Assembly (NCBI RefSeq): GCF_006912135.1
Contig: NZ_VIRS01000032.1
Coordinates: 1-64,000, forward strand
DNA length: 64,000 bases
Source: Cryptosporangium phraense
Lineage (GTDB): Bacteria > Actinomycetota > Actinomycetes > Mycobacteriales > Cryptosporangiaceae
Reading direction: 5' to 3'
The position numbers and the translations under genes are program-made. Position 1 is the first letter of the stretch. Every line of letters begins with the position of its first letter. A model generated the notes under the pieces. It worked only from the letters and a program-made list of their open reading frames with translations, was not told where the DNA came from and searched no databases. This document shows, piece by piece, positions 1 through 64,000 of the stretch.

Positions 1-400
1 GCGGTGGTGCGGTGGTGCGGTGCTGCGCGGCGAGGTGCGGTGCTGCGTGGCGGGGTGGTGCTGCGCGGGGGTGCTGCGGTGCTGCGCGGCGGGTGTGGTG
101 CTACGTGGCGGTGCGGTGCTGCGGTGCTGCGCGGCGGGGTGCGGTGCCTACGCGGCGAGGTGGTGCTGCGCGGCGGTGCTGCGGTGCTACGTGCCGGCGG
201 TGCGGTGCTGTGCGGCGGTGCGGTGCTGCGGTGCTGCGCAGCGGGGTGCGGTGCTACGTGGCGGCGCGGCGGGGTGGTGCTGCGCGGCGAGATGGCGGTG
301 CGGTGCGGTGCGGTGAGCGCGGGGTGGTGTGGTGCGCTGGGTGCGGGGTGGTGTGGTGCGGTGAGTGCGGGTGGCGCCGGTGGGGGACGGCTGGTGCCGG
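1..400. repeat. Degenerate GC-rich tandem repeat
   Basis: The first 400 bases are built almost only from variants of GGTGCTGCGCGGCG and GGTGCGGTG, in irregular order. Every reading frame here translates to low-complexity Arg/Gly/Cys/Ala or His/Pro/Arg strings, so I see no credible gene. The array reaches the left edge and may continue outside. It could form hairpins or G-rich structures, but that is inference. Confidence 0.7.
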
Positions 401-429
401 TTCGAGTCGGCGAGGCGGATGGATGGGCG

Positions 430-647
430 GCCGAATGAGGGCTCGGCCCGGCCTTATCCCCCGCCCGTGCCATCGTCCTGCCGCCGACCCACCTGCCGCC
501 GACTCACCTGCCCTCGGCCCACCAGGCCCGGCCCGGCCCATCTGGCCCGGCTCCGCCCCGCCGGCGGCCCGCCGCCCACCCACCCCGCCCCCCGCCCCGC
601 CGGCGGCCCGCCCCCCACCAACCCACCCCCGCTCGCGCCGCTCGGCG
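430..647. other. Non-coding C-rich spacer downstream of the RecB-like gene
   Basis: This stretch between the repeat array and the nuclease stop codon is C-rich. It carries an imperfect duplication of about 33 bases (near 554-586 and 594-630) around CGCCGGCGGCCCGCC. No coding region, clean terminator or promoter is recognisable. Confidence 0.4.
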
Positions 648-1508
648 TCAGTCTTCGGCGGCTGGGGACGTCATCGGCTCCATCGCCGGGGGCGCGGCTT
701 CGGGGAACGGTGGGGGTGTTCCTCCGTGGGCGGGGCAGAGGGCCTGGTGGTCGCACCAGCCGCAGAGGGGGCCCGGGTTCGGGCGGAAATCCCTGGCCTC
801 GGTGGCTCGATCGATGGCCGCCCACAGGGCCTGGAGGGTGCGCTCGAAGCGGATCAGTTCGTCGGCGTCCGGGACGTAGTCGAGGACCTCGCGGTCGCCC
901 AGGTAGAGCAGGCGCAACATCCTCGGGACCACGCCCCTCGTGCGCCAGATGACCAGCGCGTAGAACTTCAGCTGGAACATCGCCTTGCCCTCGAAGGACT
1001 CCCTCGGGGCGGCGCCGGTCTTGTAGTCGACCACGCGGATCTCGCCGGTGGGGGCTACGTCGATTCGGTCGACGAAGCCTCGCAGGCGGAGGCCCGAATC
1101 GAGCACCACCTCCACCAGGCGTTCGCGCTCGGCCGGGGCCAGGCGGTTCGGGTCTTCGAGGGTGAAGTAGCCGGAGAGCAGGCCTCGAGCCGATTCGAGC
1201 CAGGTGGTGAGGGATTCCGGAGTTTCGAAGAGCTCGGTGAGTTCGGGTACCTCGTCGACCAGGCGGTTCCACTCCGGGGAGAGCAGGGCCTCGGCGGCGG
1301 CGGGGGAGCGCTGGCCGGGCGGGAGGTCGAAGAGGCGCTCGAGGACCGCGTGGACGAGGGTGCCTCGGGTGGCGGCGGCGGTGGGGCGTTGGGGCAGGCG
1401 GTCGATGCTGCGGAAACGGTAGAGCAGCGGGCAGGTCTTGAAGTCCGACGCTCGTGACGGAGACAGCGACCCGACGATCGGGAGCAGTGCGCCGGGAGAC
1501 TCGGTCAT
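648..1508 (-). CDS. RecB-family PD-(D/E)XK exonuclease with Fe-S cysteines
   Basis: A 286-aa Cas4/RecB-type nuclease, probably a single-strand DNA exonuclease in repair. Visible motifs: GFVDRID (D147), VVDYKTG (D161, K163) and QLKFYALV (about 179-186), the three parts of the PD-(D/E)XK site. Cysteines C26, C249, C252 and C258 match the AddB/Cas4 pattern that holds a 4Fe-4S cluster. I chose the ATG giving MTESPGALLP; a longer frame exists upstream but is low complexity. It is divergent from trmI, the same neighbourhood as Rv2119-Rv2118c in Mycobacterium. The family is clear, the physiological substrate is not. Confidence 0.88.
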   Translation of the reverse strand: MTESPGALLPIVGSLSPSRASDFKTCPLLYRFRSIDRLPQRPTAAATRGTLVHAVLERLFDLPPGQRSPAAAEALLSPEWNRLVDEVPELTELFETPESLTTWLESARGLLSGYFTLEDPNRLAPAERERLVEVVLDSGLRLRGFVDRIDVAPTGEIRVVDYKTGAAPRESFEGKAMFQLKFYALVIWRTRGVVPRMLRLLYLGDREVLDYVPDADELIRFERTLQALWAAIDRATEARDFRPNPGPLCGWCDHQALCPAHGGTPPPFPEAAPPAMEPMTSPAAED

Positions 1509-1582
1509 GCGCGACAGGTTAGGCCAGCCCCCCGACAGTTCGCCGCACTCACCCCGGACCGGTGGATAACTCCGCGCGCGAT

Positions 1583-3075
<1,493 letters not shown>

Positions 3076-3366
3076 GTGTCCTCCCTAGAAAATCTTCCGC
3101 GCCGCCAGCGTAGGCACGTTTCACGTCGGACGCCCAGCCGGGTTCCCGTCCGAGTAACGGGGAATGCCACATTTTTCACAACCGGCTACCCGGATCGCCG
3201 AATCCGCGACTCTGGGTGAACAGCGAGTGTCCTCCTGGCCTGCGGTAAAGGCGAATGAGTGAACAGGACAAAGTTTCCCTTCTGTGACGCGGGCATCGAC
3301 TGCACGACGGCTTTGCGGGGGACTCGGTACTGTTGGTGCACCGATCACCGGGGGAGGTGGCCGCTC

Positions 3367-5154
3367 GTGAACACAGATCCGAACGACGCGCACGGCAGCG
3401 CGCGGCGCGAGGCGGAGGTCCGCGATCTCACGGCCCAGGTGGACTTCCTCCAGGAGGAAGTCCAGCTCCTGCGCCGCAAGCTCACGGAAGGGCCCCGGCA
3501 CGTCCGGACCCTCGAGGATCGTCTTGCCACCGCGCAAGCAACGATCTCTCGCCTCACCGAACAGAACGACAAACTGGCCTCGACCCTCAGAGAAGCGCGC
3601 ACGCAGATCGTCGCGCTGAAGGAGGAAATCGACCGGTTGGCCCAGCCGCCCAGCGGCTACGGGGTCTTCCTGGCCGCACACGACGACGGAACCGTCGACG
3701 TGTTCACCGGCGGACGCAAACTGCGGGTCGCCGTCTCCCCGTCGGTGGAGGCCGAGAGCCTCCTCCGCGGTCAGGAGGTCATGCTCAACGACGCCCTCAA
3801 CGTCGTGCAGGCCCTCGGTGTCGAGCGGGCCGGCGAGATCGTGACCCTCAAGGAAATCCTGTACGACGACGCCGGGGTGAAGGACCGCGCGCTGGTGCTC
3901 AGCCGCGCCGACGAGGAACGGGTCGTGTACCTGGCCCACACCCTCGACGACGTCGCGCTGCGGGCCGGTGACGCGCTCCTGCTCGAGCCCCGGTCGGCGT
4001 ACGCCTACGAGCGCATCCCGAAGTCGGAGGTGGAGGAGCTCGTCCTGGAAGAGGTGCCCGACATCGACTACTCGTCGATCGGTGGCCTCTCGTCCCAGAT
4101 CGAGCAGATCCGGGACGCCGTCGAGCTCCCGTTCCTGCACGCCGACCTGTTCCGCGAGCACGAGCTGCGGCCGCCGAAGGGCGTCCTGCTCTACGGCCCG
4201 CCCGGGTGCGGCAAGACGCTTATCGCCAAGGCGGTGGCGAACTCGCTGGCCAAGAAGGTGGCCGAGGTCCGCGGCGACACCGGTAACGACGCCGGCAAGT
4301 CGTTCTTCCTCAACATCAAGGGCCCGGAGCTGCTCAACAAGTACGTCGGCGAGACCGAGCGGCACATCCGGCTGATCTTCCAGCGGGCGCGCGAGAAGGC
4401 ATCCAACGGCACCCCGGTGATCGTGTTCTTCGACGAGATGGACTCGATCTTCCGGACCCGTGGCTCCGGCGTCTCCTCGGACGTCGAGAACACGATCGTT
4501 CCCCAGCTGCTGTCGGAGATCGACGGCGTCGAAGGCCTGGAGAACGTCATCGTGATCGGCGCCTCGAACCGGGAAGACATGATCGACCCGGCGATCCTGC
4601 GGCCGGGCCGGCTCGACGTGAAGATCAAGATCGAGCGTCCGGACGCGGAAGCCGCGAAGGACATCTTCAGCAAGTACATCACCGGCGGCGTGCCGATCCA
4701 TGACGACGACATCAAGGCCAACGGCAACTCGCGCGACGCGACGCTCAGCGCGATGATCCAGGGCGTCGTCGAGCGGATGTACACCGAGACCGAGGAGAAC
4801 CGCTTCCTCGAGGTGACGTACGCCAACGGTGACAAGGAAGTCCTGTACTTCAAGGACTTCAACTCCGGCGCGATGATCCAGAACATCGTCGACCGGGCCA
4901 AGAAGATGGCCATCAAGGACTTCTTGACGCTCGGCCAGAAGGGCGTCCGGATGCAGCACCTGCTGGATTCGTGCGTCGACGAGTTCCGGGAGAACGAGGA
5001 CCTCCCGAACACCACCAACCCCGACGACTGGGCCCGGATCTCCGGCAAGAAGGGCGAGCGGATCGTCTACATCCGTACCCTCGTGTCCGGCGGAAAGGGC
5101 AGCGAAGCGGGCCGGTCGATCGAGACCGCGAGCAATACGGGACAGTATCTCTGA
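3367..5154 (+). CDS. arc: Proteasome-associated AAA ATPase ARC/Mpa
   Basis: A 595-aa hexameric ATPase that captures pupylated proteins and threads them into the 20S proteasome. Features: N-terminal coiled coil (about 10-85) that binds Pup, tandem OB region (about 90-235), Walker A GPPGCGKT (277-284), Walker B FFDEMDS (D356, E357), and the C-terminal tripeptide QYL that docks onto the proteasome alpha ring. I chose GTG 3367 because GGGGAGG sits 9 bases upstream and the coiled coil begins right after; the 36 residues before it look unlike the family. A strong hairpin follows, so this gene appears to be its own transcription unit. Confidence 0.97.
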
Positions 5155-5159
5155 CCCAC

Positions 5160-5193
5160 CCGGTGGCGGGCCGCTGACGCGGCCCGCCACCGG
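5160..5193 (+). terminator. Hairpin terminator after ARC ATPase gene
   Basis: A perfect 15-bp stem (5160-5174 with 5179-5193) closed by TGAC, five bases after the stop codon. There is no U-tract, which is usual for actinobacterial terminators. Confidence 0.8.
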
Positions 5194-5255
5194 CCATCAC
5201 GACTACGGGAACCAGTACCTCTCCAGATGACGCACACAGGCGCCGGACCGCGACG

Positions 5256-7883
5256 TTGAGGACGATTCATCGACGCCTCGTCGCCGCACTCCCGGTGCGC
5301 GCCTGGATACTCCTCGCACTGCTCTACGTCCTCGCGGTCGCCCTGGCGCTGATCACCAACCCCCAGTTCGGGCCGGATTCGCGCATCTACCTCGCCTGGA
5401 CGTACTGGTACCTCGGCCACCCACAGCCCGAGGCGGCCCAGCTCTCGTACAACTACCTGTGGGACAACGGCGGCCTCAAGGACTGCTGGTCCTGCTGGCC
5501 CGACGACTACCAGCACAAGTTCTTCACCGGCCAGTACGCGGCCGTCGTCGGCCCGCGCGTGCTGCTGCCGTTCCTCTCCGCGCCGTTCGTCGCGCTGATC
5601 GGCCCGATGGGCATGCTGGTCGTGCCGATGGTCGGCTACGCGATCGCGGTCGTCGCCACCGTGATGCTGGCGTCCCGGCTCTGGGGCCAGCGCTGGGCCC
5701 TGCTCTCCGGCGTCGTGCTGCTGCTCCCGGTGTACGTGTCCCGGTGGAGCGTGGTCGCGCACACCGAGGGCCCGGCGTTCGCGCTGCTCGCGGCGCCGCT
5801 GCTGCTCCTGCCACTGGCCAAGCGCACGACCCGGAAACACCTGGTCTGGTACGTCGTCCTGGTCGCGGTCGGCATGCTCAACCGGCAGTTCGCGATCGCG
5901 CTGCCGGCCGCGGTCGGCAGCGCCTGGCTGCTGGTCGCGATCCGCGATCGCGCTTTCCGCAACGTCTGGCTGCCGTTCGCGTTCTGGGGCAACCTGGTCG
6001 GCTTCGGCATCCTGATCGCCCAGATGGTCGTCACGCCGATCATCTTCGGCGGCGAGGAACTGAGCCTCACCGCGCAGTTCAACGCGCTGTCCCAGCAGTA
6101 CTTCCAGGCCCAGGGGCTGGCCGCGATCGCGCCGGTCACCTGGAACATCATCACCTCCGACCTGCTCCGGGTCCGGTACGACCTCGGGTTGATGGCGCTG
6201 CTGGTGATGCTCACGGTCGCGGTGATCTGGCGGTTCCGCAGCGAGCTCTCGGCGATGGCCGTCGGCGCGTTCCTCACCGTCAGCGCGATCAACGTCATCG
6301 AGTTCTGGCCGGCCTCGTTCCGGTACCACGCGCCGATCGTCCCGCTGCTCGTGCTGGCGACGGTCGCGCTGCTGGCCGATCTCTGGGGCCCGGTCCGGCA
6401 GCGGCCGTCCCGCTCCACCGAGGCGGTACCGCGCACCCCCGCGAACCGGCTCAGCGAGAACGCCGTCCGGAAAGCGATCGAAGCCGCGAGGCCCCCGCGG
6501 ATCTGGGCCCCCACGAGAACCGGCCTGCGCTGGATCGGCTCGCTCCCCGGCCACGCCTGGCTGACGATCGGCGTCCTCGTCGTCGTCACGTTCGCGGAGC
6601 TGCAGGACCGGACCTGGCACTACGGACCCACCAGCATCTACAGCCTGGCCTGGGCCTACCGCATCCTCGGCTACTCGCCGGCCGACGCCAGCATGAAGAC
6701 CTACGACGACCTGCACATGCTGCCGTTCTTCGACTCCGGCTGCGGCGGCCCGTGCTGGGAGTACGGCAACACCTGGATCTACCAGCACGCCACCTCGGCC
6801 GACCCCAACATCGTGTACCCGGTGCTCTCGGCGCCGTTCGTGGCGCTGTTCGGGTACAGCGGCCTGCTGGTCGTCCCGGTCGTCGCGCTGCTGGTCGCGA
6901 CCGTGCTGATCACGGTGTTCGCCCGCCGCCGCTGGGGTGCCGCCGCGGCCACGCTGACCGCGGTGATGTTCCTGCTGACCGACCGCATCGCGGTCGCCGG
7001 CCTGGCCGGCACCGCGGACATGCTCGCGATCGCGCTCGCGATCGGCTGCCTGTTCACGCTCCCTCTGGACGGTCCCCGCAGCCGTAGGGCCCTGGCCGTC
7101 TTCGGCGTCCTGATCACGCTCGCGCTGCTCAGCCGGTCGACGTCGATCGCGCTCGTCGGCGCGGTCGGGATGGCCTGGCTGGCCGCGTCCTGGAACGCCC
7201 GCAACCCGCTCAACCGCTGGCTGCCCTACGCCGCCACCGCGGTCGGCTCGCTGGTCGGCGTCGTCGCGCTGGGCCAGGTGCTGCCGATCGCCGACGCCCG
7301 CTACCTCGGGCGCGCCCGCGAGGTGATCTCGGAGGGCACCGGCGGCGTCGTCGGGTCGATCGCCGACCGCATCCACGAGGCCACCCAGGTCGACGGCACC
7401 TACATCGCCGCCGACGCGCTGCTCTGCGCGGTGCTGCTGATCACGGTGTTCGCCGCCCCGCTGCGGGCCGTCCGCGACCCGCTGGCCGCGCTCGCGTTCG
7501 GCGGCGGCCTGGTCAGCGCGCTGCTCGGCCTGCTCGTCGGGGTTCCGTCCGGAGCCCGCCAGTTCAGCGTCGTCTACCCGCTGTTCCTGCTGGCCACGGT
7601 CAGCGTCCTCGTCCCGCTGGCGGGCCGGTTCCGACCGCGCGCGCCGGACCTGCCGCCGGTCTCCGGCGACCCGCCGGCTCCGGCCGAGCCGGGGCCGCCG
7701 CCGTCCCCGGCGACCGTGGACCCCCCGGTTCCGGACGCCGTCCCGGCCGCGTTGTTGTCGGCGGACGACGTCGACCTGACCGCGCCGACCCCGGCCCCGG
7801 CGGACGCCGGACCGAACGCCGACGGCGGCCTGTGGCGCAGAAGCCGACGGCCAGGCCGGGCGGTCGCGGTCCGAGGTACGTAG
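5256..7883 (+). CDS. Large internally duplicated polytopic membrane protein
   Basis: An 875-aa protein with about 20 hydrophobic segments and a Pro/Ala-rich cytoplasmic tail from about 795. It consists of two homologous halves. Each starts with a membrane helix, then a predicted outside loop with an IY.LAW.Y motif and a Cys pair (CWSC near 75-80; CGGPC in the second half), then LSAPFVAL and a run of helices. The overall look is that of GT-C glycosyltransferase-like or dolichol-phosphate-mannose-type membrane proteins, but I see no firm catalytic DxD motif. The start is TTG 5256; GTG 5295 is an alternative. It lies between the ARC ATPase and dop genes but behind a terminator, so a proteasome role is unproven. 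Confidence 0.7.
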   Translation: MRTIHRRLVAALPVRAWILLALLYVLAVALALITNPQFGPDSRIYLAWTYWYLGHPQPEAAQLSYNYLWDNGGLKDCWSCWPDDYQHKFFTGQYAAVVGPRVLLPFLSAPFVALIGPMGMLVVPMVGYAIAVVATVMLASRLWGQRWALLSGVVLLLPVYVSRWSVVAHTEGPAFALLAAPLLLLPLAKRTTRKHLVWYVVLVAVGMLNRQFAIALPAAVGSAWLLVAIRDRAFRNVWLPFAFWGNLVGFGILIAQMVVTPIIFGGEELSLTAQFNALSQQYFQAQGLAAIAPVTWNIITSDLLRVRYDLGLMALLVMLTVAVIWRFRSELSAMAVGAFLTVSAINVIEFWPASFRYHAPIVPLLVLATVALLADLWGPVRQRPSRSTEAVPRTPANRLSENAVRKAIEAARPPRIWAPTRTGLRWIGSLPGHAWLTIGVLVVVTFAELQDRTWHYGPTSIYSLAWAYRILGYSPADASMKTYDDLHMLPFFDSGCGGPCWEYGNTWIYQHATSADPNIVYPVLSAPFVALFGYSGLLVVPVVALLVATVLITVFARRRWGAAAATLTAVMFLLTDRIAVAGLAGTADMLAIALAIGCLFTLPLDGPRSRRALAVFGVLITLALLSRSTSIALVGAVGMAWLAASWNARNPLNRWLPYAATAVGSLVGVVALGQVLPIADARYLGRAREVISEGTGGVVGSIADRIHEATQVDGTYIAADALLCAVLLITVFAAPLRAVRDPLAALAFGGGLVSALLGLLVGVPSGARQFSVVYPLFLLATVSVLVPLAGRFRPRAPDLPPVSGDPPAPAEPGPPPSPATVDPPVPDAVPAALLSADDVDLTAPTPAPADAGPNADGGLWRRSRRPGRAVAVRGT

Positions 7884-7886
7884 GCT
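7881..7886 (+). promoter_or_regulatory. Putative leaderless -10 box of dop
   Basis: TAGGCT ends six bases before the dop ATG, so transcription would start at or next to the start codon. No Shine-Dalgarno site is visible between the upstream stop and the ATG. The same geometry recurs before three other genes in this window. Confidence 0.45.
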
Positions 7887-7892
7887 TCACTC

Positions 7893-9416
7893 ATGAGCGC
7901 GCGACGAATCATGGGCACCGAGGTGGAGTACGGCATCTCGGTTCCCGGCCAGCCCGGCGCCAACCCGATGGTCACCTCGTCCCAGATCGTCAACGCGTAC
8001 GGGTCGCGCAACGACCCGTCGCGCAACGGCCGGGCCAGATGGGACTACGAGGAGGAGTCGCCGCTGCGCGACGCCCGCGGGTTCAACTACGGCGGTGCGC
8101 TCTACGACCCGGCCGAAGCGCTGGCCGACGAGGATCTGGGGCTGGCCAACGTCATCCTCACGAACGGCGCGCGGCTCTACGTCGACCACGCGCACCCGGA
8201 GTACTCGACGCCCGAGGTGACGAACCCGCGGGACATCGTGCTGTTCGACAAGGCGGGCGAGCGGGTGATGGCCGAGGCGTCGCGGCGGGCCGCGACCGTC
8301 CCGGGCGCGCCGCCGATCAACCTGTACAAGAACAACACCGACAACAAGGGCGCCTCCTACGGCGCGCACGAGAACTACCTCATGCGCCGCCGGACGCCGT
8401 TCAGCGAGATCGTCACCCACCTGACGCCGTTCTTCGTCACGCGCCAGGTCGTCTGCGGCGCCGGGCGGGTGGGCATCGGGCAGGACGGGTCGGGCTCCGG
8501 GTTCCAGATCAGCCAGCGGGCCGACTTCTTCGAGGTCGAGGTCGGGCTGGAGACCACGCTCAAGCGCCCGATCATCAACACCCGGGACGAGCCGCACGCC
8601 GACGCCGAGAAGTACCGCCGGCTGCACGTCATCATCGGCGACGCGAACCTGTCCGAGATCTCGACGTACCTCAAGGTCGGCACCACCGCATTGGTCCTGA
8701 GCCTGATCGAGGACAAGGTCCTGCCGTCCGACCTGGCGCTGGCCGAGCCGGTCACCGACCTGCGCTCGGTCTCGCACGACCCGGCCCTGCAGCACAAGGT
8801 CAGCCTGCGCGACGGGCGGAAGATGACCGCGCTCGACATCCAGGAGATCTACTGCGAGCGGGCCCGCACGTACGTGGAGGACCGGTTCGGCGACGACGCC
8901 GACCCGATCACCAAGGACGTGCTGGAACGCTGGGAATCGGTGCTCCAGCGGCTGCGGCAGGACCCGATGCTGTGCGCCACCGAGCTCGACTGGGTGGCCA
9001 AGCTGCGGCTGCTCGAGGGCTACCGCGACCGCGACGGGCTGGGCTGGGACTCGCCCCGGCTGGCCCTGGTCGACCTGCAGTACTCCGACGTCCGCCCGGA
9101 GAAGGGCCTGTACCACCGGCTGGTGGCCCGCGGGGCGATGAAGCGGCTGCTGGACGACGACGAGGTCACCCGGGCGATGCTCAAGCCGCCGACCGACACG
9201 CGGGCGTACTTCCGCGGCCGGTGCCTGGAGAAGTACGGCCCGTCGGTGGTGGCGGCGAGCTGGGATTCGCTGATCTTCGACGTCGGCCGGGAGTCGTTGG
9301 TGCGGGTGCCGATGCTGGAGCCGGAGCGCGGCACGCAGCAGCACGTCGGTAGTCTGCTCGATCGGTGCGACAGCGCCACCGAGCTTCTTGATGCGTTGAC
9401 GGGTCCGGGACGTTAA
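7893..9416 (+). CDS. dop: Depupylase/deamidase Dop
   Basis: A 507-aa member of the glutamine synthetase-like Dop/PafA family. Dop removes Pup from modified proteins and, where Pup ends in Gln, deamidates it to Glu. The N-terminal ATP/Mg motif GTEVEYGI (E10, E12) and the active-site segment [13 protein letters not shown] (nucleophile-type Asp at 98) are intact. The Dop-specific flexible loop, absent from PafA, is seen around [13 protein letters not shown] (about 48-60), which is why I call Dop rather than PafA. The Pup encoded just downstream already ends in Glu, so only the depupylase activity should be needed here. It is followed by a small hairpin and then pup. Confidence 0.96.
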
Positions 9417-9427
9417 CAACGGTCCAA

Positions 9428-9445
9428 ACCTCCCGAAGGGGAGGT
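9428..9445 (+). other. Small hairpin between dop and pup
   Basis: ACCTCCC pairs perfectly with GGGAGGT around a GAAG loop, 12 bases after the dop stop and 32 before the pup ATG. It could partly terminate or process the dop-pup transcript; its right arm resembles a ribosome binding site but is too far from pup. Confidence 0.45.
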
Positions 9446-9476
9446 ACCGTCGAGATGCGAACCGAGGGGAGACGCC

Positions 9477-9689
9477 ATGAGCACCAGGGACAGCGGCGGT
9501 CAGTCGCAGAGTAGTCGGGCCCGGCAGGACGTCGACGAGGTCGAGGCAGTAGAGGCGAACCCCGAGGTCGCCGAGCGGGTCGAGGAGCTGACCGAGGACG
9601 TCGACTCGATGCTCGACGAGATCGACTCGGTGCTCGAGGAGAACGCGGAGGAGTTCGTCCGCGGTTACGTACAAAAGGGCGGCGAGTAG
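9477..9689 (+). CDS. pup: Prokaryotic ubiquitin-like protein Pup
   Basis: This 70-aa, highly acidic and largely disordered modifier is attached through its C-terminal Glu to lysines of target proteins by PafA and marks them for the proteasome. The central helix region (about 24-55, rich in Glu/Val/Leu) is the part recognised by the ARC coiled coil. The C-terminus reads VQKGGE, so the mature Glu is encoded directly and no deamidation is required. The ATG follows the ribosome binding site GAGGGGAG. A strong terminator sits 17 bases after the stop, separating pup from prcB. Confidence 0.97.
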   Translation: MSTRDSGGQSQSSRARQDVDEVEAVEANPEVAERVEELTEDVDSMLDEIDSVLEENAEEFVRGYVQKGGE

Positions 9690-9706
9690 CTCCCCGGAAC
9701 GAACGA

Positions 9707-9735
9707 AAGGCCGCCCGGCCTCGCCGGGCGGCCTT
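9707..9735 (+). terminator. Hairpin terminator after pup
   Basis: A perfect 12-bp stem (AAGGCCGCCCGG with its complement) around the loop CCTCG, without a U-tract. It would let the abundant small Pup message be expressed apart from prcBA. Confidence 0.82.
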
Positions 9736-9794
9736 CGTGCATCTGACGGTAGGGTTGCGACAAGCTCAACGTGTACGTACGAGAGAGGATCCAG

Positions 9795-10619
9795 GTGACA
9801 ACAGGCCGTTCCTCGAACCTGTTCAACGCCCCGGTGGGGTCGTCGTTCACCGAGTTCCTGAACCTGGCCGCCCCCGAGCTGCTGCCCGGCCGGCGCCCGC
9901 TGCCGCCGGGTGACCACGGGGCGGTGGCCCCGCACGGCACCACGATCGTCGCCGCCACCTACAACGGTGGTGTGGTGATGGGCGGCGACCGGCGTGCCAC
10001 CCAGGGCAACATGATCGCTCAGCGGGACATCGAGAAGGTGTTCCCGACCGACGCGTACTCGGTCGCCGGTATCGCCGGCACGGCCGGTATCGCGATCGAG
10101 ATGATCCGCCTGTACCAGGTCGAGCTCGAGCACTACGAGAAGATCGAGGGCACGCCGCTGACCCTCGACGGCAAGGCCAACCGGCTCTCGATCATGATCC
10201 GCGGCAACCTCGGCGCGGCCCTCCAGGGCCTCGCGGTGATCCCGCTGTTCGCCGGGTTCGACCTCGACGCCACCGACCCGGCCGCGGCCGGCCGGATCTT
10301 CGGGTTCGACGTCACCGGCGGCTGCTGGGAGGAGCAGGGCTACTCGTCGGTCGGCTCCGGCTCGGTGTTCGCGAAGTCGTCGCTGAAGAAGCTCTGGAAG
10401 CCGGCGATGGACGAGGCCGGGGCGGTCCGCATCCTGGTCGAGTCGCTCTACGACGCGGCCGACGACGACTCGGCGACCGGCGGTCCCGACATCATCCGCA
10501 AGCTGTACCCGATCCTCGCGGTCGTCGACGCCGAGGGCGTCCGCCGGCTGACCGACGACGAGGTGGGCGCGGTGGTCGCCGAAGTGATCGCCGACCGAAC
10601 CGCCAATCCCGGCGTCTAG
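9795..10619 (+). CDS. prcB: 20S proteasome beta subunit PrcB
   Basis: This is the catalytic subunit of the proteasome core, an N-terminal nucleophile hydrolase. A propeptide of about 48 residues ends in APHG and is followed by TTIVAATY; autocleavage between Gly and Thr would expose catalytic Thr49. The family motifs GGDRRAT and [11 protein letters not shown] are present. I chose GTG 9795, giving 274 aa, because GAGAGAGG lies just upstream; GTG 9771 would add eight residues (MYVRERIQ). A possible -10 box TAGGGT at 9750-9755 lies between the pup terminator and this start. prcA follows after 20 bases, so the two core subunits are co-transcribed. Confidence 0.96.
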
Positions 10620-10639
10620 CGAAGGGGCATCCAGCAAAG

Positions 10640-11425
10640 ATGGCAATGCAGTTCTATGCCTCTCCCGAGCAGCTCATGCGCGACCGCTCGGAGTTCGCGC
10701 GCAAGGGCATCGCGCGCGGCCGCAGCGTGGTCGTGCTCAGCTACTCCGGTGGCGTCCTGTTCGTCGCCGAGAACCCGTCGAAGGCCCTCCACAAGGTCAG
10801 CGAGATCTACGACCGCATCGGCTACGCCGCGGTCGGCAAGTACAACGAGTTCGAGGCGCTGCGCCAGGTCGGCGTCCGCTACGCCGACCTGCGCGGCTAC
10901 TCCTACGACCGGCGTGACGTCACCGCGCGGGGCCTGGTCAACGCGTTCGCGCAGCAGCTCGGCGCGATCTTCGGCGAGCAGTCCAAGCCGTTCGAGGTCG
11001 AGGTCTGCGTCGCCCAGGTCGGCGCGTCGGCGGCCGGTGACGAGCTCTACCGCCTGACCTACGACGGGTCGGTCACCGACGAGCCGGGCTTCATCGCGAT
11101 GGGCGGCCAGTCCGAGGCGATCGCCTCCAACCTGCGCGAGAAGCACTCGAACGAGCACGATCTGCGGGCCGCGCTCAAGGTCGCGACCGAGGCGCTCGGG
11201 TCGATCGGCGGCGAGAACGGCAACCCGCGGACGCTGTCCGCGGCGCAGCTGGAGGTCGCGGTCCTCGACCGCGCCAGGCCCGGCCGGGCCTTCCGCCGGA
11301 TCATCGGTGCGGCCCTCGAGGGTCTGCTCTCCGTCCCCGATTCGGACGCCAAGCCCGAGACGGACGCGAAGGCCGACGCGGACGCCACGCCGGACGCGGA
11401 GACCGGGACGCCGTCGGAGGAGTAG
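10640..11425 (+). CDS. prcA: 20S proteasome alpha subunit PrcA
   Basis: A 261-aa non-catalytic subunit forming the outer rings that gate the core and receive the QYL tail of the ARC ATPase. The N-terminal gating segment [19 protein letters not shown] and the alpha-subunit motif [15 protein letters not shown] are clear. The C-terminal tail (about 235-261) is an Asp/Ala/Thr-rich extension. A GAAGGGG ribosome binding site lies upstream. The WYL regulator gene starts seven bases after the stop, so it may be read through from prcBA. The usual actinobacterial partner pafA does not follow. Confidence 0.96.
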
Positions 11426-11432
11426 CCGGGCC

Positions 11433-12437
11433 GTGCGTGCGGATCGGCTCCTGTCGCTGCTGTTGCTCGTGCAGACGCGCGGGCGGATGACCGCGCAGGA
11501 GCTCGCGGACGAGCTCGAAGTGTCCGTGCGCACGGTCTACCGGGACGTCGAGGCGCTCTCCGCGGCCGGCGTCCCGCTCTTCGCCGACCGCGGTCCGGCC
11601 GGCGGCTACCAGCTCGTCGACGGGTACCGCACGAAGCTGACCGGGCTGACCGTCGATCAGGCCGAGTCGCTGTTCCTGGTCGGCCTGCCCGGGCCGGCCG
11701 CCGCGCTCGGCCTCGGCACCGAGCTCGCCGCGGCCGAGCTGAAGCTGCTGGCCGCGCTCCCGGCCGAGCTGCGCACCCGGGCCGAACGCATGCGCGAGCG
11801 CTTCCACCTTGACGCGCCGGGCTGGTTCCGCGAGGCCGAGGACGTCCCGCACCTGGCCGCGGTGGCCGACGCGGTGTGGAACCAGCGCCGGATCTCCGCG
11901 CGGTACCGCCGCTGGCGGGCCCCGCGCGAGGTGGACCGGGTCTGGGATCCGCTGGGCGTCGTCCTCAAGGCCGGGGTCTGGTACTTCGTGGCCCGGTCCG
12001 GCCGGGAGATTCGCGCCTACAAGGTGTCGCACCTGCTCGAAGTCTGCGAGCTGGGGGAGCGGTTCGAGCGTCCGGAGGGCTTCGACCTGGCCGCGTACTG
12101 GCAGGAGTGGACCCGGCGCTTCGAGGCGAACCTGATCACCGACGTGGCCGAGGTCCGGATCTCGCCGGCCGGGCTGAACTACCTGCAGCACCTGCTCGGC
12201 GGCCCGGCCATGGTGGCCGCGGCCAGGGAGAACGCCGGTCCGCCGGACGCCGACGGGTGGGTGGTGACCACGATCGGGATCGAGCGGATCCGCAAGGCCC
12301 AGGCCGACTTCCTGGCCCTCGGCGCCGACGTCGAGGTGCTCGGCCCGCCGGAGTTGCGGTCGGCGGTGGCCGAGGCCGCCCGCGCGGCCTCCTCCTTCTA
12401 TGCCGACGCCGCGCCCGCGCCGTCCGATCGCATCTAG
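11433..12437 (+). CDS. HTH-WYL transcriptional regulator (YafY type)
   Basis: A 334-aa regulator: N-terminal winged HTH_11 domain (about 1-60, with VSVRTVYRDVEALSAAG), then a WYL domain (about 140-220, with WYFVARSGREIRAYKV) and a C-terminal WCX extension. WYL domains bind ligands such as single-stranded DNA or nucleotides in related proteins. Start GTG 11433 has GGAGGA 11 bases upstream, overlapping the end of prcA. In other actinobacteria the WYL pair PafB-PafC, which controls the DNA damage response, lies near the proteasome genes with pafA. This protein is single and reads more like the general YafY/DeoR-type branch, so I do not call it PafB or PafC. Confidence 0.85.
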   Translation: MRADRLLSLLLLVQTRGRMTAQELADELEVSVRTVYRDVEALSAAGVPLFADRGPAGGYQLVDGYRTKLTGLTVDQAESLFLVGLPGPAAALGLGTELAAAELKLLAALPAELRTRAERMRERFHLDAPGWFREAEDVPHLAAVADAVWNQRRISARYRRWRAPREVDRVWDPLGVVLKAGVWYFVARSGREIRAYKVSHLLEVCELGERFERPEGFDLAAYWQEWTRRFEANLITDVAEVRISPAGLNYLQHLLGGPAMVAAARENAGPPDADGWVVTTIGIERIRKAQADFLALGADVEVLGPPELRSAVAEAARAASSFYADAAPAPSDRI

Positions 12438-12495
12438 TACGGTGCGTACCGCTCGCTAGAAACGGACAAAGCGGGCGGCGGAGACGGGGGCTGCG

Positions 12496-13395
12496 GTGGC
12501 AACGGGGCGGCGAACCCTCGCGGTACGGATCGGGAGCGGGCTGATGAGCGCCGCGGTCCTGGCCGGGCCTGCCCCGGCCAGCGCCGGGCCGGTCCCGGCC
12601 GTGGGGCGGCCCGCGACCCGGTGCGTGGTCGCGGATCAGCGGCTCGGGCAGATCAGCGGGCTGGTCGAGCGTCCGGGCGGGTTCTCGGTGCTGAACGACA
12701 CCGGACCGGTGCTCTGGCGGCTCGACGGCTCCTGCCGGGTGACCCACCGGACCGTGTTGCGTCCGCCGGCGGCCCACGACCCGGCCGCGGCCCCGCTGGG
12801 CGGGAAACGGTTCGACACCGAGGACCTCGCGGTCGACGCGTCCGGCGCGTTCTGGATCGCCGACATCGGCGGCAACACGACGCGGCGGACCGCGGTGTCG
12901 CTGTTCCGGTGGCGGCTCGGCACCCCGGCGACCGCGGTGACCCGCTACGACCTGAAGTACCCGGACGGCCCGCACGACGCCGAGGCGCTGCTGCTGAGCC
13001 GCCGGGGTCAGGTCGCGATCGTGACGAAGACCGTGGAGGCGCCCGGGGTCTACGTCGCGAACGCCCCGCTGGCGCCGGTCGGGTCGTTGCGCCTGGCCGG
13101 TCGGCTGCACATCCGGCGGTGGTGCCCGTCGTGCCGGTACCGCAGCCGGCTGGTGACCGGGGGAGCGGTCTCGGCCGACGGCAAGCGGGTTGTGCTGCGC
13201 ACCTACGACCGGGCGTTCGAGTGGAGCGCGCCGACCGGCGACGTGGTCGGGGCGATGCTGTCCGGCGCGCCCCGGCAGATCGCGCTGCCGGCCAGCCGTC
13301 AGGGTGAGGCGATCGCGTACACCTCGGACGCGAAGACGCTGCTCACCGCGACCGAACGGATACCGGCTCCGATCGCCGCGGTGCCGGTTCGCTGA
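12496..13395 (+). CDS. Secreted beta-propeller-like protein
   Basis: A 299-aa protein with an apparent signal peptide (Arg-rich start, hydrophobic core, ASA-GP cleavage near residue 30). The mature part has strand-rich segments such as FDTEDLAVDASGAFWIADIGGN, typical of phytase- or esterase-like secreted beta propellers. Four Cys residues could form disulfides. No catalytic site is recognisable. The start is GTG after a G-rich ribosome binding site. Its last 53 bases overlap the 3' end of the convergent hydroxylase gene. Function unknown. Confidence 0.7.
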   Translation: MATGRRTLAVRIGSGLMSAAVLAGPAPASAGPVPAVGRPATRCVVADQRLGQISGLVERPGGFSVLNDTGPVLWRLDGSCRVTHRTVLRPPAAHDPAAAPLGGKRFDTEDLAVDASGAFWIADIGGNTTRRTAVSLFRWRLGTPATAVTRYDLKYPDGPHDAEALLLSRRGQVAIVTKTVEAPGVYVANAPLAPVGSLRLAGRLHIRRWCPSCRYRSRLVTGGAVSADGKRVVLRTYDRAFEWSAPTGDVVGAMLSGAPRQIALPASRQGEAIAYTSDAKTLLTATERIPAPIAAVPVR

Positions 13396-14932
13396 GCGGG
13401 GCGCCGAACCAGGTCCGCAGAGCGGCCGACAGGCCCTCGGCCGGGTCGGGCTCGTCGCGGTCGGCGGCCCAGGCGACGACGCCGTCGGGGCGGACGAGCA
13501 GCCCGGCCAGACCGGGCCGATCGGTGCTGGTGGTGGTCACCAGCGTCACCCGGCCCGGGTAGCCGGCGGCCGCGGCCCGCACGGCCGGGTCGCCGGTCAG
13601 ATCCACCAGCACGCCGGTGCCGTCGACGCAGTGCTCGGCCAGCCGGGATCCGTCGGCCAGCGCCAGATCGGGCGCGATGAAGCCGATCAACGGGTGAGTG
13701 CCGGCCAGCGGGTACCGGATCGTGGCTCCGGAGAGCTGCTTGACCAGGTACGTCGTCCCGTCGGTGGTGTTCGCGAGGTCGGCGACCAGGTCGCGCAGCG
13801 CGTCGGCCCAGGGGTCCGAGCGCATGATCCCGATCTGGGCCCGGGTCCAGGCGAGGACGCGGGCGCCGACCGGGTGACGCTCGGCCGTGTAGGTGTCGAG
13901 CAGGCCGTCGGGCGCCCACCCGCGGACGACCGCGGCGAGCTTCCAGCCCAGGTTGACCGCGTCGCCGATGCCGAGGTTGAGGCCCTGGCCGCCGAACGGC
14001 GAGTGGACGTGGGCGGCGTCGCCGGCGAGCAGAACACGGCCGCGCCGGTAGTCGGTGGCCTGGCGGGCGTTGTCGGTGAACCGGGTGATGCTCGACATCC
14101 CGGTGACCGTGACGTCGACGCCGGTGACCCGCCGGATCGCGCCCTGGAGTTCGTCGGGGGTGACCGGGGTGTCCCGGTCGGCCGGGGAGCCGCTGAACTC
14201 GACGACGAGGATCCGGCCCGGCATCGGCCCGAACGCGTAGACGCCCCGGGCCGACCGGTTCCAGCCGGGTCGCAGCCCCTCGGTGCCGGTCATCTCGGCG
14301 ACCGCCTGCCAGGCGGTGATCTGCGGGGGCGTGCCCGGGAAGTCGAAGCCGGCGTTCTTGCGGATCTCCGACCGGCCGCCGTCGCACCCGACCAGCCAGC
14401 CGGCGCGCAGCCGCTCGTCGGAGGCCGAGATCGTGACTCCGTCGGCGTCCGGCTCGAAGGCCGTGACCGGCGTGGAACGGCGGATCTCGACGCCGAGGGA
14501 CGTCGCCCGGGCGGTGAGGAGGGCCTCGAGTTCCTGCTGGGGGACAAGCCCGACGTCGGCCGCCGGGCCGTGCCCGGCGAACGCGGGGTCGGACTCGTCG
14601 AGCAGGGTGCCGTCGAGCATCAGCGCGCCGAAATGGCCGAGGAACTTCGGCGGTGGCGTGCGCGGGCCGGCCGCCGGGCCGGTGCGGGTGGCCAGGAACG
14701 CCCGGAACTGGGCCAGCGCGCGCTCCTGGGCCGCGACCAGGTCGGGGAGGAGACCGCGGCGGTCGAGCGCGGCCGCGGTCGGGAGCGTGATCGAGCCGGC
14801 CTTGGTCGTGAGGTCGGGCTCGGCGAGGCGGTCGAGGACGAGGACGTCGACGCCGGCCAGGCGTAACTCGCAGGCCAGCATCAGCCCGGTCGGTCCGGCT
14901 CCGACGACGACGACATCGTGGTTGGAAGTCAT
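13343..14932 (-). CDS. FAD-dependent aromatic hydroxylase-like monooxygenase
   Basis: A 529-aa class A flavoprotein monooxygenase of the PheA/TfdB/RdmE type, using NAD(P)H and O2 to hydroxylate an aromatic or polyketide substrate. Motifs: VVVGAGPTGLMLACEL (dinucleotide fold, about 7-22), the DG motif LVGCDGGRSEIRK (near 182-194), and the GD motif LLAGDAAHVHSPFGGQG (D305). A thioredoxin-like C-terminal domain (about 400-529) is typical of the family. The gene is divergent from a TetR regulator across 53 bases, a classic pairing for an inducible detoxifying or catabolic enzyme. The natural substrate is not deducible. Confidence 0.9.
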   Translation of the reverse strand: MTSNHDVVVVGAGPTGLMLACELRLAGVDVLVLDRLAEPDLTTKAGSITLPTAAALDRRGLLPDLVAAQERALAQFRAFLATRTGPAAGPRTPPPKFLGHFGALMLDGTLLDESDPAFAGHGPAADVGLVPQQELEALLTARATSLGVEIRRSTPVTAFEPDADGVTISASDERLRAGWLVGCDGGRSEIRKNAGFDFPGTPPQITAWQAVAEMTGTEGLRPGWNRSARGVYAFGPMPGRILVVEFSGSPADRDTPVTPDELQGAIRRVTGVDVTVTGMSSITRFTDNARQATDYRRGRVLLAGDAAHVHSPFGGQGLNLGIGDAVNLGWKLAAVVRGWAPDGLLDTYTAERHPVGARVLAWTRAQIGIMRSDPWADALRDLVADLANTTDGTTYLVKQLSGATIRYPLAGTHPLIGFIAPDLALADGSRLAEHCVDGTGVLVDLTGDPAVRAAAAGYPGRVTLVTTTSTDRPGLAGLLVRPDGVVAWAADRDEPDPAEGLSAALRTWFGAPLSEPAPRRSEPVSVRSR

Positions 14933-14941
14933 TGGACCAGA

Positions 14942-14977
14942 ATATGTACCGAGTCAAAGTTTTGGCCAGGTATATGA
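14942..14977. promoter_or_regulatory. Possible TetR operator between hydroxylase and tetR
   Basis: Within the 53-base divergent intergenic region, ATGTACC (14944-14950) and GGTATAT (14969-14975) form an imperfect inverted repeat with one mismatch and an 18-base spacer. A TetR dimer bound here could block both genes. The arms are short, so this is tentative. Confidence 0.35.
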
Positions 14978-14985
14978 TCGAAGAC

Positions 14986-15606
14986 ATGGGCCTGCGGGAT
15001 CGGAAGAAGCTCGAGACGCGGCAGCGGATCTCGGACGAGGCCACGCTGCTGTTCGTGACGCGGGGGTTCGACGCGGTGACGGTCGCGGAGATCGCCGAGG
15101 CGGCGAACGTCTCCAAGATGACGGTCTTCAACTACTTCCCGCGCAAGGAAGACATGTTCTTCGACCGGCTGCCCGAGGCCCGGGATCTGCTGCTCACGGC
15201 GATCGACGGCCGGGCCGACGGCGTGTCGCCGGTCGGGGCGATCCGGGAGCTGGCCCTCGACCTGCTGCAGCAGGACCATCCGCTCGGGGGCGCGGGAGAT
15301 CACCGGCAGTTCTGGCGGACGATCCTGGCGTCGCCGACGCTGCGCGCGCGGATGCGCGAGTCGGTGGAGGAGCTGGAGGATCTGCTGACGTCCGTGCTGC
15401 TGACGGCCGCGCCGGAGAGCGGGCCGACCCGGGCGCGATGGTCCGCGGCGCTGATCATGGCCGCGCTCCGGACGACCCGCCAGGTCGCGGCGCAGCGCAT
15501 CCTGGCCGGTGAGGATCCGGAGCTCGTGACCGCGGAGCAGCCGGCCCTGGTGAACGAGCTGTTCGACGGCGTCGAGCGAGCGCTCGACGCCGTCGGGGCC
15601 GGCTAG
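14986..15606 (+). CDS. TetR-family transcriptional regulator
   Basis: A 206-aa repressor with an N-terminal HTH (about 20-60; EIAEAANVSKMTVFNYFPRK) and a helical ligand-binding C-terminal domain. The ATG giving MGLRDRKK fits family length; frames reaching further upstream would overlap the divergent hydroxylase promoter. It likely controls the neighbouring FAD monooxygenase. Its TAG stop overlaps the stop of the convergent Spo0M-like gene within a single CTAG. Confidence 0.9.
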   Translation: MGLRDRKKLETRQRISDEATLLFVTRGFDAVTVAEIAEAANVSKMTVFNYFPRKEDMFFDRLPEARDLLLTAIDGRADGVSPVGAIRELALDLLQQDHPLGGAGDHRQFWRTILASPTLRARMRESVEELEDLLTSVLLTAAPESGPTRARWSAALIMAALRTTRQVAAQRILAGEDPELVTAEQPALVNELFDGVERALDAVGAG

Positions 15607-16595
15607 AAGAAGCCGTCGTCTCCGCCGTCGTCGTCGAAGACCTCCTCGAAGACCTCGTCGGCGACGATGCCGCCGACGAAGCCGGCCGCGGCCGCGCCGG
15701 CCACCGCGCCCATGCCCATCCCACCGCGATGACGACGGTGGCCGTGGTGCCCATAGGCACCGTAGGCGCCGTGGCTCTCGTAACCCCCGTGGCCGTATGG
15801 GGAGTGGCCGCCGTAGCTGTGCGCGTTCGCCAGGAGCTGCTGGAGCCAGCCGTCGAGGTACCCGGCCCAGTCGGTCCGGCCCGCGGTCGCGTAGTCGATC
15901 CGCAGGTGGTGGAACGTGTCGGCGCCGCCGCTGAACAGCCCGCCACGCTTGTCGACCTCGAGGACGACGTCGACCGCCTGCGGGCCGGCGACGAACGTGA
16001 CCTCGAGCTCGTTGAGCCGCCCGGCGTACTGGGGCGCCGGGAAGAACTCGATCTCCTGGTAGAACGGCATCTGCTGCGGCACCCCGCGCAGGTGGCCGTA
16101 CTCGACGTCGGCGTTGCGGAACGTGAACCCGAGCCGGGCGACCGCGTCGAGGAACAGCTCCTGGGCCGGCAGCGGGTGGATCGCGACCGGGTCGAGGTCC
16201 CCGGCGTCGATCGCCTTGGCCACCGACACCTCGGTCTTGAGCCCGACGGCCATCCCGCGCAGCGGCTGCCCGAAGACCGCGGTCACCGGCGCCTCCCACG
16301 GCACCGCGAACTGGAACGGGAGCACCTGGTCGGCGTGCTCGGCCAGCTCGAACCGCCCGGAGAGCGGCAGCCGGGCGAACTCGACCCCGCCGGCCGACTC
16401 GTGCTCGCCGCCCTCAAACTCGACCCGGGTGACCAGACCGAGCTCGATGCGCTCGATCGTGACGGTGCGGTCGCCCCCGCGCAGTCGCACCTCGCCGCGC
16501 AACAGCTCGCCGGGGCGGCAGTCGCTGCGTTCGAGCACCGTGTCGACGGACGGCCCACCGGCGCCGAACGCGTGCATCAACTTCCGAAAGACCAC
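15603..16595 (-). CDS. Spo0M-like arrestin-fold protein with membrane-like tail
   Basis: A 330-aa protein. Residues 1-250 match the Spo0M/SpoOM family, a cytoplasmic arrestin-like fold linked to sporulation control in Bacillus and common in actinobacteria (motifs VDTVLERSDCRPGELLRG and LPLSGRFELAEHADQVLPF). The C-terminal part is a Gly/His/Tyr-rich linker (about 270-300) followed by a Gly/Ala hydrophobic segment (GMGAVAGAAAAGFVGGIVA) and an acidic end, an addition seen in many actinobacterial members. GTG 16595 is chosen because GAGGAGA lies upstream and the family starts there. An ECF-type promoter precedes it, next to an ECF sigma gene. Confidence 0.85.
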   Translation of the reverse strand: MVFRKLMHAFGAGGPSVDTVLERSDCRPGELLRGEVRLRGGDRTVTIERIELGLVTRVEFEGGEHESAGGVEFARLPLSGRFELAEHADQVLPFQFAVPWEAPVTAVFGQPLRGMAVGLKTEVSVAKAIDAGDLDPVAIHPLPAQELFLDAVARLGFTFRNADVEYGHLRGVPQQMPFYQEIEFFPAPQYAGRLNELEVTFVAGPQAVDVVLEVDKRGGLFSGGADTFHHLRIDYATAGRTDWAGYLDGWLQQLLANAHSYGGHSPYGHGGYESHGAYGAYGHHGHRRHRGGMGMGAVAGAAAAGFVGGIVADEVFEEVFDDDGGDDGFF

Positions 16596-16648
16596 GACTT
16601 CTCCTCGGATGGCATTCTCTGTCGATCCGGAATCCTTGTGATCCGACA

Positions 16649-16674
16649 AACGCGCAGCGTAGCGGGGTAGTTCC
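16649..16674 (-). promoter_or_regulatory. ECF-sigma-type promoter of the Spo0M-like gene
   Basis: On the minus strand GGAAC (16674-16670) is followed after 17 bases by CGTT (16652-16649), the usual -35/-10 pair of many ECF sigma factors. It lies about 55 bases before the GTG start and directly after the stop of the adjacent SigJ-like gene, so that sigma factor may read it. Confidence 0.5.
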
Positions 16675-16680
16675 CGAGTC

Positions 16681-17562
16681 CTAACCCGACGGCAGGCGCA
16701 TCTTGTCGGGGTTGGTGATCGTGTACACCTCGCGAATCGGCGCGGGCGCGCCGGCGTCGAGGTCGAGCACCATGACGCCGAACGGGGTGTCGTCGGCCTC
16801 CAGGAGCAGCGAGAGTTCACCGTTCACCGGCCGGTAGCGGACCGTGAACCGGCCCGGATAGCGCGTGGCGATGCCCGCGAGCACCCGGGCGACGCGGTCC
16901 CGGCCACTCACCGGGCGGGGCACGGCCCGGGCCTTCCCGCCGCCGTCCGTCCACAGCGTCACGTCCGGAGCGAGCAGTTCCAGGAACGCGGTGACGTCGC
17001 CGTCCCGGAGGGCGGCGACGAAGCGCTCGGTGAGCGCGTGCCGCAGGCGCGCGTCCGCGGGCCGGCGGGGACGGCGGGCGCGGACGTGCTCGCGGGCCCG
17101 GTGCGCGAGCTGGCGCACCGCGGCCGGGGACCGGTCGAGCATCGTGGCGATCTCGGCCTGCGGGTAGCCGAACACCTCGTGGAGCACGAACACCGCGCGC
17201 TCCAGCGGCGTCAGCGTCTCCAGGACGACGAGCAGCGCGAGCGAGAGCGACTCGGCGTGCAGCAGCCCGGCGTCCGCGCCGGCCTCGGTGACCAGCGGCT
17301 CCGGCAACCACGGCCCGACGTAGGTCTCCCGGCGCCGCCGGATCGCGTCCTGCCGGGCCAGCGCCTGGTTCACCGCGACCCGGACCAGGTAGGCCTTGGG
17401 GTGGGTGATCGGGGTCCCGCTCTGTGCCCGGGCCGACCGGGCCGACCAGGCCAGCCAGGTCTCCTGAAGGACGTCCTCGGTGTCGGCGACGCTGCCGAGC
17501 AGGCCGTAGACGATCGCGAACAGCAGCTCGCGGTGGTCGAGGTAGACGTCGGTGGGGTTCAC
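16681..17562 (-). CDS. sigJ: SigJ-type ECF sigma factor with SnoaL-like C-terminal domain
   Basis: A 293-aa extracytoplasmic-function sigma factor. Region 2 (about 5-75; LLGSVADTEDVLQETWLAW) binds the core enzyme and the -10 element; region 4 (about 110-165; FGYPQAEIATMLDRSPAAVR) binds the -35. Residues 170-293 form an NTF2/SnoaL-like domain, which marks the ECF41/SigJ group and modulates activity in place of a classical anti-sigma factor. ECF41 genes are usually linked to DoxX-type or carboxymuconolactone-type proteins, and here the DoxX gene overlaps the start by four bases. Whether it is orthologous to mycobacterial SigJ is uncertain. Confidence 0.9.
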   Translation of the reverse strand: MNPTDVYLDHRELLFAIVYGLLGSVADTEDVLQETWLAWSARSARAQSGTPITHPKAYLVRVAVNQALARQDAIRRRRETYVGPWLPEPLVTEAGADAGLLHAESLSLALLVVLETLTPLERAVFVLHEVFGYPQAEIATMLDRSPAAVRQLAHRAREHVRARRPRRPADARLRHALTERFVAALRDGDVTAFLELLAPDVTLWTDGGGKARAVPRPVSGRDRVARVLAGIATRYPGRFTVRYRPVNGELSLLLEADDTPFGVMVLDLDAGAPAPIREVYTITNPDKMRLPSG

Positions 17563-17909
17563 CGGAACACGACGACTTCGACGACGGCCAGCGCGAGCAG
17601 CAGGTTGGCCAGCACGAACTGGGGCGAGTAGTCACCGGCGCGGAGATGGAACGCGACCGCGCAGGTGAAGTAGAGCACCAGCCCGACCGCGGCCGCGGCG
17701 CCGACCGAGGGCACCCCCAGCAGGCCGATCAGCAGACCGGCCGCGCCGGCCAGTTTCAGCGTCCCGATCGGGAAGATCAGCCAGCGCTCGGGGACGCCGA
17801 CCGCGGCCATGCCGGTGCGGATCACCGGTAGCCGGGCCAGCGCCCCGGCCCCGGACAGCGCGTAGGCGGCCACGGCCACCAGTGTGACGACGTGCGCGAG
17901 AGCGTTCAT
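17559..17909 (-). CDS. DoxX-like membrane protein
   Basis: A 116-aa protein with four predicted transmembrane helices of the DoxX-like_2 family. The motif WLIFPIGTLKLAGAAGLL is characteristic. The TGA stop overlaps the sigma factor ATG (ATGA), so both are translated together. DoxX-type proteins commonly accompany ECF41 sigma factors and are thought to take part in redox or thiol stress sensing, though for this copy that is inference. Confidence 0.87.
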   Translation of the reverse strand: MNALAHVVTLVAVAAYALSGAGALARLPVIRTGMAAVGVPERWLIFPIGTLKLAGAAGLLIGLLGVPSVGAAAAVGLVLYFTCAVAFHLRAGDYSPQFVLANLLLALAVVEVVVFR

Positions 17910-17948
17910 ACCGGCTAGGAGGACCGGCGGTGGCCGGATGTGACATGC

Positions 17949-19358
17949 CTAGAACGTCGGGGTTCGGCGTCCGTGGTGCGTGGCGGCCTCGAAGGCGGAC
18001 GCGACCTGGAGCGTGAACAGGTCCGAGCGGGGCTTCGTCACGATCTGGAGGCCGACCGGGAGGCCCTCGGGCGTGAAGCCGGCCGGCACCGAGATCGCCG
18101 GGGCGCCCAGCGTCGTGACGTGGTAGGCGGCCCGCATCCAGTCCAGGTAGGAGTGCATCTCCTCGCCGGCGATCTCGCGCGGGTACTCGTCGTCCACGTC
18201 GAACGGGACGACCTGGGTGACCGGCGCGAGCAGGACGTCGTACTCGTCGAAGAACCGGATCCCGGCCTGGTACACGCGCGAGTGCGCGGCCACCGCCCGG
18301 CCGACGTCGGAGCGGGTGAGCGCGCGGCCCTGCTCGATGTTCCAGGCCAGCGCGGGCTTGAACGCGTCCGGACGCTCGTCGAAGCTGGCGCCGAAGCCGA
18401 CGTCGAACGCGTTCGCGCGCAGGGTGCGGAACGCGAACTCGGCCTCGGAGAGGTCGGGGGTCGCCTCCTCGACGAGCGCGCCGAGCTCGGTGAACACGGT
18501 CGGCGCGGCGGCGAGGACGGCGGAGACCGCGGGGTCGATCGGGAGGCCGCCGAGCGTCGGGCTCCAGGCGACCCGCAGGCCGCGCAGGTCGATCTCGGTA
18601 ACCGTGCGGAACGCGTCGCCGGGCGTCTCGAGCGAGAGCGGCGCGCGGGGATCGGGGCCGGCGATCGCCGAGAACAGCAGGGCCACGTCGGCGACCGTGC
18701 GGCCCATCGGGCCGGACGTGCCGAGCGGGTCCCACAGGTTGTCGCTCGGCAGCGCCGGGACCCGGCCCGGCGTCGGACGGAACCCGACGACGTTGCAGAA
18801 CGCGGCCGGGTTGCGCAGCGAACCGCCCAGGTCGCTGCCGTCGGCGATCGGCTGCAGCCGGGCGGCCAGCGACGCGGCCGCCCCGCCGCTGCTGCCGCCG
18901 GCCGAGCGCCCCCGGTCGTAGGGGTTGCGGGTCGCGCCGAACAGCGTGTTGAACGTGTGCGAGCCGGCCGCGAACTCGGGGACGTTGGTCTTGCCGATCC
19001 GGATCGCCCCGGCCGCGCGGATGCGCGCGACGACGAGCTCGTCCTCGGCCGGCACGTTGTCGGCGTGCAGCGGGGATCCGTACGTCGTGCGCATTCCCGC
19101 GGTGTCGTGGGTGTCCTTGAACGCGATCGGCAGCCCGTGCAGCGGCCCGGTCACCGGCCCGTCGTCGGCGGCCTTCGCCGCCGCCCGGGCGCCCTCGGCG
19201 TCGAGCGTGATGATCGCGTTCACCTGCGGGTTGACGCGGTCGATGCGGTCGAGGTGGGCGTCGACGACGTCCCGGGCCGAGATCTCGCGGGCGCGCAGCC
19301 GCCGGGCCAGGTCGGTCGCGTCGAGCGCGCACAGCTCGTCGGCGTCTCGGGTCTCCAT
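17949..19358 (-). CDS. Amidase-signature amidohydrolase
   Basis: A 469-aa member of the amidase signature family (relatives: AtzF, aryl amidases, GatA). The Ser-cisSer-Lys triad is visible: Lys81 in FKDTHD, the cis-Ser in GGSSGG (about 156-157) and nucleophile Ser180 in GSDLGGSLRNPAAF. It hydrolyses a carboxamide; the substrate is unknown. It lacks GatB and GatC neighbours, so it is not taken as the tRNA amidotransferase. Start ATG 19358 (METRDADEL) has a G-rich upstream site; the longer frame begins with atypical residues. It is divergent from the VOC gene. Confidence 0.88.
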   Translation of the reverse strand: METRDADELCALDATDLARRLRAREISARDVVDAHLDRIDRVNPQVNAIITLDAEGARAAAKAADDGPVTGPLHGLPIAFKDTHDTAGMRTTYGSPLHADNVPAEDELVVARIRAAGAIRIGKTNVPEFAAGSHTFNTLFGATRNPYDRGRSAGGSSGGAAASLAARLQPIADGSDLGGSLRNPAAFCNVVGFRPTPGRVPALPSDNLWDPLGTSGPMGRTVADVALLFSAIAGPDPRAPLSLETPGDAFRTVTEIDLRGLRVAWSPTLGGLPIDPAVSAVLAAAPTVFTELGALVEEATPDLSEAEFAFRTLRANAFDVGFGASFDERPDAFKPALAWNIEQGRALTRSDVGRAVAAHSRVYQAGIRFFDEYDVLLAPVTQVVPFDVDDEYPREIAGEEMHSYLDWMRAAYHVTTLGAPAISVPAGFTPEGLPVGLQIVTKPRSDLFTLQVASAFEAATHHGRRTPTF

Positions 19359-19420
19359 CCCCCGAGCGTCGCCGACGCACCGGCACCCTGTCACGGACCG
19401 ACCCTGCCGCGTCGGCGGCC

Positions 19421-19483
19421 CAGGATCCGGCGAGATCTGCCAGGCGATACCGGGCGGATCCTGCCCGGTATCACTTCTAGCCT
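19421..19483 (+). promoter_or_regulatory. Nested inverted repeats and leaderless promoter before VOC gene
   Basis: GATACCGGGC (19446-19455) and GCCCGGTATC (19463-19472) are perfect 10-base arms with a 7-base spacer. A second pair, CAGGATCCG (19421-19429) and CGGATCCTG (19455-19463), overlaps it. TAGCCT (19478-19483) ends seven bases before the VOC ATG, so the palindrome covers the expected -35 to -10 spacer. This looks like an operator for an unidentified repressor. Confidence 0.55.
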
Positions 19484-19490
19484 TCTCGGC

Positions 19491-19847
19491 ATGAACTTCG
19501 TATCGATTCGTGTCATCACCGCCGACGTCGCCCGGCTGGTCGGTTTCTACGAGCAGGTCACCGGGCTGACCGCGACCTGGGCCACGCCCGACTTCGCCCA
19601 GTTCAGCACCGACGTGGCCACGCTCGCGATCGGCAGCACGCGCACGGTCGCGATGCTGCCGCCGGACGCGCTGCGGCCGGGCGAGAACCGCTCGGTGATC
19701 GTCGAGTTTCTGGTGGACGACGTCGACGCGCTCGCCGGAAAGATCGACGCCGAGGTCGTGCTGCCGCCGACGACGATGCCGTGGGGGAACCGGTCGCTGC
19801 TGGTCCGCGACCCCGACGGCAACCTCGTCAACCTGTTCAGCCGGTGA
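19491..19847 (+). CDS. VOC-family (glyoxalase/bleomycin-resistance fold) protein
   Basis: A 118-aa protein with two beta-alpha-beta-beta-beta modules of the vicinal oxygen chelate fold. It opens with FVSIRVITADVARLVGFYEQ and ends with the typical SLLVRDPDGNLVNLFSR. Such small proteins are metal-dependent enzymes or drug-binding resistance proteins; which one cannot be told. No ribosome binding site is visible, consistent with a leaderless message. Its last 11 bases overlap the 3' end of the convergent ABC ATPase gene. Confidence 0.85.
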   Translation: MNFVSIRVITADVARLVGFYEQVTGLTATWATPDFAQFSTDVATLAIGSTRTVAMLPPDALRPGENRSVIVEFLVDDVDALAGKIDAEVVLPPTTMPWGNRSLLVRDPDGNLVNLFSR

Positions 19848-20619
19848 CCGCGGCCGGCCCTCGCTTCTTGGCCGCCTGGATCTCCGCGTAGACGTGGGCG
19901 CGGAGCTCGGTGAAGCGCGGGTCCCGGCGGGTCGTGAGCTGGTCCCGCTCCGGCGGCAGATCGACGGTCAGCGTCTCCTGCACCACGGTGGGCGACGCCG
20001 ACAGCACGACGACCCGTTCGCCGAGGTAGACGGCCTCGTCGATGTCGTGGGTGACGAACAGGATCGTCACCCCGAACTTCTGCCAGATCGAGCGGATCAG
20101 GTCCTCCAGGTCGGCCCGGGTCTGCGCGTCGACCGCCGCGAACGGCTCGTCCATCAGCAGCACCGACGGCTGGTACGCGACCGCCCGGGCGATCGCGACC
20201 CGCTGCTGCATGCCGCCGGAGAGCTGCCAGGGGTAGGCGTCACCGCGGTCGGCCAGGCCGACCGCGGTGAGCGCCTCCTCGACGAGGGCGGCCCGCCGCG
20301 CCTTCTTCACCTTCTTCTCGCGCAGCGGCAGGTCGACGTTGCGCCGCACGGTGAGCCAGGGGAACAGGCTCCGTCCGTACTCCTGGAAGACGACGGCCAG
20401 GTCGGCCGGCGGGCCGGTGACCGGCGTCCCGGAGAGCGTCACGCTGCCGCCGGTCGGCCGTAACAGCCCGGCGGCGCACTTGAGCAGCGTGGTCTTCCCG
20501 CACCCGGACGGCCCGACCAGACAGACCAGCTCGCCGGCCTCGAGCGCGACCGACACGTCCCGGATCGCCTCGACGTCCCCGTAGGTCTTCCGCAGGCCGG
20601 TGATCTCCAGCAGCGTCAC
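19837..20619 (-). CDS. NitT/TauT-type ABC transporter ATP-binding protein
   Basis: A 260-aa cytoplasmic ATPase (SsuB/TauB/NrtD-like) that powers import by the two permeases upstream. Walker A GPSGCGKTT (36-44), Q-loop FQEYGRSLFPW (about 78-88), signature LSGGMQQR (133-140), Walker B LLMDEPF (D157, E158) and switch His in FVTHDIDEA are all present. The start GTG overlaps the stop of the permease gene by four bases, so the operon runs binding protein, permease, permease, ATPase. An insertion rich in Lys/Arg (EKKVKKARRAA, about 101-111) is mildly unusual. Confidence 0.93.
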   Translation of the reverse strand: MTLLEITGLRKTYGDVEAIRDVSVALEAGELVCLVGPSGCGKTTLLKCAAGLLRPTGGSVTLSGTPVTGPPADLAVVFQEYGRSLFPWLTVRRNVDLPLREKKVKKARRAALVEEALTAVGLADRGDAYPWQLSGGMQQRVAIARAVAYQPSVLLMDEPFAAVDAQTRADLEDLIRSIWQKFGVTILFVTHDIDEAVYLGERVVVLSASPTVVQETLTVDLPPERDQLTTRRDPRFTELRAHVYAEIQAAKKRGPAAVTG

Positions 20620-21380
20620 TGCGCACCTCTCCCGGATCGGCGGAGCCCGAAGTACCACCGCAGGACCACTCGTTCGGCCAGGCCGAAGAGCCCGGCGAGC
20701 ACCACGCCGAGCAGGCCGAGCAGGATGATGCCGGTCCACATCTCGGGGATCGCGTAGCTTCGCTGGAACTGGACGATCGTGAACCCGAGCCCGCTGGAGG
20801 CCGCGAACATCTCGCTGATCACCATGAGGATGATCGCGATCGCCAGCGCCTGACGCAGGCCGGTCATGATCTGCGGGCTGGCCCCGCGGAGCACCAGCGT
20901 GCGCAGCCGGGTCAGCCGCCCGATCCGGTACGCCCGGCAGACCTCGCCGAGCACCGGGTCGACGGCCCGGACGCCCTCGATCGTGTTGAGCAGCACCGGC
21001 CAGACGCACCCGAACCCGATCACGGTGATCTTCATCGTGTCGTCGATACCGGCGAACAGCATCACGACCGGGACGAGCACCGGCGGCGGCACCGCCCGCA
21101 GGAACTCCAGCACCGGTTCGGTGTAGGCGCGCAGCCGGGCCGACGACCCGATCGCGAGCCCGAGAAGCACCCCGGCGACGCCGGCGATCGCGAAACCGAC
21201 GAGCAGCCGCACGACGCTCGGGACGACGTCGGCTCGGATCGTCGGCCAGGTCCACGTCGGACCGAAGGCCTTCGCGACCGCCGGAGGCGTCGGCAGGAAG
21301 AAGTTCCGGCCGCCGGCCGAGGCGGCCCACCACACGCCGATCAGGACGATCGGCAGCAGGAACCAGCGGACCACCCTCAC
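20616..21380 (-). CDS. ABC transporter permease, second subunit (NitT/TauT type)
   Basis: A 254-aa inner-membrane permease with six predicted helices of the BPD_transp_1 fold. The cytoplasmic coupling motif (VCRAYRIGRLTRLRTLVLRGASPQIMTG split around 155-180) contacts the ATPase. Start GTG 21380 overlaps the upstream permease stop as GTGA. The usual sulfonate/taurine importers have a single permease gene forming a homodimer; here two different permeases probably form a heterodimer. Confidence 0.9.
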   Translation of the reverse strand: MRVVRWFLLPIVLIGVWWAASAGGRNFFLPTPPAVAKAFGPTWTWPTIRADVVPSVVRLLVGFAIAGVAGVLLGLAIGSSARLRAYTEPVLEFLRAVPPPVLVPVVMLFAGIDDTMKITVIGFGCVWPVLLNTIEGVRAVDPVLGEVCRAYRIGRLTRLRTLVLRGASPQIMTGLRQALAIAIILMVISEMFAASSGLGFTIVQFQRSYAIPEMWTGIILLGLLGVVLAGLFGLAERVVLRWYFGLRRSGRGAQ

Positions 21381-22144
21381 ACCGGCACCTCCCGGCGGAC
21401 GGACGCGTGCCAGCACAGCAGCCGGCGCTCACCGGTCCGCACGCCGACGTTGACCAGGACGCCGAGCACGCCGGTGGTGAACACCAGCGCGTACACCAGC
21501 GCCGGTTCGGTGCCCGAGCGGGCGACCGCGATCTGCTGACCGAGGCCGGGCGCGCCGATGACCAGCTCGGCGGTCACCGCGAGGATCAGCGCGACCGCCG
21601 CCCCGAGCCGGACCCCGGTGAGCACGTACGGCAGGGCCGACGGCCAGGTCACGTGCCGGATCCGGCCCCAGCGGCCGAACCGGAACGACCGGGCGGTCTC
21701 GTCCGCGACCGGGTCGACGTCGGCCACCCCGGCCAGCACCTGCACGTAGATCTGCCAGAACGCCGCGTAGACGACGAGCAGCAGCGTCGACCCCAGGCCC
21801 GTGCCGTAGACGATGACCGCGAGCGGGATCAGCGCGACCGACGGGATCGGCCGCAGGAACTCCACGCTGGACGTGGTGAACGCGCGGACCGCGGGCACCA
21901 GCGCGAGCGCGAAGCCGAGCCCGATCGCCGCCGCGGCCGCGATCAGCAGGCCCAGCAACCAGGCCCAGACCGTGTCGCCGATCGCCGACCAGTACTCGCC
22001 CGTCCCGGCCTCCCGGACCAGGACCCGGAAGACCGAGGACACCGGCGGCAGATCGGTCGACGACACGAGGCCGGCCCGGGGCACCGCCTCCCACACCGCC
22101 AGCGCGATCAGGGCACCGGCCACGGGACGCCAGTCAGCTCGCAT
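21377..22144 (-). CDS. ABC transporter permease, first subunit (NitT/TauT type)
   Basis: A 255-aa polytopic permease, homologous in architecture to the next gene. The coupling loop DETARSFRFGRWGRIRHV (about 145-163) is visible, as is the conserved GLGQQIAVARS end of the permease core. Its start overlaps the 3' end of the binding-protein gene by 11 bases. Together with its sister permease it should form the membrane channel. Confidence 0.9.
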   Translation of the reverse strand: MRADWRPVAGALIALAVWEAVPRAGLVSSTDLPPVSSVFRVLVREAGTGEYWSAIGDTVWAWLLGLLIAAAAAIGLGFALALVPAVRAFTTSSVEFLRPIPSVALIPLAVIVYGTGLGSTLLLVVYAAFWQIYVQVLAGVADVDPVADETARSFRFGRWGRIRHVTWPSALPYVLTGVRLGAAVALILAVTAELVIGAPGLGQQIAVARSGTEPALVYALVFTTGVLGVLVNVGVRTGERRLLCWHASVRREVPV

Positions 22145-23096
22145 AGAGCGCGGTCAAGTCGGGCGTCTTGGAGAGCACCTTGTCGTCGGTCGCGAGCCGG
22201 GCCACGGTCGCCACCGACGTCCGGTTGATCTCGGCCGGCCACTTCGGGAGCGTCAGCTTCGGCGCGAGGTCCGCGCTGATCTTCGTGTACTGGCTCAGAA
22301 TCTGCCGGACCTCGTCCGGGTGGGCGTCGGCGTAGGCGTTCGACTCCCGGATCGCCTCGACGAAGCGGGCGACCAGGCCCTTGTCGGACTTCAGCAGCTT
22401 CTCGTTCACGAACCAGCCGGCCACCGACAGGTTCGGCGCGACGTCCACGAACGTCGAGGTCAGCACCCGGGCGCCGGCCGCCAGCACCTGGGACAGCTGC
22501 GGCTCCACGATGAACTCGGCGTCGACCCGGCCGCCGGCCAGCGCGGCCGGCATGTCGGGGAACGGGAGCTCGACGAACTTGATCGAGCCCGGGTTCCCGC
22601 CGGCCTTGCGCACCGAGGCGCGGACCGAGGTGTCGCCGATGTTCTTCAGCGTGTTGACCGCGACCCGCTTGCCGGCCAGGTCCTTCGCCGTCTGGGCCGG
22701 GCTGCCCTTTCCGACGACGATCGCCCCGAAGTCCTTCCCCTGGACGCCGGTGCTGGAGACGCCGTTCGCGACGACGGTGAGCGGGAGGCCCTTGTCGCGG
22801 GCCAGCAGCAACGACGTGAAGTTCGAGAACCCGACCTGGTACTCGCCCGACATCACGCTCGGCACGATGGCGGCGCCACCGGCCGCGGTCTTCAGCGTCA
22901 GGTCGATGTGCCGCTTCGTGAAGAAGCCTTTCTGCTTCCCGAGGTAGATCGGAGCGACGTCGACGATCGGGATCGTGCCGACGGTCAGCTGGGCGTTGCC
23001 GCCCTGGGTCTTGACGTCGGGGCCGGACGATCCGCCGCATCCGGCCAGGGCGAGAGCCAGCGTGGCGGCAGCGATGCTCGCCAGTGCACGGCGCAT
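22134..23096 (-). CDS. Lipoprotein solute-binding protein of NitT/TauT ABC importer
   Basis: A 320-aa extracytoplasmic lipoprotein. The signal peptide ends in the lipobox LALAGC with Cys20 as lipidation site. The mature domain is an NMT1/THI5-like periplasmic-binding fold (VGTIPIVDVAPIYLGKQKG; AGKRVAVNTLKN). Related proteins bind aliphatic sulfonates, nitrate, taurine, riboflavin or pyrimidine precursors; the ligand here is not evident. No sulfonate monooxygenase genes are adjacent, only an amidase and a VOC protein beyond the operon end. It is the first gene of the four-gene unit. Confidence 0.92.
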   Translation of the reverse strand: MRRALASIAAATLALALAGCGGSSGPDVKTQGGNAQLTVGTIPIVDVAPIYLGKQKGFFTKRHIDLTLKTAAGGAAIVPSVMSGEYQVGFSNFTSLLLARDKGLPLTVVANGVSSTGVQGKDFGAIVVGKGSPAQTAKDLAGKRVAVNTLKNIGDTSVRASVRKAGGNPGSIKFVELPFPDMPAALAGGRVDAEFIVEPQLSQVLAAGARVLTSTFVDVAPNLSVAGWFVNEKLLKSDKGLVARFVEAIRESNAYADAHPDEVRQILSQYTKISADLAPKLTLPKWPAEINRTSVATVARLATDDKVLSKTPDLTALYAS

Positions 23097-23144
23097 GGAG
23101 GCTCCAAGGGGGTGAGCGTGCGCGGTGAGAAGGGGTCGAACTTA

Positions 23145-23199
23145 TTGACGGGGGTCGAGCTCCGTCAACGGCGCGATTTTGTTAGCTGCATTGTTAACA
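23145..23199. promoter_or_regulatory. Inverted repeats in the binding-protein/lipoprotein intergenic region
   Basis: The 273-base divergent spacer 23097-23369 is AT-richer than its surroundings. It holds TTGACGG (23145-23151) facing CCGTCAA (23162-23168) and the 8-base palindrome TGTTAACA (23192-23199). Either could be an operator for the ABC importer, whose gene starts 50-100 bases away. No regulator gene is adjacent. Confidence 0.35.
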
Positions 23200-23369
23200 G
23201 TCTGCGCGGGTGAGTGGGTGGTCTTCGCGATAAATGGGGTTGGGTTAGCGGGTTTGGTCGCCAAGTTGTGAACAATCCGAGACCCGTGAACCCGTTGACA
23301 CGGGCGGCCCGTGTGTCAGCCAGGTGTGTCCGGCGCCGTTCCTACCCGTCGATCAGGGAGAGACAGGAC

Positions 23370-23720
23370 ATGAGCAGACGGTGGATCGTTCTCGTCGGAC
23401 TGGCGCTGGTGAGCGCGTGCGGCACCGCGGACCCGGCGCCGACCGCCGGGAGTCCGTCGCAATCAGCGGCGGCGTCGGGCGACCAGCTCTGCGGTCATCT
23501 CGAACAGATCGAACCGCAGGTCGCCGCGGCGACGAGCCCGTCGGACGCGCGGACGATCGTGTCGATCCAGGTCGCGACGATCGCCAGCAGCAACCCCGGC
23601 CTGCGCGACGCGATCGCCACGCAACTGGACACGCTCACGACGAAGAGCTGCCCGCAGACCCGCCAGGCGATCCTGGCCAAGGTCGGAGCGGACAGCTTCG
23701 CCGACGTCGTGAAGGAGTAG
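23370..23720 (+). CDS. Small secreted lipoprotein of unknown function
   Basis: A 116-aa protein with a short signal peptide ending in the lipobox LVSAC (Cys17), a Ser/Ala/Pro linker and a small helical domain with two further Cys (in LCGHLEQ and SCPQTRQ) that may form a disulfide. The start ATG follows AGGGAGAGACAGG. It converges with the DoxX gene, four bases apart. I do not recognise a family. Confidence 0.7.
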   Translation: MSRRWIVLVGLALVSACGTADPAPTAGSPSQSAAASGDQLCGHLEQIEPQVAAATSPSDARTIVSIQVATIASSNPGLRDAIATQLDTLTTKSCPQTRQAILAKVGADSFADVVKE

Positions 23721-23724
23721 AGCT

Positions 23725-24150
23725 CTACTTCTTCCGGCTGGTCAGGCTCTCCAGCACCAGGCCGGCGCCGATTCCGAACATCCACACGTCCTTGGCGATC
23801 GGCGTCCCGGCCTGGGTGGGCCGGATGCTGCCTTCCTCGCGCAGCCCGGGCGTCTTCAGGTACAGCCCGAGCAGGCCACCGGCGAACGCGGCCAGCCCGG
23901 CCCCGGCGACCGCGGCCGGGACGATCGGCACCAGCAGCGCGGTGCCGAGCGCGATCTCCGCGGTGGAGAGGTACTTCGCGAACTGCTTCGGCTCGATCCC
24001 GGCGAGGAACGGGTAGGTGCCCGCCGCCATCCCGTGCATCCCGGCGGCCGCCTCTTCGTCGGCGTTCCGCTTGGACAGGCCGGAGTTCAGGATGTACGCG
24101 CCCGTGGCCAGGCGCGGAGGCAGCTGGCTGAGCCGACCGAGGAACCGCAT
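23725..24150 (-). CDS. DoxX-family membrane protein
   Basis: A 141-aa protein with about four helices and the DoxX-type pattern (PRLATGAYILNSGLSK near the start; GTALLVPIVPAAVAGAGL mid-protein). DoxX relatives in mycobacteria act with superoxide dismutase and thiol homeostasis; this copy has no such neighbours. The start follows a good AGGAG site. The next gene upstream is the disulfide flavoprotein, 46 bases away on the same strand, so co-transcription is possible. Confidence 0.85.
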   Translation of the reverse strand: MRFLGRLSQLPPRLATGAYILNSGLSKRNADEEAAAGMHGMAAGTYPFLAGIEPKQFAKYLSTAEIALGTALLVPIVPAAVAGAGLAAFAGGLLGLYLKTPGLREEGSIRPTQAGTPIAKDVWMFGIGAGLVLESLTSRKK

Positions 24151-24196
24151 GGGGTACTCCTGTAGACGAGTTACCGGAATGTCCGAATCGTAGCCC

Positions 24197-25630
24197 TTAT
24201 TTCCCCCGGCGCTGCGAATCAATCGTCTCCAACAGACGCAGCCATACTTCGCTGATCGTCGGGTAGCTCGGCACCGCGTGCCAGAGCTCGCCCAGCGGGA
24301 CCTTCGCCTGGATCGCGACCGTGGCCGAGTGCACGAGCTCGGCGATGCCGGTGCCCACGAACGTGGCCCCGACCAGGCGGTCTCCGTCCAGCACCAGCTT
24401 GGCCCGGCCGGTGTAGTGGTCGCGCACCAGGTACGTGCCGGCCAGCGCGGCCATGTCGTACTCGGCGACCGACACGTCCAGCCCGGCGTCGCGGGCCTGG
24501 GCCTCGGTGAGGCCGGCCGAGCCCACCTCCGGGTCGGTGAACGTGACCTGGGGGACGATCGCGTGGTCGTGCTGCCGGGCGGCGTTCCCGGCGGCCCGGT
24601 CGGCGATCACGTCGCCGGCGATGCGGGCCTGGTACTTGCCCATGTGGGTGAGCAGCGCCTTGCCGTTCAGGTCGCCGACCACGTAGAGCCAGTCGATCCC
24701 CGGCACGGTCAGGTGCTCGTCCACGTCCACGAAGCCCTTCGGCTCCAGGCCGACGGTCTCGAGCCCGAGGTCGTCGCTGTTCGGCGTCCGGCCGGCGGCG
24801 ACGAGGATCTCGTCCGCCGTCACCGTCGATCCGTCGGAGAGGGTCACGGTCACCTCGCCGCCGTGGATCAGCCCCTCGCCGTTGTCGTTGACGACGGGCC
24901 GGGCGACGTCGGTCACGCGGGTCTTCGTGCGGACGGTGACGCCGGAGTCGGCGAAAGCGGCCGCGACGATCTCGCCCGCGAACGGCTCGTTCTTCGACAG
25001 CAGGCGCTCGGAGCCCTCGACGATCGTGACCTCTTCGGCACCCAGGCCGCGGAACCAGGTCGCGGCCTCGCAGGAGACGACGCCCCCGCCGACGATCACG
25101 ATCCGGCGAGGGATCTCGTGCACGTTCGTGGCGTCGCGGGACGTCCACGGGCGGGCCTCGCGCAGCCCGTCGATCGGCGGGACGCTCGCGCGGGTGCCGG
25201 TGGCCAGGACGACCGCGTGCCGCGCGGTCAGGGTCCGGCCGTCGACGGTGACCGTCTTCTCGCCGGCCAGCCGGCCGCGGCCCCGGACGACGTCGATGCC
25301 GGCGCCGGTGGCCCAGTCGACCTGGGAAGTGTCGTCGTGGTGGTTGACGATCTTGTCGCGCCGGTCGAGCACGGCCTGGACGTCGAGCCGGGCGCCGGTG
25401 ACACCGTGGAGGTCGCGGCTGTTCGAGACGAGTTCGACCGGGCGGAGGAGTCCCTTGGACGGCATGCAGGCCCAGAATGAGCACTCGCCGCCGAGGAGTT
25501 CCTGTTCGACGATCACGGCTTCGAGGCCGGAGAACTGGGTCGCGTACTGCGCGGCAATTTCGCCGGGAGGGCCGCCGCCGATGACGATGACGTCCCACTC
25601 GGTCCGGTCCGGGTTCAGCTGAGCGCTCAC
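24197..25630 (-). CDS. FAD/NAD(P)-dependent disulfide oxidoreductase, atypical
   Basis: A 477-aa two-dinucleotide-fold flavoprotein of the dihydrolipoamide dehydrogenase/mercuric reductase group. FAD site VIVIGGGPPGEIAAQYA (about 14-30), redox pair C50-SFWA-C55, NAD(P) site IVIVGGGVVSCEAATWF (near 176-192) and LYVVGDLNG are clear. The C-terminal catalytic HAHPTxSE of lipoamide dehydrogenases is replaced by HAVPSYPTISE, with Tyr where the acid-base His should be, as in SthA- or MerA-like relatives. It is therefore unlikely to be the pyruvate-dehydrogenase E3; it may reduce another disulfide, quinone or metal. Confidence 0.87.
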   Translation of the reverse strand: MSAQLNPDRTEWDVIVIGGGPPGEIAAQYATQFSGLEAVIVEQELLGGECSFWACMPSKGLLRPVELVSNSRDLHGVTGARLDVQAVLDRRDKIVNHHDDTSQVDWATGAGIDVVRGRGRLAGEKTVTVDGRTLTARHAVVLATGTRASVPPIDGLREARPWTSRDATNVHEIPRRIVIVGGGVVSCEAATWFRGLGAEEVTIVEGSERLLSKNEPFAGEIVAAAFADSGVTVRTKTRVTDVARPVVNDNGEGLIHGGEVTVTLSDGSTVTADEILVAAGRTPNSDDLGLETVGLEPKGFVDVDEHLTVPGIDWLYVVGDLNGKALLTHMGKYQARIAGDVIADRAAGNAARQHDHAIVPQVTFTDPEVGSAGLTEAQARDAGLDVSVAEYDMAALAGTYLVRDHYTGRAKLVLDGDRLVGATFVGTGIAELVHSATVAIQAKVPLGELWHAVPSYPTISEVWLRLLETIDSQRRGK

Positions 25631-25730
25631 CGCCCCAGTCTGCCCGCCCCGTTCGGCCGCCGCTCCTCGGGCTCGCCGATAGAGCGCTCACGCCCGTGGA
25701 CCTGCTCATCCGCCGCCCGCGCACCGCCCT

Positions 25731-25760
25731 AGCGGGCCTTTGCCGCCAAAAGCCCGCTAT
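25731..25760 (-). other. Hairpin in flavoprotein-xylA spacer
   Basis: TAGCGGGC (25731-25738) pairs with GCCCGCTA (25753-25760). A related half-site TAGCCCGCAATCC follows at about 25781. The spacer 25631-25861 holds no gene I can support. This may be a secondary terminator of xylA or the flavoprotein's operator. Confidence 0.35.
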
Positions 25761-25811
25761 CCGGCGTGCTTTGACGTTGACTAGCCCGCAATCCGAAGAA
25801 CCGCGGACGGC

Positions 25812-25847
25812 GGCGGGCGTCGGAACCGGAAGGGACCGGCGCCCGCC
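25812..25847 (-). terminator. Hairpin terminator downstream of xylA
   Basis: A 12-bp stem, GGCGGGCGTCGG with CCGGCGCCCGCC (one G-T pair), loop of 12 bases, 14 bases after the xylA stop. No U-tract. Confidence 0.55.
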
Positions 25848-25861
25848 GGGCAGGCGTAGAT

Positions 25862-27049
25862 CTAACGGGCGTTCAGGATGTGCTCGATGGCGAGCTGGTC
25901 GAGGCGGACCGCGCCGGAGCCCTTGGCGGCGGCCGCGGCGACGTCGAAGTCCTCGAACGCGGAGCGGTCGGCAGCCAGGTCGGCGATCGACTCACCCTCG
26001 TTGAGGGTGGGCTGCGCGAGCCCGGTGACGCCGTGCTCGGAGAGCGCGGCCTGCACCTCGGGGTCGGCGCGGAAGGCCTGCGCGCGCTCCTTGAGCAGCA
26101 GGTACGTGCGCATGTTGGCGGCGGCGGAGTTCCAGACGCCGGTCAGGTCCTCGTTGCGGAAGGGCTTGTAGTCGAAGTGGCGGGGACCGTCGTAGGTGGG
26201 GCCGCCGCCGAGCGGGCCGTGCTCGAGCAGGTCGACCAGGAAGAACGCGTTGATCAGGTCGCCGTGACCGAACACCAGGTCCTGGTCGAACTTCGGGCCG
26301 TGCTGGCCGTTCAGGTCGATGTGGAACAGCTTGCCCTGCCAGAGGGCCTGGCTGATCGCGTCGACGAAGTTGAGGTTCGACATCTGCTCGTGGCCGACCT
26401 CGGGGTTGAGGCCGACGCGGTCGGCGTGCTGCAGCATCGAGATGAAGCCGAGCGCGTGGCCGACCGTGGGGAGCAGGATGTCGCCGCGGGGCTCGTTGGG
26501 CTTGGGCTCGATCGCGAACTTGAGGTCGTAGCCCTGGTCGAGCGAGTACTGGACGAGCGTGTCGATCGCCTCGGCGTAGCGGGAGAGCGCGGCGTGGACG
26601 TCCTTGGCCGCGTTCGTCTCCGAGCCCTCGCGGCCGCCCCAGCAGACGAACGTGCTCGCGCCGAGCTCGGCGGCCAGGTCGACCTGGCGCATCGTCTTGC
26701 GCAGCGCGTAGCGGCGCACGCTGCGGTCGTTGCTGGTGAACGCGCCGTCCTTGAACACCGGGTGGGTGAACAGGTTCGTGGTGGCCATCGGGACGACCAG
26801 GCCGGTCTCCTCGAGAGCCTTCTTGAAGCGCGCGATGTGGTTGGCGCGGGCGTCCTCGTCGGCCTCGAACGGGATGAGGTCGTTGTCGTGGAACGTGACG
26901 CCGTAGGCGCCGAGCTCGGCCAGCTTGTGCACGGACTCGACCGGATCGATCGGGGCGCGGGTCGCGTCGCCGAACGGGTCGCGGGCCTCCCAGCCGATGG
27001 TCCAGAGCCCGAACGTAAAGCGGTCAGCGGGGGTCGGCTGCGCTGCCAT
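25862..27049 (-). CDS. xylA: Xylose isomerase
   Basis: A 395-aa class I TIM-barrel enzyme converting D-xylose to D-xylulose (and D-glucose to fructose). Active-site residues coincide with those of Streptomyces enzymes: H54 and D57 in [10 protein letters not shown]181 and K183 in [10 protein letters not shown], and the metal site around [14 protein letters not shown]-terminal helical arm mediates tetramerisation. It is divergent from a ROK-family repressor across 75 bases. No xylulokinase gene is next to it, so xylB must be elsewhere or outside the window. Confidence 0.96.
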
Positions 27050-27083
27050 GATGCGTACCTCCGTGCGGTTCCGGTGATTAGTT

Positions 27084-27106
27084 CAGACCGTTAACATATC
27101 TGTCTG
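27084..27106. promoter_or_regulatory. Possible operator between xylA and ROK repressor
   Basis: CAGAC (27084-27088) and GTCTG (27102-27106) form a short inverted repeat around an AT-rich core that includes GTTAAC. Its position in the divergent promoter region suits a XylR-type ROK repressor. The arms are short. Confidence 0.35.
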
Positions 27107-27130
27107 CGGCCGGATTGGGGAGAGGTGCGG

Positions 27131-28306
27131 GTGGTGGAACTTCCTGGACCGGCACGTATCGGTTCGGTGCGGGCGCACAACCTGGCGCTCGTGTTGCGGG
27201 CGGTGGCCTCGGCGTCGTCGCCGGTCTCGCGGGCCGAGGTGGCGGCCGCGACCGGGCTGACCCGGGCCTCGGTGTCTGGCCTGGTCGACGCCCTGGTGGC
27301 CGGACGCCTGCTGCGTGAGACCGGTGCGCCGACCCGGACCGGCGTCGGTCGTCCGTCGACCGGTCTGGTGTTGGACGACGGTGGCCCGGCCGGGCTGGGC
27401 ATCGAGCTGAACGTCGACCATCTTGCCGCCTGCGTGGTCGATCTGAGCGGAGCCGTGCGGGTGCGGCGGGTCGTGTCGTCGTCGTTCCCGGTGGTGACGC
27501 TGGCTCAGGAGGCGGTGTCGGAGGCGCAGGAGCTCGGGCTGACGCTGTCCGGGGTCGCGCTGGCCGTGCCCGGGCTGGTGGACCCGGCGACCGGGGAGCT
27601 GCTGGTGACGCCGAACCTCGACGGCGGGGCGGGCGAGGTGCTGGCCCGGCTGGGCGCGCTGCAGAGCGTCCCGCTGGCGGTGGAGAACGAGGCGACGCTG
27701 GCCGCGCGGGCCGAGCAGCGGGCTCTCGGGGCCGCCGCGCCGCGGTCGTTCCTGCAGGTCTCGGGTGAGGTCGGCATCGGGGCCGGGCTGGTGCTCGACG
27801 GGCAGGTGTACCGCGGCCGGCACGGGTGGAGCGGTGAGCTCGGGCACGTGACCGTGCGGCCGGGCGGGCGGCCGTGCGCGTGCGGCAGCGACGGGTGCCT
27901 GGAGCAGTACGCGGGGCTGCGGGCGATCGCCCGGGCGGCCGGGTCGGCGGACGTTGCCGGGCGGGCTGCGGCGGGGTCGGCGGACATCGCCGGGCGGGCC
28001 GCGGCCGGGGACGCGTCGATGCTGGCCGCGCTGGCCGACGCCGGGGAGGCGCTGGGGCTGGCGCTGGCCGGGGCGTTGAACCTGCTGGACCTGGACGCGG
28101 TGGTGCTGGGCGGGGCGCACGCCGAGCTGGCGCCGTGGCTGGTGGGTCCGATCGAGGCTCAGCTGGAACGGCGGCTGGTGGGGGCGGCGGTGTCCCGGCC
28201 GGTGGTGCGGGCGTCGGTGCTCGGGGTGGACGCGGCGGCGTTGGGGGCGGCGTGGTCGGTGCTGGATCGGGTGCTGGAGGATCCGGCGGGGTGGCTCAGT
28301 TCTTGA
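27131..28306 (+). CDS. xylR: ROK-family transcriptional repressor (XylR-like)
   Basis: A regulator of about 391 aa: N-terminal MarR-like winged helix (about 15-70; AEVAAATGLTRASVSGLVDAL) and a ROK sugar-binding domain. The zinc motif CACGSDGCLE and the GELGHVTVRPGGRPC segment are intact. It is expected to repress xylA until xylose or a related sugar binds. GTGs at 27125, 27131 and 27134 are all possible starts; GGGGAGAGG best fits the later two. An in-frame duplication, GSADVAGRAAAGSADIAGR, lies near residue 275. Its 3' end overlaps the convergent TetR gene by 11 bases. Confidence 0.88.
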   Translation: MVELPGPARIGSVRAHNLALVLRAVASASSPVSRAEVAAATGLTRASVSGLVDALVAGRLLRETGAPTRTGVGRPSTGLVLDDGGPAGLGIELNVDHLAACVVDLSGAVRVRRVVSSSFPVVTLAQEAVSEAQELGLTLSGVALAVPGLVDPATGELLVTPNLDGGAGEVLARLGALQSVPLAVENEATLAARAEQRALGAAAPRSFLQVSGEVGIGAGLVLDGQVYRGRHGWSGELGHVTVRPGGRPCACGSDGCLEQYAGLRAIARAAGSADVAGRAAAGSADIAGRAAAGDASMLAALADAGEALGLALAGALNLLDLDAVVLGGAHAELAPWLVGPIEAQLERRLVGAAVSRPVVRASVLGVDAAALGAAWSVLDRVLEDPAGWLSS

Positions 28307-29240
28307 TGAGTTCCTGGAGCCCGTCGAGATAGCGTTGCAACCCCCATTCGAACATCGACTCGGTGGAGAAGTCGACGTCCGGTAGGGCCTGCAGGGCGGT
28401 CATCATCGGGAATCGGCCGGTGGCCATGACCTCGAGATAGTAGGGATCCTGGCCCTTCATCCACTCGTCGGCGTCCATGCCGGTGTCCTGCTGGTTGCGC
28501 AGCTCCTCGTCGTAGACGAGCGCCACGCTGCGCACGTGGTTGAACAGGCAGACCGCGGCGTGCAGCAGCTGGCCCGGGTCGAGGCCGGAGTCCTTCAGCG
28601 TCGCCATCGCGTACTCGGTGTGCACCATCCCGCGCGGGACCAGTTGCGGCCGGGAGAACGACAGCACTCCGGCCATCCAGCGGTGCTTCCGGTAGATGTC
28701 CCACTGGATGCGGGCCACCTCTTCGAGGCGGCTCCGCCAGCCGGTCGGCTCCGGGTCGGGGATCAGGTCGACGTCTCCGAAGACCGCGTCGAGCATGAGG
28801 ACGACCAGGTCCTCCTTGCTCGGGACGTAGCGGTAGAGGGCCATCGTGGCGACGCCGAGGTCGGCGGCGACGCGGCGCATCGAGAGCTCGGCCATGCCGT
28901 CGGCGTCGGCGATGGCGATGGCCGCGGCGACGATCCGGTCGCGGGTGAGGGGGGCGTCGGTGGGGCGGCGGCGTTTTTGCGGTGGGTCAGGGAGCTGGCG
29001 TCCTGGGGGCGGGAGTTCTTGTTCTTCGTTGGTTCTGGCGCGGACGACGGTGCCGACGCCGGGGACGGCGTCGGCCAGGCCGGCCTGGCGGAGCGCGGTG
29101 AGGACCTTGGTGGCGGTGGCCATGGCAACGCCCCACTCGCGGGTGATCTGGCGGGTGGACGGGAGGCGGTCGCCGGGGGCCAGTTCGCCGGATTCGATCC
29201 GTCGGCGGAGTTCTTCGGTGATGCGGGCGGAGGGGGTCAC
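28296..29240 (-). CDS. GntR-TetR double-HTH transcriptional regulator
   Basis: A 314-aa regulator with two DNA-binding domains. Residues 1-70 form a GntR winged helix (LPSTRQITREWGVAMATATKV), then a Pro/Gln/Arg linker, then a TetR HTH (about 100-150; MRRVAADLGVATMALYRYV) and a TetR_C_1-type ligand domain. This fused architecture is known among actinobacterial regulators. The start GTG 29240 is preferred because the longer frame would run into the operator. It is divergent from an MFS exporter, which it most likely represses. Confidence 0.88.
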   Translation of the reverse strand: MTPSARITEELRRRIESGELAPGDRLPSTRQITREWGVAMATATKVLTALRQAGLADAVPGVGTVVRARTNEEQELPPPGRQLPDPPQKRRRPTDAPLTRDRIVAAAIAIADADGMAELSMRRVAADLGVATMALYRYVPSKEDLVVLMLDAVFGDVDLIPDPEPTGWRSRLEEVARIQWDIYRKHRWMAGVLSFSRPQLVPRGMVHTEYAMATLKDSGLDPGQLLHAAVCLFNHVRSVALVYDEELRNQQDTGMDADEWMKGQDPYYLEVMATGRFPMMTALQALPDVDFSTESMFEWGLQRYLDGLQELIKN

Positions 29241-29243
29241 CGT

Positions 29244-29253
29244 ACTAGTGCAC
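29244..29253. promoter_or_regulatory. Operator site 1, upstream of GntR-TetR gene
   Basis: ACTAGTGCAC lies four bases before the regulator start and recurs exactly at 29303-29312. A 14-base perfect palindrome, CCACGGGCCCGTGG (29253-29266), follows at once. The two identical boxes suggest autoregulation plus control of the exporter. Confidence 0.55.
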
Positions 29254-29269
29254 CACGGGCCCGTGGGAG

Positions 29270-29315
29270 TTGACAACGGAGCTGAGCTGCGCGATTGGGT
29301 GAACTAGTGCACTAG
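29270..29315 (+). promoter_or_regulatory. MFS exporter promoter region and operator site 2
   Basis: TTGACA (29270-29275) is a consensus -35; the -10 is weak (ATTGGG region near 29294). CTAGTGCACTAG (29304-29315) is a perfect 12-base palindrome containing the same ACTAGTGCAC box as site 1, 59 bases apart. Repressor bound here would cover the transcription start. Confidence 0.55.
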
Positions 29316-29411
29316 GTGCGGTCTGAGCTGCGACTTTGGCGGTTGCGTACGCAGTATTTGATGCGCTTCAATGCTGGTGCTGGCAACGATTCCAACTTCG
29401 GGGAGCTCCTC

Positions 29412-31025
29412 ATGTCTGATGAGTACAGCGTCCGCGCGGGACGGAAGGAGTGGGTCGGCCTCGCCGTGCTGCTCCTGCCCCTGCTGTTCGTCTCGATGGA
29501 CGTGTCCGTGCTGTACTTCGCGGTGCCGTTCCTGAGCGTCGAGCTCGAACCGACCAGCACGCAGCAGCTCTGGATCTTCGACGTCTACGGGTTCGTGCTG
29601 GCCGGCCTGCTGATCCCGATGGGCGCGATCGGGGATCGGATCGGGCGGCGGCGGTTACTGCTGATCGGGGCGGTCGCGTTCAGTGGCGCTTCCGTGCTGG
29701 CCGCGTACGCGCCGAGCGCCTCGCTGCTGATCGCCGCGCGGGCGGTGCTGGGCGTGGCCGGGGCGACGCTGATGCCGTCGACGCTGGCGCTGATCCGGAA
29801 CATGTTCTCCGACGAGCGTCAGCGCGGGACGGCGATCGGGATCTGGACCGGGGCGACCAGCGCGGGGATCGCGCTGGGGCCGGTGCTGTCCGGGCTGCTA
29901 CTCGAGCACTTCTGGTGGGGGTCGGTGTTCCTGATCAACTTGCCGTTCATGGTCATGCTGCTGGTGCTGGCTCCGGTGCTGGTGCCCGAGTTCCGGCACC
30001 CCGGGGTGGGGCGGTTCGACTGGGCGTCGGGGGTGTTGTCGCTGGCGACCGTGCTGCCGGTGATCTGGGGCGTGAAGGAGCTGGCGCAGATCGGGGGTGG
30101 GGCGTCGGGGTCGGTGGGGTGGCCCGTATCTGCGGTTCTGTTCGGGCTGGCGGTCGGCGTGGTGCTCGTGCGGCGGCAGGTGCGGCGTCCGGACCCGCTG
30201 ATCGACGTCGCGCTGTTCCGACGGCGGGCGTTCGGCGGGGCGGTGGCGCTGAACGTCGTCGCCATGTTCGGGGTCGTCGGGTTCGCGCTGTTCGCGACGC
30301 AGTATCTGCAGTCGGTGCTGGGGTTGAGCCCGCTGCGGGCGGCACTGTGGAGCGTCGCGCCGTCGATTTTGGTCGGTGGAGCCGCTCCGCTGGCGAACGC
30401 GCTGGCCCGGGTGATCGACCGGGCCTACCTGATGGCGGGGGGTTTCCTGATCGCGGCCGTGGGGTTCACGCTGACGACCCAGGTGTCGCCGGATCGCGGG
30501 CTCTGGATCGTCCTGCTGGCCGCGACGACGTACGCGGTCGGGCTGGTGACCGTCATGTCGCTGGTGACCGAGGTGGCGCTGGGGATCGCGCCGCCGGAGC
30601 GGGCCGGGTCGGCGTCGGCGCTGCTGGAGTCGGGGTCGGAGCTGGGTGGGGCGCTCGGGATGGCGCTGCTGGGGAGTCTCGGGAGTGCGATCTACCGGCA
30701 CGGGGTGACGTCGGGGGCCCCGGACGGGGTGCCGTCGGAGGCGTTGGACACGGTGCGGGAGACGCTGGGTGGGGCCCAGGCGGTGGCGGCGGGGTTGCCG
30801 GGGGAGCTGGGGGACGCGGTGCTGCGGGTGGCTCGGGATTCGTTCACGGACGGGTTGCACGCGGCCGGGGTGGCGGCGGCCGTGGTGATGGTGGGGGCGG
30901 CCGTGGTGGCGGGGACGCGGTTGCGGGGGTTGGGGATCGGTTCGGAGGGATCGGGGGACGCTGACCGGGGCTCGGTCCCGGTCCCGGGCCGGGGCTCGGG
31001 CCGGGAGGCGGCGGCGGAGGTTTGA
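29412..31025 (+). CDS. MFS drug exporter, DHA2 family (14 helices)
   Basis: A 537-aa proton-coupled multidrug antiporter of the EmrB/QacA/SmvA group. Motif A GDRIGRRRLLL follows helix 2; helix 5 carries the antiporter pattern GIALGPVLSGLLL. The C-terminal tail is Gly/Arg-rich and charged. The leader of about 100 bases after the operators ends with GGGGAGCTC before the ATG. Divergence from the GntR-TetR regulator is the classic layout for a drug-inducible pump. Confidence 0.92.
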   Translation: MSDEYSVRAGRKEWVGLAVLLLPLLFVSMDVSVLYFAVPFLSVELEPTSTQQLWIFDVYGFVLAGLLIPMGAIGDRIGRRRLLLIGAVAFSGASVLAAYAPSASLLIAARAVLGVAGATLMPSTLALIRNMFSDERQRGTAIGIWTGATSAGIALGPVLSGLLLEHFWWGSVFLINLPFMVMLLVLAPVLVPEFRHPGVGRFDWASGVLSLATVLPVIWGVKELAQIGGGASGSVGWPVSAVLFGLAVGVVLVRRQVRRPDPLIDVALFRRRAFGGAVALNVVAMFGVVGFALFATQYLQSVLGLSPLRAALWSVAPSILVGGAAPLANALARVIDRAYLMAGGFLIAAVGFTLTTQVSPDRGLWIVLLAATTYAVGLVTVMSLVTEVALGIAPPERAGSASALLESGSELGGALGMALLGSLGSAIYRHGVTSGAPDGVPSEALDTVRETLGGAQAVAAGLPGELGDAVLRVARDSFTDGLHAAGVAAAVVMVGAAVVAGTRLRGLGIGSEGSGDADRGSVPVPGRGSGREAAAEV

Positions 31026-31035
31026 GGGGGGTGGG

Positions 31036-33729
31036 TCAGCGGTGCCAGAAGTAGGTGCGGGTGGCGGGCTGAGCCGTGAGGAGTCCGATGAGCACGGCCG
31101 GAACGACGAGCTGTCCGAGCGTGAGTCCGATCGAGCCGCCGCCGATCGAGGCGACACCGGAGACGATGACGAGCGCCGAGAGCCCGGACGTGATCCCGAA
31201 CGCCAGGCGGCTACCGCGCCAGATACCCCGCCCCAGCCAGCCCATGATCGTCGCCCCGACCAGCGGAACGAAGAACACGGCCGGGCCGAGCGTCGCGAAG
31301 AGCAGCGAGAGCGCGAACAGGCCCACGCCGACGAGGTTCACGAGCACCATCGCCGCCACGACCGCGGGCGGCCGGGCCGGGCGCTCCCGGGGAGTCTCGA
31401 CGACCCCGAGCGCGACGGTCGGATCGGCCGCGTTCCGGGCGTCGAGGTCGCTGACGGGTGTCGGGGTGGGCGTCGTCCAGCCTGAGGCGGGCGTCTCCGG
31501 GGGACCCCAGCCGGGGGCGGGGTTGCCGGTGGGCGTCCAGCCGGCGGAGCCGGTCTTCGGCGGGGTGGACGTGGCCGGACCGGGATGGGTGGGCGGCGAG
31601 CTGACGGGTGCGGTCGGCGTCCATCCGGTGCCGGGGGGTGGCATCGAGGGGGTGGCGGCCGGCGGGGCGCTGATCGGGGAGGTGGCGCGGGCGGTCGTCT
31701 TGGGTGGGGAGCTGACCGGTTCGGTGGCGGACCAGCCCTTGTCGGCGGGGGGCATGACGGGGGTCGGGATGGCGGTCGGACGGGAGTTCGGGGCCGAGGT
31801 GTTCGGAGCGGTCGGTGGTGTGGCGGTGGTGTCGTTCGGCGGGGCGCTGACCGGTTCGGTGGCCGACCAGCCCTTGTTGGCGGGGGGCATGACCGGGGTC
31901 GGGGTGGTGGCTGGACCTGCGGCCGACATCGACGTCTCGGCGGGGTAGGCGATCGCGGCCCGGGCGGACGTGGGGGGTGCGCTGATCTGGGGTGCGCTGA
32001 CGGGGGGTGCGCTGACGGGGGGTGCGCTGATCGGGGGCGTGACGGTGGCGCGGGCGGTGGCTGGGGGTGTGCTGGTCTGGGGGGTGACCGTGGCGCGCGC
32101 GGTGGCGGGTCCGCGGGGTGTGGTGGCGGGGCCGCGGGGTGCGGTCACTGCGGCGCGGGCGACCGAGGTCGACGGGTCTGCGCCGGGCGCCGGGCGGGAA
32201 GGGCCGGCGGGAGCCGGCGTGTCTGGGCCTGGCGGGGGTGAGACCTTGGCTCGGGCGGTGGCGGGTGGGGCGCTGACCGGTGGTGTGACAGTGGCCCGGG
32301 CTGCGATGGGGCCGGCCGTGTCAGGCCGGGTGGTGGCGCGGTCGGTGGGCTGGGCCGGCGGCTCGGGCGTCGGTTGTGCGGCGGCGGCGGTTTCGGTCAT
32401 CGCGAGCAGGGCGGCCAGGGCGGAGCCCGGCGTGACCTGGAAGATCTCGGCAGCCTGCTTCGGTCCCGACTGCTGCTTAGGCCCGCCCGATTTCTCCGGC
32501 GCCTCGGCGGGAGTCGCCTTCTTGGTTGCTTCCGGGGCCACCGGTCGGAGGGGAGCGGTCGCGTCGTCCGTCGCCGGACCGGTCATCGGTTCGGCCGGCT
32601 GCGCCTGCGGGCTCGCCGGGTCAGCGCCCCGTGCCGTGGCGTCAGCGCGGGTGCTGTCCTCGTCGGTCGGTGGGGCTTCGGCCGACGAGTCGAGGGCCGA
32701 GGACGATTGCACGGCCACGTCGGCGGCCGACCGATCTGGTTCCACCCGCTGAGCCGGGATCCGGGCTGCCTCCTGGAACGCAGCCGCGGTCGTGAACCGT
32801 TCGCGATCCGGCGAGAGCGAACCCGAGAAGCCACGCTGCGCCGCGACGACCCGCGCCCCAGCGGGCTCCGCCGTGGCAGACCCGGCCCTCGCAACCCGCG
32901 CCTCCTCAGCACGCGCTCCCAGCGCACGCGCCGCCTCAGCCGGCGCGGCTTCGGCGCGCGCGGCTTCGGGCCGCGCTGCGGCGGGCCCTGCGGCCACAGC
33001 TCGCGCCCTCTCAGCGCGGGCCGCCTCCGTACGGGCCGCCTCCGTACGGGCCGCCTCAGTGCGGGCCGCCTCAGTGCGCGCGGCTTCGGGCCGGGCTGTG
33101 GCGGGCCTTGCGGCCGACGCTCGCGCTCCCTCAGTCCGTGTCGCCCCGGCCGGTGCCGTCTCGGTTTGTGCCGCCTCAGTGCGCGCGGCTTCGGGCCGGG
33201 CTGTGGCGGGCCTTGCGGCCGACGCTCGCGCTCCCTCAGTCCGTGTCGCCCCGGCCGGTGCCGTCTCAGCTGGCGCCGCCTCAGCCGGCGTCCGCTGGGC
33301 TCGCGCTGGTTCGGCCCTCGCCGCGGCGGGCTCGGCCGCCTCTGCCCGCGCCGCCGTCAGCTGGGCGGCCGGCTGCGCCGGCGCGGTCCGGGGCGCCTCG
33401 GGCGGGGCTTCGTTCGGTTGCGCCTCGTGAGGGCGCGCGACTTCCGGATGCTGCGCGGACGCATCACCCGGTCCGGCGGATCCACCCTCGTCAACACTCG
33501 GTAGAGGCCCCGGCGTCAGCTCCCGTCCCGGGCCGCCCGCGGACGGCCCCCCGGACGGCGTCCGTATGACGGACTGCGCTCGGCGGGCGCGAATCAGCGC
33601 GGTCGCGACCGCGGCGGTGTGCGCCACCGGCGCACCCCCGGAAACCGGATCAACTACCCCCAGCGGCACGGTCGCGGCCGGATCGGACGAGGCGGCAGCG
33701 TCGGCGCGAGAGGAGGATCCCGGGGTCAT
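31036..33729 (-). CDS. Repeat-rich Ala/Pro protein with C-terminal four-helix membrane domain
   Basis: An 897-aa protein. Residues 1-780 are low complexity: Ala/Glu/Arg repeats built from EAART and PAGATRTEGARASAARP units (about 110-290), then Pro/Thr/Ala repeats (ATVTPPISAPP; PTPVMPPANKGWSATEPVS twice). The last 110 residues form about four hydrophobic helices (VVAAMVLVNLVGVGLFALS onward), resembling small DUF-type membrane domains. It may be a membrane-anchored protein with a long flexible cytoplasmic arm, but function is unknown. Frame use is consistent throughout, and the stop lies ten bases after the convergent MFS gene, so I accept it as coding. Confidence 0.7.
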   Translation of the reverse strand: MTPGSSSRADAAASSDPAATVPLGVVDPVSGGAPVAHTAAVATALIRARRAQSVIRTPSGGPSAGGPGRELTPGPLPSVDEGGSAGPGDASAQHPEVARPHEAQPNEAPPEAPRTAPAQPAAQLTAARAEAAEPAAARAEPARAQRTPAEAAPAETAPAGATRTEGARASAARPATARPEAARTEAAQTETAPAGATRTEGARASAARPATARPEAARTEAARTEAARTEAARTEAARAERARAVAAGPAAARPEAARAEAAPAEAARALGARAEEARVARAGSATAEPAGARVVAAQRGFSGSLSPDRERFTTAAAFQEAARIPAQRVEPDRSAADVAVQSSSALDSSAEAPPTDEDSTRADATARGADPASPQAQPAEPMTGPATDDATAPLRPVAPEATKKATPAEAPEKSGGPKQQSGPKQAAEIFQVTPGSALAALLAMTETAAAAQPTPEPPAQPTDRATTRPDTAGPIAARATVTPPVSAPPATARAKVSPPPGPDTPAPAGPSRPAPGADPSTSVARAAVTAPRGPATTPRGPATARATVTPQTSTPPATARATVTPPISAPPVSAPPVSAPQISAPPTSARAAIAYPAETSMSAAGPATTPTPVMPPANKGWSATEPVSAPPNDTTATPPTAPNTSAPNSRPTAIPTPVMPPADKGWSATEPVSSPPKTTARATSPISAPPAATPSMPPPGTGWTPTAPVSSPPTHPGPATSTPPKTGSAGWTPTGNPAPGWGPPETPASGWTTPTPTPVSDLDARNAADPTVALGVVETPRERPARPPAVVAAMVLVNLVGVGLFALSLLFATLGPAVFFVPLVGATIMGWLGRGIWRGSRLAFGITSGLSALVIVSGVASIGGGSIGLTLGQLVVPAVLIGLLTAQPATRTYFWHR
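33065..33267. repeat. 98-base direct repeat within the repeat-rich gene
   Basis: Positions 33065-33162 and 33170-33267 appear identical, with a 105-base (35-codon) period. Adjacent to them, 15-base units (GCCTCCGTACGGGCC type) are repeated four times near 33020-33080. The identity implies recent in-frame duplication. Confidence 0.75.
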
Positions 33730-33881
33730 GGCGCCGGACGGTAAGGGCCGAGCGGGTCATCGCGCCTCATACGAACGGCTAGACCCCGCTGTCCTCAGTG
33801 GTCATTTGTGCCAACTCGTCACCGCTGGTCAGCCTGGCGAAGGCTACCGACCGTAGTCGGTTACTCGTCGGGAATATCCGT

Positions 33882-33911
33882 TGGCACTTCGGCGTCTGTA
33901 TCGATACAGTA
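33882..33911 (+). promoter_or_regulatory. Promoter with overlapping 14-base palindrome
   Basis: TTGGCA (33882-33887) and TACAGT (33906-33911) are spaced by 18 bases, a good sigma-A promoter. CTGTATCGATACAG (33897-33910) is a perfect palindrome covering the -10, so a dimeric repressor bound there would block polymerase. The rest of 33730-33938 holds no gene. Confidence 0.6.
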
Positions 33912-33938
33912 GAAGAGTACGAAGAACATCGATGAAGG

Positions 33939-34175
33939 ATGGACACCGTGCCTACGGCACCGAGTATTGAGCAGTACCTGCAGGAGCTCCACGACGACTA
34001 CGCGTCGCGCATCAACGAGGCGGTCGCCGAGGACCGCGACGACCTGGCCTGGCAGCTCGCCGACGCCTACACGAACGAGGCGCTGCGCGCCCAGGCGGAC
34101 TACGGCCTGACCCCGACCCTCGACCGGCTCCCCGGGCGGCGCCCGACCGCCGCGACGATCCCCGCCGCGGCCTGA
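33939..34175 (+). CDS. Small conserved-looking protein of unknown function
   Basis: A 78-aa, mostly helical acidic protein ([34 protein letters not shown]) with an Ala/Pro tail. No membrane segment or Cys. The ATG follows a GATGAAGG site; GTG 33948 is an alternative. It has a well-formed promoter with an operator-like palindrome, which argues that it is real and regulated. I do not recognise the family. Confidence 0.65.
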
Positions 34176-34189
34176 CTCAAGCCGCCTCC

Positions 34190-34640
34190 CAGCGGCCCGC
34201 GCCGCGCCGCTACGGCGGCCCGCGCCGCGCCGCCACGGCGGCCACAGCCACGCCGCCTCACCGCGGCCCGAGCGACCCCGCCGAACGGCGCCCCGGGCCG
34301 CGCCCCCGAGCGGCACCCGGCCACGGCAACGGCCACGGCCGGCCACGGCCCGGCCCGGCCAGGGCCCGGCCAGGGCAACGGCCACGCCCCGGCAACGGCC
34401 ACGCCCCGGCCACGGCCGCGGCAACGACCACGGTCCGGTGCCGGCCACGGTCCGGTGCCGGCCACGGTCCGGTGCCGGCCACGGCCCGGCAACGGCCACG
34501 CCCCGGCCACGGCAACGGCCACGCCCCGGCCACGGCCGCGGCAACGGCCACGGCCCGGTCCCGGCCACGGCCCGGTCCCGGCCACGGCCCGGCCCCGGCC
34601 CGGCCACGGCCCGGCCACGGCCCGGTCCCGGCCACAGCAA
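34190..34640. repeat. GC-rich minisatellite (CCGGCCACGGCCCGG type)
   Basis: About 450 bases of degenerate tandem repeats built from CGGCCACGGCCCGGT and CGGCAACGGCCACGCC. A 17-base unit (CGGTCCGGTGCCGGCCA) is present three times without change at 34431-34481. All six frames are open over long stretches only because of the composition. It separates the 78-aa gene from rpmJ. No gene is supportable here. Confidence 0.8.
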
Positions 34641-34683
34641 CGGCAACGACGCCCGCCCCACCCACCTCGGAATGCCCGCGTAC

Positions 34684-34698
34684 TGAAAATGGTTCTCA
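34684..34698 (+). promoter_or_regulatory. Zur-box-like operator before rpmJ
   Basis: TGAAAATGGTTCTCA is an imperfect palindrome (TGAAAA facing TTCTCA) close to known actinobacterial Zur boxes, which resemble TGAAAATCATTTTCA. It lies 16 bases before the L36 start codon. Zur with zinc would repress the gene; zinc starvation would release it. Confidence 0.65.
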
Positions 34699-34714
34699 AC
34701 ACTGGGAGGTAGCC

Positions 34715-34837
34715 ATGAAGGTACGTAACTCGCTCCGGGCCCTCAAGGCCAAGGACGGATCGATCGTCGTCCGTCGTCACGGACAGATCTTCGTCCTCAA
34801 TAAGAAGAACCCGCGCCTGAAGGCCCGCCAGGGCTGA
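34715..34837 (+). CDS. rpmJ: Zinc-independent ribosomal protein L36 (bL36, C- form)
   Basis: A 40-aa basic ribosomal protein ([19 protein letters not shown] start, then [17 protein letters not shown]). The zinc-binding CxxC...CxxxxH pattern of ordinary L36 is absent, which marks the C- paralogue used when zinc is scarce. GGGAGG precedes the ATG. A Zur-like operator upstream and a strong terminator downstream make it a single-gene unit. No other C- ribosomal proteins are in the window. Confidence 0.93.
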
Positions 34838-34842
34838 CACCG

Positions 34843-34870
34843 AGGGCCCCGGTCATACGACCGGGGCCCT
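34843..34870 (+). terminator. Hairpin terminator after rpmJ
   Basis: A perfect 12-bp stem, AGGGCCCCGGTC with GACCGGGGCCCT, around ATAC, five bases after the stop codon. Confidence 0.82.
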
Positions 34871-34920
34871 TCACTGTTCGGACGGCGGAACACCAGAACA
34901 GAACCGTCCGACCCCCGGGT

Positions 34921-34926
34921 TACAGT
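34921..34926 (+). promoter_or_regulatory. Putative -10 box of the SMC-like operon
   Basis: TACAGT ends nine bases before the GTG start of the first gene. No ribosome binding site lies between, so a leaderless transcript is likely. The -35 is not obvious. Confidence 0.4.
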
Positions 34927-34935
34927 GACCGAACT

Positions 34936-36159
34936 GTGGACCCGGATGACCTGACGCTCGAGAGCGCCGCCCAAGACCTCGCGATCGTGGCCGTCTACCG
35001 GCAGATGTTCGCGGTCCTCGGCAGCTCGGCGCAGTCGGTGATCAGCGACCCGATGCTGGTCGACCTGGCCGACGCGCTGTTCGCCGCCTTCTCCGCCGCG
35101 GGCAGCGAGGGCCTCACGATGGAGCAGATGCGGTCGGCCTGCCGCGGCTTCCCGGAGCCGGTCTTCACCTCGCGGGTGCGCGTCCTGCGCGAGCTCGGCG
35201 CCGTACAAAAGGCCTTCGACCGGCCCAACCAGGACGTGTACCGCGCGTCGTTCACCAGCTACGTGTCGCTGCTGTTCGTCCGCCGGATGCTGACCCGCGG
35301 CGGTCAGCTCGAACTGCACCGCATGCTGTCGCTGGAACGGCTGAACCTCGACGACCCGGCCGCGACCGAGGACGACGCCCGCGAGAGCGCGTCCCGGCTG
35401 ACGACCGCGTTCCGGCTGATCGTCACCGAGCTGTTCATGCTGACGTCCGGCGGCACGATCGACTCGCTGCGCGAGAAGGCGCCGTTGCTCTGGAACGCCG
35501 ACTCGCTGATCGGCGAGGCGGCCGCGGCCCACGACCGGATGCTGTCGCGCTGGCCGGAGCTGACCCGGCCGAGCACCGACCTCCGGGCCGCGATCGCCGC
35601 GTACCGCGACGTCTCGACCGCCGCGGCCGGTCGGCTCACCCAGGCGGTCGGGGCCACCCGGGCGCTGGACCTGCTGCCGGCCGAGGCCTGGCGCACGTTC
35701 ACCCGCCGCTCGTCCGTCGGCGCGCTGGCCGCACCTCTCGCCGGGCTGATCTTCGACGCGCCGCGGGCCTGGCTGTCGGCCGGCGACCTGACCGAGGCGG
35801 TCGCCCAGGCCGAGCGGCCTGCGCCGCAACGGCTCCGGCCTCCCCGGGCCGATTCCGACGACCTGGCCGACGCCACTCCGGCCGACGTCGCCCCGGCCGA
35901 CGATCGGGAGGCCGACGATCTGGCCGCCCGGGCCGAAGCCGTGCTGGCCGGGCGGGACGCTGTCGACATGGCCGACCTGATCGGACGGTCGGGTGACTGG
36001 CCGACCGCTCGCCGGACGCTCTCCGACCTCGTCGCGGCGGCCCAGCACCCGTCGCTGCCGTACGACCTGACCTGGGGTGACGGGCTCGTCGTGGGCGCCG
36101 ACGGGGTGCCGTCGTGGCGCGGGCAGGGCCGGTTCGTGCGGGTTGCGGTTCCGGCGTGA
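34936..36159 (+). CDS. SMC operon gene 1: kleisin-like winged-helix/helical protein
   Basis: A 407-aa soluble protein. Residues about 30-110 look like a winged helix (LTMEQMRSACRGFPEPVFTS, then VLRELGAVQKAF), followed by a long helical region to about 300, an acidic linker (ADSDDLADATPADVAPADD) and a small C-terminal strand-rich domain (about 355-407). This order of wHTH, helical middle and small C-terminal domain resembles MksF/JetA-type kleisins. It is the first of four genes joined by GTGA/ATGA overlaps and ending with an SMC-like ATPase; a bridging role between ATPase heads is inferred from context. I cannot assign it to a named family from sequence alone. Confidence 0.65.
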   Translation: MDPDDLTLESAAQDLAIVAVYRQMFAVLGSSAQSVISDPMLVDLADALFAAFSAAGSEGLTMEQMRSACRGFPEPVFTSRVRVLRELGAVQKAFDRPNQDVYRASFTSYVSLLFVRRMLTRGGQLELHRMLSLERLNLDDPAATEDDARESASRLTTAFRLIVTELFMLTSGGTIDSLREKAPLLWNADSLIGEAAAAHDRMLSRWPELTRPSTDLRAAIAAYRDVSTAAAGRLTQAVGATRALDLLPAEAWRTFTRRSSVGALAAPLAGLIFDAPRAWLSAGDLTEAVAQAERPAPQRLRPPRADSDDLADATPADVAPADDREADDLAARAEAVLAGRDAVDMADLIGRSGDWPTARRTLSDLVAAAQHPSLPYDLTWGDGLVVGADGVPSWRGQGRFVRVAVPA

Positions 36160-36851
36160 GCGGGCTCGACGAGGCCGCGCTGTGGGCGGCGCGGGCCCGG
36201 GCCGAGGGGCCGCTGTCGGTGCCGGTCGGGGTCTCCGGTCCGGACGGGTTCGTCCGGCTGCCGTCGGGGGAGGAGCCGAGCGCCTGGTGGGTGCCGGTCG
36301 GGCCGGACGGCGTGACGCCGGCCGCGCTGCGTGATCTGCGGCTGAGCCTGCCGGCTCCGGACCACCGCAACGAGGCCGCCCGCGTCCTCGCCGTGTGTCT
36401 GCGCTGTTGCTGGGTGGAGCTGGCGGCCGATCCTTGGCCGGGGCGGGAGACGTCGGTGCCCGCGGTGCTGAGCGTTCTCGGTGACCTGCTGCCGACGCGG
36501 TCGGCCCAGACGCACCACCGGTTCGCGGCCGAGGCGTTCCGGCAGCTGTCGGACGCCGGCTGGATCCGCTGGTCGGAGCGGGGTGGGACGATCCGGCTCG
36601 GTCCGCGGGTGGCGAGCTGGCCGTCGGCCGAGGTCGAGATCGTCCGAGAGCTCTGCCGCTCCCTCCCGGCCCCGGCCGACGTCGAGGCCGCGCCCCCGCC
36701 GGAGGCCGCGCCCCAGACGGAGGCCGCGCGCCCGGCTGAGCCCCCGGCGGAGGCCGCGCCTCCGGCGGAGGCCGCGCGCCCGGCTGAGCCCCCGGCGGAG
36801 GCCGCGCCCCCGGCCGAGGCCGCACTCGGCGCGGACGGGGGTGCGGCATGA
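36156..36851 (+). CDS. SMC operon gene 2: small winged-helix protein with Pro/Glu/Ala tail
   Basis: A 231-aa protein whose GTG overlaps the previous stop (GTGA). Residues about 70-165 look like a winged helix (TRSAQTHHRFAAEAFRQL, then DAGWIRWSERGGTIRL), fitting a MukE/MksE/KITE-type subunit. The last 50 residues are a repeated Pro/Glu/Ala tail. Two adjacent cysteines occur at about 90 (LRCCW). A role as accessory subunit of the downstream ATPase is inferred from the operon. Confidence 0.6.
   Translation: MSGLDEAALWAARARAEGPLSVPVGVSGPDGFVRLPSGEEPSAWWVPVGPDGVTPAALRDLRLSLPAPDHRNEAARVLAVCLRCCWVELAADPWPGRETSVPAVLSVLGDLLPTRSAQTHHRFAAEAFRQLSDAGWIRWSERGGTIRLGPRVASWPSAEVEIVRELCRSLPAPADVEAAPPPEAAPQTEAARPAEPPAEAAPPAEAARPAEPPAEAAPPAEAALGADGGAA
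36721..36816. repeat. 48-base tandem duplication in SMC operon gene 2
   Basis: Positions 36721-36768 and 36769-36816 are near-identical and in frame, each encoding a 16-residue Pro/Glu/Ala unit (EAARPAEPPAEAAPPA). It lengthens the C-terminal linker without breaking the frame. Confidence 0.8.
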
Positions 36852-37480
36852 CGCATCCGGCCGAGGATCTCCTCGGGGCGTTGTCCGAGCGGCAGCGGGA
36901 CGAGGTCGTCGCGGCCTGGGCCGCGGTCGAGTACGGGCGCGAGCCGGTCGACGAGGTGGGCTTCGCCGCACTCCGCGACCCCGCGCTGCGCGAGACCCTC
37001 CGCGCCGTGCTCCGGCGCACCGGCCGCGACCTCGTCCGCATCGCCGGCCGCCGGTGGACCAGCGGCTACGACGACGACGTCCGGGCCGAGCTCGTCGCCC
37101 GCGGCTGGGGCCTGCTCCCCGAGTACGACCGGGCCGTGCTGACGACGATCCTCGTGCACTCGGTGGCCATCCCCCGCTCCGACGGTCACCTCACCGACGA
37201 CAGCTGGGCCTCGGCCGTGCCGACGACCGTCGCCGAGCTGCGCAGCCACACCCAGCTGGCCCGCGGCAAACTCAACGACGCGCTCCAGCGGCTGCGCAGC
37301 GCCGACCTGATCCGGGCCGCGCGGACCTCGTCCGAGGGCGCGTCCTACGTCCCGGGCCCGCAGTTCCACCGGCTCACCCCGGCGGCGCGGCGCCTGCTGC
37401 AAGAAGAACTGGTACTGGCCGCCGGCCCGGGCTCACCCCTGGCCGCGGCGATTCGGCATTCCCGGGGAGGACAGCAGTGA
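36848..37480 (+). CDS. SMC operon gene 3: second small winged-helix protein
   Basis: A 210-aa protein starting at an ATGA overlap with gene 2. Residues about 95-190 look like a winged helix: VPTTVAELRSHTQLARGKL, then RLRSADLIRAAR and a wing. It differs clearly from gene 2 in sequence. Two distinct small winged-helix partners beside an SMC-like ATPase would fit a heterodimer like Nse1-Nse3 rather than the MukE or ScpB homodimer; that is inference. No enzymatic motif is visible. Confidence 0.6.
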   Translation: MTHPAEDLLGALSERQRDEVVAAWAAVEYGREPVDEVGFAALRDPALRETLRAVLRRTGRDLVRIAGRRWTSGYDDDVRAELVARGWGLLPEYDRAVLTTILVHSVAIPRSDGHLTDDSWASAVPTTVAELRSHTQLARGKLNDALQRLRSADLIRAARTSSEGASYVPGPQFHRLTPAARRLLQEELVLAAGPGSPLAAAIRHSRGGQQ

Positions 37481-40400
37481 CGCGGCCGGTCGATCATCTG
37501 GACGTCGTGGGGGACCGGGTCGCGATCGGCATCCAGCTGATCGGGATCTCCCGGCTCTCGACGCACCCCGTGCCGCTGGTGCCCGGCTGCCTGATCACGG
37601 TCGCCGGTCAGGGCCCGAAGGACTCCAACGGCGCCGGGAAGTCGTCGTTCATCGCCGCGCTGACCCTGCTGCACGGCGACGAGCAGTGGCGCCTCGCGTC
37701 GGGCGCCCGGGAGTCCGCCGACCTGCTGTTCTCGGCCGAGATCGCGGCCCAGGACCGCGAGTACGCCAGCGCCGACCACGGCTACGTCGTCGGAGTGTTC
37801 GCCGACGCCGACGCGGAGCACCCGGCGGACAGCGCGCTCACCGTCTGGCTGCGCATCGACCGGGAAACGCCGCACCTCCTCGTCCGCTGGACCGAAGGGC
37901 TGCACGTTCCCACCGCGTCCACCGAAGCGGAACGGGAACGTCAGGCCGACGGACTGTGGGCGGCGCTGCCGCCCCGCGCCGGACGGCGCGACTACAACGC
38001 ACGGGATCTGTCCCGGGTCCTGTTCGGCGAGCACATCCGGTGCGTGTCGTTCCTCTCGACGTCGGTGCGCCCGTCGGCGACGGCGAACCTGCTCGCGCAA
38101 CCGCTGAACGAGCTCAAGCCCGACCGGATCTTCTCGGCCGTGGCCGCGCTGACCGGCCTCGACCACGAGATCGCGGACGAGCAGCGGCACCGGAACACCG
38201 AACACGCGGAGCTGGAGAAGGCGGCCGACGCCGAGCGGAAGCTGCTCGAGTGGGAGGAGCAGGCGTCCGCGATCGAGTCCGGCATCGAGCGGCGCGAGCA
38301 AGCCCGCGACCGGGAGGCCGACGCCCGCGGGCGGTGGCGGTCCCGGGCCGCGGTGCTGGTCGCCCGGGCCTCCGACGAGCTCGAGGCGATCGACGACGAC
38401 CTCGGACGGATCGCCGCCGACGACGCCGCCCACCAGGAGCGGCTCGCGTCGATCGCCGACGAGCTGCACGTGCTCGGCGACGACGTGGCGCTCCGCGACC
38501 GGCTGCGCCGGGCCGAGGCCGCGTTCGCGTCGCTGGACGGTGATCACCAGCAGCTGCGCGACCGTCGCCGGGGGCTGACCGCGTCGTTGGACCGGCTCGG
38601 CCGGGAAGCCGACGAGTTGGACGCCACGGCGCGCGACGCCGACGGGCGGTCCGCGGACGTGGCCGCCTCCGAGCTCGAGGTGGCGGTGGACGCCCGGACG
38701 GCGGCGATCGGGGCGCGGGCGATCGCATCCCAGGCGGTCGCGTCGGCGTCGGCGGCGGTGCGGGTGGCGGAGGCCGGCGACGACGTCGCGACGGCTCAGC
38801 TGTCGGCGTTGCGGGAGGCGGGGATTCCGGCGGTCGCGCTGGTGGACGCGGTGACGTTGACCGAGGAACAGCGTCCGGTCTGGGAACCGCTGCTCTGGCC
38901 GTTCCGCGAGGCGGTCGTCGTCGACGCGTCGCAAGTAGACCGGGCAACCGGGGAGCTGGCCGCCGTACCGGGGTCGATGCTGGTCGCGGCGGCGGGCGCG
39001 GCCGGGAGCGCCGCAGATGGGTTGCCGGCCGTGGCCGGCGCGTTCGATCTCGCGGGCTTCCTCGGCGCGCTGCGCGCCGGTGCCGTCGTCGACGGCGCGG
39101 CCGTCACCGTCGCGGGCGCCACCGTCATCGGCGGGTTCGACGCACCGATCACCGGGCGCGCGGCCCGGATCGACCGCGCCCGAACCGCCCTGACCACCGC
39201 CTCCACCGCACTCGACGTCGCCGCCGACCGCCTCACCGACGCCGACCGGGCCGTCGCGATCGCCGAGCGCCGCCTCACCGCGGCGCGGGCCGCGGTGACC
39301 GCGGAATCCAAGCGTCACCGGATCCAGAGCGCGCGCCGCGAGCTCGACGAGGTCGCCGAGCGCGAGGACGCGCTCGCGCCGCGGCTGTCGGCCGCCCGCC
39401 ACGAGTACGACCTGGCCCGCCTGGCCGAGACCGGCCGCCAGCAGCAGGCCGACGCGCTGCACGGCAACCGCCGCCGGGTCGAGGACGCCCGTGAGGTGCT
39501 GCGCGTCGAGCGCGACCGCCTCGACACCCGCCGCCGCGTCATCGACCTCGACACGCTGCTCCGGGCCTGGGGAAACACGATCGACGCGGCCCACGACCAC
39601 CTCGCCGACCTCCCCGACGACGAGCAGCTCTTCGACGAGGACGACTGGTGGCGCGCCGCCGAGGCCGTGCTGGCCGAGATGCTCGCGCTCTGCTTCCGGC
39701 CCGATGACCCGGTCCCGGCCCAGGTCGAGGCCCTCGCCGACGAGCGCGCGACCCCCGGCCGCGGCCAGGCCGACAAGCAGAAGCAGACGTTCCCGGCGCT
39801 CCTGGACGCGGTCCGCGACCACCTGACCCTCACCGCCCACGAGGACGCCCACCAGCGCGCGCGCCTCAGCGACGAGCGGGTCGAGAAGCGCCGGGCCCGG
39901 GACGCGGCCGCGATCGGCCACGAGGAGGCGGCGAAGGCGGCGGCGGCCGTGCGGGCGTCGCTGGCCCGGGCGATCACCGCCCGGCTGAACGCGGTCGGGT
40001 CCAAGTTCGACGATCTCGACCGCGCGTACGGCGGCTACGGCGCCGGCCTGCGCTTCACCGAGCCCGAGCCGCCCGCCGACCCGACCAAGCGCTGGAACTG
40101 GGAGGTCACCCCGGTCTGGCGCCGGGCCGAGGGCAACGCGCTGGTCGCTTACGACCGACGCGGCAACACCGCCCAGATGGACGAGAAGGCGGTGAAGCTC
40201 GTCTGCGCGGCCGCGCTGGCCTCGGGCACCGGGCGTCCGCTGCTGCTGGTGCTCGACGAGCTCGGCCGCAACCTCGGCAAGCAGCACCGTCGCGAGGCCG
40301 TGGCTCTGTTCGAGCGGATCGGCGCCGACAGCGGCATCACGGTCGTCGGCGCGCTGCAGGACGACATGGAGCGCTACGCGATCGACGCCTGCGGCGAGTA

Positions 40401-40530
40401 CGTGAAGCTGCGCCGGACGTCGGACACGATGGCGTACAACCAGGCGCCGGTGATCCACGGGTTCGACACCCGCGCGGGCCGGGTGGCGCTGCTGTCCGAG
40501 TGGCTGTCCGGGAGCTATCTGCCGGTGTAA
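37477..40530 (+). CDS. SMC operon gene 4: SMC/MukB-like coiled-coil ATPase
   Basis: A 1017-aa ATPase starting at a GTGA overlap. The N-terminal head has the P-loop SNGAGKSS (K55, S56) with Asp where the first Gly is usual. Coiled coil runs from about 235 to 440, then a compact Gly/Ala-rich hinge-like domain (about 449-565, opening with LREAGIPAVALVDAV), a returning coil (about 565-730), and the C-terminal head (from about 835) with Walker B LLLVLDEL (D927, E928) and a likely signature segment MDEKAVKLVCAAAL. Such proteins (MukB, MksB, JetC) extrude DNA loops; JetC acts in plasmid defence. The next gene is an unrelated peptidase, so no JetD nuclease is present. Confidence 0.82.
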   Translation: MTRPVDHLDVVGDRVAIGIQLIGISRLSTHPVPLVPGCLITVAGQGPKDSNGAGKSSFIAALTLLHGDEQWRLASGARESADLLFSAEIAAQDREYASADHGYVVGVFADADAEHPADSALTVWLRIDRETPHLLVRWTEGLHVPTASTEAERERQADGLWAALPPRAGRRDYNARDLSRVLFGEHIRCVSFLSTSVRPSATANLLAQPLNELKPDRIFSAVAALTGLDHEIADEQRHRNTEHAELEKAADAERKLLEWEEQASAIESGIERREQARDREADARGRWRSRAAVLVARASDELEAIDDDLGRIAADDAAHQERLASIADELHVLGDDVALRDRLRRAEAAFASLDGDHQQLRDRRRGLTASLDRLGREADELDATARDADGRSADVAASELEVAVDARTAAIGARAIASQAVASASAAVRVAEAGDDVATAQLSALREAGIPAVALVDAVTLTEEQRPVWEPLLWPFREAVVVDASQVDRATGELAAVPGSMLVAAAGAAGSAADGLPAVAGAFDLAGFLGALRAGAVVDGAAVTVAGATVIGGFDAPITGRAARIDRARTALTTASTALDVAADRLTDADRAVAIAERRLTAARAAVTAESKRHRIQSARRELDEVAEREDALAPRLSAARHEYDLARLAETGRQQQADALHGNRRRVEDAREVLRVERDRLDTRRRVIDLDTLLRAWGNTIDAAHDHLADLPDDEQLFDEDDWWRAAEAVLAEMLALCFRPDDPVPAQVEALADERATPGRGQADKQKQTFPALLDAVRDHLTLTAHEDAHQRARLSDERVEKRRARDAAAIGHEEAAKAAAAVRASLARAITARLNAVGSKFDDLDRAYGGYGAGLRFTEPEPPADPTKRWNWEVTPVWRRAEGNALVAYDRRGNTAQMDEKAVKLVCAAALASGTGRPLLLVLDELGRNLGKQHRREAVALFERIGADSGITVVGALQDDMERYAIDACGEYVKLRRTSDTMAYNQAPVIHGFDTRAGRVALLSEWLSGSYLPV

Positions 40531-40536
40531 TACCGT
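40531..40536 (+). promoter_or_regulatory. Putative leaderless -10 box of M20 peptidase gene
   Basis: TACCGT lies directly after the ATPase stop and ends six bases before the peptidase ATG, the same spacing as at dop and the IclR gene. It suggests separate leaderless transcription of the peptidase. Confidence 0.4.
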
Positions 40537-40542
40537 GCGGGC

Positions 40543-41832
40543 ATGGTGCCCGAGCCGGTGGAGCTGTTGCGGCGGTTGATCCGGGTCGACACGACGAACC
40601 CGCCCGGCAACGAGTCCGCGCTGGTCGAGTACCTCGGCGGGCTCCTCCGCGACGGCGGGGTGACGACGACCGTCGTCGGCGAGAACCTCGTCGCCAGGGT
40701 GCCGGGCCGGGGCGAGGCCCCTCCGCTGCTGATGCAGGGTCACCTCGACGTCGTCCCGGTGAGCGACCACGGCTGGACGCACCCGCCGTTCTCCGGCGAC
40801 CTGATCGACGGGTTCGTCTGGGGCCGCGGCGCCCTGGACATGAAGAGCGGCGTCGTCATGATGCTGGTCGGTCTCCTGCGGATGCTGGACGCGGGCCGCA
40901 CCCCGCCCGGCGACGTCATCCTGGCGCTGCTGGCCGACGAGGAGGCCGGCGGCGAGCGGGGCGCGAAGTACCTGGTCGAGAACCGGCCCGAGCTGTTCGA
41001 GGGCGTGCGCTACGCGATCGGCGAGTTCGGCGGCTTCACGATGGAGATCGCCGGACGGCGGTTCTACCCGGTGCAGGTCGCCGAGAAGCAGATCTGCTGG
41101 GTGCGTGCGGTGTTGCGGGCTCCGGGTGGCCACGGGTCGCTGGCCCGGCCGGGCGGCGTGACGGCCCGGCTGGCCACCGTGCTGCGCACGCTCGACCGGC
41201 AGCACCTGCCGGTGCACGTCACGCCGGTCGTCCGGACGATGATCTCGGCGATGGCGGCGGAGTTGCCCGCTCCGGCCGCGCAGGCGGCCCGTCTGCTGCT
41301 GCGTCCCGCGCTGACCGACCGTCTGCTCGGCGCGGCCGGCGAGACCGGCCTCACGCTCGCGCCGCTGTTCCACCACACGGCCACGCCGAACATCGTGTCC
41401 GCCTCCGGCGGCGCGATCAACGTCCGGCCGACCGAGGCCGTCCTCGACCTCGACGGACGGTTGCTGCCGGGCTTCCGCCCGCAGGATTTCCTCGCTGAGC
41501 TCCACGCCTTCTTGGGGGACGATGTGGAGCTGAGCGTCGTGCGGCACGACCCGGTCGAGCTCGAGCCGAACCTCGGACTGTTCGACACGCTGGCATCCGT
41601 GCTGCGCGATCACGATCCGCTGGCCAAGCCGGTCCCGATGCTCATGCCGGCCTCCACCGACGGCCGGTTCTTCGCCCGGCTCGGCATCCAGACGTACGGG
41701 TTCACGCCGATGACGCTGCCCGCCTCGATGACGTTCACGAAGCTGGTGCACGGGGTGGACGAGCGGATCCCGGCGTCGGCGGTGGAGTTCGGCACGGCCT
41801 GTGTGACGTCGCTGCTGGAGCGTTTCCGCTAA
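40543..41832 (+). CDS. M20/M28-type zinc peptidase (ArgE/DapE/carboxypeptidase group)
   Basis: A 429-aa cytoplasmic metallohydrolase. Metal and catalytic motifs: GHLDVVPV (His and catalytic Asp, about 66-73), GRGALDMKSG (bridging Asp, about 95-104), and ADEEAGGERG (catalytic Glu-Glu, about 131-140). The dimerisation insert is present. The group cleaves acyl or peptidyl bonds of small substrates; CPG2/dipeptidase-like members are closest by look. It starts 12 bases after the SMC-like ATPase but probably has its own promoter. The 3' end overlaps the convergent membrane protein gene by four bases. Confidence 0.92.
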   Translation: MVPEPVELLRRLIRVDTTNPPGNESALVEYLGGLLRDGGVTTTVVGENLVARVPGRGEAPPLLMQGHLDVVPVSDHGWTHPPFSGDLIDGFVWGRGALDMKSGVVMMLVGLLRMLDAGRTPPGDVILALLADEEAGGERGAKYLVENRPELFEGVRYAIGEFGGFTMEIAGRRFYPVQVAEKQICWVRAVLRAPGGHGSLARPGGVTARLATVLRTLDRQHLPVHVTPVVRTMISAMAAELPAPAAQAARLLLRPALTDRLLGAAGETGLTLAPLFHHTATPNIVSASGGAINVRPTEAVLDLDGRLLPGFRPQDFLAELHAFLGDDVELSVVRHDPVELEPNLGLFDTLASVLRDHDPLAKPVPMLMPASTDGRFFARLGIQTYGFTPMTLPASMTFTKLVHGVDERIPASAVEFGTACVTSLLERFR

Positions 41833-44800
41833 CGCATCCCGCGGACGAACGACGTGAAGCGGGAGGCGTCGGACCGGCGTTGTTCGTAGGTGGCGCCGAC
41901 CACGACGAGCAGGAGCCCGGCGAGCGAGAGCGGCACCCAGGTCGGGACCGCGTCGGCGAGCGCAGGGAGGATCGGTGCGAGCGCGCGGGCCGCGACGAGC
42001 GTCAGGATCGACGCCCCGGCGACGAACGGAGCCTGCCGGCGGGCCGCCGCGCCCGCGAGCGTCGTCGCGAGCGCGGCGCAGCCGAGCAGCAGGAGGCGGA
42101 GCCCGAGGACGCCGTCGGACAGGGCGATCGCGCCGGTGGGGACCGCGGCGACGGCCAGCGCCGGGCCGAGCGCGACCCAGGACGAGACCGCCGGTCGGCG
42201 GCGGAGGAGGAAGAGTCCGAACGCGCCGGCCAGGACCGCGGCCGGGAGCGTGTAGGCCTCGGCGGCGGTGACGCCGGAGCGGGCCAGCCAGGCCCAGACC
42301 GCGAGCAGTTCGACGACGGGGATCGCGTAGAGGGCGGGTGCGGGCATGGCCCGGGGAACAGTGGGCCGGGCGGCGGATCGGAGGGCGGCGAGGCCGAGGG
42401 GGATCGCGAGGAGGGTGAGGGTCAGGGCGAGGATCGGCTGAGCATGAGCATCGCCGAACGCGTTCGGGCCGGCCGGGAACGAGCCGGCGGCCGGGCCGGC
42501 GAGGGCCTCGGCGGCCGCCGCGGTGAGGACGGCGAGCGCACCGGCGACGACGGCACCGACGTCGAGCGTCGCGGTGACCAACCGGGGAGCGGCGGTCAGG
42601 CCGGGGATGGTCGACGCGGTGGCGACCCCGAGAAGTAGATAGGCCGTGGGCACGCCCGAGGCAGCGCCGATCGCGACCGCGAGCGCGACGGCGGCAGTCG
42701 CCGAGGTAGCGGCGGCAACAAGTCGGGGGAGCGGAGCGGAGGCGAGAACGATCGCGGTGAGGGCAACGAGGAGCAAGGCCCCGAGCACGGCGAGCGTGGC
42801 CGCACGGTCCGCCAACGACCAGGCCACCGCCGTCGCCCCGGAAACGAACGCCACGACGGCCGGCGCGACCGCAGAGGCCGGCGCGACCGCAGAGGCCGGA
42901 GCGGCCGCGGAGGCACCGACGGTGGCGAGCACCAGCAGCACCCCGAGCGAGACCGGCCAGGGCGCATGCAGAGCAGGCCCGAACTCGGCGACCCCGAGCG
43001 CCGACGCCGGGACCGCATACCGCAGCGCCGCCCGGAGGGAGCCGTCCCACCGCACTCCGAAAGCCAGCACCCCGGCGGCCAGAGTCGCGATCGGCTCCAG
43101 CACCCCACCCGGAAACACCACCCAGGGCGCCAGGCGAGAGGCGTCGGCCGGAGCACCGTCCCAGACCGCGGCGACCCACCCGAACGGCGCGAACACGGTC
43201 GCCAGCGCCGCCGGAGCCAGCACCACGGCCGCGACGAGCAGCCCCGGCAGCCCGGCCGCGGTTCCGCTGACCGGGCCACGCGGCCCGGCGAGCCGGGTGG
43301 CGGCCACCGCGAGAACGGCGGCGCCCAGGGCGAGCAGGGCCAGCACGGGACGGTCGACGGTCAGCACACCGCGAATGGGGTCGACCGCCGTGAGCGCCGC
43401 CCCGCCGTACCCGGCCACGGCGGCGATCGTCGCCGCGACCGCCGCGGTCAGCGGCCGAGCCCGCCGAACCCCGGCCGCAACGGAGAGCGCCAGCAACCCG
43501 GCCAGCCCGAACCCAACCCCGGCCGGACCGCTCCCGCCCACCCATCCGGACCCACCGGATGTGAGCGCGGTCGCCACCGCCCCGGCCTCCCCAACGGCCG
43601 CCCCGAGCGCGATCCCGGCGAACACCGCCTGCCGCAGCCCGCCGACCGCCCGCCACGAGAGCACCCCACACCCGGCCGCGGCCACGCCGAGCACTCCCAG
43701 GGTCAACCCCCGGGAAGCCAGCGCCACCACCAGCGCATAGGCCCCCAGCCCCCCGCCGAGCCCGAACATCAGCACCCTCCCGACCGGCCCACCGACCCAA
43801 GCCCGCGCCCTCGACCCCAGGACAGTCGCGACTAGCGCAATCGCACCGGCGGTGACGACGACGACCCAGATCGGCGCCCCAGCCACGACCGGCCCGAGCA
43901 CCGCGACACCGCCCGCACCGACCGCGGCGAGCCCGAGCCCGAGCCCGAGCCCACGACCGAGGCGGTCGAACCCGCCGACGACCACCCCGAACGCGGCCAA
44001 TACCGCCACCAGCGCCACGACCGTCCCCCACCCGGGCCGCCCGGCATACCCCCACACGGCCCGGCCCGCCGAGGCGCCCCACATCAGGTCCGGATCCGTC
44101 AACGGCACGACCAGCGTGAACCCGACCGCCGCCCCCGGAATTACGCCGACGGCACTGGCCAGCGCCGCACCCACCGCGCCGGCCCCGGTCCGCCACGCTC
44201 CGCGAGCCCCGCGGGCCGCGACCGCGCACCCGAGCACCGCGACCGCGACCCCCGCCAGCCCCCACGCCTCCGGCCCGAACCGCACCCACCCCGACGCGAC
44301 CCCGGCCCACACCAGCAGCAAGGCCACCCCGCCCGCCACCGCCCGCGCGATCTTCACTCCGGCGTGCGCGGCGGTCCCGCCAGCCTCTGACCGCACCATC
44401 CCCGCGTTCAGCCACGCCGGCCCCGCGCCGGATTGCACCCGCCCGCCCGCCCGCGCTGCTCGCGCGCCGGATTCCGCGCCTGCGCCTGCCTGCGCCGGTT
44501 CTGTGCCTGCGCTTGCCTGCGCCGCTCCTGTGTCCGCGCTCGACCGCGTCGCCTCCGCGCCGGGCTGCGCCGCCCCCGCGCCCGGCTGCGCCTCCCCCGC
44601 GCCGGACTGCCCGCCCGTGCCGGGCTGAGCGCTCGCATCCGGCCTCACCACGCCCGGCTGCGTCGCCGCGCTCGATCGAACTGCCGGGCTCGGCTGCGCT
44701 GCCGCGCCCGGCTCCGCCGCCGGCCTCGGGGGCCCTGCCGTATCCCGTGCGGCCTCGGTCTGCCGCAGGCCCGCCACCAATTCAGCCGCCACCACCCCCG

Positions 44801-46040
44801 CCGCGGCCAACGCCACCAGCGACAGCTCCCCGAGAACCGTGTTCCCGACCCCGCCGGTCCACACCGCCACCAGCCCGCATCCCACTGCCGCCACCCATGC
44901 GACCCCACCGCACACCAAAGCCGCGATTCGCCCAGCCACCCCCGGCCCGGCTGCGACGCTCCCGGCCGCCCCGAGCCCGGCCGCCTCCCGCGCGGCCGCG
45001 AGTCGCCCCCACGCCAGCAGGCCCAAGTCCCCGGCCACCAGGAGAACCAAGACCCCGGCCCACTTCCCGGCGCTGTCCGCGTGAGGGACCGTCAGCAGCA
45101 CGGCGGACACGTGCACGAACACCACCCCGGCCGGCCTCAACGAGGCCACCGGGACCAAGAACGGATACCCGAGCGCGACCAGCGCCGTCACCCCGACCAC
45201 GATCCCGGCGTAGCTCGACGACCCGGGTACCAGACCGACGTGCCGCACCGCGTACCCGTCCAACAGCAGCAGCACCAGACCGAGCAGCGCGAGCGTCTCC
45301 GCGGTCGAGGCGAGACCGAACCGGCGGAGGACCGCGGGCGCCGCGAACACGCCGGCCGTGATCACCCCGAGGATCACCGCCCGCCCACCGATCCCGAACG
45401 CACCCCACGCGACCACGGTGAACACCACTGCGGCGACGGCCAGCAGCATCCCTCCGAGCCCGAGGAGCACGGCCTGCACCGACCGCGCCGAGGTCTCCGG
45501 CCGAGCCGACTCGCCCGCCACCGGCGCCCAGACCGGGGGAGCGGCCGGCCGGCCCGCTGCCCCGCTCGCCACCCGGCCCGCTGCCCCGCTCGCCACCCGG
45601 CCCGCCAGCCCGCCCGCAGCCCAGCGCGCCAACCCGCTCCCGGCCCAGTCCGCAGGCCCGCCTGCGGGCCGGTCCGCCAACCCGCCCCCGGCCCGGTGCG
45701 CCGGCCCTCCAGCAGCCCGACCCACCGGCCCGCTCGCGTCCCGCCCCGCTGACCCGCCCGCGCCCCGGCCCGTCAACCCGCTCGCCGCCCCGCCGGCCAA
45801 CCCACGAACCGACAGCAGCTGGGCTCGGTGCTCCGTCGCCCCCGACCAGGCCCGATACGCGTCCGCGGCCCAACGCTCGGCCGCCGCCTGCGCGGCCTGC
45901 GCCGCTGCCTGAGCAGCCCGCGCCTCGGCGTGCGCGGCCCGTGCCACCCGCACGCGCCCGTCGGCCTCGGCGAAATTCCGCGCGGCGGCCGCCAGCGCGG
46001 CCTCAGCGCGCGCCAGTTCGGTGTCGAAGCTGCTGGTCAT
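41829..46040 (-). CDS. Giant Ala-rich polytopic membrane protein
   Basis: A 1403-aa protein. Residues 1-70 are an Ala/Arg/Glu coiled coil (LARAEAALAAAARNFAEAD), 75-165 a repeat of GRxAxGPxxR-type units, then about thirty hydrophobic helices broken by a Pro/Ala/Gln/Glu-rich repeat (about 440-560, AQPGAGAAQ type). It resembles the large actinobacterial membrane proteins annotated with an SCO7613-type C-terminal domain; biochemical role unknown. No transport or enzyme motif is visible. ATG 46040 (MTSSFDTELARAE) was chosen because the coiled coil starts at once. Confidence 0.7.
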   Translation of the reverse strand: MTSSFDTELARAEAALAAAARNFAEADGRVRVARAAHAEARAAQAAAQAAQAAAERWAADAYRAWSGATEHRAQLLSVRGLAGGAASGLTGRGAGGSAGRDASGPVGRAAGGPAHRAGGGLADRPAGGPADWAGSGLARWAAGGLAGRVASGAAGRVASGAAGRPAAPPVWAPVAGESARPETSARSVQAVLLGLGGMLLAVAAVVFTVVAWGAFGIGGRAVILGVITAGVFAAPAVLRRFGLASTAETLALLGLVLLLLDGYAVRHVGLVPGSSSYAGIVVGVTALVALGYPFLVPVASLRPAGVVFVHVSAVLLTVPHADSAGKWAGVLVLLVAGDLGLLAWGRLAAAREAAGLGAAGSVAAGPGVAGRIAALVCGGVAWVAAVGCGLVAVWTGGVGNTVLGELSLVALAAAGVVAAELVAGLRQTEAARDTAGPPRPAAEPGAAAQPSPAVRSSAATQPGVVRPDASAQPGTGGQSGAGEAQPGAGAAQPGAEATRSSADTGAAQASAGTEPAQAGAGAESGARAARAGGRVQSGAGPAWLNAGMVRSEAGGTAAHAGVKIARAVAGGVALLLVWAGVASGWVRFGPEAWGLAGVAVAVLGCAVAARGARGAWRTGAGAVGAALASAVGVIPGAAVGFTLVVPLTDPDLMWGASAGRAVWGYAGRPGWGTVVALVAVLAAFGVVVGGFDRLGRGLGLGLGLAAVGAGGVAVLGPVVAGAPIWVVVVTAGAIALVATVLGSRARAWVGGPVGRVLMFGLGGGLGAYALVVALASRGLTLGVLGVAAAGCGVLSWRAVGGLRQAVFAGIALGAAVGEAGAVATALTSGGSGWVGGSGPAGVGFGLAGLLALSVAAGVRRARPLTAAVAATIAAVAGYGGAALTAVDPIRGVLTVDRPVLALLALGAAVLAVAATRLAGPRGPVSGTAAGLPGLLVAAVVLAPAALATVFAPFGWVAAVWDGAPADASRLAPWVVFPGGVLEPIATLAAGVLAFGVRWDGSLRAALRYAVPASALGVAEFGPALHAPWPVSLGVLLVLATVGASAAAPASAVAPASAVAPAVVAFVSGATAVAWSLADRAATLAVLGALLLVALTAIVLASAPLPRLVAAATSATAAVALAVAIGAASGVPTAYLLLGVATASTIPGLTAAPRLVTATLDVGAVVAGALAVLTAAAAEALAGPAAGSFPAGPNAFGDAHAQPILALTLTLLAIPLGLAALRSAARPTVPRAMPAPALYAIPVVELLAVWAWLARSGVTAAEAYTLPAAVLAGAFGLFLLRRRPAVSSWVALGPALAVAAVPTGAIALSDGVLGLRLLLLGCAALATTLAGAAARRQAPFVAGASILTLVAARALAPILPALADAVPTWVPLSLAGLLLVVVGATYEQRRSDASRFTSFVRGMR

Positions 46041-46097
46041 GCGCGTCACGATCGCGCAGAACACGACGGCGGACGCGGTCCGATCAGCCCAGGCCCG

Positions 46098-46115
46098 CTG
46101 AGCAGTACTACTCAG
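46098..46115. promoter_or_regulatory. Palindrome between giant membrane protein and GGDEF-EAL gene
   Basis: CTGAGCAGTACTACTCAG is an 18-base palindrome with one mismatched pair, centred in the 139-base divergent spacer. It may be an operator shared by both genes; no regulator is adjacent. Confidence 0.4.
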
Positions 46116-46179
46116 AACCCGGTGACCAGCGCCGATAAAACTGAGCGGACGTCTGCCCGGAGGCGCGGAGAGGAGCCGG

Positions 46180-48003
46180 ATGCCACTCCGATGGTTTCTC
46201 GCGCTGCGCGGACCGGCCGGCTGGTGGCAGGCACCCGTCGTCGCGACGCCCCGGCTGATGTCGATCGTGGCCGGGTCCAGCTACGTCACGGCCGGACTGG
46301 TCGCGGTGATCGTCGCCGTGCTCGGCGAGGACCTGGCCGACGCGATCGGGGAGTGCGCACTCGGTATCGCCTCGGCCACCGCCGGAGCGATCGTCCTGCT
46401 GACCGGCCGTCGCTGGCCCCGATGGGCGTTCCACCTGGTCATCAGCACCGCGGTGGCGTTCATCACGCTCGTCGTCTGGCTCTCGCAGGACGAGGGGCAC
46501 GCGCTCGCGTACGCCACGATCTACCCGCTCGCGTCGCTGTTCACGATGTTCTTCTTCAGCTGGGCGGTGGGGCTGATCTACCAGGTCGCGATCGCGATCT
46601 CGCTGGTCGGCGGCGAGCTCGCGTGGACCGGGCTCCCGCGTGACGTCGTGCTCCCGCTGCTCGCCACCAACGCGGTGGTGGCGGTCATCATCGGGTGGCT
46701 CGTCCGCGAGGCGACCGAGGCCGAGGCCGACACGCTGACCGGCCTGCCCAACCGTCGCGGCCTGCAACGCGCCGTCGATCAGGCCTTGGACGCCGCCCGG
46801 CGGGACGCGACGCCGGTGACCGTGGCGTTCCTCGACCTGGACAGCTTCCGGCGGGTCAACGAGCTCCTCGGCACCGCCCAGGCCGACCGGCTGCTGCGGC
46901 TGACCGGCCAGGCCTGGCGGCACGTGCTCCCGGCCGACGCGCTGCTGGCCCGCTCCGGCGGCGACGAGTTCGGCGTCGTCCTGCCCGGGGTGGCCGCGGC
47001 CGAGGGCGCGGTGATCATCGACGGGCTGCGGGCGCTGCTCCCGGAGGACCGGACCTGCTCGGCGGGCGTCGCCGAGTGGCGGGCCGGCGACTCGGCCTCG
47101 GTGCTGCTGGGTCGGGCCGACGCGGCGCTGCAGCAGGCGAAGCTGTCGGGCCGGTCGCGGACGTTCGTCGACGTGCACAGCGGCGCGCAGAGCCGGGAGA
47201 TGGTCGACGCGCTGCCGGCCGGCGAGTTCCTGGTCGTCTATCAGCCGATCGTCGACCTGGCCAGCGGCGTCGTCGTCGGGGCCGAGGCGCTGGTGCGCTG
47301 GACCCACCCGGAGCGCGGGACGATCCCGCCGATCGAGTTCATCCCGCTCGCCGAGGAGTCGGGGTTCATCCTCGACCTGGGCCGCTGGGTGCTGCGCGCG
47401 GCCTGCGAGGAGGCCGCGACCTGGGACTGGGCCGAGAACCCGCGGATCTCGGTCAACGTCTCCGGGCGGCAGCTGCACGACCTGGAGTTCGTGCCCGACG
47501 TCCGGCGGATCCTGGCCGACACCGGGCTGCCGCCCCGTCGGCTGGTGCTCGAGGTCACCGAGAGCATGCTCGAGGCGGACGCCCCGGTGGCGCTGGCCGC
47601 GCTGGAGGCGTTGCGGGCCGACGGGGTGCGGATCGCGGTGGACGACTTCGGCACCGGGTACTCGTCGCTGAGCCGTCTCGACCGGTTGCCGGTCGACATC
47701 CTGAAGATCGATCGGGCGTTCGTGAACGCGCTGCGCCCCGACACCGCGGTGGCCCCGGTGATCACCGCTATCGTCGCGCTGGCCCAGGCGCTGGGGATGA
47801 GCACGGTCGCCGAGGGGATCGAGGAGCCGTATCAGGCGGCGGCGCTGATCGCCCACGGATGCTCGGCCGGGCAGGGCTGGCTCTACGGCCGGCCCGGACC
47901 GGCGGCGGAGCTGGCCCGCCTGGCCGAGGCCCCGCCCCCGCCGCCGCTGGCCGCCTGCCCCGCCCTGGCCGAGCCCGCCCGCCTGGCCACCTCCCGCTTC
48001 TGA
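46180..48003 (+). CDS. Membrane GGDEF-EAL cyclic-di-GMP enzyme
   Basis: A 607-aa protein: five or six transmembrane helices (about 25-175), GGDEF domain (about 183-320; RSGGDEF at 258-264) and EAL domain (about 345-580). The GGDEF active site is intact, but the inhibitory I-site RxxD is replaced by LPAD. The EAL domain keeps EALVRW (E369), SVNVSG, EVTESML, DDFGTGYSSL and KIDRAF, so it should hydrolyse c-di-GMP. Which activity dominates cannot be told; no PAS or other sensor is visible apart from the membrane part. GAGAGGAG precedes the ATG. Confidence 0.93.
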   Translation: MPLRWFLALRGPAGWWQAPVVATPRLMSIVAGSSYVTAGLVAVIVAVLGEDLADAIGECALGIASATAGAIVLLTGRRWPRWAFHLVISTAVAFITLVVWLSQDEGHALAYATIYPLASLFTMFFFSWAVGLIYQVAIAISLVGGELAWTGLPRDVVLPLLATNAVVAVIIGWLVREATEAEADTLTGLPNRRGLQRAVDQALDAARRDATPVTVAFLDLDSFRRVNELLGTAQADRLLRLTGQAWRHVLPADALLARSGGDEFGVVLPGVAAAEGAVIIDGLRALLPEDRTCSAGVAEWRAGDSASVLLGRADAALQQAKLSGRSRTFVDVHSGAQSREMVDALPAGEFLVVYQPIVDLASGVVVGAEALVRWTHPERGTIPPIEFIPLAEESGFILDLGRWVLRAACEEAATWDWAENPRISVNVSGRQLHDLEFVPDVRRILADTGLPPRRLVLEVTESMLEADAPVALAALEALRADGVRIAVDDFGTGYSSLSRLDRLPVDILKIDRAFVNALRPDTAVAPVITAIVALAQALGMSTVAEGIEEPYQAAALIAHGCSAGQGWLYGRPGPAAELARLAEAPPPPPLAACPALAEPARLATSRF

Positions 48004-48020
48004 GCCGCCCCGGCGGCCCC

Positions 48021-48072
48021 GGCGGCCCGGCCGCCACGACGGGCCCGGCGGCCCGGCCGCCACGACGGGCCC
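48021..48072. repeat. Two perfect 26-base tandem repeats
   Basis: Positions 48021-48046 and 48047-48072 are identical (core CGGCCGCCACGACGGGCCC) and each can fold on itself. They lie between the convergent GGDEF-EAL gene and the WD40 pseudogene and may serve as a bidirectional terminator. Confidence 0.6.
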
Positions 48073-48111
48073 GGCGGCCCCGGCCGCCCCGACGGAAGCG
48101 GCCCGAGCCGA

Positions 48112-49111
48112 TCACGCGGCCAGGTGCCAGAGCCGCACGGTCTTGTCGACGCTGCTCGTGGCCAGGAGGTCGTCGGCCGGGCCGAACACCGCGGTGAAGA
48201 CCCCGCCCGAATGCCCGGCCAGCGGTTCGCCGAGCGCCCGGCCGCGGGCCGGATCCCAGAACCGCACGGTCTTGTCGCGCCCGGCGCTGGCCACGACCGA
48301 GCCGTCGGGGCTGAACGACGCCCGGTACTCCCCGTGCGGGTGACCGCTGAGCGGACGGTGCTGCCCGGTGGCGAGAGTCCAGATCCGTAGCGTGGTGTCC
48401 CGGCTGTCGTCGCCGGTGGAGACGAGGAGCTTGCCGTCCGGGCTGAACGCCACCGACGACACCGGGCCGGTGTGGCCGGTGAGTGGGTGACCCACCGGCC
48501 GTCCGGTGGCCGTGCTCCAGAGCCGGACGGTCCGGTCCCGGCTCGCGGACGCGAGCAGCGTCCCGTCCGGATGGAACGCGACGGAGACCACCGCGTCGGT
48601 GCAGCCGACCAGCGGGTGGCCGACCGGGTGACCGGTCTCGGCGTCCGAGAGGCGGGCCGTCCCGTCCCGGCCGGCGGACGCGACGAGCGTGCCGTCGGGG
48701 CTGAACGCGACGGCGGCCACCGACGCGGTGTGGCCGGTGAACGGGACGCCGATCGGGTGACCGGTGGCGGTGTCCCACAGGCGCACGGTGCGGTCCCGGC
48801 TGCAGCTGACCAGGGTCCGTCCGTCCGGGCTGAACGCCACCGCGGGCACCGGGCCGGTGTGGCCGGTCAGCGGGACGCCGATGGGGCGGCCGGTAGCGAC
48901 CTCCCAGAGCCGGATCGCCTCGTCGTGGCTGCCGCTGGCCAGTGTCGCGCCGTCGGCGCTGAAGGTCAGCGCCTCGTCGAGTACCCACTCCGACTCCGCG
49001 GCGGCCGGCGTGAGGACGACGACGAGGGCGTGCGGCCGCCAGGAACTCGGCGAGCCGCTGGACGTACGGGCGGTCGCTGCGGCTGTAGCTGATGAACACC
49101 GGCCCGGCCAC
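48112..49111 (-). pseudogene. Broken TIR-WD40 protein gene (deletion plus frameshift)
   Basis: GTG 49111 opens a TIR domain (VFISYSRSDRPYVQRLAEFL), but after about 26 residues the frame must shift by one at about 49025-49035 to continue as ALVVVLTPAAAESEWVLDEA, the later part of the same domain. Roughly 40 residues that normally lie between these TIR segments are missing. From there the frame runs unbroken through seven WD40 blades (each with VAFSPDG and DRTVRLW patterns) to the stop. TIR domains can be NADases or adaptor modules, and WD40 propellers sense partners; this copy should be inactive unless the WD40 part is expressed from an internal start such as GTG 48849. Confidence 0.72.
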
Positions 49112-49129
49112 AGCGCCCCCGTCCCGTCG

Positions 49130-50626
49130 TCAGTTCTTCCAGTGTGAACGGATCAGGTCGGCGCAGCGTTCGCCGATCATCATCACGGTCAGGTTCGGGT
49201 TGACCGTCGTCAGCGACGGCATGACCGACGCGTCCGCCACCCGCAGGCCCTCGACCCCGCGGACGCGCAGCTGCGGGTCGAGCACCGAGGACGCGTCCCG
49301 GCCCATCTGGGCCGTGCACGACGGGTGGTAGACGGTGTTGTGCGTCTTGTGGACGTAGTCCAGCAGCTCGTCGTCGGTGACCGCGTCGGGCCCGGGTGCC
49401 AGCTCGCGGGCGACCCAGCCGGCCAGCGCCGGTTGCGCGGCGATCGTCCGGGCCAGCCGCAGCCCGGCCAGCATCACCCGCTCGTCCTCGCCGTCGGGGT
49501 CGGTGAAGTACCGCGGATCGACGCGGGCCTTGTCGCGGAAGTCCCGCGACCGCAGCCGCACGGTGCCCCGCGACCGGCCCCGGGTGACGTTCGGGGTCAG
49601 GCAGAAGCCGTTCTCGGTGGTCGGGTAGCCGTGCCGCACGGTGTTCAGGTCGAACGGCACCGAGCCGTAGTGCATCATCAGGTCGGGCCGGTCGAGCCCG
49701 GGAACGGTGGCCGTGAACAGGCCGATCTCCCACCACTGGGTCGACTCGGTGACCATCGGCGCGGCGGCTTCCCACATCACCAGGCCCTCGACGTGGTCGT
49801 CGAGATTCGCGCCGACGCCGGGGGAGTCGACCAGGACGTCGACCCCGACCTCGCGCAAATGCTCGGCCGGGCCGATGCCCGAGAGCATCAGCAGCTTCGG
49901 GGTGTCGATCGCTCCGCACGAGACGACGACCTCGCGCCGGGCGTCCACCGTGAGGCGGTGCACGCGGTCGGCGGCGAGGTACTCGACGCCGGTGGCCCGC
50001 CCGTCCCGGATCAGCACCTTCGAGGCCCAGGCGTCGGTGACGACGGTCAGGTTCGGGCGCGCCCCGAGGATCGGGTGGAGATACGCGTGCGACGCCGAGC
50101 TGCGCGTCCCGTCGTCGTCGGCGTTGATCTGGAACCAGCCGGCCCCGTTCACCGCCGTCGAGCCGTTCGTGAACTCGACGGTCGGCAACCCGGCCTGGGC
50201 CGCCGCCTCCAGCACCGCGACGCCGCACGGGTCCTTGGGCGGAATCGTCCGCAGGTTCACCTCGAGCCGTTCCAGCAGCGGCCGGACCTCGCCGAACGTC
50301 CACCCGGGCAGGTCCCAGGCGGCGAGATCCTCGGCCGGCGGCCAGAACGCGATGCACGAGTTGTGGGACGAGCACCCGCCGAGCACCCGGGCCCGCGAGT
50401 GGCGCAGGAAGCTGTTGCCGCGCTCCTGGGGCTCGACCAGGTAGTCCCAGTCGTACCCGGACTCCAGCAGGAACATCCAGTCGGTCAGCCGCAGGATCTT
50501 CTGGTCGTCGACGTCGGTGGGGCCCGCCTCGAGCAGGCACACGGTGACGTTCGGATCCTCGGACAGGCGCGCCGCCACGACGCACCCCGCGCTGCCGCCA
50601 CCCACGACGACGTAGTCGAACTCCAT
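49130..50626 (-). CDS. betA: Choline dehydrogenase-like GMC oxidoreductase
   Basis: A 498-aa FAD enzyme of the glucose-methanol-choline family. FAD fold YVVVGGGSAGCVVAARL (about 5-21), GGCSSHN signature near 84, and the C-terminal catalytic pair in YHPSCTAQMG and NPNLTVMMIGER are clear. With the betaine aldehyde dehydrogenase two bases upstream it should oxidise choline to betaine aldehyde. Shorter than E. coli BetA (556 aa), closer to actinobacterial members. Substrate assignment rests on the neighbour and on the betaine demethylation genes 9 kb away. Confidence 0.88.
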   Translation of the reverse strand: MEFDYVVVGGGSAGCVVAARLSEDPNVTVCLLEAGPTDVDDQKILRLTDWMFLLESGYDWDYLVEPQERGNSFLRHSRARVLGGCSSHNSCIAFWPPAEDLAAWDLPGWTFGEVRPLLERLEVNLRTIPPKDPCGVAVLEAAAQAGLPTVEFTNGSTAVNGAGWFQINADDDGTRSSASHAYLHPILGARPNLTVVTDAWASKVLIRDGRATGVEYLAADRVHRLTVDARREVVVSCGAIDTPKLLMLSGIGPAEHLREVGVDVLVDSPGVGANLDDHVEGLVMWEAAAPMVTESTQWWEIGLFTATVPGLDRPDLMMHYGSVPFDLNTVRHGYPTTENGFCLTPNVTRGRSRGTVRLRSRDFRDKARVDPRYFTDPDGEDERVMLAGLRLARTIAAQPALAGWVARELAPGPDAVTDDELLDYVHKTHNTVYHPSCTAQMGRDASSVLDPQLRVRGVEGLRVADASVMPSLTTVNPNLTVMMIGERCADLIRSHWKN

Positions 50627-50628
50627 GC

Positions 50629-52092
50629 TCAGCCCTTGAACCAGCGGAGCGGGGCGGGGGCGGTGTTCTGCCAGATGTGTTTCGCCTCGCGGTACTCGGC
50701 CAGCCCGGTGGGGCCGAGCTCACGCCCGTTGCCGGACTGCTTGTACCCGCCCCACTCGGCCTGCGGCACGTACGGGTGGTAGTCGTTGATCCAGACCGTG
50801 CCCGCCCGGATGCCCCGGGCCATCCGCTCGGCGCGCGCCGCGTCCGTGGTCCACACCGCGCCGGCCAGCCCGTACTTGGTGTCGTTGGCCAGGGCCAGCG
50901 CCTCGGCCTCGGTCTCGAACGTCTCGACGGTGAGCAGCGGCCCGAACGTCTCCTCCCGGACGATGCGCATGTCGGCCCGGCACCCGTCGAACACCGTCGG
51001 GCGGTAGAAGTAGCCGTTGGCGAGCGCGGGATCGTCCGGGCGGCGTCCGCCGGCGACCAGCGTCGCGCCCTCGGCCAGACCTGCGGCCACGTAGGCCTCG
51101 ACCTTGTCGCGGTGCGCGGCCGACACCAGCGGACCGGTCTCCGACGACGGGTCGAGCCCGTTGCCGACGACGATCCGCTCGGCCCGGGCCGCGACCTCGG
51201 CGACCACGTCGTCGTGGATCGACGCCTCGACCAGCAGCCGGGCGCCGGCCGAGCAGACCTGCCCGGAGTGGAGGAACACCGCGGTCAGCGCGTAGTCGAC
51301 GATCGTGTCGAAGTCGCTGTCGGCGAACACGATGTTCGGGTTCTTGCCGCCGAGCTCGACCGTGACCCGCTTGACCGTGTCGGCGGCGGCCTTGAGGATC
51401 CGCTTCCCGGTGGCGACGCCCCCGGTGAACGACACCAGGTCGACCTCGGGGTGCTCGACCAGCGCGCCGCCGACCGGCCCGGCGCCGAGCACGAGGTTGA
51501 CGACGCCGTCCGGCACCCCGGCCTCGACCAGCAGCTCGACCAGCCGGATCGTCGTCAGCGGCGTGACCTCGCTGGGCTTGACGACCACGGTGTTGCCGGC
51601 CGCCAGGGCCGGTGCGACCTTCCAGGAGATCTGCAGCAGCGGATAGTTCCACGGCGTGATCAGCGCGCAGACGCCGACCGGCTCGTAGACGATGCGGCTG
51701 ACCACGGTGGACTGCCCGGCGTCGACGAGCCGCCCGGGGTCGCTGCCCGCGATGCCCGCGTAGTAGCGGAAGACCGAGATCACGTCGTCGACGTCGAGCC
51801 CCGACTCGAGCAGCGTCTTGCCGGTGTCGAGCGTCTCCAGGCGGGCGATGTCGTCCTTGTCGCGGGCCAGCAGGTCGGCGACCTTGGTGAGGATCGCCGC
51901 CCGGTCACCGACCGGGGTGTTCGCCCAGCCACCGGCGTCGAACGCGCGCCGGGCCGCGGTGACCGCCCGACCGACGTCGGACGCGTCGGCCAGATCGACC
52001 TGCGCGACCGTGCTGCCGTCGAACGGGTTGAGTACGTCGTCTTTGCCGCCGGAACCGGGACTCCAGATTCCGTCGATGAACAGGCCGGGCAC
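50629..52092 (-). CDS. betB: Betaine aldehyde dehydrogenase
   Basis: A 487-aa NAD(P)-dependent aldehyde dehydrogenase. Catalytic Cys280 (HSGQVCSAGAR), general base Glu246 (VELGGKNP), Asn149 (TPWNYP) and cofactor Lys172 (VKPSE) are all intact. It oxidises betaine aldehyde to glycine betaine and is the first gene of the betB-betA pair. The closing segment VWINDYHPYVPQAEWGGYKQ is typical of BADH-type enzymes. Start GTG 52092. A divergent IclR regulator lies 134 bases upstream and probably controls it. Confidence 0.92.
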   Translation of the reverse strand: MPGLFIDGIWSPGSGGKDDVLNPFDGSTVAQVDLADASDVGRAVTAARRAFDAGGWANTPVGDRAAILTKVADLLARDKDDIARLETLDTGKTLLESGLDVDDVISVFRYYAGIAGSDPGRLVDAGQSTVVSRIVYEPVGVCALITPWNYPLLQISWKVAPALAAGNTVVVKPSEVTPLTTIRLVELLVEAGVPDGVVNLVLGAGPVGGALVEHPEVDLVSFTGGVATGKRILKAAADTVKRVTVELGGKNPNIVFADSDFDTIVDYALTAVFLHSGQVCSAGARLLVEASIHDDVVAEVAARAERIVVGNGLDPSSETGPLVSAAHRDKVEAYVAAGLAEGATLVAGGRRPDDPALANGYFYRPTVFDGCRADMRIVREETFGPLLTVETFETEAEALALANDTKYGLAGAVWTTDAARAERMARGIRAGTVWINDYHPYVPQAEWGGYKQSGNGRELGPTGLAEYREAKHIWQNTAPAPLRWFKG

Positions 52093-52214
52093 CCGTCACC
52101 GCCTCTCTCACGAAGGGGCATCGTTGCGCCAGGCGAACCGTGTTGATTGCTCGGCAACAGTCTGGCCGGGCGATTTTCGCGGGTCAAGAACCGGCGTTCG
52201 GCCTGTGGACGACC

Positions 52215-52220
52215 TAGAGT
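52215..52220 (+). promoter_or_regulatory. Putative leaderless -10 box of iclR-type gene
   Basis: TAGAGT ends six bases before the ATG; no ribosome binding site is visible. The same spacing is seen at dop and the M20 peptidase. Confidence 0.45.
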
Positions 52221-52226
52221 TGCGTC

Positions 52227-53027
52227 ATGCGGAACAGTGAGCGCCTTTCGGAAGAGGTCGTTCCGCCTGCGCCGGCCGGTGTGCAATCGGTCGACCGCGC
52301 GGTCAGCGTTCTGGAGATCCTGGCCCGGCGCGGCGAAGCCGGGGTCAGCGAGGTCGCCGGCGAGCTCGGTGTCCACAAGTCGACCGCGTTCCGGTTGCTC
52401 GAGACGCTCGAAGACCGCAGCATGGTCGAGCAGACCGCCGACCGGGGCAAGTACCGCCTCGGCTTCGGCGTCGTCCGGCTGGCCGGGGCCGTGTCCGCGC
52501 GGCTCGACGTCGTCCAGCAGGGCCGGCCCGCCTGCGAACAGCTCGCGGCCGCGGTCGGCGAGACCGTGAACCTGGCCGTACTGCGCGAGCACTACGCGGT
52601 CAACGTCGACCAGGTCCGCGGCCGGGCGACGGTCACGACCCACAACTGGGTCGGCCAGCTCACCCCGCTGCACGCCACGTCGAGCGGGAAGGTGCTGCTC
52701 TCCGCGCTGTCGGCGGCCGACCGCCGGGCCGCGTACGCGTCCGGCGACCTGGCCGCGTACACCCCGGCCACGATCGTGTCGGTCTCCGCCCTCGAAGAAC
52801 AACTGGCCGACGCTCTGGAGCGCGGCTACGCGGTGACCGTCGAGGAGTACGAGATCGGTCTGAACGCGGTGGCGGCCCCGGTGCGGGACGCCAACGGCAC
52901 CGTGGTCGCCGCGGTCAGCGCGTCCGGGCCGGCGTACCGGTGCCCGGAGGAGCGGCTGCACGAGATCGCGCCGGTCGTCGTGGGCACCGGCGAGGAGATC
53001 AGCCGCCGGCTCGGCTACTTCGGCTGA
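52227..53027 (+). CDS. IclR-family transcriptional regulator
   Basis: A 266-aa regulator: winged HTH (about 20-85; VSEVAGELGVHKSTAFRLLETL) and a GAF-like IclR effector domain (about 95-260; LHATSSGKVLLSAL; VAAPVRDANGTVVAAVS). Its position divergent from betB makes control of choline/betaine catabolism likely. The IclR family includes both repressors and activators. It has a leaderless-type promoter. Its 3' end overlaps the convergent PucR gene by 13 bases. Confidence 0.92.
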   Translation: MRNSERLSEEVVPPAPAGVQSVDRAVSVLEILARRGEAGVSEVAGELGVHKSTAFRLLETLEDRSMVEQTADRGKYRLGFGVVRLAGAVSARLDVVQQGRPACEQLAAAVGETVNLAVLREHYAVNVDQVRGRATVTTHNWVGQLTPLHATSSGKVLLSALSAADRRAAYASGDLAAYTPATIVSVSALEEQLADALERGYAVTVEEYEIGLNAVAAPVRDANGTVVAAVSASGPAYRCPEERLHEIAPVVVGTGEEISRRLGYFG

Positions 53028-54061
53028 GCGCCGGTCGGGTGTCGGCCCAGCAGGAAGAGCGCGAGCTCCACCCGGAGACGTTCGGACGGGTCGTCCAGCT
53101 CGACCGGGAGCAGCTGATCGATCTGCGCGAGCCGGCGATCGAGCGTGTGGCGATGGACGTGCAGGAGGCGGGCCATCGCCGAGCGGCGCCGGCCGGCACC
53201 GAGGTAGCAGACGAGCGTCGCGGTCAGGTCGTCGTCGGTCGGGGTCCGGCCCAGCGGGCCGAGCGTGCTCCGGACGAAGTCGTCGCGGTCGGCCGGATCG
53301 AGCGAGAGCAGCGCGCGGAACGGCGCGGCCGCGACGCCGTCCATGCTGCTCACCCCCAGGTGGGCCGCCACTGCGGCGCCCCCGATCGCCCGCCGCAGCC
53401 CGGCCCCGGCGCCTCCGGCCCCGGCGGTCCCGGCCGTCCCCGATCCCGGGGGCAGGTCGTCCAGCGGCGCGGCCGACAGGATCACCGCCCAGCCGTCGAC
53501 CTCGCCGATCAGCGCCGCCGGGTACCGGCGGCGGAGCCGGAGCGCGGTCGAGTCGCTCCCCGCCGTCGGACCCACGCCGACGGGCGCGGCCGCGGCCCAG
53601 CGGAAGCGGACGTCGACCCCGCTGCGCTGGGCCCGGGCGGTCAGGTCGGCGACGGCTTGCAGGACGCGCATCGCTCGCCGAATGAGGTGACTCAGCAATG
53701 TGGAATCGAGTATTCCGCCGGCCGCGAGCCGTTCGATTCCCATTTCGGTGAGGACTTCGGCGGCTATCTCGTGGGCGAGAATAGTCACTTCCATCGGTAT
53801 TCCGGCGTTGCCCCGTTCGACCGCGATACCGCGGACCCGCGCGGTCAGGCCGGCCAACGGCGTATCGGCCACCATGTGGTTCAGCGCAAGGTCAACGGTT
53901 CCGGCCATTTTCGCGTGGACGTCCGCGACGACGTCGTCGGGAAGCGAATCCATCAGCGGAATGCGCGAACTCATCGCATCGAAGACGCGATCGGTGACCA
54001 GGTCCAGATCCGCGCGCAACGCGGCCAGGACGTCGGTCAGACCAGCGTGCCTCTCATTCAC
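53015..54061 (-). CDS. PucR/CdaR-type helix-turn-helix regulator
   Basis: A 348-aa regulator. The C-terminal HTH_30 domain (about 290-340; ARLLHVHRHTLDRRLAQI) is that of PucR/CdaR activators. The N-terminal 150 residues are helical, of the RsbT-coantagonist-like type often found in actinobacterial PucR proteins, and the middle holds a GGDEF-like remnant fold. A Gly/Ala/Thr linker (PGSGTAGTAGAGGAGAG) sits near 205-222. It overlaps the F420-type oxidoreductase gene upstream by eight bases, so the two are translationally coupled. Confidence 0.85.
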   Translation of the reverse strand: MNERHAGLTDVLAALRADLDLVTDRVFDAMSSRIPLMDSLPDDVVADVHAKMAGTVDLALNHMVADTPLAGLTARVRGIAVERGNAGIPMEVTILAHEIAAEVLTEMGIERLAAGGILDSTLLSHLIRRAMRVLQAVADLTARAQRSGVDVRFRWAAAAPVGVGPTAGSDSTALRLRRRYPAALIGEVDGWAVILSAAPLDDLPPGSGTAGTAGAGGAGAGLRRAIGGAAVAAHLGVSSMDGVAAAPFRALLSLDPADRDDFVRSTLGPLGRTPTDDDLTATLVCYLGAGRRRSAMARLLHVHRHTLDRRLAQIDQLLPVELDDPSERLRVELALFLLGRHPTGAQPK

Positions 54062-54902
54062 TGGTACGACTGACGATGAGCGCGAGCCGCTCGATCTGGT
54101 CGACGTCGTCGCCGTAGCAGTAGAAGACGAGTTCGTCGGCGCCGAACGCGCGGTAGGCGGCGACCATGTCGGCGATCTCGCCCGGATCGGTCAGGGGCTC
54201 GCCCCAGCCGGGCCGGCCGGTGAACGCGTAGTAGTCGGCGATCGCCCGACGGGCCCGGTCCACGGTGCCGGCCGGCCCGATCGCGGTGTTGATCTGCCCG
54301 ACCAGGCGTGGCCGGCCCGCACGTCCGGCGGCGTCCCAGTCGGCCCGGACCGCGTCCACCAGCGGGCCGGCCCAGGCCAGCGGGGCCGCGCACAGGAAGC
54401 CGTCGCCGTGGCGCGCGACCCGGCGGAGGGCCGCGGGGGCGAACCCGCCGATGAGGATCGGCGGTCCGCCGGGGGCGGACGGACGCGGACCGATGCCGGT
54501 GCCGGCGTAGGGCTCGCCGCGCCAGATCGCGCGGAGGGCGGTGAGCTGCTCGTCCAGAAGGCGGCCGCGCTGGGTGATCGGCGTGCCGGCGGCGGCGTGG
54601 TCGTCGTCCCGCCCGCCGACCCCGATGCCGAGCACGAAGCGTCCGCCGGACATCCGGTCCAGGGTCGCGACCTGCTTGGCGAGGAGCGCGGTCGCCCGCA
54701 GGGGCCCGAGCAGGACCTCGGTCTGCAGACGGATCCGGGTGGTGGCGCCGGCCAGGACCGAGAGCGCGACCAGCGGTTCGGGGTTGTCGTAGGCGAGACG
54801 GTCGAGCAGCGCCAGCGAGTCGAAGCCGGCGGGCTCCGCCCGCCGGGCCCACGTGAGCAGGTGAGCGGGGTCGTTGATGGGCAGGCCGAGGCCGATGTCC
54901 AT
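54054..54902 (-). CDS. LLM-class F420-dependent oxidoreductase
   Basis: A 282-aa luciferase-like TIM-barrel protein (MDIGLGLPINDPAHLLTWAR start; RFVLGIGVGGRDDDH; GPPILIGGFAPAALRR). The short length, absence of FMN-specific features and the actinobacterial setting favour coenzyme F420 over FMN. The substrate is unknown. Start ATG 54902 fits the family; a longer frame adds an Arg/Ser-rich segment. The 137-base leader contains possible pairings (GGGCAG with CTGCCC; CAGCCG with CGGCTG). PucR follows in the same transcript. Confidence 0.87.
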   Translation of the reverse strand: MDIGLGLPINDPAHLLTWARRAEPAGFDSLALLDRLAYDNPEPLVALSVLAGATTRIRLQTEVLLGPLRATALLAKQVATLDRMSGGRFVLGIGVGGRDDDHAAAGTPITQRGRLLDEQLTALRAIWRGEPYAGTGIGPRPSAPGGPPILIGGFAPAALRRVARHGDGFLCAAPLAWAGPLVDAVRADWDAAGRAGRPRLVGQINTAIGPAGTVDRARRAIADYYAFTGRPGWGEPLTDPGEIADMVAAYRAFGADELVFYCYGDDVDQIERLALIVSRTSE

Positions 54903-55039
54903 GGGAATCTCCGAAAATGGGCAGCCGACAAGGACTGTCGCCACCTCCTGCCCACGGCTGGTGGACCCGCTCGTCCCTCTGCGACGCACTTCTCGGACGA
55001 CCGGTTCGGAGTTCCGCGGCCGATCCTACCGGTCGGCGG

Positions 55040-56128
55040 TCAGGTCCAGAGCACGGCGTGGTTGACGTTCCCCACGGTGACGTTTCCGGCGACCGTGCCC
55101 GACGAGTCGACGCCCACCGGGTAGCAGTACGTCGTCCCCGGGGGGTTGGGGAGCCTACGCAGCGTGCCGTGGCGCCACCGGAAGACCGTCGGGACGTCGC
55201 CGGCGCGGACCACGCCGGTCACGTCGCCGCGGTCGTTGATCGCGGTCGCCTCGCCCGCGTCGGCCAGGTACGTGAGCCGGCCGTCGTGCCAGAGCGCCGG
55301 GCGGTCGTTCACCGTGCCGACGACGTCCCCGGCCCGGTTGACGTCGGCGACGCTCACGTTCGAACCGCCGGCGGGCAGCAGGTCGGTCGAGCGGCCGTCG
55401 GCCCAGCGGATCGGGTGCCCGTTCGACGTCCCGACCACCACTCCGTCGTCGTTGAGCGCGGACGGGACCATCTCGCCGACGTCGGCCGGGCGGCCGTCCG
55501 TCCACAGGGTCGCGCGGATCGGGACGGACGCGGTCACCCCGAAGACGCGGGCCAGCACCTGGCCCCGCTCGTTGATCGCGATCGGGGTGGACGCCCGTCC
55601 GGCCGGCGTGGCCAGGTCGGTGTACACCCCGTTCCGCCAGACGAACGCCCGCTCGCCGCCACCGGGTGCGGCCGAGGCGCCGGCGATCTCGCCCCGGTCG
55701 TTGATCGCGTACAGGCAGGTCGAGCGGCCGGGCCGGGTGAGGTAGGTCAGCGTGTCGTCGTGCCAGTACAGCCCGGTGCCGGCGGCGGTGCAGCCGACGG
55801 CGTCCCCCTGGTCGTCGAGGGCTTGAGCGTGCGGGCCCAGGGGGCCGAGCGACCGGGTCGCGCCGTCCGGGAAACGGACGAACCCGGTGTACGTGCCGTC
55901 GGGGGCCGGGGCGGAGTTGCCGACCAGCGCGCCGCGTGGCGCGAGGCGGACGGCGCGGCTCTCGCCGCCGGACGCGGTGAGATCGACGAACGCCCCGCCC
56001 GGCCCGGGCGACGCCCCCGCTCCCGCCGGCACAGCCGCGCCCGCCACTACAGCCAGCGCCGCCGCCACCAGGCTCCGAGCGATGAGCGCGATCAGTCGGG
56101 TGCCGGTCGGTACGGTTCGCGGTTCCAT
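55040..56128 (-). CDS. Secreted HAF-repeat protein
   Basis: A 362-aa exported protein with an N-terminal signal peptide (to about 40, AVPAGAGA) and a series of HAF-type repeats: AINDRGEIAGAS, ALNDDGVVVGTSN, DVNRAGDVVGTVN, AINDRGDVTGVV, each followed by a W/R-x-G strand. These repeats form a beta-propeller-like fold of unknown function, often in extracellular proteins. Three or four Cys may form disulfides. It is divergent from the ArsR gene across 168 bases. Confidence 0.82.
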   Translation of the reverse strand: MEPRTVPTGTRLIALIARSLVAAALAVVAGAAVPAGAGASPGPGGAFVDLTASGGESRAVRLAPRGALVGNSAPAPDGTYTGFVRFPDGATRSLGPLGPHAQALDDQGDAVGCTAAGTGLYWHDDTLTYLTRPGRSTCLYAINDRGEIAGASAAPGGGERAFVWRNGVYTDLATPAGRASTPIAINERGQVLARVFGVTASVPIRATLWTDGRPADVGEMVPSALNDDGVVVGTSNGHPIRWADGRSTDLLPAGGSNVSVADVNRAGDVVGTVNDRPALWHDGRLTYLADAGEATAINDRGDVTGVVRAGDVPTVFRWRHGTLRRLPNPPGTTYCYPVGVDSSGTVAGNVTVGNVNHAVLWT

Positions 56129-56250
56129 CCGGGCCCCTCACTGATCCATCGGCCGGCTCTCGGTGCCATCTTGCTCCGATCCCTCGAGCCATGGGTGGAT
56201 CCCGCGTCCACAAAGGAAGCGTGTCCGGGTGATTCCTGATGCGAACCAGG

Positions 56251-56277
56251 GTTGGCACCTGCTAACTTCTGTTGGCA
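56251..56277 (+). promoter_or_regulatory. Direct repeat before arsR-type gene
   Basis: GTTGGCA occurs at 56251-56257 and again at 56271-56277, 20 bases apart (two helical turns), just before the ArsR start. It may be an autoregulatory binding site. Confidence 0.35.
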
Positions 56278-56296
56278 TGTCGGAACGAACGCTCCC

Positions 56297-56626
56297 GTGA
56301 CCCGCTCGCCGCCCACCGGCGACGAGCTGGTCGCGGTCCTCGCGACGCTGGCCAACCCGCACCGTCTGCGGGTGGTCGCCGCGCTGCGCACCGAACCCAC
56401 CTACGTCAGCCGGCTGGCCCGCGAGCTGGGCATCAGCCGGCCGCTGCTCCAGGTGCACCTGCGCAAGCTGCAGGCGGCCGGCCTGGTCACCTCCCGGATG
56501 GAGGTGTCCGACGACGGCAAGGCCCGGCGGTACTACGAGGTCACGGAGTTCGCGTTCCAGCTGACCCCGGATTCGATCACCGCGGCCGTGCCGACGCTCA
56601 CCAGAACCCCCCCGAACGGAGACTGA
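56297..56626 (+). CDS. ArsR-family winged-helix regulator
   Basis: A 109-aa protein with a winged HTH (ALANPHRLRVVAALRTE, then ELGISRPLLQVHLRKLQAAG and the wing SRMEVSDDGKARRYYEV). No metal-binding Cys motif is present, so it is not a metal sensor of the SmtB/ArsR type; it looks like the ligand-free HTH_20 group. Start GTG 56297 chosen. The next gene, a small membrane protein, starts two bases after its stop, then a terminator. Confidence 0.88.
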   Translation: MTRSPPTGDELVAVLATLANPHRLRVVAALRTEPTYVSRLARELGISRPLLQVHLRKLQAAGLVTSRMEVSDDGKARRYYEVTEFAFQLTPDSITAAVPTLTRTPPNGD

Positions 56627-56628
56627 CC

Positions 56629-56898
56629 ATGGACGGACACGACCTCGCCGAGGTCGCCGGGGCGATCGGCATCTTCACGTTCATCACGGTCGTGGTCACG
56701 GTGACGATCTATCAGCTGTTCGCGACCTGGCGGGCGAAGGCCGCGCTGAGCCGGGAGACCGAGTACCGCGACCTGACCGCGCGGGCGGTCGCGGGCCAGG
56801 AAGAGGCCAACAAGCAGCTGGCCGACCTGTCCGGCCAGCTGTCCGACCTGCGCGGACGCATGACGAAACTCGAGCAGGTCCTCACCGAAGTGGAGTAG
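56629..56898 (+). CDS. Small single-helix membrane protein with coiled coil
   Basis: An 89-aa protein: one transmembrane helix (about 12-33; IGIFTFITVVVTVTIYQLF) followed by a charged helix (about 40-89) with heptad pattern (LADLSGQLSDLRGRMTKLEQVL). It is translated right after the ArsR regulator. Such ArsR-coupled small membrane proteins occur in actinobacteria; function unknown. It could assist the MMPL protein downstream, though a terminator separates them. Confidence 0.8.
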   Translation: MDGHDLAEVAGAIGIFTFITVVVTVTIYQLFATWRAKAALSRETEYRDLTARAVAGQEEANKQLADLSGQLSDLRGRMTKLEQVLTEVE

Positions 56899-56900
56899 GT

Positions 56901-56932
56901 CTGGGCCGCCGAGCGGCAACTCGGCGGCCCAG
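56901..56932 (+). terminator. Hairpin terminator after ArsR operon
   Basis: A perfect 13-bp stem (CTGGGCCGCCGAG with its complement), loop CGGCAA, two bases after the stop codon. Confidence 0.85.
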
Positions 56933-57000
56933 TGGAGTAGCAGTTCCTCGCCTCGCGGCGAGCTCTCGTGAACGCCCCTCCGGCGAAAGGACACCAGGTC

Positions 57001-59124
57001 ATGGACGGCCTGCGCAAATCTTCCCTCGGCGTGCCCGGACGCCTGGCCGAGTGGTCGGCCCGACATCGCCTGCTGACGATCGCCGGCTGGCTGGCCGCGG
57101 TGGTGCTGGCCGTGGTGGTCAGCGGAGCCATCTCCGGCCCGGGCGCCCGGAGCAGCGACCCGGGGGAGACCGGCGTCGCCCAGCGGGTGCTGAACCGCCA
57201 GGACGGTGCGCAGGCGACCCAGGAGAACATGCTGATCGGCCCGGCCGACCCGGCCGCGGTGCGGTCCGCGGTCGCCGACCTGACCGCCGCGCTGCGCGCG
57301 GACCGCACCCGGGTCGCCGAGGTCTGGTCCCCGGTCGACGCGTCCGAGAGGCTCGCCGACGGCGGACGGCTCGCGCTCGTCACGTACCAGGTCGGCGGCG
57401 TGCTGAAAGGCAGCTCCGCCCGCGCCGACGCGGTCCGCACCCTCGTCGACGAGGTGGCCGCCCGCCACCCGCGGACCCGGTTCGCGCAGGCCGGCGACCG
57501 GAGCCTGGCCATCGCGGTCGACCGGGCGATCGGCGCCGACGTCCGCCACTCCGAGCGGATCTCGCTGCCGCTGACGATCGTGATCCTGCTGGTCGTGTTC
57601 GGCGCGCTGGTCGCGGCCAGCATCCCGATCCTGCTCACCGCGACCACGCTGATCGCGACGTTCGCGCTGATCTCGATCGTGGACCACTGGCTGGCGGTCA
57701 ACAGCGCGGCCTACACGATGGTGCTGCTCATCGGCGTCGCGGTCGGCGTCGACTACGCGTTGTTCTCGGTGCGGCGGTTCCGGGAGGAGCTGGCCGCCGG
57801 GCGGGACGTCCGGGCCGCGGTCCGGATCGCCGGGGCCACGTCGGGGCGGGTGATCCTGGTGTCCGGCGCGATCGTCGTGCTGTGCCTGAGCGGGCTGCTC
57901 TGGACCGGCATCGACGTGTTCCGCGGGGCCACGGCCGGGATCGCGATCGTCGTCGGGGTCGCGGTGCTCGGCGCGCTCACCGTGCTCCCGGCCGTGCTCG
58001 CGTCCCTCGGCCACCGCGTCGACCGGGGCCGGCTCCCGCGTCGCCGCGGTGGCGGGCGCGCGAACTACTCGGTGTTCTGGGAGCGGCTCGCCACCGCGGT
58101 CACCCGGCGGCCCGCCGTCTGGGGCGGGGCCGCTGCGCTGCTCCTGCTGGCCATCGCCGCCCCCGCGCTCGGGATGCACCTGCAGGACGCCCCGGTCACC
58201 GCGAGCCTGCCCCGCTCGGTGCCGGCCATCGACGCGGCCAACCGGATGAACGACCCGTTCCCCGGCGCCGCCTCGCCGGCCCGGGTCGTCGTCTGGTCCG
58301 ACGACGACCGCGCGGTCGACCCGGCCACCGTCGAGACAGCACTGGCCGGCTACCCGCGCGTCACCGCGACCCGCTACGGCGACGTCGTCGTGGCCCGGGT
58401 GCCGCTCCCCGGCGACGGCACCGACCGGGAATCGGTCGACGCCCTGGCGAAGCTCCGGGCCACGACCATCGATGGCCTGCACGTCGCCGTGGCCGGGCGC
58501 ACGGCGTTCGCGGCCGACTTCGCCGACCAGCTCGCCCGGCGCACGCCGTTCGTGCTGGTCTTCGTGCTGGGGCTGGCGTTCGTGCTGCTGTTCGTCGTGT
58601 TCCGGTCCGCGCTGGTCGCGGCCGTGTCGATCGCGCTGAACCTGCTCTCGGTCGGCGCCGCCTACGGCGTGCTGACGTTCGTCTTCCAGGACCGGACCGG
58701 CTACGGCGGGATCGTCAGCTGGCTCCCGCTGTTCCTGTTCGTGCTCCTGTTCGGGTTGAGCATGGACTACCACCTGTTCCTGCTCAGCCGGATCCAGGAA
58801 CGGTGGCCGGCCCGGACCGCGATCGTCGACGGCGTCGCCGCCAGCGCCGGGGTGATCTCCTCGGCCGCGGTGATCATGGTCGCCGCGTTCTCGATCTTCA
58901 TGACGTTGTCGGCGATCGAGTACCGGATGCTGGGCGTCGGCGCGGCCGTGGCGATCCTCCTGGACGCCACTGTGGTGCGTGGGGTGCTCCTCCCGGCCGG
59001 CCTCGCGCTACTGGGGGAGCGAGCCGTCCGTCCGAGGTCCACAGGCGACCCCCATCCGGTGGTCGACACATCGTCCGGAACCCGACATGAAGGTATCCCG
59101 AGCCCGGCGAATGCGGATGGATAG
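57001..59124 (+). CDS. MMPL-family RND transporter
   Basis: A 707-aa integral membrane protein with the two-fold RND arrangement: one helix, an extracytoplasmic loop (about 40-170), five helices, then repeated (helix near 370, loop 400-500, helices 510-670). Proton-relay motifs GVDYALFSVRRFREE and SMDYHLFLLSRIQE carry the conserved Asp-Tyr pairs. MMPL proteins export lipids or drugs. ATG 57001 preceded by GAAAGGA is preferred over GTG 56968. It is on the same strand as the ArsR pair but after a terminator, so it is separately transcribed. Confidence 0.92.
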   Translation: MDGLRKSSLGVPGRLAEWSARHRLLTIAGWLAAVVLAVVVSGAISGPGARSSDPGETGVAQRVLNRQDGAQATQENMLIGPADPAAVRSAVADLTAALRADRTRVAEVWSPVDASERLADGGRLALVTYQVGGVLKGSSARADAVRTLVDEVAARHPRTRFAQAGDRSLAIAVDRAIGADVRHSERISLPLTIVILLVVFGALVAASIPILLTATTLIATFALISIVDHWLAVNSAAYTMVLLIGVAVGVDYALFSVRRFREELAAGRDVRAAVRIAGATSGRVILVSGAIVVLCLSGLLWTGIDVFRGATAGIAIVVGVAVLGALTVLPAVLASLGHRVDRGRLPRRRGGGRANYSVFWERLATAVTRRPAVWGGAAALLLLAIAAPALGMHLQDAPVTASLPRSVPAIDAANRMNDPFPGAASPARVVVWSDDDRAVDPATVETALAGYPRVTATRYGDVVVARVPLPGDGTDRESVDALAKLRATTIDGLHVAVAGRTAFAADFADQLARRTPFVLVFVLGLAFVLLFVVFRSALVAAVSIALNLLSVGAAYGVLTFVFQDRTGYGGIVSWLPLFLFVLLFGLSMDYHLFLLSRIQERWPARTAIVDGVAASAGVISSAAVIMVAAFSIFMTLSAIEYRMLGVGAAVAILLDATVVRGVLLPAGLALLGERAVRPRSTGDPHPVVDTSSGTRHEGIPSPANADG

Positions 59125-59153
59125 GAGCTGGCCCGGCGTCCACCCGGGCCGGA

Positions 59154-59182
59154 GAGACGGGCGCCACGGGGGAGCCCGTCTC
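59154..59182. terminator. Bidirectional hairpin between MMPL and Rieske genes
   Basis: GAGACGGGC pairs with GCCCGTCTC, and flanking CCGG/CCGG can extend the stem. It sits in the 68-base gap between two convergent genes and can end both transcripts. Confidence 0.65.
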
Positions 59183-59192
59183 ACCGGACGTC

Positions 59193-60308
59193 TCAGGCCA
59201 GCCGCGCCCGCACCCAGTCGTGGAACCCGGCCAGGTGGTGTTCGCTCGGCACCAGCACCCCGCCCCGCGCGTACACCCGGGAGCTCATCGCCGGCTGCGT
59301 CCGCTCGCAGGCGTCGAAGTCCTGCTGGTTCACCCGGTGGAACAGCTCGACCGACGCCGACACGTCCCGCCCCGACTCGACGACCCCGGGCAGGTACAGC
59401 CAGTCGCACTCGACGACGGTCCGGTCGGCCGCGAGCGGGATCATCCGGTGGAAGATCACGTGGTCGGGCACCAGGTTGATGAACACCTGGGGCCGGACCG
59501 TGATCGCGTAGTACCGCCGGTCCTGGGCGTCCGACACCCCGGGGATCCGGTCGAGACCGGCCGACCCGTCGACCGTGAAGCCCTCGATCTCCGCCCCGAA
59601 CTCCGCGCCGTGCCCCACGTAGTACTGCGCCGCGTACCCGTTCGCGAACTCCGGCAGCACCTCGACGAGCTCCGGATGGATCGTCGCGCAGTGGTAGCAC
59701 TCCATGAAGTTCTCGACGATCAGCTTCCAGTTCGCCGCGACGTCGTACCGGATCCGCCGCCCCACCTTCAGCGACGGAAGGTCGTACGCGTCGATGCTGG
59801 CCAGATCGCCGAGCCGCTCGACGACGGCGCCCTGGACGTCGTCCTCGAAGGAGGGAGGCGAATCGGCGAGGCACACCCACACGTACCCCAGCCATTCGCG
59901 GACGCTGACCGACACGAGGCCGTAGGCCTTTTTGTCCAGGTCGGGCATGCTCGCCATGTTCGGTGCGGCGATCAGCTTCCCGGTCAGGTCGTAGGTCCAG
60001 GCGTGGTACATGCACCGGAAGGCCCTACCGACCGAACCCTCTTCGTCGGCGCAGAGTTGCGCTCCGCGGTGACGGCAGACGTTGAGGAACCCGCGGATCG
60101 CCTGATCCCGGCCGCGGGCCAGGATCACGCTCTCCCGCCCGACCTGGACGGTGCGGAACGCGCCGGCCGCGGGCAGGTCGTCCGCCCGGATCGCGCAGAA
60201 CCACATCGGCTCGAAGATCTTCTCCTGCTCGGCCGCGAACACCGCCGGGTCCGTGTAGTAGGAGCCCGGCAGCGTGGCCAGCAGGCTGGGCTGATCCAGG
60301 ATCGTCAT
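59193..60308 (-). CDS. Rieske oxygenase, glycine betaine monooxygenase-type
   Basis: A 371-aa ring-hydroxylating-type oxygenase alpha subunit. The Rieske 2Fe-2S site is C78-x-H80 and C99-x2-H102 ([19 protein letters not shown]); the mononuclear iron site is in [15 protein letters not shown] (H206, H211). Close in layout to GbcA/betaine or stachydrine demethylases, it is predicted to demethylate glycine betaine to dimethylglycine with electrons from a reductase partner. It is last in the operon after dimethylglycine and sarcosine oxidases and overlaps the latter by ATGA, which strongly supports this substrate. The matching reductase (GbcB) is not in the window. Confidence 0.88.
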
Positions 60309-61438
60309 GACGGGCTCCCCACCGAAGAGAAACGGGCCGGGTCGAACAGCGCGATCGGATGCCGGGTCGTGCCGTCGATCGCGAGGTCGGCGAGGATCTC
60401 GCCGACGACCGGGACGAACTTGAACCCGTGTCCGGAGAACCCGCACGCGACCGTGACCCGGTCCCGGGTCGCGATCACGAAGTTCTCGTCGGGCGTCGTC
60501 GTGTACATGCAGGCCGCACCGCGCAGGAACGTGCCCGGCAGCGTCGGCAGGTCGCGTCCGGCCCGGGCCGCCATCGCGGCGACCTCCTCCGGATGGATCT
60601 CGCGGTCCAGCGCGTCGGGATCGGCTCCGGCTCCGCCGCGCCGGAAGAACGCGATCTTGACGCCACCCTGCGGTCCGTCGATCGCCGGGAACCCGTAGAT
60701 CGACGAGCCGGTCTCGTCCGCCCAGAGATAGACGGGGTGGTCCAGGTACGGCTCGACGCCGCCGGTCGGCGCGAACCAGTACTGGACCTGGCGCTCCACC
60801 ACCAGCGGCAGGCCGGTCAGGCGCGGGGCCCAGGCCCCGGGCGCGACGACGAGCCGATCGGCCGCGTACGTGCCCCGGGCGGTGGTCACCGCGACACCGC
60901 CCGCGTGCACCGACCACTCGAGCGCGGGTTCCTCGAAGTGCAGGTCGGCGCCGAGGCGGCCGGCGATCGCCAGTTGGGCGGCGACCGCGGCCTCGGGGCG
61001 GACGAAACCCGCGCGGTCCTCGTAGACCGCGACCGTGTCGGGGCCCGGGTTCAGCGTCGGGAACCGCGACCGGATCGCGTCCGCGTCCAGATACTCGTGC
61101 GGCAGCCCGTGTTCGGTGGCCGCGGCCAGTGCGCCCGTGACCGTCGGCGAATCGGGCGACCCGAGGTAGAGCCCACCGGTCAGCGTCAGCAGGTCGGCGC
61201 CGGTGGCCGCCTCCAGGTCGTCCCAGAGCTCGTACGCCCGCGTCACCAGCGGCACGTAGGCCGGATCCTCGGCGTAGGACTGCCGGATGATCCGCGACCC
61301 GCCGTGGCTGCTGCCCCGCGCGTGCGCCGGTCCGAACTGCTCCAGCCCGAGGACGCGGTGCCCGCGGGCCGAGAGGTGGTGCGCGGCCGCGCTCCCCATC
61401 CCGCCCAGCCCGAGCACGATGACGTCGTACGTCGTCAC
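60305..61438 (-). CDS. Monomeric sarcosine oxidase-like flavoenzyme
   Basis: A 377-aa FAD oxidase of the MSOX/SolA family, predicted to oxidise sarcosine to glycine, formaldehyde and H2O2. FAD fold [18 protein letters not shown] (about 5-22), [11 protein letters not shown] near 42-52 and the covalent flavin Cys310 in [13 protein letters not shown] match MSOX (Cys315 there). N-methyltryptophan oxidase is the closest alternative, but the operon favours sarcosine. Start and stop overlap both neighbours by ATGA. Confidence 0.9.
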
Positions 61439-63837
61439 TTCCGGATCCGCTCCATCTTCGGGTCGAACAGCGGCTCGGTGCCGACGGTGGCGGCGAGCCG
61501 GGTGCCCAGGTAGTCGATCTCGACGCCGTCGCCCGGTTGCAGGCCGGCCGGCAGCCAGGCGTAGGCCACGCAGCGCCCGATCGTGTAGCCGTAGGACGCG
61601 CTCGTGACGTAGCCGACCGGCTCGTCGCCCTGGTACACCGGCTCCTTGCCCAGGACGACCGCGGACACGTCGTCCAGAGTGAGCACGGTCAGTCTCGACG
61701 ACGGTTCGCCGAGTGCGCTCAGCGCGTCGCGTCCGACGAAGTCCTTGTCCGGCCGGACCGCGAACCCGAGCCCGGCCGCGTACGGGTCGTGTTCGGTGGT
61801 CATGTCCGTACCGGAGAGCCGGTAGCCCTTCTCCAGCCGCAGGCTGTTGAACGCGCTCCGGCCGGCCGCGACGACGCCGTGGGCCTGACCGGCCTCCCAG
61901 AGCGTGTCCCAGAGCCGCAGCCCCAGCTCGGCCGACGTGTAGAGCTCCCAGCCCAGCTCACCGACGTAGGAGAGGCGCAGCGCGTCGACCGGCACGTCGC
62001 CGACCGCGAGGTGCTTGGCCTTGAAGTAGCCGAACGCCGGGTGCGAGACGTCGGTGCTGGTCAGCGGCCTGAGCACGTCCCGGGCCCGGGGGCCCCAGAG
62101 CCCGATGCAGCAGGTCGCGCCGGTGATGTCGCGGATGAAGACGTCGGACGGCGCGTGGCGCAGCAGCCAGTCGAGGTCGAGCGGACCGTTGATGCCCACC
62201 TGGAACCGGTCCGGCGCCAGCCGGGCCACCGTGAGGTCGCTCCGGACGCCGCCGGCCTCGGTCAGCAGCAGCGTGTACGTGACCGCGCCGGGCGCCTTGT
62301 CGAGGTTGTTCGTCGTCATCCGCTGCAGAAACGCCAGCGCGCCGGGGCCGGCGACCTCGAGCCGGGTCAGCGGGGTCATGTCGTACATCGCGACCCGCTC
62401 GCGGGTGACCAGCGCCTCGGCGCCGGCGATCGGCGACCAGTGCCGGGCCGACCAGTCGTCGCGTTTCGGTATCCCCGACGTCTCGGGCAGGCCCTCGTTG
62501 GCCGCGAACCACAGCGGACGCTCCCAGGCCGCGCCCTCGGTGAACACCGCGCCGAGTTCCTGCTGCCGGGGGTGGAACGGGCTCACCCGCAACGGCCGCG
62601 GGTTCGCCGGCGGGTCCAGCGGGTGCAGGACGTCGTACACCTCGATGAAGTTGCGCTCGGCGCGCTGGTGCACGTAGGAGTCGGTCAGCTGCACCGGGTC
62701 GAACCGGTACAGGTCGCATTCGTGGACGTCGAGGCCGGGGTCGCCGCTCGTCACCCACTGCGCCACGGCCCGGGCGACGCCGGCCGAGTGCGTCACCCAG
62801 ACGGCCTCGGCGATCCACAGGCCGGGCAGCTCGCGGTGTTCGCCGATCAGCGGGAACCCGTCGGCGGTGAACGAGAAGATGCCGTTGATGCCCTCGTCGA
62901 CCTTGGTCTCGGCCAGCGACGGCAGCAGCGCGACCGCGTCTTCCCAGGAAGGGTCGAAGTCGGCCGGGGTGAACTCCTCGACGCTCGGCATCACCGACGA
63001 CTCGTCGTGCCGGCGGATCCGCTCGACCGGCATCGGACGGTGGGCGTAGGAACCGATGCCGATGCGGTCGCCGTGCTCGCGGAAGTACAAGTCCTTGTCC
63101 TGGTGACGCAGGATCGGCGCGGTGGCGTCCCGGGTGGCGCCGGCCAACGGAGCGATCGGACCCGTGCGCGCGTACTGGTGGGCCAGCGGGAGGAGCGGGA
63201 TCGTCAGGCCGACGAGCGCGCCGAACTGGCGGCCCCAGAACCCGGCCGCGCCGATCACGACGTCGGCGTCGAAGCTGCCCCGGTCGGTGTCGACGCCGGC
63301 GACCCGGCCGTCGGGCCGGGTGCGGACGCCGGTGACGCGGTGGCCGCCGAGGAACTTCGCGCCGTGGGCGATCGCCCGCTCGGCCTGGGCGGTCACCGCG
63401 TTGACGGCGTGGACCAGGCCGTCGGTGGGCGTGTGGAACGCGCCGAGGATCTTGTCGGCGGTGAGCAACGGGTGCAGGGCGGCGGCCTCGTCGGGGTCGA
63501 GGACCCGGCCCGGGAGGCCCCAGGACGCGGCGAATCCGGCCCGGCGGTGTAGCTCCCGGAGCCGTTCCGGCGTCGTCGCGACCTCGAGGCCGCCGACCGG
63601 GCGGAACGCACTCTCGCCGAAGCCCTGGAGCTTCTCGACCGTGTACTGGGCGAGGTTCGTCATGGTCTTGCTCGGGTTGGTCTGGAACACCAGGCCGGGC
63701 GCGTGCGAGCTCGACCCGCCGGTCGCGTAGAGCGGGCCCTGGTCGAGGACCAGGACCTCGGTCCAGCCGCGCTGGGTGAGCTCGTCCGCGATCGCGCTGC
63801 CGACGATTCCCGCTCCGACGACGATGGCCGTGGGCAT
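61435..63837 (-). CDS. Dimethylglycine oxidase/dehydrogenase (DAO-GcvT fusion)
   Basis: An 800-aa bifunctional enzyme. N-terminal FAD amine oxidase domain (1-400; [17 protein letters not shown]; covalent-flavin His45 in GGSSSHAPG) oxidises dimethylglycine to sarcosine; the C-terminal GcvT-like domain (about 430-800; [39 protein letters not shown]) transfers the one-carbon unit to tetrahydrofolate. Length and order match Arthrobacter DMGO (about 830 aa). AGGAGG precedes the ATG. It follows the ferredoxin gene by nine bases and overlaps the sarcosine oxidase gene by four. Confidence 0.94.
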
Positions 63838-63846
63838 CAGGGCCTC

Positions 63847-64000
63847 CTAGTGGACGCCGGGCAGCTGGGCGCCCGGGGGGAGATTCGGGGCGGCGGCGGA
63901 GGGGACGACGTGGATCGTGCCGTCGACGACCAGCACCTCGTGGGTGCGGACTCCGATCTTGGCCGGCAGGCCGTCGGGGCGGCCGGTGCGCAGGTCGAAG
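63847..64000 (-). CDS. Rieske 2Fe-2S ferredoxin, C-terminal part (cut by window end)
   Basis: Only the last 50 residues are inside the window. They read FDLRTGRPDGLPAKIGV, then a strand EVLVVDGTIHVV and a Pro/Ala tail. FDLRTG directly follows the second Cys-x2-His of Rieske-type ferredoxins such as those of dioxygenase systems, so the family call is good although the cluster ligands lie outside. As first visible gene of the betaine operon it may carry electrons to the Rieske oxygenase. Confidence 0.75.
   Translation of the reverse strand, partial: FDLRTGRPDGLPAKIGVRTHEVLVVDGTIHVVPSAAAPNLPPGAQLPGVH

What the first reader, a model, noticed from the sequence alone, without database searches (positions are those of the whole stretch)
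34936..40530. Four-gene SMC-like complex with two different winged-helix partners and no nuclease
Seen: four genes joined by GTGA, ATGA and GTGA overlaps encode a 407-aa kleisin-like protein, 231-aa and 210-aa winged-helix-looking proteins and a 1017-aa ATPase with P-loop SNGAGKSS, coiled coils, a hinge-like middle and Walker B LLLVLDEL. Known: MukBEF and MksBEF have three components; Wadjet adds the JetD nuclease. Inferred: this is a divergent condensin-like or anti-plasmid complex in which two distinct small subunits may form a heterodimer as in Smc5/6 (Nse1-Nse3). It lacks JetD, so it either works in chromosome organisation or uses an unlinked nuclease.
Basis: partly seen in the sequence, partly recalled or inferred. 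Interest (0 to 1): 0.85.

Follow-up and report, generated by a model that had tools for sequence, protein, structure and literature searches.

The report
Plasmid-defence-like DNA motor missing its nuclease
Four overlapping actinobacterial genes encode a DNA-handling ring machine related to the plasmid-cutting Wadjet system but with two different small partner proteins instead of one; some relatives carry an extra gene for either a DNA-cutting enzyme or a protein kinase, and neither was found in this genome.

Summary
In detail: four genes overlap by GTGA, ATGA and GTGA and encode a kleisin-like, two winged-helix and one SMC-type ATPase protein. No Pfam or NCBIfam cut-off is reached. Gene 1 matches pooled JetA types I+II as well as type III JetA does. 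Predicted folds suggest two different KITE proteins: gene 2 nearest MukE/Wadjet entries (weakly), gene 3 nearest ScpB. In Nonomuraea they are fused.

In some relatives it follows gene 4, in 12 of 15 cases of one sample with a 4- or 8-base overlap: a conserved N-terminal domain joined to a JetD-like Toprim domain or, in five loci, to a Ser/Thr kinase, with an exchange point near residue 120. No strong match occurs in this genome, three congeners, Kribbella or Jiangella.

Best reading: a two-KITE, Wadjet-like SMC system with exchangeable effectors; this window holds an effector-less, vertically kept form. New variant of a known kind. Heterodimer formation, effector loss and function are inferred.

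The parts
34936..36159 (+). Gene 1, 407 aa, kleisin-like (JetA-related): N-terminal part with weak winged-helix signal, helical middle, P/A-rich linker, conserved C-terminal part
   Evidence: hhalign against pooled JetA I+II score 42.0 over residues 17-402 versus at most 23.3 for 23 unrelated families; domain layout is my reading, no fold was predicted
36156..36851 (+). Gene 2, 231 aa, KITE-type subunit (about residues 1-170) with a low-confidence, poorly conserved P/A-rich tail
   Evidence: AlphaFold2 model mean pLDDT 77.8, blocks 88-95 over 71-170; structural matches to MukE, MukEF, JetABC and Nse1-Nse3-Nse4 entries
36848..37480 (+). Gene 3, 210 aa, second and different KITE-type subunit, tandem winged helix
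   Evidence: model mean pLDDT 84.2 with two winged-helix units (my reading); the 4 Foldseek matches with E<=0.001 are ScpB
37477..40530 (+). Gene 4, 1017 aa, SMC-type coiled-coil ATPase
   Evidence: head profiles align with pooled JetC heads at 54.8% and 53.6% probability
37612..37647 (+). Walker A / P-loop (GPKDSNGAGKSS, residues 46-57)
40165..40200 (+). Signature-like stretch NTAQMDEKAVKL (residues 897-908), aligned with the signature region of JetC
   Evidence: the assignment is my reading of that alignment
40240..40263 (+). Walker B LLLVLDEL (residues 922-929)
36156..36159 (+). GTGA stop/start overlap, genes 1 and 2
36848..36851 (+). ATGA stop/start overlap, genes 2 and 3
37477..37480 (+). 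GTGA stop/start overlap, genes 3 and 4
40531..40542 (+). 12-base gap at the place where some relatives have gene 5 (Toprim or kinase); here an M20-family peptidase gene (40543-41832) follows, which I do not count as part of the system although it follows the block in all three congeners too

Best explanation
The four genes encode a KITE-type SMC complex of the Wadjet/Mks kind: a homodimer of gene 4 (two ATPase heads, coiled coils, hinge), bridged by the gene 1 kleisin, which carries two different KITE subunits (genes 2 and 3), probably as a heterodimer. It should entrap DNA and translocate or extrude loops by ATP hydrolysis. In some related actinobacteria the complex passes its signal to a fifth subunit, whose conserved N-terminal domain probably docks on the complex and whose C-terminal domain is the effector: a JetD-like Toprim nuclease in more of them, a Ser/Thr kinase in fewer. 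In this genome, its genus, Kribbella and Jiangella no strong match to such an effector was found, so the complex is probably kept as an effector-less DNA-organising or sensing machine. Shown: gene order and conservation, the gene 1-JetA relation, gene 5 and its two effector types, no detectable gene 5 here. Predicted: KITE folds. Inferred: heterodimer, homodimer of gene 4, docking role of the N-terminal domain, loop extrusion, loss (rather than never gained) of gene 5, and function.
For: Conserved block: (4 of 4 genomes of the genus in the sample). Gene 1: hhalign score 42.0, E 1.7e-4 against pooled JetA I+II; yardstick JetA I+II against JetA III 42.4; 23 unrelated families at most 23.3. Genes 2 and 3: models, matches; fused in Nonomuraea. 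Gene 4. Gene 5. In a sample of the family of G396 (Amycolatopsis), of 20 loci scanned, 10 have Toprim gene 5, 4 kinase gene 5, 1 a truncated gene, 1 a remnant, 3 none within the 1.5 kb held, and 1 a JetD2-type gene. E288, D335 and D337 are kept in 14 of 14 Toprim genes aligned; HRDIKPAN and VADWG in 5 of 5 kinases. Exchange point: L152 against L001 is 84% then 28%, L152 against L154 46% then 88%, before and after residue 120. Vertical keeping: clades; Kribbella-clade copies next to 5S rRNA in 4 of 8 loci searched.
Against: No complex was modelled; both KITE models are single chains. Gene 2's Foldseek matches are weak (best E 0.032, none <=0.001; the first non-KITE row, HlyU, follows at 0.11) and TM-scores are low for both genes (at most 0.38 by query length among the rows quoted). 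In the second look many single winged-helix chains have tied Z. Genes 2 and 3 show no significant profile similarity to JetB or to each other, and gene 3 scores higher against two regulator families from neighbourhoods (31.3, 26.6) than against JetB (at most 23.7). Gene 1 against JetA I alone scores 20.4 and III alone 18.4. The gene 4 head comparison was run without unrelated controls and single JetC types give 0.2-21.4%. The hinge was not tested. JetD_C is present in 7 of 42 block genomes, five of them in the Kribbella and Jiangella clades, so a nuclease of another system could serve there. A very divergent effector in this genome would escape the searches; JetD_C itself missed real gene 5 proteins (L009, L036). 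On the tree the Toprim label is not significantly clustered (140 of 500 shuffles as low), so loss versus gain is open.
Confidence: 0.72

Rival explanations
1. An active anti-plasmid (Wadjet-like) defence system in this genome, using an unlinked or very divergent effector. (The odds of the rivals overlap with the best explanation, which leaves function open.)
For: Relatives carry a linked JetD-like or kinase effector; in Kineosporia the Toprim gene is on a different contig from the block.
Against: No match in the own genome to JetD_C, to the gene 5 N-terminal domain or to full-length gene 5, nor to the last two in three congeners. Ten neighbours checked in Kribbella and Jiangella are glycosidases, a SpoU methylase, an aldo/keto reductase, a dehydrogenase, regulators, a subtilase and one protein just over the cut-off for Imm52; none is a nuclease or kinase.
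Confidence: 0.2
2. A second condensin for chromosome organisation, unrelated to defence from the start.
For: In 4 of 4 genomes of the genus in the sample and in clades of Kribbella and Jiangella; purifying selection; housekeeping-like neighbours. Canonical ScpB is present in 21 of 21 block genomes tested (of 49), so the basic condensin is not replaced and this would be an extra one.
Against: Distant branches carry a Toprim effector (L070, L156-L162), so the effector-bearing state looks old; sparse spread across the phylum (3 true matches in 396).
Confidence: 0.2
3. Genes 2 and 3 are winged-helix DNA-binding regulators in the same operon, not KITE subunits, so the complex has a kleisin and ATPase only.
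For: Gene 3 profiles hit regulator families, and MarR-type chains score as high as the KITE ones (best Z 9.5).
Against: The matches that span nearly the whole model are mostly KITE entries for both genes; tandem winged helix in gene 3; the eight genomes with gene 4 are eight of the nine with gene 3 (the ninth, 21 bits, is probably chance); fusion of 2 and 3.
Confidence: 0.08

Closest known systems
Wadjet (JetABCD; also called EptABCD or MksBEFG, names partly recalled)
   Same: Kleisin, KITE, SMC in this gene order; gene 1 as close to pooled JetA I+II as type III JetA is; some relatives carry a JetD-like Toprim gene
   Different: Two KITE genes instead of one; no family model reaches cut-off for genes 1-4; effector not found here and replaced by a kinase in some relatives
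Smc5/6 with Nse1-Nse3-Nse4
   Same: Two different KITE subunits beside one kleisin; genes 2 and 3 both match chain A of an Nse1-Nse3-Nse4 entry (Z 8.9 and 9.1)
   Different: One SMC gene in the block (homodimer expected), bacterial, no sequence relation shown; further Nse subunits were not searched for
MukBEF / MksBEF without nuclease
   Same: Kleisin-KITE-SMC plan without nuclease; gene 2 fold nearest MukE and Wadjet entries
   Different: Second KITE gene, different sequence families
Smc-ScpAB
   Same: Gene 3 fold nearest ScpB
   Different: Canonical ScpB is encoded separately in the 21 block genomes tested

Membership tests
Wadjet (JetABCD) | JetA-type kleisin | tested here: met
   Profile score 42.0 against pooled JetA I+II, equal to JetA III's 42.4; unrelated families at most 23.3. 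Probability only 49.6%
Wadjet (JetABCD) | JetB-type KITE | tested here: inconclusive
   Fold of gene 2 matches JetABC and MukE entries weakly; sequence profiles against JetB not significant
Wadjet (JetABCD) | JetC SMC ATPase | tested here: inconclusive
   Head profiles 54.8% and 53.6% against pooled JetC, no unrelated controls run; PADLOC JetC3 hit lies in the coil, E 2.5e-4
Wadjet (JetABCD) | JetD Toprim nuclease encoded with the complex | tested here: not met
   Not in this operon, and no match in this genome; met in some relatives
Wadjet (JetABCD) | A single KITE gene | tested here: not met
   Two KITE-type genes by predicted fold
Wadjet (JetABCD) | Restricts circular plasmids | not testable with these tools
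   Needs transformation assays
KITE proteins (gene 2) | Tandem winged helix and kleisin binding | tested here: inconclusive
   C-terminal winged helix clear, N-terminal part has one helix and three strands; matches to KITE entries span nearly the whole model but tie in Z with single winged-helix chains; binding not testable
KITE proteins (gene 3) | Tandem winged helix | tested here: met
   Two helix-helix-helix-hairpin units in the model (my reading of the secondary structure); top 4 Foldseek matches ScpB
Smc5/6 | Two different SMC proteins in the complex | tested here: not met
   One SMC-type gene in the block; an unlinked second SMC partner cannot be excluded
Smc5/6 | Two different KITE subunits | tested here: met
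   (predicted folds only)
Smc-ScpAB | SMC_ScpB family match | tested here: not met
   Gene 3 has no SMC_ScpB hit in Pfam at E<=1; the genome's SMC_ScpB gene is on another contig, C53

The most novel reading that the evidence does not exclude
A fourth kind of Wadjet-like SMC machine: a bacterial SMC homodimer with an obligate KITE heterodimer that reads DNA shape or size and passes the signal through a docking domain to an exchangeable effector, either DNA cleavage (Toprim) or protein phosphorylation (kinase). In several lineages, including this one, the effector was lost and the sensor was kept as a resident chromosome machine.
Probability: 0.45. Interest if true: 0.88.

Novelty: new variant of a known kind. 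Interest (0 to 1): 0.77.

Why it matters
Review passages I looked at describe JetB and the dimeric MukE as the KITE of Wadjet and MukBEF, and Nse1 with Nse3 in Smc5/6 (PMC10586767, PMC10512200). A bacterial complex with two KITE genes would give a simple model for how a KITE pair becomes asymmetric. The swap of a JetD-like nuclease domain for a Ser/Thr kinase domain on the same N-terminal domain would show that SMC sensing can be wired to different outputs. Effector-less, vertically kept copies would make the question of how defence SMCs and chromosome SMCs turn into one another directly testable.

Tried and rejected
Family libraries gave nothing above a curated cut-off for genes 1-4 and only weak PADLOC hits; the same for two distant blocks in Pfam and PADLOC. 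Sequence and profile searches of PDB chains gave only coil, winged-helix or chance-level hits. Plasmid collection: one record, a chromosome-sized Nonomuraea 'plasmid', 70% of gene 4 covered; phages none. The gene 5 N-terminal domain: none in viral contigs or plasmids.

Chromosome-end idea: most Kribbella loci end within a few kb of a contig end. I first thought of telomeres and rejected it: 5S rRNA genes lie near that end in 4 of 8 loci searched, so assembly breaks at rRNA are simpler.

L023 looks like a fusion of genes 1-3; rejected, because frames shift inside genes 1 and 2. L047 was rejected as a coiled-coil chance match; so 3, not 4, of 396. Weak gene 5 matches in G411, G444 and G430, 22-24 bits, were not counted; G411 and G430 are Kribbella genomes.

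My first statement that block genomes lack a nuclease rested on JetD_C alone and was too strong: JetD_C misses the gene 5 of L009 and L036. I replaced it.

Literature: nine answered searches. No listing showed a two-KITE Wadjet or a kinase effector; one search was swamped by a fruit name and was repeated without that term (two papers). I read passages only, of PMC10586767, PMC10512200 and PMC10482375, and no whole paper, so this does not show absence from print.

Structure jobs went to genes 2 and 3; gene 1, gene 4 and the gene 5 N-terminal domain were not folded.
Full report
WHAT IS THERE. Four genes at 34936-36159, 36156-36851, 36848-37480 and 37477-40530, all on the + strand, encode 407, 231, 210 and 1017 residues and overlap by GTGA, ATGA and GTGA. 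The window is high-G+C, and the 41 relatives found in a scan of bacterial and archaeal species genomes are all labelled actinobacterial. None of the four proteins reaches a curated cut-off in Pfam or NCBIfam; the best weak hits are nSTAND1 for gene 1, winged-helix families for gene 3, and SMC_N, an archaeal SMC-related protein, PADLOC mad3 and JetC3 for gene 4.

CONSERVATION. A pattern scan with gene 4, which reaches close relatives only, returned 41 loci. Of these, 40 hold genes 1-2-3-4 in this order on one strand; the exception is a short contig. Junctions are tight (39 of 39 for genes 1-2 and 2-3; 31 of 39 for genes 3-4; my start choice preferred overlaps). The eight genomes with gene 4 among 150 relatives are eight of the nine with gene 3 among 200 of the order; the ninth, G554 at 21 bits, is probably chance. 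The genus has the block in 4 of 4 genomes of the sample, relatives overall in 8 of 150; the phylum sample has 4 of 396, one of them a coil artefact. dN/dS with two congeners is 0.13-0.43. Two distant blocks (35% and 26% identity in gene 4) seem to keep the four-gene plan. There genes 3 and 4 are matched by sequence, gene 2 in one of the two; gene 1 in both and gene 2 in L072 are assigned by position and size only.

GENE 1 IS A JETA-LIKE KLEISIN. I collected JetA and JetB proteins by family search and compared profiles. Gene 1 (43 sequences) against pooled JetA I+II scores 42.0 (49.6% probability, E 1.7e-4), collinear over residues 17-402. The yardstick, JetA I+II against type III JetA, scores 42.4 (43.1%). 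Twenty-three unrelated neighbour families score at most 23.3. Against type I alone the score is 20.4, type II 31.5 and type III 18.4, so the signal comes from type II and the pooled profile.

GENES 2 AND 3 LOOK LIKE TWO DIFFERENT KITE PROTEINS. Gene 2 folds to an N-terminal helix plus strands and a clear winged helix over 71-169, with a low-confidence tail. Its first seven Foldseek PDB matches are chains of MukE, MukEF, MukBEF or Wadjet JetABC entries, but the best E is 0.032, none is <=0.001, and a MarR/ArsR-type protein follows at 0.11. In the second look the top rows are chain A of an Nse1-Nse3-Nse4 entry (Z 8.9, 138 residues) and a JetABC chain (Z 8.7, 152 residues); single winged-helix chains with 66-92 aligned residues are tied in Z. 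That these chains are Nse1 and JetB is my inference from chain and length. Gene 3 folds to a tandem winged helix (my reading of the secondary structure). Its four Foldseek matches with E<=0.001 are all ScpB; in the second look it matches the same Nse1-Nse3-Nse4 chain (Z 9.1, 160 residues) and ScpB (Z 8.7, 146 residues), but single-domain MarR-type chains score as high. Profiles of genes 2 and 3 do not match JetB or each other significantly, and gene 3 scores higher against two regulator families from neighbourhoods (31.3 and 26.6) than against JetB (at most 23.7). In Nonomuraea genes 2 and 3 are one 436-residue reading frame, which supports their working together.

GENE 4. P-loop, Walker B with the acidic pair, and a signature-like stretch are conserved. 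Head profiles align with pooled JetC heads (11 sequences) at 54.8% (N) and 53.6% (C); single JetC types give 0.2 to 21.4%. For comparison JetC types among themselves give 13 to 99%. No unrelated controls were run, and one row was dropped from the N set and two rows from the C set for want of a recognised motif. The hinge was not tested.

THE FIFTH GENE. A search of all block loci finds gene 5 in 5 of the 41. It starts inside the end of gene 4 with a 4-base overlap. All five share an N-terminal domain of about 130 residues. In three (L001, L009, L036; about 420 residues) the C-terminal half is Toprim-like: JetD_C or DUF2399 just over cut-off in L001 and L036, below it in L009, with PADLOC JetD hits in all three. 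In two (L011, L026; about 460 residues) it is a Ser/Thr kinase domain (Pkinase E 6.2e-27 and 2.5e-27), nearest to PADLOC's PD-T4-6 kinases. More searching gave linked Toprim genes in G559 and in the distant G151, and one on another contig in Kineosporia. In a sample of 390 genomes from the family of G396 (Amycolatopsis), 20 have a gene 4 match. Of 20 loci from that sample that I scanned (two further match pieces, L168 and L170, were left out), 10 have Toprim gene 5, 4 kinase gene 5, 1 a truncated gene, 1 a remnant, 3 none within the 1.5 kb held, and 1 a JetD2-type gene. Three of these 20 are L001, L009 and L011 again. Gene 3 was found in 17 of the 20; the other three are partial loci; gene 2 was not examined there. 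In divergent members (L158-L162) the match to JetD_C is well over its cut-off (47-57 bits against 22). The Toprim residues E288, D335 and D337 are kept in 14 of 14 genes aligned; kinase motifs HRDIKPAN and VADWG in 5 of 5.

EFFECTOR EXCHANGE. Before and after residue 120, L152 (kinase) and L001 (Toprim) are 84% and 28% identical, whereas L152 and L154 (both kinase) are 46% and 88% identical. So the same N-terminal domain carries different effectors, and nearly the same kinase sits on different N-terminal domains. I read this as repeated recombination at one joint. The number of events is not known.

THIS GENOME SEEMS TO LACK IT. No JetD_C, no N-terminal domain and no full-length gene 5 is found in the own genome, nor the last two in three congeners. 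Of 49 block genomes, 8 have a strong gene 5 match (6 Toprim, 2 kinase), 2 a weak partial one (one of them a Kribbella) and 39 none; the N-terminal domain alone adds one weak match in another Kribbella. In the gene 4 tree the 22 Kribbella-clade rows, the 9 Jiangella-clade rows and the 4 of the own genus form clades without a strong gene 5 (quick method, long branches flagged, one Kribbella-clade row labelled Streptomyces). The Toprim label is not significantly clustered on that tree. L070, a distant row, has the Toprim gene; L072, more distant still, shows none and has a transposase-like frame downstream. Loss seems likelier than late gain but is not shown. JetD_C occurs in 7 of 42 block genomes searched, five of them in the Kribbella and Jiangella clades; these may belong to ordinary Wadjet systems, which one survey finds in 42% of Actinobacteria (PMC10482375, passages). 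Canonical ScpB is present in 21 of 21 block genomes tested, so the basic condensin is not replaced. Ten neighbours checked in Kribbella and Jiangella are glycosidases, a SpoU methylase, an aldo/keto reductase, a dehydrogenase, regulators, a subtilase and one Imm52-like protein just over cut-off. The family of the last (c2) lies near the block in 21 loci, and I did not follow it up.

HOW IT PROBABLY WORKS. From passages in PMC10586767 and PMC10512200: JetABC acts as the sensor or motor on DNA, and the JetD nuclease is held inactive until JetABC acts on its target. By analogy the gene 1-4 complex should hold DNA with its heads and KITE pair and translate a DNA state into a conformational signal. 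Gene 5's N-terminal domain would receive it and its C-terminal domain would cut DNA or phosphorylate a protein. In this genome only the sensor/motor half was found. It may organise or police chromosomal DNA, or hinder plasmids without cutting.

COMPARISON AND NOVELTY. It works like Wadjet, but I do not file it as a Wadjet member: the single-KITE plan and the linked JetD were tested and not met here. It has the two-KITE plan of Smc5/6 without two SMC genes. No searched paper listing showed such a system, which is weak evidence because subscription papers and preprints are mostly not held. I rate it a new variant of a known kind.

Noticed in passing
window 36684-36823: The tail of gene 2 is built of 48-base repeats (2.8 copies, 92% match); the tail is poorly conserved in relatives.
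   Followed up: partly
window 34192-34648: Dense short tandem repeats (CGGCCA type) just upstream of the operon.
   Followed up: no
window 41829-46064, minus strand: Open frame of 1411 codons without Pfam match at E<=0.01, AT skew 0.567 at 42-44 kb and many short repeats; part of it is similar in two congeners.
   Followed up: no
window 48112-48963: WD40 repeats with 129-base tandem DNA repeats; the listed frame may be only part of a gene.
   Followed up: no
own genome G000:C11:99085-99606 (L088): Partial match to TIGR02677 (type III JetA by my recall), 71 bits, below cut-off: perhaps a Wadjet III remnant.
   Followed up: no
L034 17955-18602 and 20 other loci (cluster c2): A 216-residue family lies near the block in 21 loci of the Kribbella type; one member just passes the Imm52 immunity-protein cut-off.
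   Followed up: partly
L022 8070-10010 and L031 7905-9975: In two Kribbella genomes a minus-strand gene that looks like a pectate lyase (recalled, no family search) sits between genes 3 and 4.
   Followed up: partly
L136 / G397:C11:104779-106080: Kineosporia has the Toprim gene 5 on a contig of another length than the one with its four-gene block, with no gene 1-4 match in the 3.4 kb around it.
   Followed up: partly
L017: Record labelled Streptomyces sp. SID13031 falls inside Kribbella in the gene 4 tree and shares Kribbella neighbours: probably mislabelled.
   Followed up: no
L066 11353-12870: In congener G438 gene 2 gives two separate matches, residues 1-38 and 2-231, about 640 bases apart: a partial duplication or insertion.
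   Followed up: no
L066 7144-7631: The M20 peptidase gene after the block gives only broken, partial matches in congener G438, unlike the full-length matches in two other congeners.
   Followed up: no
L072 10831-12045 and 12155-15274: Transposase-like frames and a 1039-codon gene with a histidine-kinase-like end (both my reading) follow the most distant block.
   Followed up: no
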